A DNA stretch of 34,328 nucleotides. It comes from Pseudomonadota bacterium (GTDB lineage Bacteria > Pseudomonadota > Gammaproteobacteria > Burkholderiales > JAKAFK01). Of the stretch, positions 1-34,328 are shown in pieces. Position 1 is the stretch's first letter, and each line of letters starts with the position of its first letter. The position numbers were made by a program, and so were the translations under genes. The notes under the pieces were generated by a model. It worked only from the letters and a program-made list of their open reading frames with translations. It did not search any database and was not told the origin of the DNA. Location of the stretch: NCBI GenBank assembly GCA_021817985.1, contig JAKAFK010000043.1, positions 1-34,328 of the forward strand. The letters run 5' to 3'.

Positions 1-162
1 CCAAGCCGCCAGCAGGTATATCGGGAACGTGTCGGGGCTTCCAATATGGGTAAGTGCGGCCGCCGCGGCATCCACCGCGGGTGCGCGTACGCCGTTGAGC
101 CACTGGAACAGCGCCTGGTTGAGGCCCCCCCAGCTATAAAGCGGATTCGCGGGCGTGAGCAT
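1..162 (-). CDS. PAP2-like membrane protein, 3' part outside window (partial)
   Basis: Only the first 54 residues are visible; the frame stays open to the window edge. The ATG at 162 shares its A with the TGA stop of the DUF4337 gene upstream (TGATG), so translation is probably coupled. The visible part has an aromatic start with an N-Q-A-L-F-x-W-L-N segment, then an Ala-rich stretch and F-P-I-Y-L-L-A. This looks like the N-terminus of phosphatidic-acid-phosphatase type 2 membrane proteins, which dephosphorylate lipid or undecaprenyl pyrophosphates. The catalytic motifs lie outside the window, so the family call is tentative. That it is a real gene is better supported, by the open frame and the coupling. 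Confidence 0.5.
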   Translation of the reverse strand, partial: MLTPANPLYSWGGLNQALFQWLNGVRAPAVDAAAAALTHIGSPDTFPIYLLAAW

Positions 163-725
163 CAGACGAGCCAGAGCCCAGTGACCCACAGGATGATTCC
201 GGCGGCGGCGCTAATCCCCGCCACGGCGAAAAGCCACGCCCGCCCGGTCAACGCCGTGATGCTCGCCAGGGAAATGGCGATTTGCAGGAAGATCATGGCG
301 AGCGCCATGCTGGTATAGGGGCGGTCCAAGCGGGCGCTCTCCGCGTCGGCGTGTTCGCTGGCGGCCTCGAAGGCATCCGCCTTCGCCTTCACCTGATCCT
401 TCTGTGTCCGGTACTTGGCGATCTTCGCGGCGAACGGTTTCGCCCGCTCAGGGGGCAAGAGTTCCACTGCCAGTTCCATCACGTGCTCCTTTGTGCTTAC
501 GGCCTGGTAGTAGTTCCACTGATCGGTTGCTTGCGCCTTCTTGAGGACCGACTCATTCTTGTACAGTAGCGCCTCGTGCATCAGGCGGCTGCCCTGGTAG
601 CCGACGATGGCGCCCAGTGTGGCGAGCAGTGCCGTGAAGATGGCGACCCATTGGGCGAGGGTGTGGTGGGGGTGGGCGCCATGGGGAAGGTCATGGCTGG
701 GGTCATGCAGTTTTGCGTGACTCAT
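162..725 (-). CDS. DUF4337 family membrane protein
   Basis: A 187-residue protein. The N-terminus is His-rich (about residues 5-22). A membrane helix follows (about 25-45), then a charged, coiled-coil-like middle containing the family-typical segment Y-K-N-E-S...Q-W-N-Y-Y-Q (about 55-75), and two C-terminal membrane helices (about 140-185). This matches DUF4337 proteins, whose function is unknown. I chose the ATG at 725 because a GGAG Shine-Dalgarno sits just upstream; an in-frame start further upstream would add 44 residues unlike the family. It appears to be first in a two-gene unit with the PAP2-like gene. The His-rich tail might bind metal, but that is speculation. Confidence 0.8.
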   Translation of the reverse strand: MSHAKLHDPSHDLPHGAHPHHTLAQWVAIFTALLATLGAIVGYQGSRLMHEALLYKNESVLKKAQATDQWNYYQAVSTKEHVMELAVELLPPERAKPFAAKIAKYRTQKDQVKAKADAFEAASEHADAESARLDRPYTSMALAMIFLQIAISLASITALTGRAWLFAVAGISAAAGIILWVTGLWLV

Positions 726-1077
726 GTGCGCTCCAAGAAAAACGTCTGGGATCTCCTGGAATGATACTGGAAGAAAGGTACGGCAGGTGAGGGGCGGCGA
801 CCCGTCAATGGCCTCAAGCGCCCCCAGCCCTGCCAAGCCATGCCGGGCTGCGGGCATTCAGGCGGAGCCCCTCGCTCGATGCACCCTTCAACGGGCACCA
901 AGGCCGCCGCAACTGTGCGGGTGAATATCTCACAAAGTATAACGAGGTCGTAATATCTGATGATATGATGTTCTGAGCTTTGGTGATGGCGCGATGCGCG
1001 CGGGCCATGGGCCCGAATGCGTATTCGTTGGGAAAACATGCGTTTCGGTGCCGGCGAGAAGCCTCGAGAACAGGGCG
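726..1077. other. Intergenic region between divergent genes
   Basis: This 352-base spacer separates the DUF4337 gene (minus strand) from the HD-GYP gene (plus strand). Most of it is GC-rich without a convincing frame. The exception is an AT-rich patch at about 925-985, which contains TATGAT (964-969) as a possible -10 for the HD-GYP gene and, on the minus strand, TATACT as a possible -10 for the DUF4337 gene. Neither has a good -35, so these are weak calls. Confidence 0.35.
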
Positions 1078-2094
1078 ATGAAAAGAAACGTTCCGATTGA
1101 CGAGTTGTGCCTGGGTCATTTCGTCGATCTGTCCCATGCCTGGCTGGATCATCCGTTTCTGCGCAGCAAGTTCCGCGTGAGCTCGCAGGAGCAAATCGCA
1201 AAGATGCGCCGACACGGCATGCGCGAGGTCCTCGTCGACTTCGACAAAAGCGACCTGCCGCGCCAGCCCGATTCCATCGCGGAGCTCGCGTATGTCAGCC
1301 ATAACGATACGTCGGCCGATCCCAAGGATCAGGCACCACCGCCGGCATGGAACCCGGACAACTTGGTGCCGCAGGAATTGGGCGTGGTGCTGCACGATCG
1401 GCGCATCTCGGGGGAAGGCAAGGCACGCGCGGTCTATCGCCATAGCGTGAAGATGATGGAGCGGTTGCTGGAGGCGCCGACCGCCCAGAATATCAGGGCG
1501 TGCAAATCGGCCATTTTTTCCGTGACCGATATGATCCTCACCGACGATCAAACGGCATCTGCCCTATTGCGCATCACGCAGCACGATTTCTACACCTATA
1601 CGCACTCGGTCAACGTCGGCGTCAGCGCGTTGATGCTGGCCAAGGCCCTCTTCGGTCAGTCCGACGCGCACAACCTGCATGAACTGGGTGCGGGATTTTT
1701 TCTGCACGATCTTGGCAAAGTCCAGGTTGATCCGGGAATCATCAACAAGCCGGCAAAGCTCACGGAAGCGGAGATGCGCCGGATGCGCATCCATCCTTAC
1801 CAGGGCTACAAGCTGCTGCAGGGGGCCGACGCGCTTTCCGAGGAGTGCCGCGTCATCGTGATGGAGCATCACGAGTTGATGGACGGCAACGGCTATCCGA
1901 GGCGCCTGGGCGGCGAGGAAATCCACATTTACAGCCGAATCTGCTGCATTGCCGACGTGTTTGACGCGCTCACGGCGGAGCGCTCCTACAAGAAGGCCAT
2001 GACACCCTTTGACGCGCTGACGTTGATGCGCGACAAGATGCAGGCTCATTTCGACCGGCGGCTATTCGGTGCCTTCGTGCGGCTCCATGCCTGA
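1078..2094 (+). CDS. HD-GYP domain c-di-GMP phosphodiesterase
   Basis: A 338-residue cytoplasmic protein. The N-terminal ~100 residues look like the DUF3391 domain that often precedes HD-GYP, beginning M-K-R-N-V-P-I-D-E-L. The HD-GYP domain covers about residues 140-335. Visible metal and substrate motifs are Y-T-H-S-V-N (about 174), H-D-L-G-K (210-214) and H-H-E-x-x-D-G-N-G-Y-P (264-274). HD-GYP enzymes hydrolyse cyclic di-GMP to GMP or pGpG, which lowers biofilm formation and raises motility. All key residues appear present, so it should be active. The start at 1078 fits the family; an upstream in-frame ATG at 994 would add an unrelated extension. The C-terminus after the domain is short. 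No operon partner is evident. Confidence 0.88.
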   Translation: MKRNVPIDELCLGHFVDLSHAWLDHPFLRSKFRVSSQEQIAKMRRHGMREVLVDFDKSDLPRQPDSIAELAYVSHNDTSADPKDQAPPPAWNPDNLVPQELGVVLHDRRISGEGKARAVYRHSVKMMERLLEAPTAQNIRACKSAIFSVTDMILTDDQTASALLRITQHDFYTYTHSVNVGVSALMLAKALFGQSDAHNLHELGAGFFLHDLGKVQVDPGIINKPAKLTEAEMRRMRIHPYQGYKLLQGADALSEECRVIVMEHHELMDGNGYPRRLGGEEIHIYSRICCIADVFDALTAERSYKKAMTPFDALTLMRDKMQAHFDRRLFGAFVRLHA

Positions 2095-2251
2095 AGCGCG
2101 TCATTCTGGCAAGCGCCAAGGCTCGCAATCGGCCACCCGTAGAGCGGGAGGCCGTCGTCTCGTGCCCTACTGAGCTCAGGAAATCACGGGGCTCGCGGTG
2201 CGGCTGGCTCCTCGGATGGCGTACATGCGCCTCCTGAAAGTGCTCCGGGAC

Positions 2252-2277
2252 TGACCGCGCCCGGTCGTTCTTTTTTT
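2252..2277 (+). terminator. Rho-independent terminator
   Basis: GACCG (2253-2257), a four-base loop CGCC, and CGGTC (2262-2266) form a short GC-rich stem, followed by GTTC and seven T residues (2271-2277). It lies 160 bases after the HD-GYP stop and just before phosphoketolase. The end of the T-tract overlaps the -35 box of the next promoter. Confidence 0.65.
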
Positions 2278-2304
2278 GACACCCGGCCCGGTGTTTCATA
2301 AAGT
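2276..2304 (+). promoter_or_regulatory. Sigma-70-type promoter for phosphoketolase
   Basis: A perfect -35 box TTGACA (2276-2281) is followed by a 17-base spacer and TAAAGT (2299-2304, 4 of 6 matches). Transcription would begin near 2311, giving a leader of about 95 bases before the ATG at 2405. Its -35 box uses the last two T residues of the upstream terminator. Confidence 0.5.
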
Positions 2305-2404
2305 GGGGGATGACCCCTGGAGCGTCATCTCGAGGCCCCATATCGCAGCCACGATGGGTGCCATGCTTGAATTTGCCCGCAATCATTTGCGTCAGGAGAT
2401 GGGA

Positions 2405-4780
2405 ATGGAAAGCTCAGAGAAAACGGACGCGGTGCCTCTGTCACCGGAGGAACTCCACGCCGTCGATGCCTATTGGCGGGCGGCCAACTATCTCTCGGTC
2501 GGCCAGATCTACCTGCTCGACAACCCCCTGCTTCGGGAGCCGCTCACGCTGGCGCATATCAAGCCCCGTTTGCTGGGGCATTGGGGAACGACGCCCGGTC
2601 TTAATTTCTTGTACGTGCATCTCAATCGCGTGATCAAGGCGCATGACGCCAACATGATTTTCGTGGCGGGCCCCGGGCATGGCGGACCGGCCTTGGTGGC
2701 CAATACCTGGCTCGAGGGGAGCTACAGCGAGCTCTATCCCAACATCGCGCAAGACGAAGACGGCATGCGGCACCTCTTCAGGCAGTTTTCGTTTCCGGGT
2801 GGCGTGGGCAGCCATGCCACGCCCGAGACACCGGGCTCCATCCATGAAGGGGGCGAGCTGGGCTATTCGATGTCTCACGCGTTCGGAGCGGCCTTCGACA
2901 ACCCGGATCTCGTCGTCGCCTGCGTCGTCGGCGACGGCGAGGCCGAAACCGGTCCGCTCGCGACCTCCTGGCATTCCAACAAATTTCTCAATCCGGCTCG
3001 GGATGGGGCCGTGCTCCCGATACTCCACCTGAATGGCTACAAGATCGCCAATCCCACCTTGCTGGCACGGATGCCCCGCGCACAGCTCTTGAGCCTGTTC
3101 GAGGGGTACGGATATCGTCCTCACGTCGTGGAAGGATCGGATCCGCGCCAGATGCACCAGAAAATGGCCGCCACGCTCGACGAGGTCATGGGCGAGATCC
3201 GCTCGATTCAGCGTGTGGCGAGAGAAACTGGAGATCTTGCCCAGCCCGTATGGCCGATGATCATCCTGATCTCCCCCAAGGGATGGACCGGCCCCAAGGA
3301 GGTCGACGGGAAGAAGGCTGAAGGGTTCTGGCGTTCGCATCAGGTGCCCTTCGCCAGCATGACGCCCGACCACCTGGCGCTGCTCGATGGTTGGATGAGG
3401 AGCTATCGGCCCGATGAGCTGTTCGATGCGCACGGCGCACCGATCGAGCTGCTGCGCGCGCTTCCGCCGGCCGGGACGCGCCGCATGGGGCTCAACCCAT
3501 ACGCCAATGGGGGGCTTTTGCTGCGTGAGTTGCGCCTGCCGGAGTTCCGCGAGTATGCCGTTGATGTCCCGGAGCCAGGGAGCATCGATGCCGAGGGAAC
3601 GCGCGTGATGGGGCGGTTGCTGCGCGATGTCATGCGGTTGAACGAAGATCGGGGGAATTTCCGGGTATTCGGGCCTGACGAGACGGCATCGAACCGCCTC
3701 GATGCGCTGTTCGAGGTCACCGAGCGGGCCTGGATGCCGAAGCGCTTGCCGGAGGACGAGCATCTGGCGCCGGATGGGCGGGTGATGGAGATCCTCTCCG
3801 AGCATACCTGCCAAGGCTGGCTCGAGGGCTACCTGCTGACCGGCCGCCATGGCTTGTTTTCCTGCTATGAGGCGTTCATCCACATCGTCGATTCCATGTT
3901 CAACCAGCATGCGAAGTGGCTCAAGATCAGCAAGGAGGTCCCTTGGCGCCACTCGATCGCCTCCTTGAACTATCTGTTGACCTCCCATGTCTGGCGCCAG
4001 GATCACAATGGCTTCTCGCATCAGGATCCCGGATTCGTCGATCATGTCGTCAACAAGAAAGCGGATATCATCCGCGTCTATCTGCCGCCCGACGCCAATA
4101 CGCTTCTCTATGTGACCGACCGGTGCCTGCGCTCGCGCGATCTCATCAACGTGATCGTCGCCGGGAAGCAGCCGGAGCTGCAGTGGCTGGACATGGAGGC
4201 AGCGATCAAGCATTGCACGGCCGGCGTCGGCATATGGGATTGGGCGAGCAACGATCAGGGCAGCGAGCCCGACGTCGTGATGGCGGCGGCCGGCGACGTG
4301 GCGACGCTGGAGACGTTGGCCGCCGTCAAGATTTTGCGGGAGCATCTGCCGGAGCTCAAGGTGCGTGTCGTCAACGTCGTCGACCTGATGACTCTGCAGC
4401 CGCACGAGGAGCATCCGCACGGCCTGTCGGACCGGGAATTCGAGACCTTGTTCACCAGCAACAAGCCGATTATTTTTGCCTACCACGGCTATCCCTGGCT
4501 GATCCACCGCCTGACCTACCGACGCCCTAACCACGATTCCATGCATGTGCGCGGCTATAAGGAGGAGGGAACGACGACGACGCCTTTCGACATGTGCGTG
4601 CGCAACGACCTCGACCGCTTCCACCTGGTAGCCGACGTGATTGATCGGGTTCCGCAGCTCGGCTACCGCGCGGCCTATCTCAAACTGTACGTGCGGGACA
4701 AGCTGATTGAGCACAAGGAGTATATCGCGCGCCACGGCGAAGATATGCCGGAGATCAGCCAGTGGCACTGGCCTGCATGA
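2405..4780 (+). CDS. xfp: Phosphoketolase (xylulose-5-P/fructose-6-P)
   Basis: A 791-residue thiamine-diphosphate enzyme of the usual length for the family. It splits xylulose 5-phosphate (and often fructose 6-phosphate) with phosphate into acetyl phosphate and an aldose phosphate. Family landmarks are the N-terminal [10 protein letters not shown] segment, GPGHGGP (about 89-95) and the ThDP/Mg site GDGEAETGP (about 176-184) with N-G-Y-K-I about 30 residues later. The XFP N, middle and C domains all look complete. I chose the ATG at 2405 because AGGAG (2394-2398) lies six bases upstream; longer in-frame starts add an atypical leader. It is a single-gene unit with its own promoter and terminator junction. 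In an autotroph it could shunt Calvin-cycle sugars to acetyl phosphate, but that role is inference. Confidence 0.96.
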
Positions 4781-4794
4781 CGCGCGTGCGCGAT

Positions 4795-4817
4795 CTGGCC
4801 GGGTTGTATGCGGCCAG
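4795..4817. terminator. Hairpin between convergent genes
   Basis: CTGGCCG (4795-4801) and CGGCCAG (4811-4817) form a perfect 7-bp stem with a 9-base loop. It sits between the phosphoketolase stop and the stop of the convergent trhP gene. There is no T-tract on either strand, so it is only a candidate bidirectional terminator or mRNA end stabiliser. Confidence 0.35.
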
Positions 4818-4843
4818 GCGGAACGTCGATGGGCAAGTCTGGG

Positions 4844-6217
4844 TCAGGCGCCCTCGGTGGGGCTGCGCGTCATCCCCGGGAGATGCTTTTCCGGGGGCGC
4901 GGTCAGGCGGATGACGAGTCCGTCCTCAAGCGCGTGATCGAGAGGAATCCGGACGCGATATCCGCTTCCGGGCGCTTCCGAGACAGGCGAGCGGTCCTCG
5001 TCCGTCATGTGGGTGAGCTGGAAGCGCCGGTTGCCGGATGGATGCATGATCTCCAGCCAGTCGCCCACCTGGAAGCGATTTTTGACCCAAACCAGACTCA
5101 GCCCGGTCGCCGCGTCGTGAGCGACAATGTCGCCGACGTATTGGGCCTGGTGGCTTTCTGAGTGGCCCTGCAGATAATTCTGGTGGACCTCCGGCGCGTG
5201 ACGGTCGAAGAAGCCCGCCGTATAGCCGCGTGAAGCGAGGCTTTCGAGGTCGCTGAGGCCGCGCGGGTCGAAAGGACGCCCTTGGGCGGCGTCGTCGATT
5301 GCCCTGCGGTAGACCTGGGCGGTGCGCGCCACGTAGTAGGTCGACTTGGTGCGTCCTTCGATCTTGAGCGAGTCGATGCCCAGCTTTACGAGCCGCTCCA
5401 CATGTTCGGCTCCCCGAAGGTCTTTCGAATTCAGAATATAGGTTCCATGTTCGTCCTCTATGATGGGCATGAGCTGTCGGGGGCGGCCGGCCTCTTCGAG
5501 GAGGTACAGGCCGTCCGCGAGGGGGTGGCGAACGGTGCCGTCGCTGCCTATCGCGGCCGCGGGGCGGCGGTCGAGGGGGCCGGAGGCGTCTTCTTGCCCG
5601 GGGTGCAGCGTATATTCCCAGCGGCATGAGTTGGTGCAGGTGCCCTGGTTGGCATCGCGGTGGTTGAAATAGCCGGACAGCAGGCAGCGCCCGGAATAAG
5701 CGATGCAAAGGGCACCATGGATGAACACTTCGAGTTCCATATCCGGGCACTGTTGCCGGATTTCCTCGATCTCGTTCAACGAGAGCTCGCGCGAGAGGAT
5801 GACGCGCGTGAGCCCGACCGCCTGCCAGAATTTCACCGCCGCATGGTTGACCGTGTTCGCCTGCACGGACAAATGGATCGGCATCCCGGGCCAGCGCTCC
5901 CGCACGAGCCCGATGAGCCCCGGATCCGCCATGATGAGGGCGTCGGGGCTACGCTCGATGACCGCTTCCATGTCGCGCAGGTAGGTCTTGACCTTCGCGT
6001 TGTGAGCCAGAAGATTGCTCGCGACGTAAAACTTCTTGCCCAGGGCGTGGGCGTGCTCGATCCCGGCGGCCAGCTGTTCGAGCTGGAATTCGTTGTTGCG
6101 CGCCCGCAAGGAGTACCGGGGCTGCCCGGCATAGACCGCGTCGGCGCCGAAGAGGAAGGCGTAGCGCAGCTTCTCGAGATTGCCGGCAGGCAGCAGGAGT
6201 TCAGGCTTATGTCGCAT
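4844..6217 (-). CDS. trhP: U32 family tRNA hydroxylation protein TrhP (YegQ)
   Basis: A 457-residue protein of the peptidase-U32 family, YegQ/TrhP branch. In E. coli TrhP is needed, with prephenate-derived chemistry, for 5-hydroxyuridine at tRNA position 34; the old protease label is not well supported. Motifs are the N-terminal P-E-L-L-L-P-A-G-N-L-E-K-L, G-A-D-A-V-Y-A-G, and E-V-F-I-H-G-A-L-C-I-A-Y-S-G-R-C-L-L-S followed by N-Q-G-T-C-T-N-S-C-R-W. This Cys-rich core is typical of the family and may bind an Fe-S cluster. The start at 6217 fits the conserved N-terminus; a longer frame upstream does not. The gene is transcribed divergently from dnaE, with a 109-base spacer. Confidence 0.9.
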   Translation of the reverse strand: MRHKPELLLPAGNLEKLRYAFLFGADAVYAGQPRYSLRARNNEFQLEQLAAGIEHAHALGKKFYVASNLLAHNAKVKTYLRDMEAVIERSPDALIMADPGLIGLVRERWPGMPIHLSVQANTVNHAAVKFWQAVGLTRVILSRELSLNEIEEIRQQCPDMELEVFIHGALCIAYSGRCLLSGYFNHRDANQGTCTNSCRWEYTLHPGQEDASGPLDRRPAAAIGSDGTVRHPLADGLYLLEEAGRPRQLMPIIEDEHGTYILNSKDLRGAEHVERLVKLGIDSLKIEGRTKSTYYVARTAQVYRRAIDDAAQGRPFDPRGLSDLESLASRGYTAGFFDRHAPEVHQNYLQGHSESHQAQYVGDIVAHDAATGLSLVWVKNRFQVGDWLEIMHPSGNRRFQLTHMTDEDRSPVSEAPGSGYRVRIPLDHALEDGLVIRLTAPPEKHLPGMTRSPTEGA

Positions 6218-6326
6218 GGTGGTAAACTGCGCGAATGGGCGTGCTTGCGGAACTGGCTTTCGCGAGTGGCGCGCCGAAGGCCGCCAGTGGCCGCGCCCAT
6301 CCCTCAAAAACCGTCATCATAACATC

Positions 6327-9300
6327 ATGCCGTGCCCTTCCTTCGTGCATCTGAGGCTTCACAGCGAATATTCCGTCGTCGACGGCATCGTGCGTATTGA
6401 CGACGCGGTGGCGTGTGCGAAGGACGACGGGATGCCCGCACTCGCCCTCACCGATCTGGGCAATCTATTCGGGATGGTGAAGTTCTATGAGGCGGCCCGC
6501 TCGCAGGGCATCAAGCCCATCGTCGGGTGCGATGCGTGGATCGAGGAGGAGGGGGCCCGCGAATCGCATGCTCGCGTGCTGCTCCTGTGCCAGTCGCGTG
6601 ACGGCTACCGGCGGTTGTGCGAGCTCCTCTCGCGCGCCTATCGAGGCAATCAGCGGCACGGCCGGGCTTACCTTTGCAAAGGCTGGTTGCGCGAAGGAGG
6701 GACGGAGGGGTTGATTGCCCTGTCCGGCGCGCATATGGGCGATATCGGCATCGCCTTGGCGGCCGAAAACGCCGATGAGGCGATGCGCCTGGCGGAGGGC
6801 TGGCGCACGCTTTTCCCGGGCCGTTTCTACATCGAGCTGCAGCGTCCAGGCACGGGTCAAGCGGAGGCTTATATACGGCAGGCGGTGCGGCTAGCCAACG
6901 AAACGGGGCTCCCCGTCGTGGCGACGCATCCGATTCAGTTTCTCAACCGCGATGATCACAAGGCCCACGAAGCGCGGGTGTGCATCGCGGAAGGGGCGAT
7001 CCTGGGGGATCCGCGCAGGCCCCGTGTCTTTACCGAAGAGCAATATTTCAAGAGCGCGCAGGAGATGGCGGTCCTGTTTCAGGACCTTCCCCAGGCCCTG
7101 GAAAACAGCGTCGAGATCGCCAAGCGCTGCAATCTGACGGTGGAGCTCGGGAAGAGCAAGCTGCCGCTGTTTCCGACCCCAGAGGGCATCACTCTTGACG
7201 ACTACCTGTGCCTGCGTGCGCACGAGGGGTTGACTGGGCGGCTCGAGACGTTGTACCCGGATGCGTCGGTGCGCGAGGAGAAACGGCCGATCTATGAGGA
7301 AAGGCTCAAGTTCGAGACCGACACCATCTTGCAGATGGGCTTCTCCGGGTACTTCCTGATCGTCGCGGACTTCATCAACTGGGCCAAGAAAAATGGCGTT
7401 CCTGTCGGGCCGGGGCGGGGGTCTGGTGCGGGATCCCTGGTCGCTTATTCCATCGGGATCACCGATCTCGATCCTTTGCGTTACGACTTGCTGTTCGAGC
7501 GATTCCTCAATCCCGAGCGCGTATCGATGCCCGACTTCGACGTCGACTTCTGCCAGGATGGGCGCGAGCGCGTGATCGACTACGTGAAGCAGGCCTATGG
7601 GGCGGAGAGCGTGTCTCAGATCGCCACCTTCGGCACTCTCGGGTCGAAGTCGGTGATCCGGGATGTGGGACGTGTTCTCGACATGCCCTACAGCTTTTGC
7701 GACCTGTTGTCCAAGCTCGTGCCCATGGAAGGGGTAAAGCCGGTTTCGCTCCAGAAGGCGCTGGAGCTCGAGCCGCAGCTCAGGGAGCGCTACGAGCGCG
7801 AGGAAGAGGTGCGGGAACTCTTCGATCTCGCCGAGAAGCTTGAGGAATTGACCCGCAACATCGGCATGCACGCGGGCGGCGTCCTGATCGCGCCGGGGAA
7901 GATCACCGACTTCTGTCCGGTCTATTGCGCGCAGGGCACGGACTCGGTGGTGAGTCAGTTCGACAAGGACGACGTCGAGCAGGCCGGCCTGGTGAAGTTC
8001 GACTTTCTTGGACTGCGTACGCTCACGATCATCGACTGGGCCGTCCGCCATGTCCGCGATCTCGAGCGTGCGGCGACGGGTGCCGAGTGCGCGTTCGACG
8101 TCGATCATCTGCCGTTGGACGACGTCAGGACCTACGACCTGCTCAAGGCATGCAACACCACGGCCGTGTTCCAGCTGGAATCGCGCGGCATGAAGGATCT
8201 CATCCGTCGCCTGCAGCCGGACTGCTTCGACGACATCGTGGCGCTGGTCGCGCTTTTCCGTCCGGGTCCGCTGGGCTCCGGCATGGTGGACGACTTCATC
8301 AACCGGAAGCATGGCAAGGCGCGGGTGGACTATCTGCACCCCAAGCTCGAGGCGGTCCTCAAACCGACCTACGGCGTGATCGTCTATCAGGAACAAGTGA
8401 TGCAGATCGCGCAGATCCTGGGCGGCTACTCGCTGGGGGGCGCCGATTTGCTGCGGCGCGCGATGGGCAAGAAGAAGGCGGAGGAGATGGCCAAGCACCG
8501 TGGCATCTTCGTCGGGGGGGCGGTGAAGGGGGGCGTGGAGGCGAAGCAGGCCGAGCATCTGTTCGACCTGATGGAGAAATTCGCCGAATACGGCTTCAAC
8601 AAGTCGCACTCGGCGGCCTATGCCCTCGTGGCCTATCAGACGGCCTATCTCAAGGCGCACCATCCGGCGGCATTCATGGCCGCCACGCTGTCGTCCGACA
8701 TGGATGACACGGACAAGGTGCAGGTGGCGTACGAGGACTGCGTCGCTCATGGCCTGACCCTGCTCGCGCCCGATGTCAACGTCAGCGGCTACCGCTTTGT
8801 GCCCGTCGGGCCCGAGGCGATCCGCTATGGGCTCGGCGCCGTCAAGGGGACGGGAGAGGCGGCGATCGAGGCGATCGTCAAGGCACGAGAGGCCGGCGGG
8901 CCCTTCAAGGATCTCTTCGACCTGTGCCGGCGCGTGGACAAGCGCTTGGTGAACCGGCGTGTGCTGGAATCCTTGATTCGCGCAGGCGCCTTGGACGGGC
9001 TTGACGATCACAGGGCGCGCCTTCTGGCCTCTGTCGGCGTGGCGTTGGAGTGTGCGGAACAGGACAGCCGCAACGCCAATCAGGCGAGCCTCTTCAACTT
9101 GCTTGGGGACGAGGACGTCGGCAAGGTCGCGTTGGTCGATGTGCCGCGCTGGTCGGAAAAGGATCGCCTGCTCCATGAGAAGCTGAGCCTGGGCTTCTAT
9201 TTCAGCGGGCATCCCTACACGGCGTATGGCGAGGAGCTTCGCCCCTTCGTGAAAACACGCCTCAGCGCCATTGCTCCGCAACAACAGCCCGTGGTGCTCG

Positions 9301-9779
9301 CCGGCGTGATTTATGCGATCCGGACCCAGATGACGCGCAGGGGCAAGATGGCGTTCGTCGCGCTGGACGATGCCTCCTCCCAGGTGGAAGTCGCCGTGTT
9401 CAACGAGCTGTTCGAGGCCCACCGGGACTGCCTCAAGGAGGACCAGCTTCTGGTCGTCGAAGGGAAGGTGTCCAAGGATGACTATTCGGGCGGATTGCGC
9501 GTCACGGCGGATAAGCTGTACGACTTGGCCGGCGCACGCAGCCATTTTGCCAAAGCGGTGCGCCTGACCTGCAACGGCGGTTCCAGAGGGGACAAGCTCC
9601 AGGAGATCCTGGCGCCATATCGCAACGGGCCCTGCCCGGTTGTCGTCGCCTACCGCAACGGCCGGGCGCGTTGCGAGATCGAGCTCGGCGAATCCTGGCG
9701 GGTGCATCTGCACGACGACCTGCTCAGGTCGCTCCAGGACTGGCTGTCTGCGGACAATGTCGCCATCGACTACTCCTGA
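6327..9779 (+). CDS. dnaE: DNA polymerase III alpha subunit
   Basis: A 1150-residue replicative polymerase catalytic subunit, full length for the DnaE1 class. The N-terminal PHP domain begins F-V-H-L-R-L-H-S-E-Y. The polymerase core has G-P-G-R-G-S-G-A-G-S (about 360-370) and the catalytic Asp motif P-D-F-D-V-D-F (about 402-408), with a third Asp probably in V-K-F-D-F-L-G-L. A helix-hairpin-helix region, an OB-fold and a C-terminal tau-binding region follow. The start at 6327 fits the conserved N-terminus, but no clear Shine-Dalgarno precedes it, so initiation may be weak or near-leaderless. The usual lpxAB-rnhB neighbourhood is absent. The end is followed by GC-rich potential stems without a T-tract. 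Confidence 0.97.
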   Translation: MPCPSFVHLRLHSEYSVVDGIVRIDDAVACAKDDGMPALALTDLGNLFGMVKFYEAARSQGIKPIVGCDAWIEEEGARESHARVLLLCQSRDGYRRLCELLSRAYRGNQRHGRAYLCKGWLREGGTEGLIALSGAHMGDIGIALAAENADEAMRLAEGWRTLFPGRFYIELQRPGTGQAEAYIRQAVRLANETGLPVVATHPIQFLNRDDHKAHEARVCIAEGAILGDPRRPRVFTEEQYFKSAQEMAVLFQDLPQALENSVEIAKRCNLTVELGKSKLPLFPTPEGITLDDYLCLRAHEGLTGRLETLYPDASVREEKRPIYEERLKFETDTILQMGFSGYFLIVADFINWAKKNGVPVGPGRGSGAGSLVAYSIGITDLDPLRYDLLFERFLNPERVSMPDFDVDFCQDGRERVIDYVKQAYGAESVSQIATFGTLGSKSVIRDVGRVLDMPYSFCDLLSKLVPMEGVKPVSLQKALELEPQLRERYEREEEVRELFDLAEKLEELTRNIGMHAGGVLIAPGKITDFCPVYCAQGTDSVVSQFDKDDVEQAGLVKFDFLGLRTLTIIDWAVRHVRDLERAATGAECAFDVDHLPLDDVRTYDLLKACNTTAVFQLESRGMKDLIRRLQPDCFDDIVALVALFRPGPLGSGMVDDFINRKHGKARVDYLHPKLEAVLKPTYGVIVYQEQVMQIAQILGGYSLGGADLLRRAMGKKKAEEMAKHRGIFVGGAVKGGVEAKQAEHLFDLMEKFAEYGFNKSHSAAYALVAYQTAYLKAHHPAAFMAATLSSDMDDTDKVQVAYEDCVAHGLTLLAPDVNVSGYRFVPVGPEAIRYGLGAVKGTGEAAIEAIVKAREAGGPFKDLFDLCRRVDKRLVNRRVLESLIRAGALDGLDDHRARLLASVGVALECAEQDSRNANQASLFNLLGDEDVGKVALVDVPRWSEKDRLLHEKLSLGFYFSGHPYTAYGEELRPFVKTRLSAIAPQQQPVVLAGVIYAIRTQMTRRGKMAFVALDDASSQVEVAVFNELFEAHRDCLKEDQLLVVEGKVSKDDYSGGLRVTADKLYDLAGARSHFAKAVRLTCNGGSRGDKLQEILAPYRNGPCPVVVAYRNGRARCEIELGESWRVHLHDDLLRSLQDWLSADNVAIDYS

Positions 9780-9885
9780 GGCCTGCGCCGCGAGCCCCGG
9801 ATGGGGCCGCGGCAGAAGGCGCGGCGGCCGGTCGCGCTTTCTGCGGGACTCTCGCCGTGCCCGGCGCATGGGGTGCGAAAGGTGT

Positions 9886-9906
9886 TGTGCAAAAAATGTT
9901 TGCACA
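9886..9906. promoter_or_regulatory. 21-bp palindromic operator over sRNA promoter
   Basis: TGTGCAAA (9886-9893), five bases, then TTTGCACA (9899-9906) make a perfect 8+8 inverted repeat. The right arm covers the -35 box (9900-9905) of the next promoter, the usual place for a repressor of the TetR, MarR or XRE type. I do not recognise the motif as LexA, Fur, Fnr or NtrC. Confidence 0.6.
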
Positions 9907-9928
9907 TTCGATTACTATATTATAAAAT
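9900..9928 (+). promoter_or_regulatory. Promoter of candidate sRNA
   Basis: TTGCAC (9900-9905), a 17-base spacer, and TAAAAT (9923-9928, 5 of 6 matches to TATAAT). The surrounding sequence is strikingly AT-rich for this window. Transcription would start near 9935, exactly where the first RNA helix begins. Confidence 0.6.
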
Positions 9929-9934
9929 GCTAAT

Positions 9935-10043
9935 TGTGTTCGGTACCTCATTCCTTTCCCAAGGAATTATCGAGCACAGTCTCCTCCATCCTCCTCTTTA
10001 GGTGGAATTCGGCGCGGTCATTTTTGAACCGCGCTTTTTTTTT
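9935..10043 (+). ncRNA. Candidate small regulatory RNA with CU-rich anti-SD motifs
   Basis: About 109 bases bounded by a promoter and a strong intrinsic terminator, with no convincing protein. Bases 9935-9942 pair with 9971-9978 (8 bp, one G-U), enclosing a second hairpin ATTCCTT/AAGGAAT (9950-9956 with 9961-9967, loop TCCC). A single-stranded linker follows carrying CTCCTCCATCCTCCTC (9981-9996), two copies of an anti-Shine-Dalgarno motif. The terminator stem comes next. This is the layout of a trans-acting sRNA that blocks ribosome binding sites, probably with Hfq. I do not recognise a named family. A 24-codon frame from 9928 to 10001 exists, but its ATG lies within the -10 box, so it would not be on this transcript. 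Confidence 0.6.
10012..10043 (+). terminator. Strong Rho-independent terminator
   Basis: GCGCGGT (10012-10018) and ACCGCGC (10028-10034) form a perfect 7-bp stem with a 9-base loop, directly followed by nine T residues (10035-10043). It is the best intrinsic terminator in the window. On the minus strand there is no T-tract, so it works for plus-strand RNA only. Confidence 0.85.
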
Positions 10044-10103
10044 GGCTCAGCATGACCGCACGGCGCAGGGTAAAGTCCACGGAAGTGCTGTAAATGCGAT
10101 GGG

Positions 10104-10506
10104 GTGACTGCCGGCTTGCACCCCGGGTCGGTCGAAGGCAACCGCAAAACCCGCCTGCAGCCTGATGCCCTCATCGACGACCTGCTCACGCAGGAATTCG
10201 ACATGATCGCGCTGCCGGGCGGCATGCCGGGAGCCGAAAACCTCAAGAACGATGCTCGGATCCAGTCGCGACTGGATGGCCCGGGCCGGGCCGCCGGATG
10301 GAAAACGGATGACCAGTTTTCCGCACTTTCTGGACAAGCGGGCAATTCCGGGTAGCTGCTATGTGGAGGATCCGGTCGTGGTGGATGGCCAGGTTGTCAC
10401 CGCGCGTGGCCCGGGAACGGCTATGGATTTTGCCCTTGAACTGGTACGCTTGCTGGCAGGGGAGGCGGTGCGAGATCGGGTGGAGGCCGGTTTGATGAGG
10501 GCGTGA
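10104..10506 (+). pseudogene. DJ-1/PfpI (YajL/ThiJ-like) remnant
   Basis: Two frames together resemble a DJ-1 family protein. From 10104 the first frame reads V-T-A-G-L, then D-M-I-A-L-P-G-G-M-P-G-A-E-N-L-K. The second frame, ending at 10506, reads D-G-K-R-M-T-S-F-P, then V-V-D-G-Q-V-V-T-A-R-G-P-G-T-A-M-D-F-A-L-E-L. About 40 residues between them, including the nucleophile-elbow Cys segment typical of the family, are missing, and the junction (about 10270-10295) shifts the frame. The first ~35 residues are also missing. Intact members are small glyoxalase- or chaperone-like stress proteins; this copy cannot be active. It lies between the sRNA terminator and the methyltransferase, in a region of decayed genes. 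Confidence 0.85.
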
Positions 10507-10859
10507 GGACCTGACTCGGCGGGACAAAGGCCTGGCTTGAGGCCGTGATGTGGACACGAGAATGGTGCCATCCACGTAGCCTGGGGCTGACGGTCACAGC
10601 CCACAAGAGCCGACAAGCATGAAATGGTTCATGCCCAATGTCTGGATTGGCCGACGAGCACTCAACCGCCTGACTCGTCGTGCGGCCGCTTTACTCAAAA
10701 ACCTGCCTTTGGAACCTCCGAAAAGCGTACGGCAGGATTGATGCGGCAGGGGCCTGCCCAGGACTTGTGAGCAGACCTTGCCGAACGGGCGGCTCGGGAG
10801 TCTGCCGGCAACGAGCGACGGGGAGCACGTGGTGTAAGCTGATGGTGAGGTAGATTCCC
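10507..10859. other. Intergenic stretch with no gene seen
   Basis: This 353-base stretch has only short frames unlike any family I know, and composition close to non-coding. The only functional piece I can support is GAGGT (10847-10851), eight bases before the GTG start at 10860. It may be further decayed sequence from the same event that truncated the DJ-1 gene. Confidence 0.5.
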
Positions 10860-11537
10860 GTGTCAAATTTTTTTGTACGGGGCGTACTGGCCAACCTGAT
10901 TACGCTCGCAATTTTTCTGGCGTGCCTGTTCATTCCTGCAGGTACGCTCAACTATTGGCAGGCCTGGGCCTTCCTGGTCGTGTTCGAGGTGTCCGCGCAG
11001 GCATTAGGCATCTATTTCCTCGCGCACGACCGAAAGCTCGTCGAACGCCGCATGAACATCGGACCCCTGGCGGAGCAACGACCGAAACAGAAACTCATCT
11101 CGGCGCTATTCATGCTCGGATTTGTAGGGTTCGTTGTGCTTCCCGCGTTTGACCATCGCTTCGGTTGGTCACCGGTTGCACCAGCGGTGTCAGTTATCGC
11201 AAACGTGATGATCGTGCTGTCATTCGTGCTGTTCTTCGTGGTGATGAAAATGAACAGCTATGCCGCCTCTACCATTCAGGTAGAAGAGGGGCAGACCGTC
11301 GTATCGGCAGGCCCGTATGCGTATGTCCGGCACCCGATGTATTCGGGTGCATTGCTCATGTTGACTGCGATGCCGCTCGCACTCGGTTCGTGGTGGACCA
11401 GCCTCCTCGTCGTACCATTCTTCCCGGTGCTCGTTTGGCGCATCGTTGATGAGGAAGATTTCCTCAGCGAGAATTTGCCAGGATATGACGAGTATATGCA
11501 GACGGTTCGATATCGTCTTATTCCTCGGGTGTGGTAG
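10860..11537 (+). CDS. Isoprenylcysteine carboxyl methyltransferase (ICMT) family membrane protein
   Basis: A 225-residue integral membrane protein with about five helices: residues 8-28, 35-53, 80-98, 108-128 and a pair near 165-190. The C-terminal half holds the SAM-binding signature of the ICMT/PEMT/NnrU fold, G-P-Y-A-Y-V-R-H-P-M-Y-S-G (about 152-164), and a late D-E-E-D-F and Y-x-E-Y pair. Bacterial members lack prenylated substrates and probably methylate small molecules or lipids; the real substrate is unknown. The GTG start is supported by GAGGT eight bases upstream, and no in-frame ATG is close. Codon use is more AT-tolerant than the core genes, which fits acquired DNA. It stands alone between two remnants and looks intact. 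Confidence 0.82.
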   Translation: MSNFFVRGVLANLITLAIFLACLFIPAGTLNYWQAWAFLVVFEVSAQALGIYFLAHDRKLVERRMNIGPLAEQRPKQKLISALFMLGFVGFVVLPAFDHRFGWSPVAPAVSVIANVMIVLSFVLFFVVMKMNSYAASTIQVEEGQTVVSAGPYAYVRHPMYSGALLMLTAMPLALGSWWTSLLVVPFFPVLVWRIVDEEDFLSENLPGYDEYMQTVRYRLIPRVW

Positions 11538-11694
11538 GGCTACGTCTCGATCGCAGCCGTCTTCGTGGCGAGCCTACTTGGCTGTCGACAACAAACACAG
11601 CCCAATTGGATCTAATGAAATCTCAGCAACTTCTTGGTCGCAAATAATTCTGGCCCCCCGACGCGATTCCTTGCAATTAATGCTGGCCGGCGAG

Positions 11695-11982
11695 GCCATT
11701 TATTGCTGGCCCGGCGAGTTTCGATTGCAAGTCACTACAGGTATGGGCCATGTCGGTTGCCGGGCGTCACATCTAGTGGCGATCCATCCGTTCCCGAATG
11801 GCAATGGACGCCACGCGCGTCTCGTGGCCGATCTTATCGTTGAGCGTCTGGGCAAGCCGCGTTTCACCTGGGGCCGCCACAACCTCGTCGACGCCAGCGA
11901 AACACGCCAGCAGTATATTGCCGCCCTGCAAGCCGCAGACCGGCGCGATATCTCGCCACTGCTCGCCTTTGCTCGAAGCTGA
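11695..11982 (+). pseudogene. Fic-domain remnant ('mobile mystery protein B' type)
   Basis: The C-terminal part is well preserved: the Fic motif H-P-F-P-N-G-N-G-R-H-A-R, then P-R-F-T-W-G, V-D-A-S-E-T-R-Q-Q-Y-I-A-A-L and P-L-L-A-F-A-R-S. This matches the end of Fic-fold proteins annotated as mobile mystery protein B. Upstream, a piece reading C-W-P-G-E-F-R may be the family's W-A-G-x-F-R segment, but the ~35 residues that should lie between are gone and the N-terminal half is absent. Fic enzymes transfer AMP from ATP to proteins. With the flap and N-terminus lost this copy is probably not functional, although its catalytic loop survives. The left boundary is approximate. It lies about 140 bases before the hipBA pair. 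Confidence 0.8.
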
Positions 11983-12037
11983 GAGGGTTCGGCGAACATG
12001 GGATTTGTATTGCCGTGGAGAACGCCACGAATAGACA

Positions 12038-12099
12038 TTAACGTCAATTCATGTTACGCTCACCCCAATATCGCATCATTACTTGATCTTTACGTCAAT
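12038..12099 (+). promoter_or_regulatory. Two direct repeats TTWACGTCAAT before hipBA
   Basis: TTAACGTCAAT (12038-12048) and TTTACGTCAAT (12089-12099) match at 10 of 11 positions and start 51 bases apart, close to five turns of the helix. They lie in the AT-rich leader just upstream of the hipB start at 12119. This is where autorepressing HipB-type antitoxins bind, so they are candidate operators. The motif differs from the E. coli hip operator TATCC-N8-GGATA. Confidence 0.5.
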
Positions 12100-12118
12100 C
12101 TGAAAGCCATCAATCCTC

Positions 12119-12403
12119 ATGAGCAAGCAACTCGTCACACCCGACCCCGCCTTTCGCGCCATCCTGAATGAGATCCTGGATGAGGCCGGCAAGCGCAATC
12201 TTACGGGACGCGATCTGGCCGTGCGGTCTGGTATCACGCCGGAGTCGCTTTCACGCATGAAGAAGCGTGGGCACGGTGACTGGACGTTGGTCAACAGCAT
12301 GGCGAAGATGGTGGGCAAGCGCCTGGCGTTGGTTCCCGACGATGATACGCTCGCGCGGCTCCGGCGTGGAGCGTTCTTTGATACGGGCAAGGATGCGGGC
12401 TGA
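12119..12403 (+). CDS. hipB: HipB-like XRE antitoxin
   Basis: A 94-residue helix-turn-helix protein. The HTH lies in the middle, L-T-G-R-D-L-A-V-R-S-G-I-T-P-E-S-L-S-R (about 28-46), followed by an N-S-M-A-K-M-V-G-K-R-L segment typical of XRE repressors paired with HipA. In such pairs HipB binds and neutralises HipA and represses the shared promoter. Its stop overlaps the hipA start (TGATG, one shared base), which supports the pairing. The direct repeats upstream are likely operators. No strong Shine-Dalgarno is visible before the ATG. The C-terminal tail is charged and short. Confidence 0.85.
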   Translation: MSKQLVTPDPAFRAILNEILDEAGKRNLTGRDLAVRSGITPESLSRMKKRGHGDWTLVNSMAKMVGKRLALVPDDDTLARLRRGAFFDTGKDAG

Positions 12404-13806
12404 TGGATCGGCATGCGGTCATCTGGATGAGAACCGCCAATGGGCCCATGAAGATGGGCGACATGGTGGTGACAGAGCACGAGGCGCGCTTCGCCTACGC
12501 CGAAGAATTTCTCGCGTCTGGCAATCCTGATGGACTAGCCCTGCTCGCCTCGCCCGCGCTGTACGGGCGTGAAACCTTCGTATTTCGGCTCCGCCCCGCC
12601 TTTCCGGTGCCGCCGCGCCTCATGCAGTTCATCCCCGGCCATGGGCGGAACAACCTGCAGCGTCGCCTTTACGACAAAGTGCTCGCAACTCGCGCGTCGC
12701 CGCCTGCGCCTGGGTTCGATACCGACTGGGAGATGATGCTGCTGGCCGGTCGGAACGGCATCGGACACATTGACGTGTTCCGCGACGATCGCGCGGCGGA
12801 GGCAGGATATGGTGCGGCCATCAAGCGGCATCCACGTGCCGCAGACCGCTCCGCTTTCTGGAAGGCTATCCGCGAGGACATCGCGGAGGATCTGGAAGCA
12901 ATCGACCCCGATCAGATCGCCCATCTGCTGGGGCCGACGCCTTCGGCAGGCGGCATGATCCCTAAACTGCTCGTGGCCATCCCGGACGTTCCCAGCGGGC
13001 GGCAATCATGGAACGGCGATTTCGCGCCGGCGGGTACGCGCAAAGTAGGCGAACGCCGTTATATCGACGCGCTGCTGAAGATCGAGCCACGCGAGTATGA
13101 AGGAGTGGTGGGCCTGGAATCGCTGTGCCTCGACATCCATCGGGAATCCGGATTCGATGTGCCACGTTATTGGCGCGTGTCGATCGATGGCATGCAATTG
13201 CTCGCTGTCGAGCGGTTCGACCGGACGGCCAGCGGTATCCCCGTCCCGATGGAAAGCTTCTACAGCGTGTTCGCGACGGGTGATGCCGCCTTCAACGGCA
13301 ACGAGGACACGGACATCGAGGAAGTGGGTTTGCGCCTGGAACAGCTTTCGTCGGTGACGAGCCTGGACCACAAGGCGGCGCGCCTGATGGTCTACCGCCG
13401 CTTCTGCCTGGCTCTATGCACGGGCAACGGTGATATGCACCTCGAGAACCTGTCGTTCCTGGGTGGGCCGCGGAGCGTGCGCGTGGCGCCCGTCTACGAT
13501 CCCGCGCCCATGCGCGCGTGGCCACAGCATAACGTGCGCTCCGCCATCCCCATCGTGTTCGAGGAGGGGACATTCAGGGACAACGTCATTCGGGTCGGCC
13601 GTGCATTCGGACTGTCTAACAACGCGGCTCGTGACATCCTGGACGAGATGCTTGATGTCACCCGGAATTATGTCACGAGGGTCATGGCTCTCCAGGACGT
13701 TCCAGATGCCCGTAAGCTTAATCTTGCGAGAATCGTCGAGGCCGAGAGGGATGCGCTGGGGAAGATAGCGCCATGCGATCTTCCTGGCACCGAAATGCGC
13801 GGGTAG
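12403..13806 (+). CDS. hipA: HipA-like serine/threonine kinase toxin
   Basis: A 467-residue HipA-fold kinase. The N-terminal subdomain covers about residues 1-110. The ATP-loop region T-P-S-A-G-G-M-I-P-K lies at 179-188 and a V-E-R-F-D-R strand at 269-274. The catalytic loop G-N-G-D-M-H-L-E-N (341-349) holds the expected Asp (344) and Asn (349), and V-Y-D-P (364-367) provides the metal-binding Asp. All key residues are present, so it should be an active kinase. E. coli HipA phosphorylates GltX and induces dormancy; the target here is unknown. It forms a two-gene operon with hipB. It ends with TAG, showing that TAG is an ordinary stop in this genome. Confidence 0.88.
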   Translation: MDRHAVIWMRTANGPMKMGDMVVTEHEARFAYAEEFLASGNPDGLALLASPALYGRETFVFRLRPAFPVPPRLMQFIPGHGRNNLQRRLYDKVLATRASPPAPGFDTDWEMMLLAGRNGIGHIDVFRDDRAAEAGYGAAIKRHPRAADRSAFWKAIREDIAEDLEAIDPDQIAHLLGPTPSAGGMIPKLLVAIPDVPSGRQSWNGDFAPAGTRKVGERRYIDALLKIEPREYEGVVGLESLCLDIHRESGFDVPRYWRVSIDGMQLLAVERFDRTASGIPVPMESFYSVFATGDAAFNGNEDTDIEEVGLRLEQLSSVTSLDHKAARLMVYRRFCLALCTGNGDMHLENLSFLGGPRSVRVAPVYDPAPMRAWPQHNVRSAIPIVFEEGTFRDNVIRVGRAFGLSNNAARDILDEMLDVTRNYVTRVMALQDVPDARKLNLARIVEAERDALGKIAPCDLPGTEMRG

Positions 13807-13839
13807 GCCGTAGTGAAGCGGTCGGGGCCGCCAACACCC

Positions 13840-13866
13840 TTGACTTTCGGCAAAACCCGGTACGAT
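13840..13866 (+). promoter_or_regulatory. Possible promoter of the truncated gene
   Basis: TTGACT (13840-13845) and TACGAT (13861-13866, 4 of 6) with a short 15-base spacer lie upstream of the start at 13900. The spacer is below optimum, so this is a weak call. Confidence 0.35.
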
Positions 13867-13899
13867 GGACTCATCGCAACCGAGAAAGGAGAAAAAGCG

Positions 13900-13930
13900 A
13901 TGAAAAACTTCAAGTCGATTCTGGTATCAC
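13900..13930 (+). pseudogene. Start of a gene cut off by the IS element
   Basis: A good Shine-Dalgarno AAAGGAG (13885-13891) precedes an ATG at 13900, which begins M-K-N-F-K-S-I-L-V-S and then runs into the IS3 inverted repeat at 13931. The basic start followed by a hydrophobic strand resembles the N-terminus of universal stress proteins, but ten residues are too few to be sure. No continuation is visible on the other side of the IS, so the rest of the gene has been lost. Confidence 0.5.
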
Positions 13931-13957
13931 TGAACCGCCCCGGGTTTCGTGGAGGCT
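13931..13957 (+). repeat. IS terminal inverted repeat (left)
   Basis: 27 bases starting TGAACCGCCCCGGGTT and ending GGAGGCT. It matches the reverse complement of 14990-15016 at 24 of 27 positions. Confidence 0.88.
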
Positions 13958-13964
13958 GTTTGGT

Positions 13965-14632
13965 TTAGGTTGAGGCCGGTAAAACGGTCTGGCTGGCAAG
14001 TTGCCGCCCGCAGTTTACCTCGGCCTCTGCCGGCGGGATATATCCGATCGGTTCGGGTAGCCGGTCGTAGTTGAATCCGTGCACCCATTGCAGGGTTTCT
14101 AGCCCCACGGACGCCCTGGTTTCCCAAGGGGCGCGGCGGTTAATCAGCTCGGCCTTGTACATCCCGTTGATGGTTTCCGCCAGGGCATTGTCGTAGCTGT
14201 CGCCACGGCTGCCCACCGAAGGTTCTATGCGAGCCTCCGCCAGGCGCTCGGTGTAGCGAATGGAGACATACTGCTAGCCCCTGTCCGAGTGATGAACCAG
14301 GGCATCCGAGCGCTCTGGCTGACGGTCATGGAGCGCCTGCTCCGGCGCATCGAGCACCAAGTCCGTGTGCATGCTGCTGCGCATGCGCCAGCCCACAATG
14401 CGCCGGGCGAACACGTCGATCACAGAGGCCACATACAGCCCCCCCTGCCAAGTCGATACCTACGTGAAGTCCGACACCCACAGCGGGTTGGGTGAACCGG
14501 CCCTGAACTGCCGGTTCACCCGGTCCAGCGGGCCACGTCCAACCCTTCACGGTTCATCGGGGCGCTCTGCAACACCTTGCAGGGCAGATCGACCCGGTAG
14601 GTGCCGCGATGGTGGTCGATGAAACTCTTCAG
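13965..14632 (-). pseudogene. IS3 OrfB transposase, broken
   Basis: The start reads K-S-F-I-D-H-H-R-G and then C-K-V-L-Q, typical of OrfB. A deletion then joins a short M-N-R-E-G-L-D-V-A piece, out of frame, to D-R-V-N-R-Q-F. The DDE core follows: W-V-S-D-F-T, V-I-D-V-F-A-R-R-I-V-G-W, L-V-H-H-S-D-R-G and S-Y-D-N-A-L-A-E-T-I. TAG codons interrupt it at 14460-14462 (where relatives have Tyr after D-F-T) and at 14274-14276 (where relatives have Ser or similar after S-D-R-G). The catalytic D, D and E positions can still be seen. The product would be the integrase-fold transposase; it cannot be made from this copy. Confidence 0.85.
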
Positions 14633-14952
14633 GACTTGAGTTTGCGGTCGAGCTCCGCCTGGGCGAAAAAAGTGCGGGCCAGCTTCAGAATCTCGTTGGC
14701 GCGACGCAGTTCCTTGTTCTCTCGCTCCAAATTCCTGATACGGTCGAGATCCTCGCTGGTGACGCCATCACGCATGCCGGTGTCGACGTCGTGCTTCTTT
14801 ACCCATTCACGCAGGGTTTGCGAAACACAGCCGATCTTCGGCGCAATCGACTCCATCGCCGCCCACTGGGACGGCTACTCGTTGCGATGTTCCTGCACCA
14901 TGCGGACGGCGTGTTCGCGAACTTCGGGGGAATACTTGTTTGACTTGTTCAT
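14629..14952 (-). pseudogene. IS3 OrfA (HTH) protein, one in-frame stop
   Basis: It begins [19 protein letters not shown] at 14952. A TAG at 14875-14877 interrupts it after E-H-R-N-E, where relatives carry Tyr. It then continues in frame: P-S-Q-W-A-A, I-A-P-K-I-G-C and the leucine-zipper part [12 protein letters not shown], ending at 14629. In intact elements OrfA supplies DNA binding and is fused to OrfB by a -1 frameshift. Confidence 0.85.
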
Positions 14953-14989
14953 GGCTCCATTTGCATGGTTCCATCCTCTCAAATGCTGG

Positions 14990-15016
14990 AGCCTCCTCAG
15001 AACCCGGGGCGGTTCA
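14990..15016 (-). repeat. IS terminal inverted repeat (right)
   Basis: 27 bases, the partner of 13931-13957 (24 of 27 identical in inverted orientation). The flank to the right (GGGG) does not repeat the left flank. Confidence 0.88.
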
Positions 15017-15094
15017 GGGGTTTGTGCGTCGGGTCTGGCGGACCGCCGGAGGCTTGGTATCATGGGCAACGCATTGCAATCCGGAGCGAGCGAA

Positions 15095-15571
15095 ATGAGT
15101 CAACCTGAACTGATCGACCAGTCCCTGCTAGACCATGTGAGCGCGGCGGCGGAACAAGCGGCGCGCCGGCGACAAAACTACAATTTTCACGAGACGGACG
15201 AGGCGGCCTGCCATCGGCTGCTGAACGCGCTGGAAATGGACTCTTATATTCGGCCCCATCGCCATTGTGCCCCCTCCAAAGACGAAACGATGGTGGCACT
15301 GCGTGGCCGCCTAGGCATCGTGTTCTTTGACGACGGGGGGCATGTCGTTTCCAGCACGATCCTTGAACCGCTGGGAGCGCACCTCGGGGTCAATATCCCG
15401 CACGGCGCATGGCACACGATGGTGGCCTTGTCACCCGGCAGCGTTTTTTTCGAGGCCAAGGCCGGCCCCTATGTCCCGCTCGCCGATGACGAGAAGGCGC
15501 CTTGGGCGCCCCCCGAGGGGAGCGGCGAGGCCAATGAGTACTTGCGGGGTCTGCGGACACTTTTTTCCTGA
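15095..15571 (+). CDS. WbuC-like cupin-fold metalloprotein
   Basis: A 158-residue single-domain cupin. Visible motifs are Q-N-Y-N-F-H near residue 32, R-L-L-N-A-L-E, the cupin metal motif P-H-R-H...K-D-E-T (about 60-72), [10 protein letters not shown], and I-P-H-G-A-W-H-T. This matches the WbuC family, often found near O-antigen or sugar-nucleotide genes; its reaction is unknown. I chose the ATG at 15095 because GGAG (15083-15086) lies eight bases before it. An in-frame ATG at 15062 would add 11 unrelated residues. It lies 78 bases from the right end of the IS, so its original upstream region may have been replaced. No sugar-pathway genes are close by. Confidence 0.85.
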
Positions 15572-15593
15572 CGAGCGGCGGTGGCCGTCGGAG

Positions 15594-15869
15594 TCAGACG
15601 GTCGGTTCGCGGGTGAAGGTCGCATATTCACCTTCGCCAGGGCTGAGCTCGACGCGTTCGACCCGGGCGCCCGCAGGACCTTCGCGCGCCCATTCGACGA
15701 TCGCCGCGACGCGTTCCGCCGATCCTTGGATCATGGCCTCGAGCGAGCCGTCCCTGCGGTTGCGAACCCAGCCGGTGACGCCCAACGCTTGCGCTTGGAT
15801 CCGCATCGATTCGCGGAAAAAGACGCCTTGCACACGTCCGTATACTCTGAGGCGCTGGGTCTGCCGCAT
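15594..15869 (-). CDS. acyP: Acylphosphatase
   Basis: A 91-residue enzyme of typical length that hydrolyses carboxyl-phosphate bonds such as acetyl phosphate or 1,3-bisphosphoglycerate. The active-site signature G-R-V-Q-G-V-F-F-R (11-19) provides the phosphate-binding Arg, and [10 protein letters not shown] (33-42) contains the catalytic Asn. It converges with the cupin gene, with a 22-base gap. Acetyl phosphate made by the phosphoketolase in this window could be a substrate, but the genes are not linked in an operon. Confidence 0.93.
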
Positions 15870-16274
15870 TTAAGTTGTCGCATCCCCCAAATCCGATTGC
15901 AAAAGTGCCACGCCGGGATTAGAGTATCCCGGTGTGTCGTGCTCCCGGCCCGTGAGGTCCGCATGGCCCGGAAGCGTTCCCGGCAAGTAGAGTATAGCCG
16001 GAGCAACCGGTGGGGGAGCCGGAGGGTGTCCACCGAACCGAGGGCGCCATGGGGTTGTGGCGGCAGGCATACGCCCACCCAGTTCGTTCTCGGGCGACAG
16101 GCAGGGAATCAAGGACCCAAGAGGGGGAGGAGCGCCTGACTGTGAGCGCTCAGCGTCTCCGGCGCGGCAGTCCGCAGCGATAAGCGGTTGGGAGGATGCC
16201 GCGCCGGATGGGCGCATATCGAATCTTTAGACCCCAGTGTGCGCAGACCCCTGCAGCGCGTGCCCCAGATTCCG
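15870..16274. other. Intergenic region between acyP and metG
   Basis: 405 bases without a credible protein frame. It should contain the end of the metG transcript and the acyP promoter, both on the minus strand. Besides the hairpin at 15911-15934 I see only short GC-rich stems. Confidence 0.5.
15911..15934 (-). terminator. Hairpin upstream of acyP, possible weak terminator
   Basis: CGCCGGGAT (15911-15919) pairs with ATCCCGGTG (15926-15934) through nine pairs with one G-T, around a six-base loop. On the minus strand it is followed by GTGGCACTTTTG, a poor T-tract. It could end metG read-through or be a protein-binding palindrome. Confidence 0.35.
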
Positions 16275-18326
16275 CTATTTGACCCGCATGCCGGGCCGGG
16301 CGCCTTGGTCCGGCGTGAGCAGGAAAGGTCCTTCGCCATCCGATGCGGCGAGCACCATGCCTTGCGATTCGCCGAAACGCATCTTGCGTGCCGCGAGATT
16401 GGCGACCATAACGGTGAGCCGCCCGACCAAGGTCTCGGGAGTGTAGCTCGCCTTGATGCCGGCAAAGACCGTTCGTTGTTCCGTTCCGATGTCGAGGGTG
16501 AGCTTCAGCAGCTTGTCTGCGCCCTCGACCGCCTCGGCCGCGACGATTCGTGCAATCCTCAGGTCGATCCTGTTGAAATCCTCGATGCCAATGGTGGGCT
16601 CAAGGGGCTGAACCGCATGCTGCTGGGCCTGCCCATGGCGAACCTGGGATTGCGGTTCCGGGGCCTCGACGCTCTTGAGGCTGTCCGCGCTCGCCGAAAG
16701 CAAGGCGGCAATCTGCTTGGGCTCCACGCGCACCATCAGATGCTGGTATTCCCCAATGACGTGCTCGGGCGCCAGCAATTCGGCGGCATCGCTCCAAGCC
16801 AACGGACGGATGTGCAGGAACGTCTCCGCGGCTTGGGCCAAGTGCGGCAGGCACGGCTTGAGAAACAAGGTCAGCAGGCGGAAGGCCTGGATCGCGGTGC
16901 TGGAGACTTCGTGCAGGGCATCCATACGCGACGGATCCTTCGCGAGGTCCCAAGGCTTCCGGGTATCCACGTAGGCGTTGACACGGTCGGCAGCGGCCAT
17001 GATCTCGCGGACGGCCTTGCCGTAGGCGCGCTGCTCATAATGCTCGGCGATCTGGGGGGCTGCATCTTGCAGCGATTTGACGAGCAGAAGGCTGTCCTCG
17101 CAGCGTAGCGTGCCGATGCGGCCGCCGAACCGCTTGGTGAGGAATCCCGCGGCGCGGCTTGCGATGTTCACGTATTTGCCGACCAGGTCGCTGTTCACCC
17201 GCTGCATGAAATCATCGAGGTTGAGATCGAGATCTTCGATGTGGGGCGTCAGCTTGGCCGCGAAATAATAGCGCAGGTACTCCGGATCGAGGTGGCGCAG
17301 ATAGGTGTCGGCCGTGATGAATGTCCCCCGCGACTTGGACATCTTCTGACCGTTCACGGTCAGGAATCCATGCGCGAAGATGGCCGTCGGCGTCCGATAG
17401 CCGGAGAATCGCAGCATGGCAGGCCAAAACAGCGCATGGAAGTAGAGGATGTCCTTGCCGATGAAGTGGTAAAGCTCGGTTTGGGTCTCCTGCTTCCAGA
17501 AGGCATCGAAGTCGAGTTTCCGCTGCTCGGCCAGATGCGCGAAGGAAGCCATGTAGCCGATGGGCGCGTCCAGCCAGACATAGAAGTACTTGCCGGGTGC
17601 ATCCGGGATTTCAAATCCGAAATAGGGCGCATCGCGCGATATGTCCCAGTTTTGCAGGCCGGCTTCCAGCCACTCGGCCATCTTGTTGACCGCCTCGTCC
17701 TGCAGGTGGCCGGCACGCGTCCAGCTCTTGAGAAATGAATCGCATGCCCCCAGCTTGAAGAAGTAGTGCTCGGACTGCTTTCGGATCGGTGTGCTTCCCG
17801 ACACGGCGGAGACCGGGTTGATCAGTTCGGTCGGGGCATACGCGCTTCCGCAGACTTCGCAGCTGTCGCCATATTGATTCTGCGCATGGCACTTGGGACA
17901 CTCGCCGCGGATGAAGCGATCAGGCAGGAACATCTCCCGCTCCGGATCGTACATTTGCTCGATCGTGCGGACCTCGATCAGTCCCGCTTCCCTGAGGCGG
18001 CGGTAGATTTGTTGCGAGAGCTCCCGGTTTTCCTCGGAGTTGGTGGAATAGTAGCTGTCGAACGAGACATGAAAACCGGTGAAGTCCCGCAGATGTTCCT
18101 GGTGCACGCGTGCGATTAGGGCCTCCGGGCTGATGCCTTCCTGCTGGGCCCTGAGCATGATCGGCGTGCCGTGCGTGTCGTCGGCGCAGACGTAGTAGCA
18201 CTCGGCCCCGCGCATCTTCTGGAAGCGAACCCAGATATCCGTCTGGATATACTCCACGAGATGGCCGAGATGGATGCTGCCGTTGGCATACGGGAGGGCG
18301 GAAGTGACGAGTATTTTTCGGGTCAT
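16275..18326 (-). CDS. metG: Methionyl-tRNA synthetase
   Basis: A 683-residue class I synthetase that charges tRNA-Met. Signatures are the HIGH-equivalent H-L-G-H in [11 protein letters not shown] (about 11-21), a zinc knuckle C-P-K-C...C-E-V-C (about 140-160), K-M-S-K-S (about 330), and an anticodon-binding helical domain. A C-terminal EMAP/Trbp-like tRNA-binding domain follows, from D-F-N-R-I-D-L-R-I to the end, which mediates dimerisation. The start at 18326 gives the conserved [11 protein letters not shown]. It is divergent from apbC, as in many proteobacteria, with a 176-base shared promoter region. Confidence 0.97.
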
Positions 18327-18502
18327 GGTGGCCGCGCCGGATCCTGGGGAAACGCTCATTTTAGCCGCAGGCGACCGGGAATGCACTCCCGGCCGCGCAC
18401 GCGGGACGGCAGCCCCCCAAAAGGGGTGGTATCCCAGTGCGCAAATATTGTTTAAACTCTCTCGTCAAATCATGTTGTGATTAAAGGATAAAGGAGTCCT
18501 AC

Positions 18503-19591
18503 ATGGCAATTTCGGAACTGCAGGTCCAGACGGCGCTCAAGGAGGTCATCGACCCGCATACGCAGAAGGACATGGTGGCGGCGAAAACCGTCCGCAACCT
18601 CAAGGTCGACGGAAACGACATCGCCTTGGAGATCGTCCTGGGCTATCCGGCAAAAAGCGTGGCCGAAAGCGTCCGCGCTCTGGTGACGGACAAGCTGAAG
18701 AGCCTTCCTGGCGTGGGCCGGGTGGACGTCACTGTCGGCTGGAAAATCGTCTCGCACAGCGTGCAGCGGGGCGTCAAGCTCATTCCGAATGTGAAGAACA
18801 TCATCGCGGTCGCTTCCGGCAAGGGGGGCGTCGGGAAATCCACGACCGCCGTCAATCTGGCGCTTGCGCTGTCGGCCGAAGGCGCCTCCGTCGGCATTCT
18901 GGATGCCGACATCTACGGGCCGTCGCAGCCCACCATGCTCGGCATCGAGGGCCGGCCCGAGTCGCGCGACGGAAAGAGCCTGGAACCGATGGAAGGCCAT
19001 GGGGTGCAGGCGATGTCGATCGGCTTTCTCATCGATGTCGAAACGCCCATGGTGTGGCGCGGCCCGATGGTCACCCAGGCCCTGGAGCAGCTGCTCAACG
19101 ATACCCGCTGGCGTGATCTCGACTATCTGGTCATCGACCTTCCGCCCGGGACCGGCGATATCCAGCTGACGCTCGCCCAGCGCGTTCCCGTCACGGGCGC
19201 GGTCATCGTGACCACGCCGCAGGACATTGCCCTCATCGACGCGCGCAAAGGCCTCAAGATGTTCGAGAAGGTCGGCATACCGATCATCGGCATCGTCGAG
19301 AACATGAGCATTCACATCTGCTCGAGCTGCGGCCATGAGGAACGGATTTTCGGCGAGGGCGGCGGCGAGCGGATGTGCAAGGATTATGGCGTGGAGTTCC
19401 TGGGTGCGCTGCCGCTCGACATTCATATTCGCGAGCAGGCGGACTCGGGACATCCGACCGTCGCGGTCGATCCCGAGAGCCGGATCAGTCAGATTTACCG
19501 GGAGATCGCCCGTCGCGTCGCGATCAAAATCGCCGAACAGGGGGTCGACCACAGCGCGAAGTTCCCCAACATCGTCATTCAAAACACTTGA
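18503..19591 (+). CDS. apbC: Mrp/ApbC Fe-S cluster carrier ATPase
   Basis: A 362-residue Mrp/NBP35-type P-loop protein that carries and transfers 4Fe-4S clusters. The N-terminal MIP18/DUF59 domain spans about 1-90. The deviant Walker A motif S-G-K-G-G-V-G-K-S-T begins at 105, D-A-D-I-Y-G-P follows at 134, and D-L-P-P-G-T-G-D near 212. The cluster-binding C-S-S-C pair is at 273 and 276. AAGGAG (18491-18496) six bases before the ATG fixes the start. It is followed by a strong hairpin and then dcd in the same direction. It probably serves Fe-S proteins generally, which may include the Rieske protein and HiPIP encoded in this window (inference). Confidence 0.95.
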   Translation: MAISELQVQTALKEVIDPHTQKDMVAAKTVRNLKVDGNDIALEIVLGYPAKSVAESVRALVTDKLKSLPGVGRVDVTVGWKIVSHSVQRGVKLIPNVKNIIAVASGKGGVGKSTTAVNLALALSAEGASVGILDADIYGPSQPTMLGIEGRPESRDGKSLEPMEGHGVQAMSIGFLIDVETPMVWRGPMVTQALEQLLNDTRWRDLDYLVIDLPPGTGDIQLTLAQRVPVTGAVIVTTPQDIALIDARKGLKMFEKVGIPIIGIVENMSIHICSSCGHEERIFGEGGGERMCKDYGVEFLGALPLDIHIREQADSGHPTVAVDPESRISQIYREIARRVAIKIAEQGVDHSAKFPNIVIQNT

Positions 19592-19598
19592 GCGGCCG

Positions 19599-19621
19599 CA
19601 GGGGCACGTAAGGTGCCCCTG
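19599..19621 (+). terminator. Hairpin after apbC
   Basis: CAGGGGCAC (19599-19607) and GTGCCCCTG (19613-19621) form a perfect 9-bp stem with a 5-base loop, eight bases after the apbC stop. Only a short CTTT follows, so it is either a leaky terminator or a 3' end stabiliser between apbC and dcd. Confidence 0.5.
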
Positions 19622-19653
19622 GATCGCTTTCCCGCCATCGCCTGAGTGCACGC

Positions 19654-20220
19654 ATGAGCATAAAATCGGACAGCTGGATCCGCCGCATGGCGGAGGAACA
19701 GGGCATGATCGAGCCGTATGAACCCCACCAGGTCAAGGAAGTGGACGGACGACGCGTGGTGTCCTTCGGAACCTCGAGCTACGGTTACGATATCCGCTGC
19801 TCGAACGAATTCAAGCTGTTCACCAACTTGAACAGCTGCATCGTAGACCCCAAGAATTTCGATCCCAATTCGTTCGTCGACGTGAAAGGCGATGTCTGCA
19901 TCATCCCGCCCAATTCGTTCGCCTTGGCGCGGACGGTGGAATACTTCCGGATTCCGCGCAACGTCCTGACGATCTGCCTGGGCAAATCGACCTATGCCCG
20001 CTGCGGCATCATCGTGAATGTGACGCCCTTCGAGCCCGAGTGGGAAGGCTACGTGACGTTGGAGTTCTCCAACACCACCCCGCTGCCGGCGAAGATCTAT
20101 GCCAACGAGGGCGTGGCCCAGGTGCTTTTCTTCGAGTCCGACGAGGTGTGCGAGACCTCCTACCGCGACCGCGGCGGCAAATACCAAGGCCAATGCGGCG
20201 TCACCTTGCCCAAGATCTGA
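19654..20220 (+). CDS. dcd: dCTP deaminase
   Basis: A 188-residue trimeric enzyme of normal length that converts dCTP to dUTP, feeding dTMP synthesis. Conserved segments are S-S-Y-G-Y-D-I-R (about 41-48), [10 protein letters not shown] (about 110-119), [10 protein letters not shown] (about 124-133, with the catalytic Glu) and Y-Q-G-Q near the C-terminus. The order metG, apbC, dcd with the first gene divergent is common in gammaproteobacteria and betaproteobacteria. thyA and folA, 1-2 kb away on the other strand, act in the same pathway. Confidence 0.96.
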
Positions 20221-20283
20221 ACACCCGCAGCCGGAGCGCAACGCCCGCGAATCCCTCGGCGGGTCCGGAACGGGGGGCGAGCG

Positions 20284-20305
20284 CGATGCCGCACGGCCGG
20301 CATCG
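20284..20305. terminator. Bidirectional hairpin between convergent genes
   Basis: CGATGCCG (20284-20291) and CGGCATCG (20298-20305) form a perfect 8-bp stem with a 6-base loop. It lies between the dcd stop and the stop of the membrane protein gene on the other strand. No T-tract is present on either side. Confidence 0.45.
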
Positions 20306-20335
20306 GTCACCCAAGATGAACCGGTGGCTCCCCGC

Positions 20336-20800
20336 TTAGGGAAGGCTGGCGAGGTTTCCCAGGAGAGCCTCTACGAAATCCTTGGCTTCGAGGGATACCC
20401 ACGCAATGAGGGGCGTGAGGGCGATCGCGCTGACCAGGGAATAGGTGATCATGCGCCGTTTGTCCGTGCCGAGCGCCTGGAAGATGAGCACCACCGTGAA
20501 CGTCCCGAGCAGCAGCGGGCCGAGGAACACGGCATAGAAAACCCCCTTCCCCTCGATGAACCGTGTCATCTTCCTGCCGCGCTTTCTCTCGATGAACCGC
20601 TGGATCACGGGGATATGGTCCACCCGGTCGATGGCGAGGATGATCGCGGCGGCCAGAAGGAAATTGCTGATTGCCGCGACGATGCACACCGGCAGCCAGG
20701 GCAGGCCCCCCCCGATGCCCAGGAGGATGGCGCCCGCTCTGCCGGTCAAGGGGTTGACCGTCGCAAGCACGACTGCGATCCATTTTCCGAAGGCGTCCAT
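20336..20800 (-). CDS. Small multi-pass membrane protein
   Basis: A 154-residue hydrophobic protein with about four membrane helices (roughly 5-30, 35-55, 85-110, 118-145). A basic loop around residues 60-80 (R-F-I-E-R-K-R-G-R-K) joins the two halves. The layout resembles the small multidrug export family (PF06695 type), but identity to it is not clear by eye, so I give no function. The start at 20800 is set by AGGAG eight bases upstream; an ATG at 20836 lies before that site. It is separated from folA by about 270 bases that contain no gene. Confidence 0.7.
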   Translation of the reverse strand: MDAFGKWIAVVLATVNPLTGRAGAILLGIGGGLPWLPVCIVAAISNFLLAAAIILAIDRVDHIPVIQRFIERKRGRKMTRFIEGKGVFYAVFLGPLLLGTFTVVLIFQALGTDKRRMITYSLVSAIALTPLIAWVSLEAKDFVEALLGNLASLP

Positions 20801-21069
20801 GCGGGGTTCTCCTGATCGTTCTTCATGGTGGACCAATGATACGGGCGGCGCCCGGAATCGGTTCCTTCGGGCGGGAGGGGCTCGTGTGGCCTCGGGCGAC
20901 GGGGTCTCCGGGTCCCCACACCTATTTTATTTTAACGCAAGCCGCCCCGGAAGGCGCCCACTGCCGGCCCTTGACCCTGCGGGGCGGCCGTGGCGCAGGG
21001 GAGCATTCGCCGGTTGTTTCTGCGCCGCAGGACAAGGTGCCTTGGATCAGGGGGCGCCGGTCGGCAAAG

Positions 21070-21609
21070 TCAGCGTGCGGCGCGCCGGTAGATGACGAAA
21101 TCGTAGGCAAGCCCGGCCGCGGGCTCGCTGTGACGGGTGCGTTCGATCTCATGCCACTGGCTGCGGTCGAAGGCGGGAAAGCAAGCGTCTCCGGCGACAT
21201 CGGCCTGGATCTCGGTCAGATAGAGGCGGTTGGCACAGGGCAAGGCCTGGGCATAGAGTTCCGCACCCCCGACAAAGAAGATTTCGTCGTCTGCGCGGCT
21301 TGCCTGCAGGGCCTCCTCGAGCGAGTGCACCGTCAGGCAGCCGGGTGCCTGATAGTCCGACTGCCGTGTGATGATGACGGTGGTGCGCCCGGGCAGCGCG
21401 CGCCCGATCGACTCGAAGGTCTTTCTTCCCATCAGGATGTGGTGTCCCATGGTCAGCGTCTTGAAACGCTTGAGATCCTCCGGCAGGCGCCAAGGCAGCG
21501 CGTTGTTTGCGCCGATCGTGCGGTTGCGGGCGAGAGCGGCGATGATCGAGATGCGGCGCGCTGCGTCAGCAGGCGCGTGCGCATCGGGCGCAACGGTATC
21601 GCTGGGCAT
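21070..21609 (-). CDS. folA: Dihydrofolate reductase
   Basis: A 179-residue enzyme that reduces dihydrofolate to tetrahydrofolate with NADPH. Motifs are I-S-I-I-A-A-L-A-R-N-R-T-I-G (about 20-33), N-N-A-L-P-W-R-L-P-E-D (about 35-45; the catalytic acid follows the P-W segment), M-G-R-K-T-F-E-S-I-G (about 60-69) and F-F-V-G-G-A-E-L-Y (about 113-121). It has an unusual ~18-residue hydrophilic N-terminal extension before the core. The true start could be later, but no ATG lies closer. It sits 49 bases after thyA on the same strand, the common thyA-folA pair that recycles the dihydrofolate made by ThyA. Confidence 0.95.
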   Translation of the reverse strand: MPSDTVAPDAHAPADAARRISIIAALARNRTIGANNALPWRLPEDLKRFKTLTMGHHILMGRKTFESIGRALPGRTTVIITRQSDYQAPGCLTVHSLEEALQASRADDEIFFVGGAELYAQALPCANRLYLTEIQADVAGDACFPAFDRSQWHEIERTRHSEPAAGLAYDFVIYRRAAR

Positions 21610-21658
21610 GGTCTTGTCCTGAAAAAGGCATGCGTGTGTCCGGCATCCGGGGGGAGCC

Positions 21659-22453
21659 TCAGACCGCAACGGGTGCCTTGATCGCCGGGTACGGGTCGTA
21701 CCCTTCCAAGGTAAAGTCCTCGTAGCGGAACTGGAAGAGATCGGCGACCGCCGCATTGAGGGTCATCTTTGGCAAGGCGCGCGGCTCGCGCGCGAGCTGC
21801 TCGCGCGCCTGGGCGAGATGATTGAGGTAGAGGTGCGCATCGCCCAGCGTGTGGACGAATTCGCCTGGCTGTAGGCCGCAGACCTGCGCGATCATGAGGG
21901 TGAGGAGCGCATAGGAGGCGATGTTGAACGGCACGCCCAGGAAGACGTCCGCGCTGCGCTGGTACAGCTGGCAGGAGAGTCTTCCGTCGGCCACATAGAA
22001 TTGAAACAACGCATGGCAGGGCGGCAGCTTCATGCGGTCGATCTCGCCGACATTCCACGCGCTGACCACCATGCGCCGGGAGTCCGGCGTCTCGCGGATC
22101 TGCCGCAGGATTTGGGCGAGCTGGTCCACCGAGCGGCCGTCGGACGTCGGCCAGGCCCGCCACTGCTTGCCGTACACGGGCCCCAGTTCACCGTTCGCAT
22201 CCGCCCACTCGTCCCAGATGCTGACGCCGTTCTCCTTGAGGAAGGCGATGTTGGTGTCGCCCTTGAGAAACCACAGGAGTTCGTAAATGATCGATCTCAG
22301 ATGGACCTTCTTGGTGGTGAGCAGCGGAAAGCCCGCCGCGAGATCGAAGCGCATCTGGTAGCCGAACACGCTGAGCGTGCCGGTTCCCGTCCGATCGGCT
22401 TTCTGATGGCCGTCGGCCAGGATGTGCTGCATGAGATCGAGATACTGACGCAT
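21659..22453 (-). CDS. thyA: Thymidylate synthase
   Basis: 264 residues, the same length as E. coli ThyA. It methylates dUMP to dTMP using methylene-tetrahydrofolate. The catalytic Cys is in [10 protein letters not shown] (about 143-152). Other conserved parts are D-R-T-G-T-G-T (about 20-26), [26 protein letters not shown] and the C-terminal P-V-A-V. It is preceded by the AsmA gene with a 30-base gap and followed by folA, so the three are probably co-transcribed. Confidence 0.97.
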
Positions 22454-22483
22454 GGGCCGTTCCCAAGGCGATAGCAGAGGCCG

Positions 22484-24403
22484 TCAATTGTAACCGAGAT
22501 TGCCGGACGCTTGCGAGACGACACCTTTTTCCACTTTGGGGATCCACCGGCGGCAGAAATGCAGTCCCTTGGTCTCGTTGATGTCGATGAGGGGCGCGAG
22601 CGCAGCCACCGGGGTGACAAGGGCGCCCAGGGCGATGCTCGCGGCACCCCGTGCGAGGATCGAGCGCGTGCTCAGCGAAAAGGTCGGGTGCTTGAAGTCG
22701 CCGCCGATGCGGACCGGGGATCGGAAGCTGATGATCCCGATGTGCTTGGGAAGCGCGCGCAAGACGAGGGCGAGGCGTTCGTCACGCATGTCGATGTGCC
22801 CGTTGAGGAGGAAATCGGCATCCGGCGTGTCGATGCCGAAGGCCTTGGTGGAGACCCTGCCGTTGCGGATCGACAGATCGGCCACCGCGCAGTCGATGGG
22901 TTCCTTCTTGTCGCCTTCCAGGTAAGCGATCAATGCTTGCCAGCCATGCAGTTGGCCAAGGGCCACCAGCAGCGCGCTGATCTGCCCCTTCGAGGCGGCG
23001 ATGCCGACGTGGCCGTTGGCGTGGCCGGCCATCTCGGCGAAGCTGTTGCCGCGGGTGGTGATGTGGGCTTCCCCCCCGAATTCTCCGGCGCTTTTGCGGG
23101 TGAGCTTGAAGCGCGGAAACAGTCGCCGCAGCTGAATCCCTCTGAGGGTGCTGGCGACGGAGACCGCGAGCGGGTGTTGCCGCCCATCGACGGCTATGGT
23201 CGATGCAATGTGCCCGCCCGCCACCCCGAGATCCAGGGGGGTCAGCGTGAGATATCCGTTTTTCAATATAAGGTGGGTGGTCAGGTCGTCGAGCGGGAGA
23301 TCGCGCGTCACGATATGCGCCCCGCGGAACGTGACGTTCGCGTCGGCTGCCCGTAGGCGGCGGACACTGAAGCGCTGGCGCGGGAACACCCGGGGGCCGC
23401 GATGGTGGGCGCCGGGCTCGGTCGGAGCCCCGATGAATCCCGCGAGGTCGCGGTAGTCCAGATCATGCGAGAGCAGCTTTCCGCGAATGACCGGTCGCGC
23501 TCCCGCCGTGTCGACGCTCAGCCAGCCGGACAGGTCGCTGCGGCCGACCGTTCCCTGGAACGGCCGGAAAGACCACAGGCTGGCGCGTCTCGTGAGGTGG
23601 CCGGACAGACGGTAGGGGGGCACCGACGGTGCCGGCAGACCAATGATCTCATACAGGCTCGCCAAGTTGTCGCCGCGCAACGCAAGCTCGACATTGACGC
23701 CCGCAAGGCGCATCGGGTTCGTCAGCGTGCCGTGCAGCTGGGCCTGTGTGCCTCCGATGCGGGCCGCCACGGCGAGAGGATAGGGGCGCGTGGGGCTGCG
23801 CAAGGAGAGAATGGATCCGGCGCGCCCGTGCAGGGAGAAAGGCGCACCCCTGAAGTGGCCCCGGCCGTTCACGGCCAGCGAGGGCTCTGCCTGTCCGGGC
23901 GCAAGCGGCAGCGTATGGGCATCGAGCGTGACGGCCGTGCGGGCGCGCGGGTCGCGATACTGGAGGCTGCCCCTTTCTATCGTCAAGAGGCCGATTTTCG
24001 GCATTCTGGCGGGCTTGCCTGGAAACACCCAGTTGGGGGCACCGGCGGCGTTCTTTTCGAGGAGGACCTTGGGGCCCACGAGATCCAGCCGGGGCAGCAC
24101 GAGCCGTCCTTTGACGAGATTCCTGAGGCTCACGCGCACCGTGACCCTGCGGAAGTCCGCCATATTGGGTTGGGAGCCCCAGGACGCATTGGCCACGGTG
24201 ACCTTGCCGGCCCGGAAGGTGGGCGTCATGGACAGCGTGAAGCCAAAGTTGCCGCCGATCGCGACGCGGCGTCCGAGCTCGGCGCTCAAGAGCGCGGCCG
24301 CGGGGCGGCGCAGCAGATTGGGGTCCAGATAGACCGCGACGACGAGGGCGATGAGTGCCGCGAGAAGCGCGCCCGCCCACCGAGTTCCTGCTCTGAGGGC
24401 CAT
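22484..24403 (-). CDS. AsmA family protein
   Basis: A 639-residue envelope protein. An N-terminal membrane anchor (about 9-26) is followed by a large periplasmic beta-rich region. The start reads R-R-P-A-A-A-L-L-S-A-E-L-G-R-R-V, as in AsmA/YhjG-type proteins that relate to the bridge-like lipid-transfer superfamily. The C-terminal third contains the AsmA_2 region (I-D-T-P-D-A-D-F-L-L-N-G-H-I-D and R-S-P-V-R-I-G-G-D-F-K-H-P). GGGAG six bases upstream supports the start. Members are thought to move phospholipids between the membranes. It is first in a likely operon with thyA and folA. Confidence 0.88.
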   Translation of the reverse strand: MALRAGTRWAGALLAALIALVVAVYLDPNLLRRPAAALLSAELGRRVAIGGNFGFTLSMTPTFRAGKVTVANASWGSQPNMADFRRVTVRVSLRNLVKGRLVLPRLDLVGPKVLLEKNAAGAPNWVFPGKPARMPKIGLLTIERGSLQYRDPRARTAVTLDAHTLPLAPGQAEPSLAVNGRGHFRGAPFSLHGRAGSILSLRSPTRPYPLAVAARIGGTQAQLHGTLTNPMRLAGVNVELALRGDNLASLYEIIGLPAPSVPPYRLSGHLTRRASLWSFRPFQGTVGRSDLSGWLSVDTAGARPVIRGKLLSHDLDYRDLAGFIGAPTEPGAHHRGPRVFPRQRFSVRRLRAADANVTFRGAHIVTRDLPLDDLTTHLILKNGYLTLTPLDLGVAGGHIASTIAVDGRQHPLAVSVASTLRGIQLRRLFPRFKLTRKSAGEFGGEAHITTRGNSFAEMAGHANGHVGIAASKGQISALLVALGQLHGWQALIAYLEGDKKEPIDCAVADLSIRNGRVSTKAFGIDTPDADFLLNGHIDMRDERLALVLRALPKHIGIISFRSPVRIGGDFKHPTFSLSTRSILARGAASIALGALVTPVAALAPLIDINETKGLHFCRRWIPKVEKGVVSQASGNLGYN

Positions 24404-24569
24404 GCCTGCTCCCGGTTGGCCTCGCGTGTCGTGGTCCCCTATGGGACGGCGAAGACCGCAAGGTCGGAATCGGCGTCAGTGCCCGCCTGGGCGGCACGCC
24501 CGCCGCAGCCCGTGGACCGGTGGCTGCGGTGTGAGCCGCCGGGGTCACGGCTTCCTGGCTGATGCGCGC

Positions 24570-24944
24570 TCAGAAGCGCAGGGCGTGCTGCATGTTGGCC
24601 CCAATGGCGGCAGCCATTTGCAGCCAGGGTTGGGCGAGCTCAGGCGGGAGCTCTTCGAAGAGGGTCTCGCGAAAAAGCGCGAGCCAGACCGTCATCAGTT
24701 CGGCTGTGAGGTGCAGGGGCGAGTGTTGCCCCATCATGTCAAAAGTCCGCCGCGAGGCGATGCGCCCCCCCATGGCAACCCACCAGAAGTCCGCCACGTG
24801 CGCCTCATGGGCCGCGGCATTCGCGAGCTGGCCGAAGAACGGCGCGATGCGCGCGTCACGGTAGATCTTTTGGTAAAACGCATGCACGACGCGATCTACC
24901 GCCTCGCGGCCGATTTGCGTGGCGAGGGGCTCAAGCGCGCGCAT
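24570..24944 (-). CDS. Group III truncated haemoglobin
   Basis: A 124-residue small haem protein. Recognisable parts are F-Y-Q-K-I-Y-R-D (B helix region), A-P-F-F, H-x-A-H-V-A-D-F-W (E helix), and [11 protein letters not shown] (F helix with the proximal His), then W-L-A-L-F-R-E-T. This is the group III (P-class) pattern. The role is uncertain: oxygen or nitric-oxide handling or redox sensing. The ATG at 24944 lies inside bpt, overlapping its last 14 bases, so translation is probably coupled; no Shine-Dalgarno is visible. It is the last gene of an aat-bpt-trHb unit. Confidence 0.85.
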
Positions 24945-25662
24945 CCAGGGGCTGCCAGCGGCCGTTGATGAGACCGTGCAGAGGGCGGAATTTGATTTTG
25001 TAGGCCATTTTGCGGCTTTCTGCAATCCAGTAGCCCAGATACAAAAACGGGAGCCCTAGCCTGCGACAGAGCTCGGCCTGCCACACCACGTTGTACGTGC
25101 CGAAACTTGATTTAAGGATATCAGGATCGTAAAAAGTATAAACCGAGGACAGCCCGTCGTCGAGTTCGTCAATCACGCTGACCATGCGAAGCGTGCCCTC
25201 TTCCCGAAACTCGACGAGCCTTGTCGCGACGTTGCTTTGCAGGAGGAAGTGACTGAACTGCTCCCGGCTGTCCTGGTCCATCCCGCCACCCGGGTGACGC
25301 TGCAGCTGATACCGTCGGTAGAGGGCGTATTGCTCGGGGCTGAACTGAAGGTCCCGGAAAGCGGCGGTGAGGTGCCCATGCTCTTTGAGGGCGCGCCGTT
25401 GGGAACGGGTGGGCTGAAACTCATCCACCAGGAGGCGGACGGGCACGCAGGCGTGGCAATGATCGCAATGAGGCCGATAAGTGTAAAGGCCGCTACGGCG
25501 GAACCCGAACCGGATCAGCTCGCTGTAGGTCTTCGTGTCGATCAGGTAGGCAGGCGTCGCCACCTTGGAGCGTGCGCGCTTCGGGGCAAGATAGCTGCAA
25601 GGGTAGGAGGAGGTCACGTAGAACTGGAGGTGCTGCGCGAAGCCATCATGGAACATGTTCAT
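24931..25662 (-). CDS. bpt: Aspartate/glutamate leucyltransferase
   Basis: A 243-residue Bpt (formerly ate) protein that moves Leu from Leu-tRNA onto proteins with N-terminal Asp or Glu, marking them for ClpS-ClpAP. The N-terminal domain has [11 protein letters not shown] (about 66-76), a conserved Cys cluster, after Y-L-A-P. The C-terminal GNAT-like half has [19 protein letters not shown] and Y-L-G-Y-W-I. GGAGGAG lies about nine bases before the ATG. It follows aat by 42 bases. Confidence 0.95.
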
Positions 25663-25704
25663 CGGGGGCGCTCCTCCGGTATCCGATGCGCGGGCAGCGA
25701 CGGC

Positions 25705-26481
25705 TCAGGCGCCGCGGTGGCCTATGCTTTCCTGGCGTGGGGGCTGCGCGGCGTGCGGTTCGGCGGGATCGGGGCTGCTCGCCCATACATGCGCAGGCGC
25801 AAGCCGCCAATCCGCGTGCGCCTGCGGCTGCGTTGCCGATGCCCGCAGTTGGCGCGAAAACTCGGCGCGGGGGATTTCCCGGGCCCCCTGGGACGCCAAA
25901 TGGCGCGTGCTCATTTGACAATCGATCAGATCGAACCCCCATCGCTCAAGGCTCTTGACGAGGTGCACAAATGCGATTTTCGATGCGTCGGGCAGGCGGG
26001 AAAACATCGATTCCCCAAAAAACACCTTTCCCAGCGCCAGCCCGTAGAGCCCGCCCGCCAGCTGCCCGTCGACCCAGGTTTCCACGGAGTGGGCGATGCC
26101 CAGTTCGTGCAAACGAGAATACGCCCGGACCATGCGCGGCGTGATCCAGGTACTGCGCTGGCCGGGGCGGGGCGCCGCGCAGCCCAGCATGACTTGGTGA
26201 AACGCGGTATCGCATCTGACCTCGTAGCGAGGCTTCCTCAAGGTCTTGCGCAACGAGCGCGAGACGCGAAGCTCGGACGGGTAAAGCACCATTCGCGGGT
26301 CTGGGCTCCACCACAAAATCGGGTCTCCGGCATTGAACCAGGGAAAGATCCCGCATGAGTATGCATCGACCAGTCGCTCCGGGGACAAGTCCGCACCGGC
26401 CGCGAGCAAGCCATTGGGTTCGGTCAGCGCCTGCGCGACGGGCGGGAACGGGTCGTGCGCACTCAGCCAGGGGATCATCAT
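25705..26481 (-). CDS. aat: Leucyl/phenylalanyl-tRNA-protein transferase
   Basis: A 258-residue enzyme that adds Leu or Phe to proteins with N-terminal Lys or Arg, the classic first branch of the bacterial N-degron pathway. Conserved parts are G-L-L-A-A-G-A-D-L, A-Y-S-C-G-I-F-P-W-F, P-I-L-W-W-S-P-D-P-R, H-S-V-E-T-W and G-K-V-F-F-G-E-S-M-F-S. The C-terminal ~40 residues are Ala/Pro/His-rich and extend beyond the usual end. Two adjacent ATGs (26479-26481 and 26476-26478) are possible starts. A -10-like TAGAAT ends only five bases before the first, which suggests a leaderless message. The next gene is bpt. Confidence 0.95.
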   Translation of the reverse strand: MMIPWLSAHDPFPPVAQALTEPNGLLAAGADLSPERLVDAYSCGIFPWFNAGDPILWWSPDPRMVLYPSELRVSRSLRKTLRKPRYEVRCDTAFHQVMLGCAAPRPGQRSTWITPRMVRAYSRLHELGIAHSVETWVDGQLAGGLYGLALGKVFFGESMFSRLPDASKIAFVHLVKSLERWGFDLIDCQMSTRHLASQGAREIPRAEFSRQLRASATQPQAHADWRLAPAHVWASSPDPAEPHAAQPPRQESIGHRGA

Positions 26482-26486
26482 GTTTC

Positions 26487-26492
26487 ATTCTA
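26487..26492 (-). promoter_or_regulatory. -10 box close to the aat start
   Basis: On the minus strand TAGAAT (5 of 6) is followed by five bases and then ATG. A weak TTGCAG lies 15 bases upstream. If used, transcription would start at or next to the ATG. Between the boxes is the small palindrome GCCCA-AAG-TGGGC. Confidence 0.4.
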
Positions 26493-26765
26493 GCCCACTT
26501 TGGGCGGCTGCAAGCCTTTCTCGTCAGCATTCGTGGTGGCGGCTTCAGCCGATGTTGTGAAGGTCCGAAACTAAGGATATACTCATCCGTTAGTCCGGTT
26601 ATGATGATTGTCCGGATGAAACGAGGGTCGCGGACATGGCCTAAAGGCCGTGGATGCAGGAGACGAAGGCGAGAACAAGAAGAAAGTTGCCGGGGCCGCC
26701 TTAGGGGGGTCCCGGTATTCACCAGGTCACTCCTGCCGCACGTCCTCACGTCCTGCGGAGGGCTT

Positions 26766-27035
26766 TCAATCCTTCCGTTCCAGGTCGGCACGCTTTCTGA
26801 GGTAGTCGTCACGTGCCAGCTCTCCTCGCGCGTACGCTTCGTCCAGCAAGTCCAGCGCTTTGGATCGTGGTTTGTCATCCCGGCGGCTGGCCGAGAGCAG
26901 ATACTTGAGCAACGCGGCGAGCAGAAGAATCGGAACAAGCCACATGAATGCCATCCAGAGCCACGCCAGCACGCTCCAAAGGCCGCCTTGCAGCATCCAC
27001 GCATGGCCGAATCCATACATATGTCCGTAATACAT
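26766..27035 (-). CDS. SHOCT domain small membrane protein
   Basis: An 89-residue protein. The N-terminus is Gly/His/Tyr/Trp-rich (Y-Y-G-H-M-Y-G-F-G-H). One long membrane helix spans about 20-48, and a C-terminal SHOCT domain follows (S-K-A-L-D-L-L-D-E-A-Y-A-R-G-E-L...Y-L-R-K-R-A-D-L, about 58-86). SHOCT is a short helical domain found at protein ends; proteins of this shape are common and uncharacterised. AGGAG lies about 14 bases upstream, further than usual. No operon partner is seen: the next gene on the same strand (aat) is 284 bases away. Confidence 0.75.
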   Translation of the reverse strand: MYYGHMYGFGHAWMLQGGLWSVLAWLWMAFMWLVPILLLAALLKYLLSASRRDDKPRSKALDLLDEAYARGELARDDYLRKRADLERKD

Positions 27036-27322
27036 GGTCGTTGCTCAAGCTCCTGACGGATCTGCCGTAAAACATTCCATGGGGTATCGTGTGCGCATCG
27101 CTTGGGACGTGTGTCCCCGTCCGTCCCGGGGAATGGAGGGTTCCTCCATCGCCTCGCCTTGGCCCCGCCGGTCCTCACGGATCCGCGCGCGGACGCATGG
27201 AATCGGGCATGCGCGGCGTCGGCCACGCCTGTGTGCGAAATGCTACGCGCTTTCATTGCCGCGCTCAAGGGCGGGCGCGGCACCCTTCAATCTCGTGCGA
27301 CAGTCGCTCTGAGAAGTCGGCG

Positions 27323-28783
27323 ATGGGAATTCTCGGAACGTTTTTCAAGAAGGCCCCGGGGCCAGACGGGGCGGATCAGGACGCCCGCAGCCTTGCGCCG
27401 GAGACCCAACCTCTCGAAGGATCAGCCCCGGTCCAGAATGGCCAGGGGGGCGAACCCGAAGGGGCGGCGGATCGCGCGGAGGTCGACACCGACGCGCTCC
27501 CCGTCCGCGAGTCCGTCGCCGCGGTCTTGCCGGTTGCCACGCATGGCGAGCGCACCAGCGCACGGGCTTTGCGGCAACGGATACTGGGACGCCGTCCGAT
27601 CCTGGACGGTGAGCAGCGCCTCGTCGGATACGAATTGGCCCTGCGAACGCACGCGCCGCCTGAAGACAACCCCGCATTGGCGCAGATGCACGACGACCTG
27701 CTCCTGCGCAGCTTGGCGACGCTGCCGCTCGTCCGCTTGGCGAAGGGCATGCGGACATGGGTCGGCTTGTCGCTCGCGAGTCTCGACCATCCGGCCCTTC
27801 GGATCCTGCCGCAAGAGGGCATCACGCTGGTGCTGCGGGTCTTGGCCGGGGAGGAAGGAGAGGCCGTCTCGCACATCGCCCGATTGACGGCGGAAGGCTA
27901 CGCGGTGGCGCTCGACGATGCGCCGTTCGACCCGGGCGTCATGGCCGGCTGCCTGCATCAGCTGGCTTTCGTCAGGCTCGATCTGGGCCGCAGCGATGCT
28001 CTGGCGCTGGATCAGCGGATACGCGCCCTAGGGGCCAGGAGCGCGACGCCGCTGGTGGTCCAGGGGGTCGACACCGACGATGGCTTCGAGGCGTGCCGCA
28101 ACCTGTCCTTCCAATGGTTCCAAGGGTATTATTTTGCTCAGCGGCAGCCTGCGAAACCCGCGCGCATCGACAGCGAGCGCATGCGCGTGATCGAGCTTCT
28201 CAACAAGGTCGCCTCGCGGGCGGAAATCAAGGAACTCGAGGCGCAGATCAAACGCGATGCCGCGCTCTCGTACAAGCTGATGCGCTACATCAACTCCCCG
28301 GGCTGTGGGCTGGCGCAGAAGGTGCACTCGATCGGGCACGCCTTGGTGGCTTTGGGGTATGGCCCGCTCTACCGATGGCTGACCCTCCTGCTCTTTACCA
28401 GTGGGCAGCTGGACATGCGCGCCCAGGCCCTGCTGCGGGATGCGACGGTCCGTGGCCGCCTGATGGAAACCCTGGGGCTGCAGCGCCTGCCGCCGCCGGA
28501 GGCCGACGGACTCTTCATCACCGGCATCTTTTCCTTGCTCGACGTGCTGCTCAACATGCCGATGGAACAGGCGCTGGCACGCATCAGCTTGCCCGAGCCG
28601 GTCGCCGAGGCGTTGCTCAGGCGGCAAGGCCCCTATGCGCCCTTGCTGGCGCTCGCCGTGGCCTGCGGCTCCGACGACCGCGAGCGCACGGAAGAATATG
28701 CGGCCGCGTGCAGGCTCGATGCCGAAACCGTCAATGCGGCTCACGTCGATGCCATGATTTGGGCAGAAGAATTGGAAGCCTGA
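27323..28783 (+). CDS. EAL-HDOD signalling protein (YuxH type, probably non-catalytic EAL)
   Basis: 486 residues. A hydrophilic, low-complexity leader (about 1-80) precedes an EAL-like domain (about 90-270) and an HDOD domain (about 285-480, with R-V-I-E-L-L-N-K-V and I-N-S-P-G). The EAL signature is replaced by G-Y-E-L-A-L-R and the usual D-D-F-G by D-D-A-P-F, so c-di-GMP hydrolysis is unlikely; such proteins usually act by binding partners or ligand. The ATG at 27323 fits the leader. Its stop overlaps an ATG (TGATG) of a 31-codon frame. A YjfB-type protein and an HD-GYP enzyme in the same window hint at motility and c-di-GMP control. Confidence 0.85.
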   Translation: MGILGTFFKKAPGPDGADQDARSLAPETQPLEGSAPVQNGQGGEPEGAADRAEVDTDALPVRESVAAVLPVATHGERTSARALRQRILGRRPILDGEQRLVGYELALRTHAPPEDNPALAQMHDDLLLRSLATLPLVRLAKGMRTWVGLSLASLDHPALRILPQEGITLVLRVLAGEEGEAVSHIARLTAEGYAVALDDAPFDPGVMAGCLHQLAFVRLDLGRSDALALDQRIRALGARSATPLVVQGVDTDDGFEACRNLSFQWFQGYYFAQRQPAKPARIDSERMRVIELLNKVASRAEIKELEAQIKRDAALSYKLMRYINSPGCGLAQKVHSIGHALVALGYGPLYRWLTLLLFTSGQLDMRAQALLRDATVRGRLMETLGLQRLPPPEADGLFITGIFSLLDVLLNMPMEQALARISLPEPVAEALLRRQGPYAPLLALAVACGSDDRERTEEYAAACRLDAETVNAAHVDAMIWAEELEA

Positions 28784-28878
28784 TGCGCGAGCCTCGCGCC
28801 GTACGCAAACGGGTTCTTCCGATCACTTGCGGACCAGGATGCGAGTTCTGCGGGAGCGCCATCCACGACGGGGAATGA
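28783..28878 (+). CDS. Possible 31-residue Cys microprotein coupled to the EAL-HDOD gene
   Basis: The ATG at 28783 shares its A with the upstream TGA stop. The frame codes for 31 residues: an Arg-rich start, then C-G-P-G-C-E-F-C-G and a C-terminal H-D-G-E. The three Cys are spaced C-x3-C-x2-C, a pattern that binds Fe-S or zinc in larger proteins. The coupling and motif suggest a real product, but frames of this length arise by chance in GC-rich DNA and I recognise no family. Confidence 0.3.
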   Translation: MREPRAVRKRVLPITCGPGCEFCGSAIHDGE

Positions 28879-28938
28879 AGCGCAAACCGGTGCCCGCGGC
28901 CTCGTGCTGCGCGGCGAAGGGTTCCGCGCCGCGCGTGC

Positions 28939-29142
28939 TCAAGCCGTCGTATTGACGTTCTGGCCCAGGTGGGATGGCAGGTTCTGGGGGGAGGTCGGAC
29001 GCGGCAACGCATTGATCAGCGCAGCGGCGCTTTGGGCCTCGAGGTTGAGCGCCTTCCTCAGAACGACGACCGAGGTCGCGCTGGGGTTTGATTGGGCGCT
29101 GACCTGGGATGCGAGGGCGTTCGACAGGCTGGCAGTATCCAT
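28939..29142 (-). CDS. YjfB family putative motility protein
   Basis: A 67-residue protein with the family layout: an Ala/Ser-rich helix, V-V-V-L-R-K-A-L-N-L-E-A-Q-S-A-A-A-L-I-N-A-L-P, and a short C-terminal L-G-Q-N-V-N-T-T-A. The family (PF14070 type) is annotated as putative motility protein, and its function is not established. GGAG five bases upstream of the ATG supports the start. It converges with the EAL-HDOD gene, which may be connected functionally. Confidence 0.75.
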   Translation of the reverse strand: MDTASLSNALASQVSAQSNPSATSVVVLRKALNLEAQSAAALINALPRPTSPQNLPSHLGQNVNTTA

Positions 29143-29275
29143 GATGTCTCCGCTTTCAGTAGGGGCAGCCCAGCCGTGCCGGTGCTGGACACGACACGAA
29201 GGTTCTGGCTTTCTTAACGGCTGCCGGCGGGGAAAACTTTAGCGCGCCACCCCGCGTTCTCGCGCTTGGTGGTTT

Positions 29276-29301
29276 GGCGCCCCGGACGAAGGTGGGGCGC
29301 C
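29276..29301 (-). terminator. Hairpin downstream of HiPIP
   Basis: GGCGCCCC (29276-29283) and GGGGCGCC (29294-29301) form a perfect 8-bp stem with a 10-base loop, about 57 bases after the HiPIP stop. There is no T-tract, so it may be a 3' stabiliser or a Rho-assisted end. Confidence 0.4.
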
Positions 29302-29357
29302 GAGCCGTGAGGGGGCGCGTTGGCACGCGGCCCTCCCGTCGCTTTAGCGACCTCGCG

Positions 29358-29645
29358 TCATGCCTTGGGGGAGAATGCGACGCACCAGCCGTTGGGGCTG
29401 ATCGATCCGGCGACGACCTTGCAGGTCCCATTGGCCGTAGGCGAGCCGCCAGGAATGAACTGGATGCACTTGGAGCAGTGGTTGGCGCCATTGGGATGGT
29501 CGCGATACTGCATGGCCGCCTTGGGCACCTTCGCGGCTTCGGCGGTGCGGCTCGCGATCAGTCCGGGAACCACACTGAGGCCTGCCAGCACGGCGGCGCC
29601 TTTGAGAACCGAACGGCGGCTCATTTTCTTTCCGTTGTCTTCCAT
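29358..29645 (-). CDS. High-potential iron-sulfur protein (HiPIP/Iro type)
   Basis: A 95-residue periplasmic electron carrier. A Tat signal with S-R-R-S-V-L-K-G (9-16) and a hydrophobic stretch ends near A-E-A-A (about 35-38). The mature part has four Cys at 57, 60, 75 and 88, the pattern that ligates one 4Fe-4S cluster; the ending S-P-N-G-W-C-V-A-F is typical. M-Q-Y-R-D-H-P and C-K-V-V-A-G-S-I-S-P-N-G-W-C resemble the Iro protein of Acidithiobacillus. It likely takes electrons from or gives them to the bc1 complex encoded nearby. AGGAG lies nine bases before the ATG, and a near-consensus promoter is upstream. Confidence 0.93.
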   Translation of the reverse strand: MEDNGKKMSRRSVLKGAAVLAGLSVVPGLIASRTAEAAKVPKAAMQYRDHPNGANHCSKCIQFIPGGSPTANGTCKVVAGSISPNGWCVAFSPKA

Positions 29646-29720
29646 TTGCTTATGCTCCTTATAGTTTGGTAAAAAGACTGGTTTGCACCCAGGGACGTGC
29701 TCCGTTGGGAACCGCTCTCA

Positions 29721-29749
29721 TTTATACACCGCATGACCCGCGGTGGCAA
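29721..29749 (-). promoter_or_regulatory. Strong sigma-70-type promoter for HiPIP
   Basis: On the minus strand TTGCCA (29744-29749, 5 of 6), a 17-base spacer, and TATAAA (29721-29726, 5 of 6). Transcription would start near 29714, giving a leader of about 70 bases to the ATG at 29645. This fits a protein made in large amounts. Confidence 0.65.
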
Positions 29750-29790
29750 TATGGCGCGAGGCCGCAGGCCCGCAGGGACAGGGCATAATC

Positions 29791-31170
29791 ATGCCGCAGG
29801 CAGACCGACGAGCGCAGCCGTCCGGCACGACACGGGTGTCTTCGCTGGTGCGCGCGCTCAAGCATCGTAACTATCGCCTGTTCTTCGGCGGGCAGATCAT
29901 TTCCCTCACCGGAACCTGGATGCAGTCGGTCGCGCAATCCTGGCTCGTCTACCGCCTTTCGGGTTCCAGCGTTTTGCTCGGCCTGGTGGGATTTGCCACG
30001 CAGATCCCCGTGTTTGCCTTGGCGGCCGTCGGTGGCACCGTCGCAGACCGGCACTCGCGCCATCGCATTCTGATCATCACGCAAAGCACCGCCATGGTGC
30101 TGGCCTTTGCGCTTGCGGCGCTGACGCTCTCGGCGCGTGTCGCCATATGGGAGATCTTTGTGCTCGCCACGCTGCTGGGGGTCGTGAATGCGTTCGATAT
30201 CCCCGCCCGGCAGGCGTTTGCCGTCGATATGGTGGGCAAGGCGGATCTCATCAACGCCATCGCACTCAATTCATCGATGGTCAATGGGGCGCGGGTGCTC
30301 GGCCCTGCGCTGGCCGGGATTCTGGTGGCCTCGGTGGGCGAGGGCTGGTGCTTCCTCTTGAATGGCGTGAGCTACATGGCCGTGATTGCCGGTTTGCTGG
30401 CCATGCGGCTCGCACCCCGCAAGGCGGTCGCGCATCATCCGCCGGCGCTTGCCCACATGGCGGAGGGCTTTCGTTACGTGGGGCGGACCCGGCCGGTGAG
30501 GGCGCTTCTCCTCTTGCTCGGGCTGGTCAGCTTGTCCGGGATGCCTTACGCCGTCCTGATGCCGATATTCGCCGGGCGCATCCTGCATGGTGGCGCGCGC
30601 GGGTTGGGCATCCTGATGGCGATGGCGGGCGCCGGCGCGCTCGTGGGCGCACTCAGCTTGGCGGCACGACGCCATGTTCACGGGCTTGGTCGCTGGATCG
30701 CCGGCGCCGCGGCAGGATTCGGCGCGAGCCTGACGTTGTTCTCGCTCTCCCATTGGTTCTGGGTGTCTGCGTTGCTCTTGCTGCCCGTCGGCTTCTTCGT
30801 GATGGTTCAGATGGCTGCAAGCAACACGCTGATTCAGGTCATGGTGCCTGATGCGCTGCGTGGCCGCGTGATGGCCGTCTATTCGATGATGTTCATGGGG
30901 ATGGCCCCGTTTGGCGCTCTGACCGCCGGCTTGGTGGCGGCCCGGTTCGGCGCCCCGCGGACGGTGGCGGCAGGCGGCATCATTTGCCTGGCCGGCGCCA
31001 TGGCCTTCGCGCTTTTCCTGCCCAGGCTTCGGGGTGAGGTGCGGGCGTTGATCGTGGCGCAGGAAATGACGGGCGGTGAGCCTTCGGAAGAGATGACGGG
31101 CCGGGGCTTGAGCGCGGAGTTCGACGGGGGCCGTGCGTCCTCGCGGGCTCAGGAGACGTCGCGCCAATAG
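29791..31170 (+). CDS. MFS transporter (EntS-like)
   Basis: A 459-residue major facilitator protein with about 12 helices and a cytoplasmic start. It has R-N-Y-R-L-F-F-G-G-Q-I-I-S-L-T-G-T-W-M-Q near residue 30 and G-x-x-A-D-R-H-S-R-H-R (about 82-92), the MFS motif A region. N-A-F-D-I-P-A-R-Q-A-F follows near 130, typical of the EntS/MFS_3 exporters. The substrate is unknown; relatives export siderophores or drugs. The ATG at 29791 is preceded by a GGACAGGG-like region; an in-frame start at 29743 adds an odd leader. It is divergent from HiPIP, and its last 22 bases overlap the 3' end of petC on the other strand. Confidence 0.88.
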   Translation: MPQADRRAQPSGTTRVSSLVRALKHRNYRLFFGGQIISLTGTWMQSVAQSWLVYRLSGSSVLLGLVGFATQIPVFALAAVGGTVADRHSRHRILIITQSTAMVLAFALAALTLSARVAIWEIFVLATLLGVVNAFDIPARQAFAVDMVGKADLINAIALNSSMVNGARVLGPALAGILVASVGEGWCFLLNGVSYMAVIAGLLAMRLAPRKAVAHHPPALAHMAEGFRYVGRTRPVRALLLLLGLVSLSGMPYAVLMPIFAGRILHGGARGLGILMAMAGAGALVGALSLAARRHVHGLGRWIAGAAAGFGASLTLFSLSHWFWVSALLLLPVGFFVMVQMAASNTLIQVMVPDALRGRVMAVYSMMFMGMAPFGALTAGLVAARFGAPRTVAAGGIICLAGAMAFALFLPRLRGEVRALIVAQEMTGGEPSEEMTGRGLSAEFDGGRASSRAQETSRQ

Positions 31171-31832
31171 GCCCGCTTCATGAGGTAGGCAACGACCGCA
31201 AAGAGGACCACGAACCCCAGGGCATAGGGGCCGAGGCGTTCGCGCTCGAGCTTGGAAGGGTCCGAGGTGTATTCAAGCCATACGGTGATGGCGCCGATGA
31301 CTTGGTCCGCCTGTTTGGGCGTCAGGCGACCGCGCTGGATGAGCCGGCCCTTCGCGTTCTCTACGCCGCTGATCGGCGCCAGGACGTTGGGCATGGCTGC
31401 ATTGGGGAAGAGGCGGTTGTTCCATCCGCTCGGGCGCGTCGGATCGAAATAGAAGCTCCGCAGATAGGTGTAGATCCAGGCGCCTCCCCGCAGGCGAGCT
31501 TCGAGGGTGAGATCCGGAGGGGCCACCCCGAACCAGGCCGTGGCGTCCTTGGCGGACAGGGTGGGGACCATCCCGCGTGCGAGGTGCGCGCCGCTGGGAA
31601 ACATCAACTGCTGCCGGACGGCATCTTTCGAGAAGCCGAGATCCCGGGTAAGCCTATCGTAGCGTATCCATTTCACGCTGTGGCAGGAAAGGCAGTATTG
31701 CGCGAACCACTGCGCGCCGCGGCGGATCGTGGCCCGGTTGAAGGCAACGGGCGGGGCGACGAGCGGCGGGGTCTGTGCGGCTGCGTGCACCGCGATGACC
31801 GCCAGCAAGAGGGCTGCGAGGCGTGCGATCAT
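31149..31832 (-). CDS. petC: Cytochrome c1 of the bc1 complex
   Basis: A 227-residue protein with an N-terminal signal peptide (about 1-19). The haem c attachment site is C-L-S-C-H (47-51). F-P-N-A-A-M-P-N-V-L (about 155) contains the probable Met haem ligand, and a C-terminal membrane anchor follows (about 203-222), ending Y-W-R-D-V-S. It accepts electrons from the Rieske centre and passes them to a soluble carrier, here plausibly HiPIP. Its ATG overlaps the petB stop (ATGA), so the two are translated together. The 3' end overlaps the MFS gene on the other strand. Confidence 0.95.
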   Translation of the reverse strand: MIARLAALLLAVIAVHAAAQTPPLVAPPVAFNRATIRRGAQWFAQYCLSCHSVKWIRYDRLTRDLGFSKDAVRQQLMFPSGAHLARGMVPTLSAKDATAWFGVAPPDLTLEARLRGGAWIYTYLRSFYFDPTRPSGWNNRLFPNAAMPNVLAPISGVENAKGRLIQRGRLTPKQADQVIGAITVWLEYTSDPSKLERERLGPYALGFVVLFAVVAYLMKRAYWRDVS

Positions 31833-33040
31833 GAGGCGGAAATCCTTTCCGGGACGGGGCGTGTGGGTTCGAGGCGGCTGACGATGGGCAGGCTCAGAAA
31901 GAACAGAAAATACAGTGCCAGGAGGATACGGGCGGGCGGCAGCAGCGCCGGGATGGCAGGTTGCATGCCGATCCATCCCAAAGCGACCAGGGTGAGGACG
32001 AACACGATCACCATCCACCGGTAGACCGGGCGGTAACGCGATGACTTCACCGGGTTGTGGTCGAGCCAGGGCAGCAGGAAAGGCGCAATGATCGCGGCAA
32101 ACAGAATGCCGATGCCGACGGCTTTGTTCGGGACCGCGCGCAGCATCGCATAATAGGGGGCCAGGTACCAGGCGGGCGTGATCTCCGGGGGGGTCTTCAA
32201 GGGATTGGCGGGGCTGAAATTGTAGGTTTCGATGAATAGTCCATGGAAGGTGGGTGCATAGAACACGATCGCGCAGAAGACGACCAGAAAGACGCCCACG
32301 CCGAACATATCCTTGACGGTGTAATAGGGATGAAACGGGATGCCGTCCACCGGTTGTCCGCGGGCGTCCAAATGTTCCCGAATCTCCACGCCATCCGGAT
32401 TGTTGGAGCCGACCTCGTGGAGCGCCAGCAAGTGCGTGAGGATCAGGACGGCAAGGAGCGCGGGCAGCAGCACGGCATGAAAGGCCACGAAGCGCGTCAG
32501 GGTCGGCGTCCCGACCCCGAAGCTTCCGCGCAGCACGGAGGCGAGCCAGCCGCCCACATAGGGGATGGCGGCAATGATGGAGGTGATGACCTGCCCGCCC
32601 CAGTAAGACATGTTGCCGAACGGAAGCACATAGCCGAAGTAGGCCTCGCCCATGAGGCAGACATACAATGCGACGCCGATCAGCCAGAGGAGCTCGCGCG
32701 GCCGCTTGAACGATCCATAGAGATAGCCCCGCAGCATGTGCAGGTAGATGACGACGAAGAACAGGGACGCCCCCGTGGTGTGGATGTAGCGGACCAGCCA
32801 GCCCCACTTCACGTCGTACATGATGCTCTGGACGGAATTGAACGCCGCCTTGGCGCTCGGCTGATAGTGGGCGAGGAGCAGGATCCCGGAAATGATTTGC
32901 GTGGCGAACACGAGCAGGGCGAGGGATCCGAAGAAATACCAGAAGTTGAAATTCTTGGGCGCGTAATACTCGGTCATGCTCGTGCGCACAAGGACGCTGA
33001 AAGGAAATCGCCGGTCCACCCATGCGGTCAGTCGGCCCAT
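31829..33040 (-). CDS. petB: Cytochrome b of the bc1 complex
   Basis: A 403-residue protein with eight membrane helices. Haem ligands are H87/H101 and H188/H203; the 15-residue spacing of the second pair and the S-N-N-P-D-G segment (about 212-217) fit beta/gamma proteobacteria. The Qo-site motif, usually PEWY, reads P-A-W-Y (289-292), so the Glu is missing. G-G-Q-V-I-T-S (148-154) follows W147, as expected. GGAGG lies about nine bases before the ATG. It is the middle gene of petA-petB-petC, 64 bases after petA, and overlaps petC by four bases. Confidence 0.97.
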   Translation of the reverse strand: MGRLTAWVDRRFPFSVLVRTSMTEYYAPKNFNFWYFFGSLALLVFATQIISGILLLAHYQPSAKAAFNSVQSIMYDVKWGWLVRYIHTTGASLFFVVIYLHMLRGYLYGSFKRPRELLWLIGVALYVCLMGEAYFGYVLPFGNMSYWGGQVITSIIAAIPYVGGWLASVLRGSFGVGTPTLTRFVAFHAVLLPALLAVLILTHLLALHEVGSNNPDGVEIREHLDARGQPVDGIPFHPYYTVKDMFGVGVFLVVFCAIVFYAPTFHGLFIETYNFSPANPLKTPPEITPAWYLAPYYAMLRAVPNKAVGIGILFAAIIAPFLLPWLDHNPVKSSRYRPVYRWMVIVFVLTLVALGWIGMQPAIPALLPPARILLALYFLFFLSLPIVSRLEPTRPVPERISAS

Positions 33041-33104
33041 GTGCTGGTGTTCCTCCGCAAAAGCCCGGGCGTTTTCGCTACCCGGGAAGTCTTCGACGCG
33101 TGCG

Positions 33105-33710
33105 TCAGCAAAGTTTGCTTTCTGGATACATGGCGGTCACGGCGACCTGTTTCTCGTCTTCACTGAAATGGTAGAGGGGAATCGCCATGTTGCGGGGTGC
33201 CGGCACGCCCTTGAACACGCGCCCCGACAGGTCGTAGAGCGAGCCATGGCAGGGACAGTGGAAGCCGCCGAGCCAGCGCGGGCCGACCGAACCCTTCCGG
33301 GGCTCGTACAACGGGGTGCAGCACAGATGGGTGCACACCCGGACCATCACGAGCCACTGCGGCTTGAGGGACCGGAATCGATTCTTGCACTCCGGGGGCT
33401 GCTGCGGCACCTCGCAGTTCGGGTCGCGCAGCAGCGTTTCCACGGCCTGCAAGGTGGCCAGCATCTCGGGTGTTCGGTGCACCACGATCAGTGGCTTGCT
33501 TTGCCACGGTACGGTCACCTGCATGCCGGGCTCAATGGGGGACAAGGCGACCGTCGTCGCGGCGGCCGCTTTGACGCTGGCATCCGGTTCCAGGCTTTCG
33601 ACCAGGGGCACGATCACGTATGCCGTGCCCACGGCCCCGAGAAGGGCCGTCGCGAGCGTCAGGAAACGGCGTCTTCCTGCATTGGCGGGGAGGAGGGGCT
33701 GGGCGGTCAT
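33105..33710 (-). CDS. petA: Rieske iron-sulfur subunit of the bc1 complex
   Basis: 201 residues. An N-terminal anchor with a Tat-like G-R-R-R-F-L-T (12-18) and one membrane helix precede the Rieske fold. The 2Fe-2S ligands are in C-T-H-L-C and C-P-C-H-G-S, with the disulfide Cys included; G-R-V-F-K-G-V-P-A-P follows. This is the mobile subunit that takes the first electron from quinol. The start is uncertain: the ATG at 33710 gives a normal leader, and an ATG at 33737 would add nine residues. Neither has a clear Shine-Dalgarno. It follows the peroxiredoxin gene by about 15-40 bases and precedes petB. Confidence 0.94.
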   Translation of the reverse strand: MTAQPLLPANAGRRRFLTLATALLGAVGTAYVIVPLVESLEPDASVKAAAATTVALSPIEPGMQVTVPWQSKPLIVVHRTPEMLATLQAVETLLRDPNCEVPQQPPECKNRFRSLKPQWLVMVRVCTHLCCTPLYEPRKGSVGPRWLGGFHCPCHGSLYDLSGRVFKGVPAPRNMAIPLYHFSEDEKQVAVTAMYPESKLC

Positions 33711-33750
33711 GGCGTCGCGGCTGGAGAGTCGATCCATGCGCGGTGCATGG

Positions 33751-34328
33751 TCAGAGCGCCTGGGCATGCTGCGCGAGATACTCGGAAAGGGCCTCGGCGT
33801 TCGTCTTGAGGCCCGTTTCGCCCTTCTGCCAGCCTGCCGGGCAGACTTCTCCGTGCTCCTCGTGGAATTGCAGTGCATCGACCATGCGCAGCGCCTCGTC
33901 CACGTTACGCCCGAGCGGCAGGTCGTTCACCAGTTGATGGCGGACGACGGCTTGGCGATCCAGAAGGAAGGTCGCGCGCAGCGCCACTGCGTCATCGAGG
34001 AGGACGTCATAGGCGCGTGAGATCGCGCGGGTCGTGTCGGCCACCATGGGAAATCCGAGCGGGCCGACGCCGCCTCGGGCCACGGGGGTCTTCCGCCAAG
34101 CCAGATGCGTATATTCGGAGTCTCCGCTCACCGCCACCACGCGTGTGTGACGTGCATGAAACTCCTGGAGTCGGTGGTCAAACGCGATGATTTCCGTGGG
34201 ACATACGAACGTGAAGTCCATCGGGTAAAAGAAGACGATCGCATACTGGCCGGCGATGTGGCGGTAAAGATTGAAATCCGCGACCAGCGAGTCGTCGCTC
34301 ATCACCGCTGCCGCGGTAAAGTCTGGTG
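33751..34328 (-). CDS. 2-Cys peroxiredoxin, 5' end outside window (partial)
   Basis: 192 residues are visible; the frame continues through the window edge, where it reads P-D-F-T-A-A-A-V, so the true start lies outside. The peroxidatic Cys is in D-F-T-F-V-C-P-T-E (typical of the AhpC/Prx1 class) and the resolving Cys in G-E-V-C-P-A-G-W. The enzyme reduces peroxides using thioredoxin or an AhpF/AhpD-like partner. It lies immediately upstream of petA on the same strand and may be co-transcribed with the bc1 genes, giving oxidative protection at a respiratory complex. A GTG at 34305 is internal, not the start. Confidence 0.93.
   Translation of the reverse strand, partial: PDFTAAAVMSDDSLVADFNLYRHIAGQYAIVFFYPMDFTFVCPTEIIAFDHRLQEFHARHTRVVAVSGDSEYTHLAWRKTPVARGGVGPLGFPMVADTTRAISRAYDVLLDDAVALRATFLLDRQAVVRHQLVNDLPLGRNVDEALRMVDALQFHEEHGEVCPAGWQKGETGLKTNAEALSEYLAQHAQAL

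Follow-up and report, generated by a model that had tools for sequence, protein, structure and literature searches.

The petB gene in the 34,328-nucleotide stretch of DNA analyzed here (the window) is best explained, at a probability of roughly 60%, as part of a second, divergent, and probably acquired petABC operon that is accompanied by an Iro-like HiPIP, is of the type found in Fe(II)- or sulfur-oxidizing bacteria, and most likely moves electrons uphill. The identity of the locus as a pet-type bc1-HiPIP unit appears more secure than the direction of flow, for which, arguing from related systems, uphill operation is close to an even call. The complex would exchange electrons between ubiquinone and a pool of HiPIP or cytochrome c in the periplasm, with flow most likely in reverse, providing quinol for NADH while the cell oxidizes Fe(II), and the other bc1 complex of the genome, which carries the motif PLWY, would handle the ordinary forward work.

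The petABC locus and its HiPIP gene

The minus strand from 33040 to 31829 encodes an intact 403-aa cytochrome b, recognized from its translation, which includes LKTPPEITPAWYLAPYYAMLRAVPNK, and from a match to PF00032; the plus strand of 31829-33040 contains many stops. The first-pass annotation had described a cytochrome b with PAWY at residues 289-292 and gave no strand; both the gene and the motif are confirmed, and they lie on the minus strand. As expected of a bc1 cytochrome b, the protein is full length, has the Cytochrom_B_C domain, is encoded alongside petA and petC in the order petA-petB-petC, and retains the four haem-ligand histidines, H87, H101, H188, and H203, each of which is His in all 170 aligned sequences. 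The PEWY motif of the R. capsulatus and mitochondrial proteins is replaced by PAWY. The features of the locus are as follows.

33105..33710, minus strand: petA, Rieske iron-sulfur protein, start set at the Met of MTAQPLLP (TIGR01416, 217.8 bits)
33318..33335, minus strand: Rieske cluster motif CTHLCC (CTHLGC in the other bc1 complex of the genome)
31829..33040, minus strand: petB, encoding a cytochrome b of 403 aa; the divergent one of the two copies in the genome (translation, PF00032, haem His, tree)
32228..32230, minus strand: ef-loop Glu271, at the position of R. capsulatus H276; putative alternative proton acceptor (alignment)
32165..32176, minus strand: PAWY motif, residues 289-292 (translation, pattern search, codon comparison)
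32171-32173, minus strand: Ala codon of PAWY, GCC
31149..31832, minus strand: petC, cytochrome c1, with one CLSCH haem site, overlapping the end of petB (PF02167)
29743-31170, plus strand: MFS gene, convergent, between petC and the HiPIP gene
29358..29645, minus strand: Iro-like HiPIP with a Tat signal; probable electron partner (PF01355, TAT_signal, NF041615)

The HiPIP scores 98.6 bits over its full length against NF041615 (Feoxidase_Iro), just under the curated cut-off of 100, and is for this reason named Iro-like. HiPIPs encoded beside petC at four loci of family f235 (L155, L158, L161, and L165) are 67-72% identical to it. Directly upstream of petA and on the same strand is an AhpC/1-Cys peroxiredoxin-like gene (33751-34305, minus strand), which is kept in the sibling species.

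Conservation and rarity of PAWY

In the one other member of the genus compared, the sibling species G001, cytochrome b is 94.5% identical to that of the window and also carries PAWY, with the same GCC codon. The G001 locus (L112) is syntenic with the window over an alignment of 11,692 bp (87.7% identity), and comparison of the two petB genes gives a dN of 0.025 and a dS of 0.238 (dN/dS about 0.1), indicating purifying selection. Given the shared codon, the syntenic locus, and the purifying selection, the motif is real and has been kept. The first-pass annotation had allowed that a sequencing error at the Ala codon might undo its observation, and the identical codon in G001 makes this very unlikely; with the frame intact and dN/dS at this level, the chance that either an error or a decaying gene accounts for PAWY is negligible, barring an artefact common to the two assemblies.

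PAWY is also rare. When 399 genomes of the order were searched with the DNA pattern T-P-x-x-I-x-P-A-W-[YF], two matched, namely G324 and the genome of the window itself, and no cytochrome b match was found at the G324 locus in question (L115); the G001 gene escapes this pattern because it has V at the place where I is required. Across the class, a looser PAWY pattern matched 3 of 369 genomes, namely the window's own, G402, and G685, the latter two being confirmed as cytochrome b, and a further PAWY gene is found at L063. The five PAWY genes seen are those of the two species of the genus, G402 (L119), G685 (L118), and L063. The last three are placed elsewhere in the tree than the window gene, L118 and L119 being long rows that were joined with a warning. 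The first-pass annotation had conceded that PAWY could turn out to be common and unlinked to physiology: it is not common, and its scatter in the tree does speak for the absence of such a link. PAWY was also considered as a mark of the clade of PPWY genes described below and was rejected, as L063, L118, and L119 lie elsewhere and the clade otherwise reads PPWY. The literature searched contained no paper on PAWY, PVWY, or Acidithiobacillus with PPWY, and what it returned for 'PPWY' concerned, judged by title, unrelated subjects.

Loss of the motif Glu and possible alternative proton routes

Among 111 beta- and gammaproteobacterial cytochrome b genes, taken from relatives and from the public genomes that matched best, and including the window gene (L002), the second copy of the genome, and one duplicate pair (L008 = L039), the motif is PVWY in 83, PLWY in 23, PAWY in 2, and PLWF, PIWY, and PEWY in 1 each. 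PEWY does not define the cytochrome b family in the beta- and gammaproteobacteria, 110 of the 111 genes being without it, and, contrary to a common assumption, a bc1 complex that lacks the PEWY Glu is the rule and not the exception in those sampled. The available text of a 2025 study gives Glu at 94% in a set selected for high similarity (PMC12199298); in contrast with that figure, the present sample, made up nearly entirely of beta- and gammaproteobacteria, shows the opposite. A generic motif pattern matches 355 of the 399 genomes of the order, and the second motif position, read by eye among the matches listed, is V, T, or L and never E. PTWY, another variant without a carboxylate, occurs among the matches listed in family f8 (G056, G100, G208, G238, G268, G297, G326, G353, and G379).

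The Ala had initially been thought notable because it removes the carboxylate, a view that loses its force in a group that is already without the Glu. The second petB whose possible presence had been raised does exist in the genome (PF00032 search), but its motif is PLWY and not the PEWY that had been envisaged. Because PVWY and PLWY dominate among the relatives and the genome's own second copy is PLWY, the loss of the Glu is best regarded as an old, lineage-wide event, with the Ala only slightly removed from Val, Leu, or Pro.

According to the accessible part of a study in R. capsulatus, the E295V variant is functional, and when both H276 and E295 are removed, the revertants M154T or N279S restore proton transfer (PMC10583091). 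The counterpart of R. capsulatus H276, located by alignment to Paracoccus cytochrome b, is a Glu in 168 of the 170 sequences and an Asp in the other 2, and because every sequence has one or the other, this ef-loop carboxylate is a candidate replacement for the PEWY Glu. Tyr147 (R. capsulatus numbering; Tyr137 in the window), invariant in all 170, is also a possible acceptor. In the window complex, where the PEWY position offers no acid, the quinone protons would then pass by way of ef-loop Glu271, Tyr137, and water.

A strict swap of the PEWY Glu for the ef-loop Glu is weakened by L020, which has both. This gene (G037, family f37, same order) is the only PEWY cytochrome b among the 111 loci, sits on a very long branch, and may have been transferred in from a different class. 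Residue 75, where Y stands for R, was considered as the haem-propionate Arg and dropped, as counting from the haem His shows that R. capsulatus R94 corresponds to the conserved R84.

Origin of the divergent bc1 complex

The genome has two bc1 loci, of which that of the window is the divergent one. The PLWY locus clusters with betaproteobacterial genes, as descent predicts, and the window copy is placed far off. The large cytochrome b tree holds 131 of 142 distinct rows, the very long L020 and ten near-identical rows having been removed. An AU test rejects the genus's two copies as a single clade (40.6 log-likelihood units, p-AU 0.0003). On this basis, and with long branches as a caution, duplication within the genus was rejected as an explanation of the window copy.

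The closest group found comprises 18 cytochrome b genes, every one of them PPWY, that belong to families f217 and f235. When the Qo columns are removed, in a tree of 65 of the 170 distinct cytochrome b sequences, the genus joins nine of these 18 at 99/98, with the warning that long branches meet at this point, and when the PPWY nine are removed, the window copy moves to family f77 with a support of 91. Identity alone is no discriminator, as the window cytochrome b has values of 0.53-0.61 to the 18 PPWY sequences and up to 0.60 to f77. Three further sequence characters support the link to the PPWY clade: 14 diagnostic columns, some of which lie inside the Qo columns dropped from the tree, the Rieske motif, and the adjoining HiPIP. 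The Rieske motif has an extra Cys, reading C[TN]HLCC for C[TS]HLGC, in 23 of 174 petA loci, all from this genus or the PPWY clade; without the repeat copies, these come to 19 distinct genes, and two of the 174 loci gave no motif. Taken together, the sequence comparisons indicate that the window bc1 complex was probably acquired horizontally. Among 18 genomes of family f217, 12 have one cytochrome b match, 3 have none, and 3 have more than one, and given the 12 with a single match, not every PPWY-type complex is a dedicated second enzyme.

Linked changes in the Qo pocket

R. capsulatus numbering was assigned by counting from Y147 and E295. Relative to the 150 other sequences, the window genus and the 18 PPWY sequences share W151F, Q153N, A159G, F298L, and T299A, and residue 295 in them is A or P; N153 is also present in 15 of the 150 and each of the other pocket changes in 1 to 4, and as these counts share ancestry, they are not independent events. 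A or P at 295 accompanies L298-A299 in 21 of 170 sequences (18 with P and 3 with A), and V, L, or I never does. The motif region of the window genus reads PAWYLAPYY and its cd1 region PFGNMSYWGG, and the PPWY sequences have PPWYLAPYY or PPWYLAPFY and PFGNLSYWAG. All 18 of the latter (L122, L155-L171) have Ala at window position 148, presumably the position of yeast G143, where the window genus keeps Gly. M154L and N279T are found in 18 of 18 PPWY relatives versus 0 of the 150 others, with the window genus keeping M and N, and these two positions are the sites of the R. capsulatus suppressors given in the accessible part of that study (PMC10583091).

With the R. capsulatus and mitochondrial PEWY complexes, the window complex shares the haem ligands, Tyr147, and the Trp and Tyr of the motif, and it differs from them in having Ala at Glu295, Glu at His276, and three extra ef-loop residues. 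Ordinary beta- and gammaproteobacterial complexes with PVWY or PLWY, an example of which by sequence match is PDB 8smr (the organism presumably being Pseudomonas aeruginosa), are like that of the window in the absence of a motif Glu, in a longer ef loop with Glu, and in Tyr147 and the haem His, and it is unlike them in F151, N153, G159, L298, A299, and A295 and in the Rieske motif CTHLCC.

From these sequences, we infer that the small Ala, which is Pro in the relatives, is one of several linked pocket changes and not a lone loss of function. It is conceivable, although on balance unlikely, that the genus and its PPWY relatives make up a distinct bc1 clade of beta- and gammaproteobacterial Fe(II) oxidizers in which the Qo pocket has been rebuilt as a set, comprising P or A for the Glu, W151F, Q153N, A159G, F298L, T299A, and the Rieske C-x-H-L-C-C, with M154L and N279T added on the PPWY branch, and in which quinone is reduced at Qo from the acid side with uphill flow. 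The linked Qo changes in about 20 species could reveal what adapts a bc1 complex to reverse electron flow under acid conditions, and these enzymes offer natural test cases for Qo proton routes without Glu295.

Genomic context and comparison with known pet operons

In the available portions of the published descriptions, the Fe(II)-oxidation pet operon of Acidithiobacillus and Acidiferrobacter has the order cycA-sdrA-petA-petB-petC (PMC10654088, PMC2754497), iro lies downstream of it in some A. ferrooxidans and A. ferrianus strains (PMC10654088), and the petII operon of A. ferrooxidans, which encodes a second bc1 complex, cytochrome c4, SdrA2, and Hip, is sulfur-induced and thought to run forward (PMC2754497). 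The gene order at L151 (G604), cycA-sdrA-petA-petB-petC, matches that of the Fe(II)-oxidation operon as described there. Likened to the same descriptions, the window resembles this operon in having petABC near an Iro-like HiPIP and a second bc1 complex beside an ordinary one, and its genome resembles those of the hosts in having Cyc2 homologues and RuBisCO. It differs in that a convergent MFS gene splits the HiPIP gene from petC, in that no rusticyanin was found, and in having PAWY where the related operons sampled here have PPWY. No match to sdrA or cycA was detected in the window or in the 19 kb of the sibling, and since the cycA-sdrA-petABC order is therefore absent, we call the locus pet-like and not a member of the Fe(II) pet operon type. 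The presence of a HiPIP gene after petC is a likeness to A. ferrooxidans petII as far as it is described in the accessible text, and the lack of an sdrA2 or cytochrome c4 counterpart at the window locus is a difference from it (PMC2754497).

In a search with the curated model, rusticyanin was above the cut-off in two genomes of the PPWY clade, G604 and G771, with weaker matches only in 7 more of the 16 genomes searched, and none was found in the window's own genome. A Cyc2-like gene near one of the G771 rusticyanin genes (L193) served as a query, picked by its head motif and by its place near that gene; it matched no NCBIfam model. The query had no match in G604. Homologues were detected in the window's genome (two, 39% and 38% identical to the query) and in G001 (one), with CSACH or CEACH heads. 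Those of the window's genome (G000) are as follows.

1781-3280, plus strand, contig C33 (L207): Cyc2-like protein with a single N-terminal CxxCH
7515-8855, minus strand, contig C17 (L208): Cyc2-like protein with a single N-terminal CxxCH

The genome has what is expected of a Cyc2-type oxidizer, namely a Cyc2 homologue with a CxxCH head and a porin-size body together with autotrophy genes, and RuBisCO is present both there and in G001. UbiG is above its cut-off in the window's genome, and MenB was not found there. Judging from these genes, a reasonable guess is that the organism is an autotrophic Fe(II) oxidizer that uses ubiquinone, and growth at low pH would be in keeping with this.

Direction of electron flow and meaning of the Ala

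The bc1 complex of iron-grown A. ferrooxidans was reportedly found by Brasseur in 2002 to work in reverse and not forward, and by analogy, the window complex would reduce ubiquinone uphill from the periplasm. Against an uphill complex of the Fe(II) type stand the absence of sdrA and cycA from the locus and of rusticyanin from the genome, as well as the fact that in A. ferrooxidans, according to the available text, the HiPIP gene hip is part of the sulfur-induced petII (PMC2754497). The latter point equally favors a petII-like complex running forward, in which ubiquinol from sulfur or other donors would be oxidized and the electrons passed to the adjacent HiPIP, as does the occurrence of a HiPIP both in the window locus and adjoining petC in the four f235 loci. 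However, the genome already has an ordinary PLWY bc1 complex, and the presence of Cyc2 and RuBisCO suggests autotrophy powered by Fe(II), which requires uphill flow; neither consideration is decisive, and forward operation is a credible possibility that we do not favor. The preferred reading remains a pet-type unit that most likely runs uphill, and the first-pass suggestion of acid surroundings or reverse flow receives indirect support: the link to the PPWY clade, rusticyanin in two of the clade genomes, and the genome's own Cyc2 and RuBisCO agree with it, but PAWY itself is not tied to such conditions, the nearest relatives being PPWY.

The Ala could also be the product of neutral drift and have no functional meaning, any small or medium hydrophobic residue serving once the Glu is gone. 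V, L, T, I, P, and A all occur at the position in relatives, PAWY occurs in the scattered lineages of L063, L118, and L119, and the R. capsulatus E295V variant works, as reported in the accessible part of that study (PMC10583091), whereas both species of the genus retain the Ala, and A or P is coupled to L298-A299, a coupling that is mostly due to shared ancestry, L119 being the sole case outside the clade. On this evidence, drift has an appreciable chance of being correct, although the odds are somewhat against it. It is far harder to argue that a quinone with an unusual potential lies behind the motif. PPWY is usually tied to low-potential quinones, and a high-potential one had been proposed in the first-pass annotation. 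The detection of UbiG and not of MenB offers no support for the latter, and the CPCHGSLYD segment of the window Rieske protein retains the Ser and Tyr that accompany a high-potential cluster; an unusual quinone is accordingly a very improbable explanation.

The window's genome is of the betaproteobacterial type, and Cyc2-like proteins are also encoded in family f9 of the same order. The window additionally contains a phosphoketolase (XFP) gene (2276-4780, plus strand), in a genome that also bears RuBisCO.
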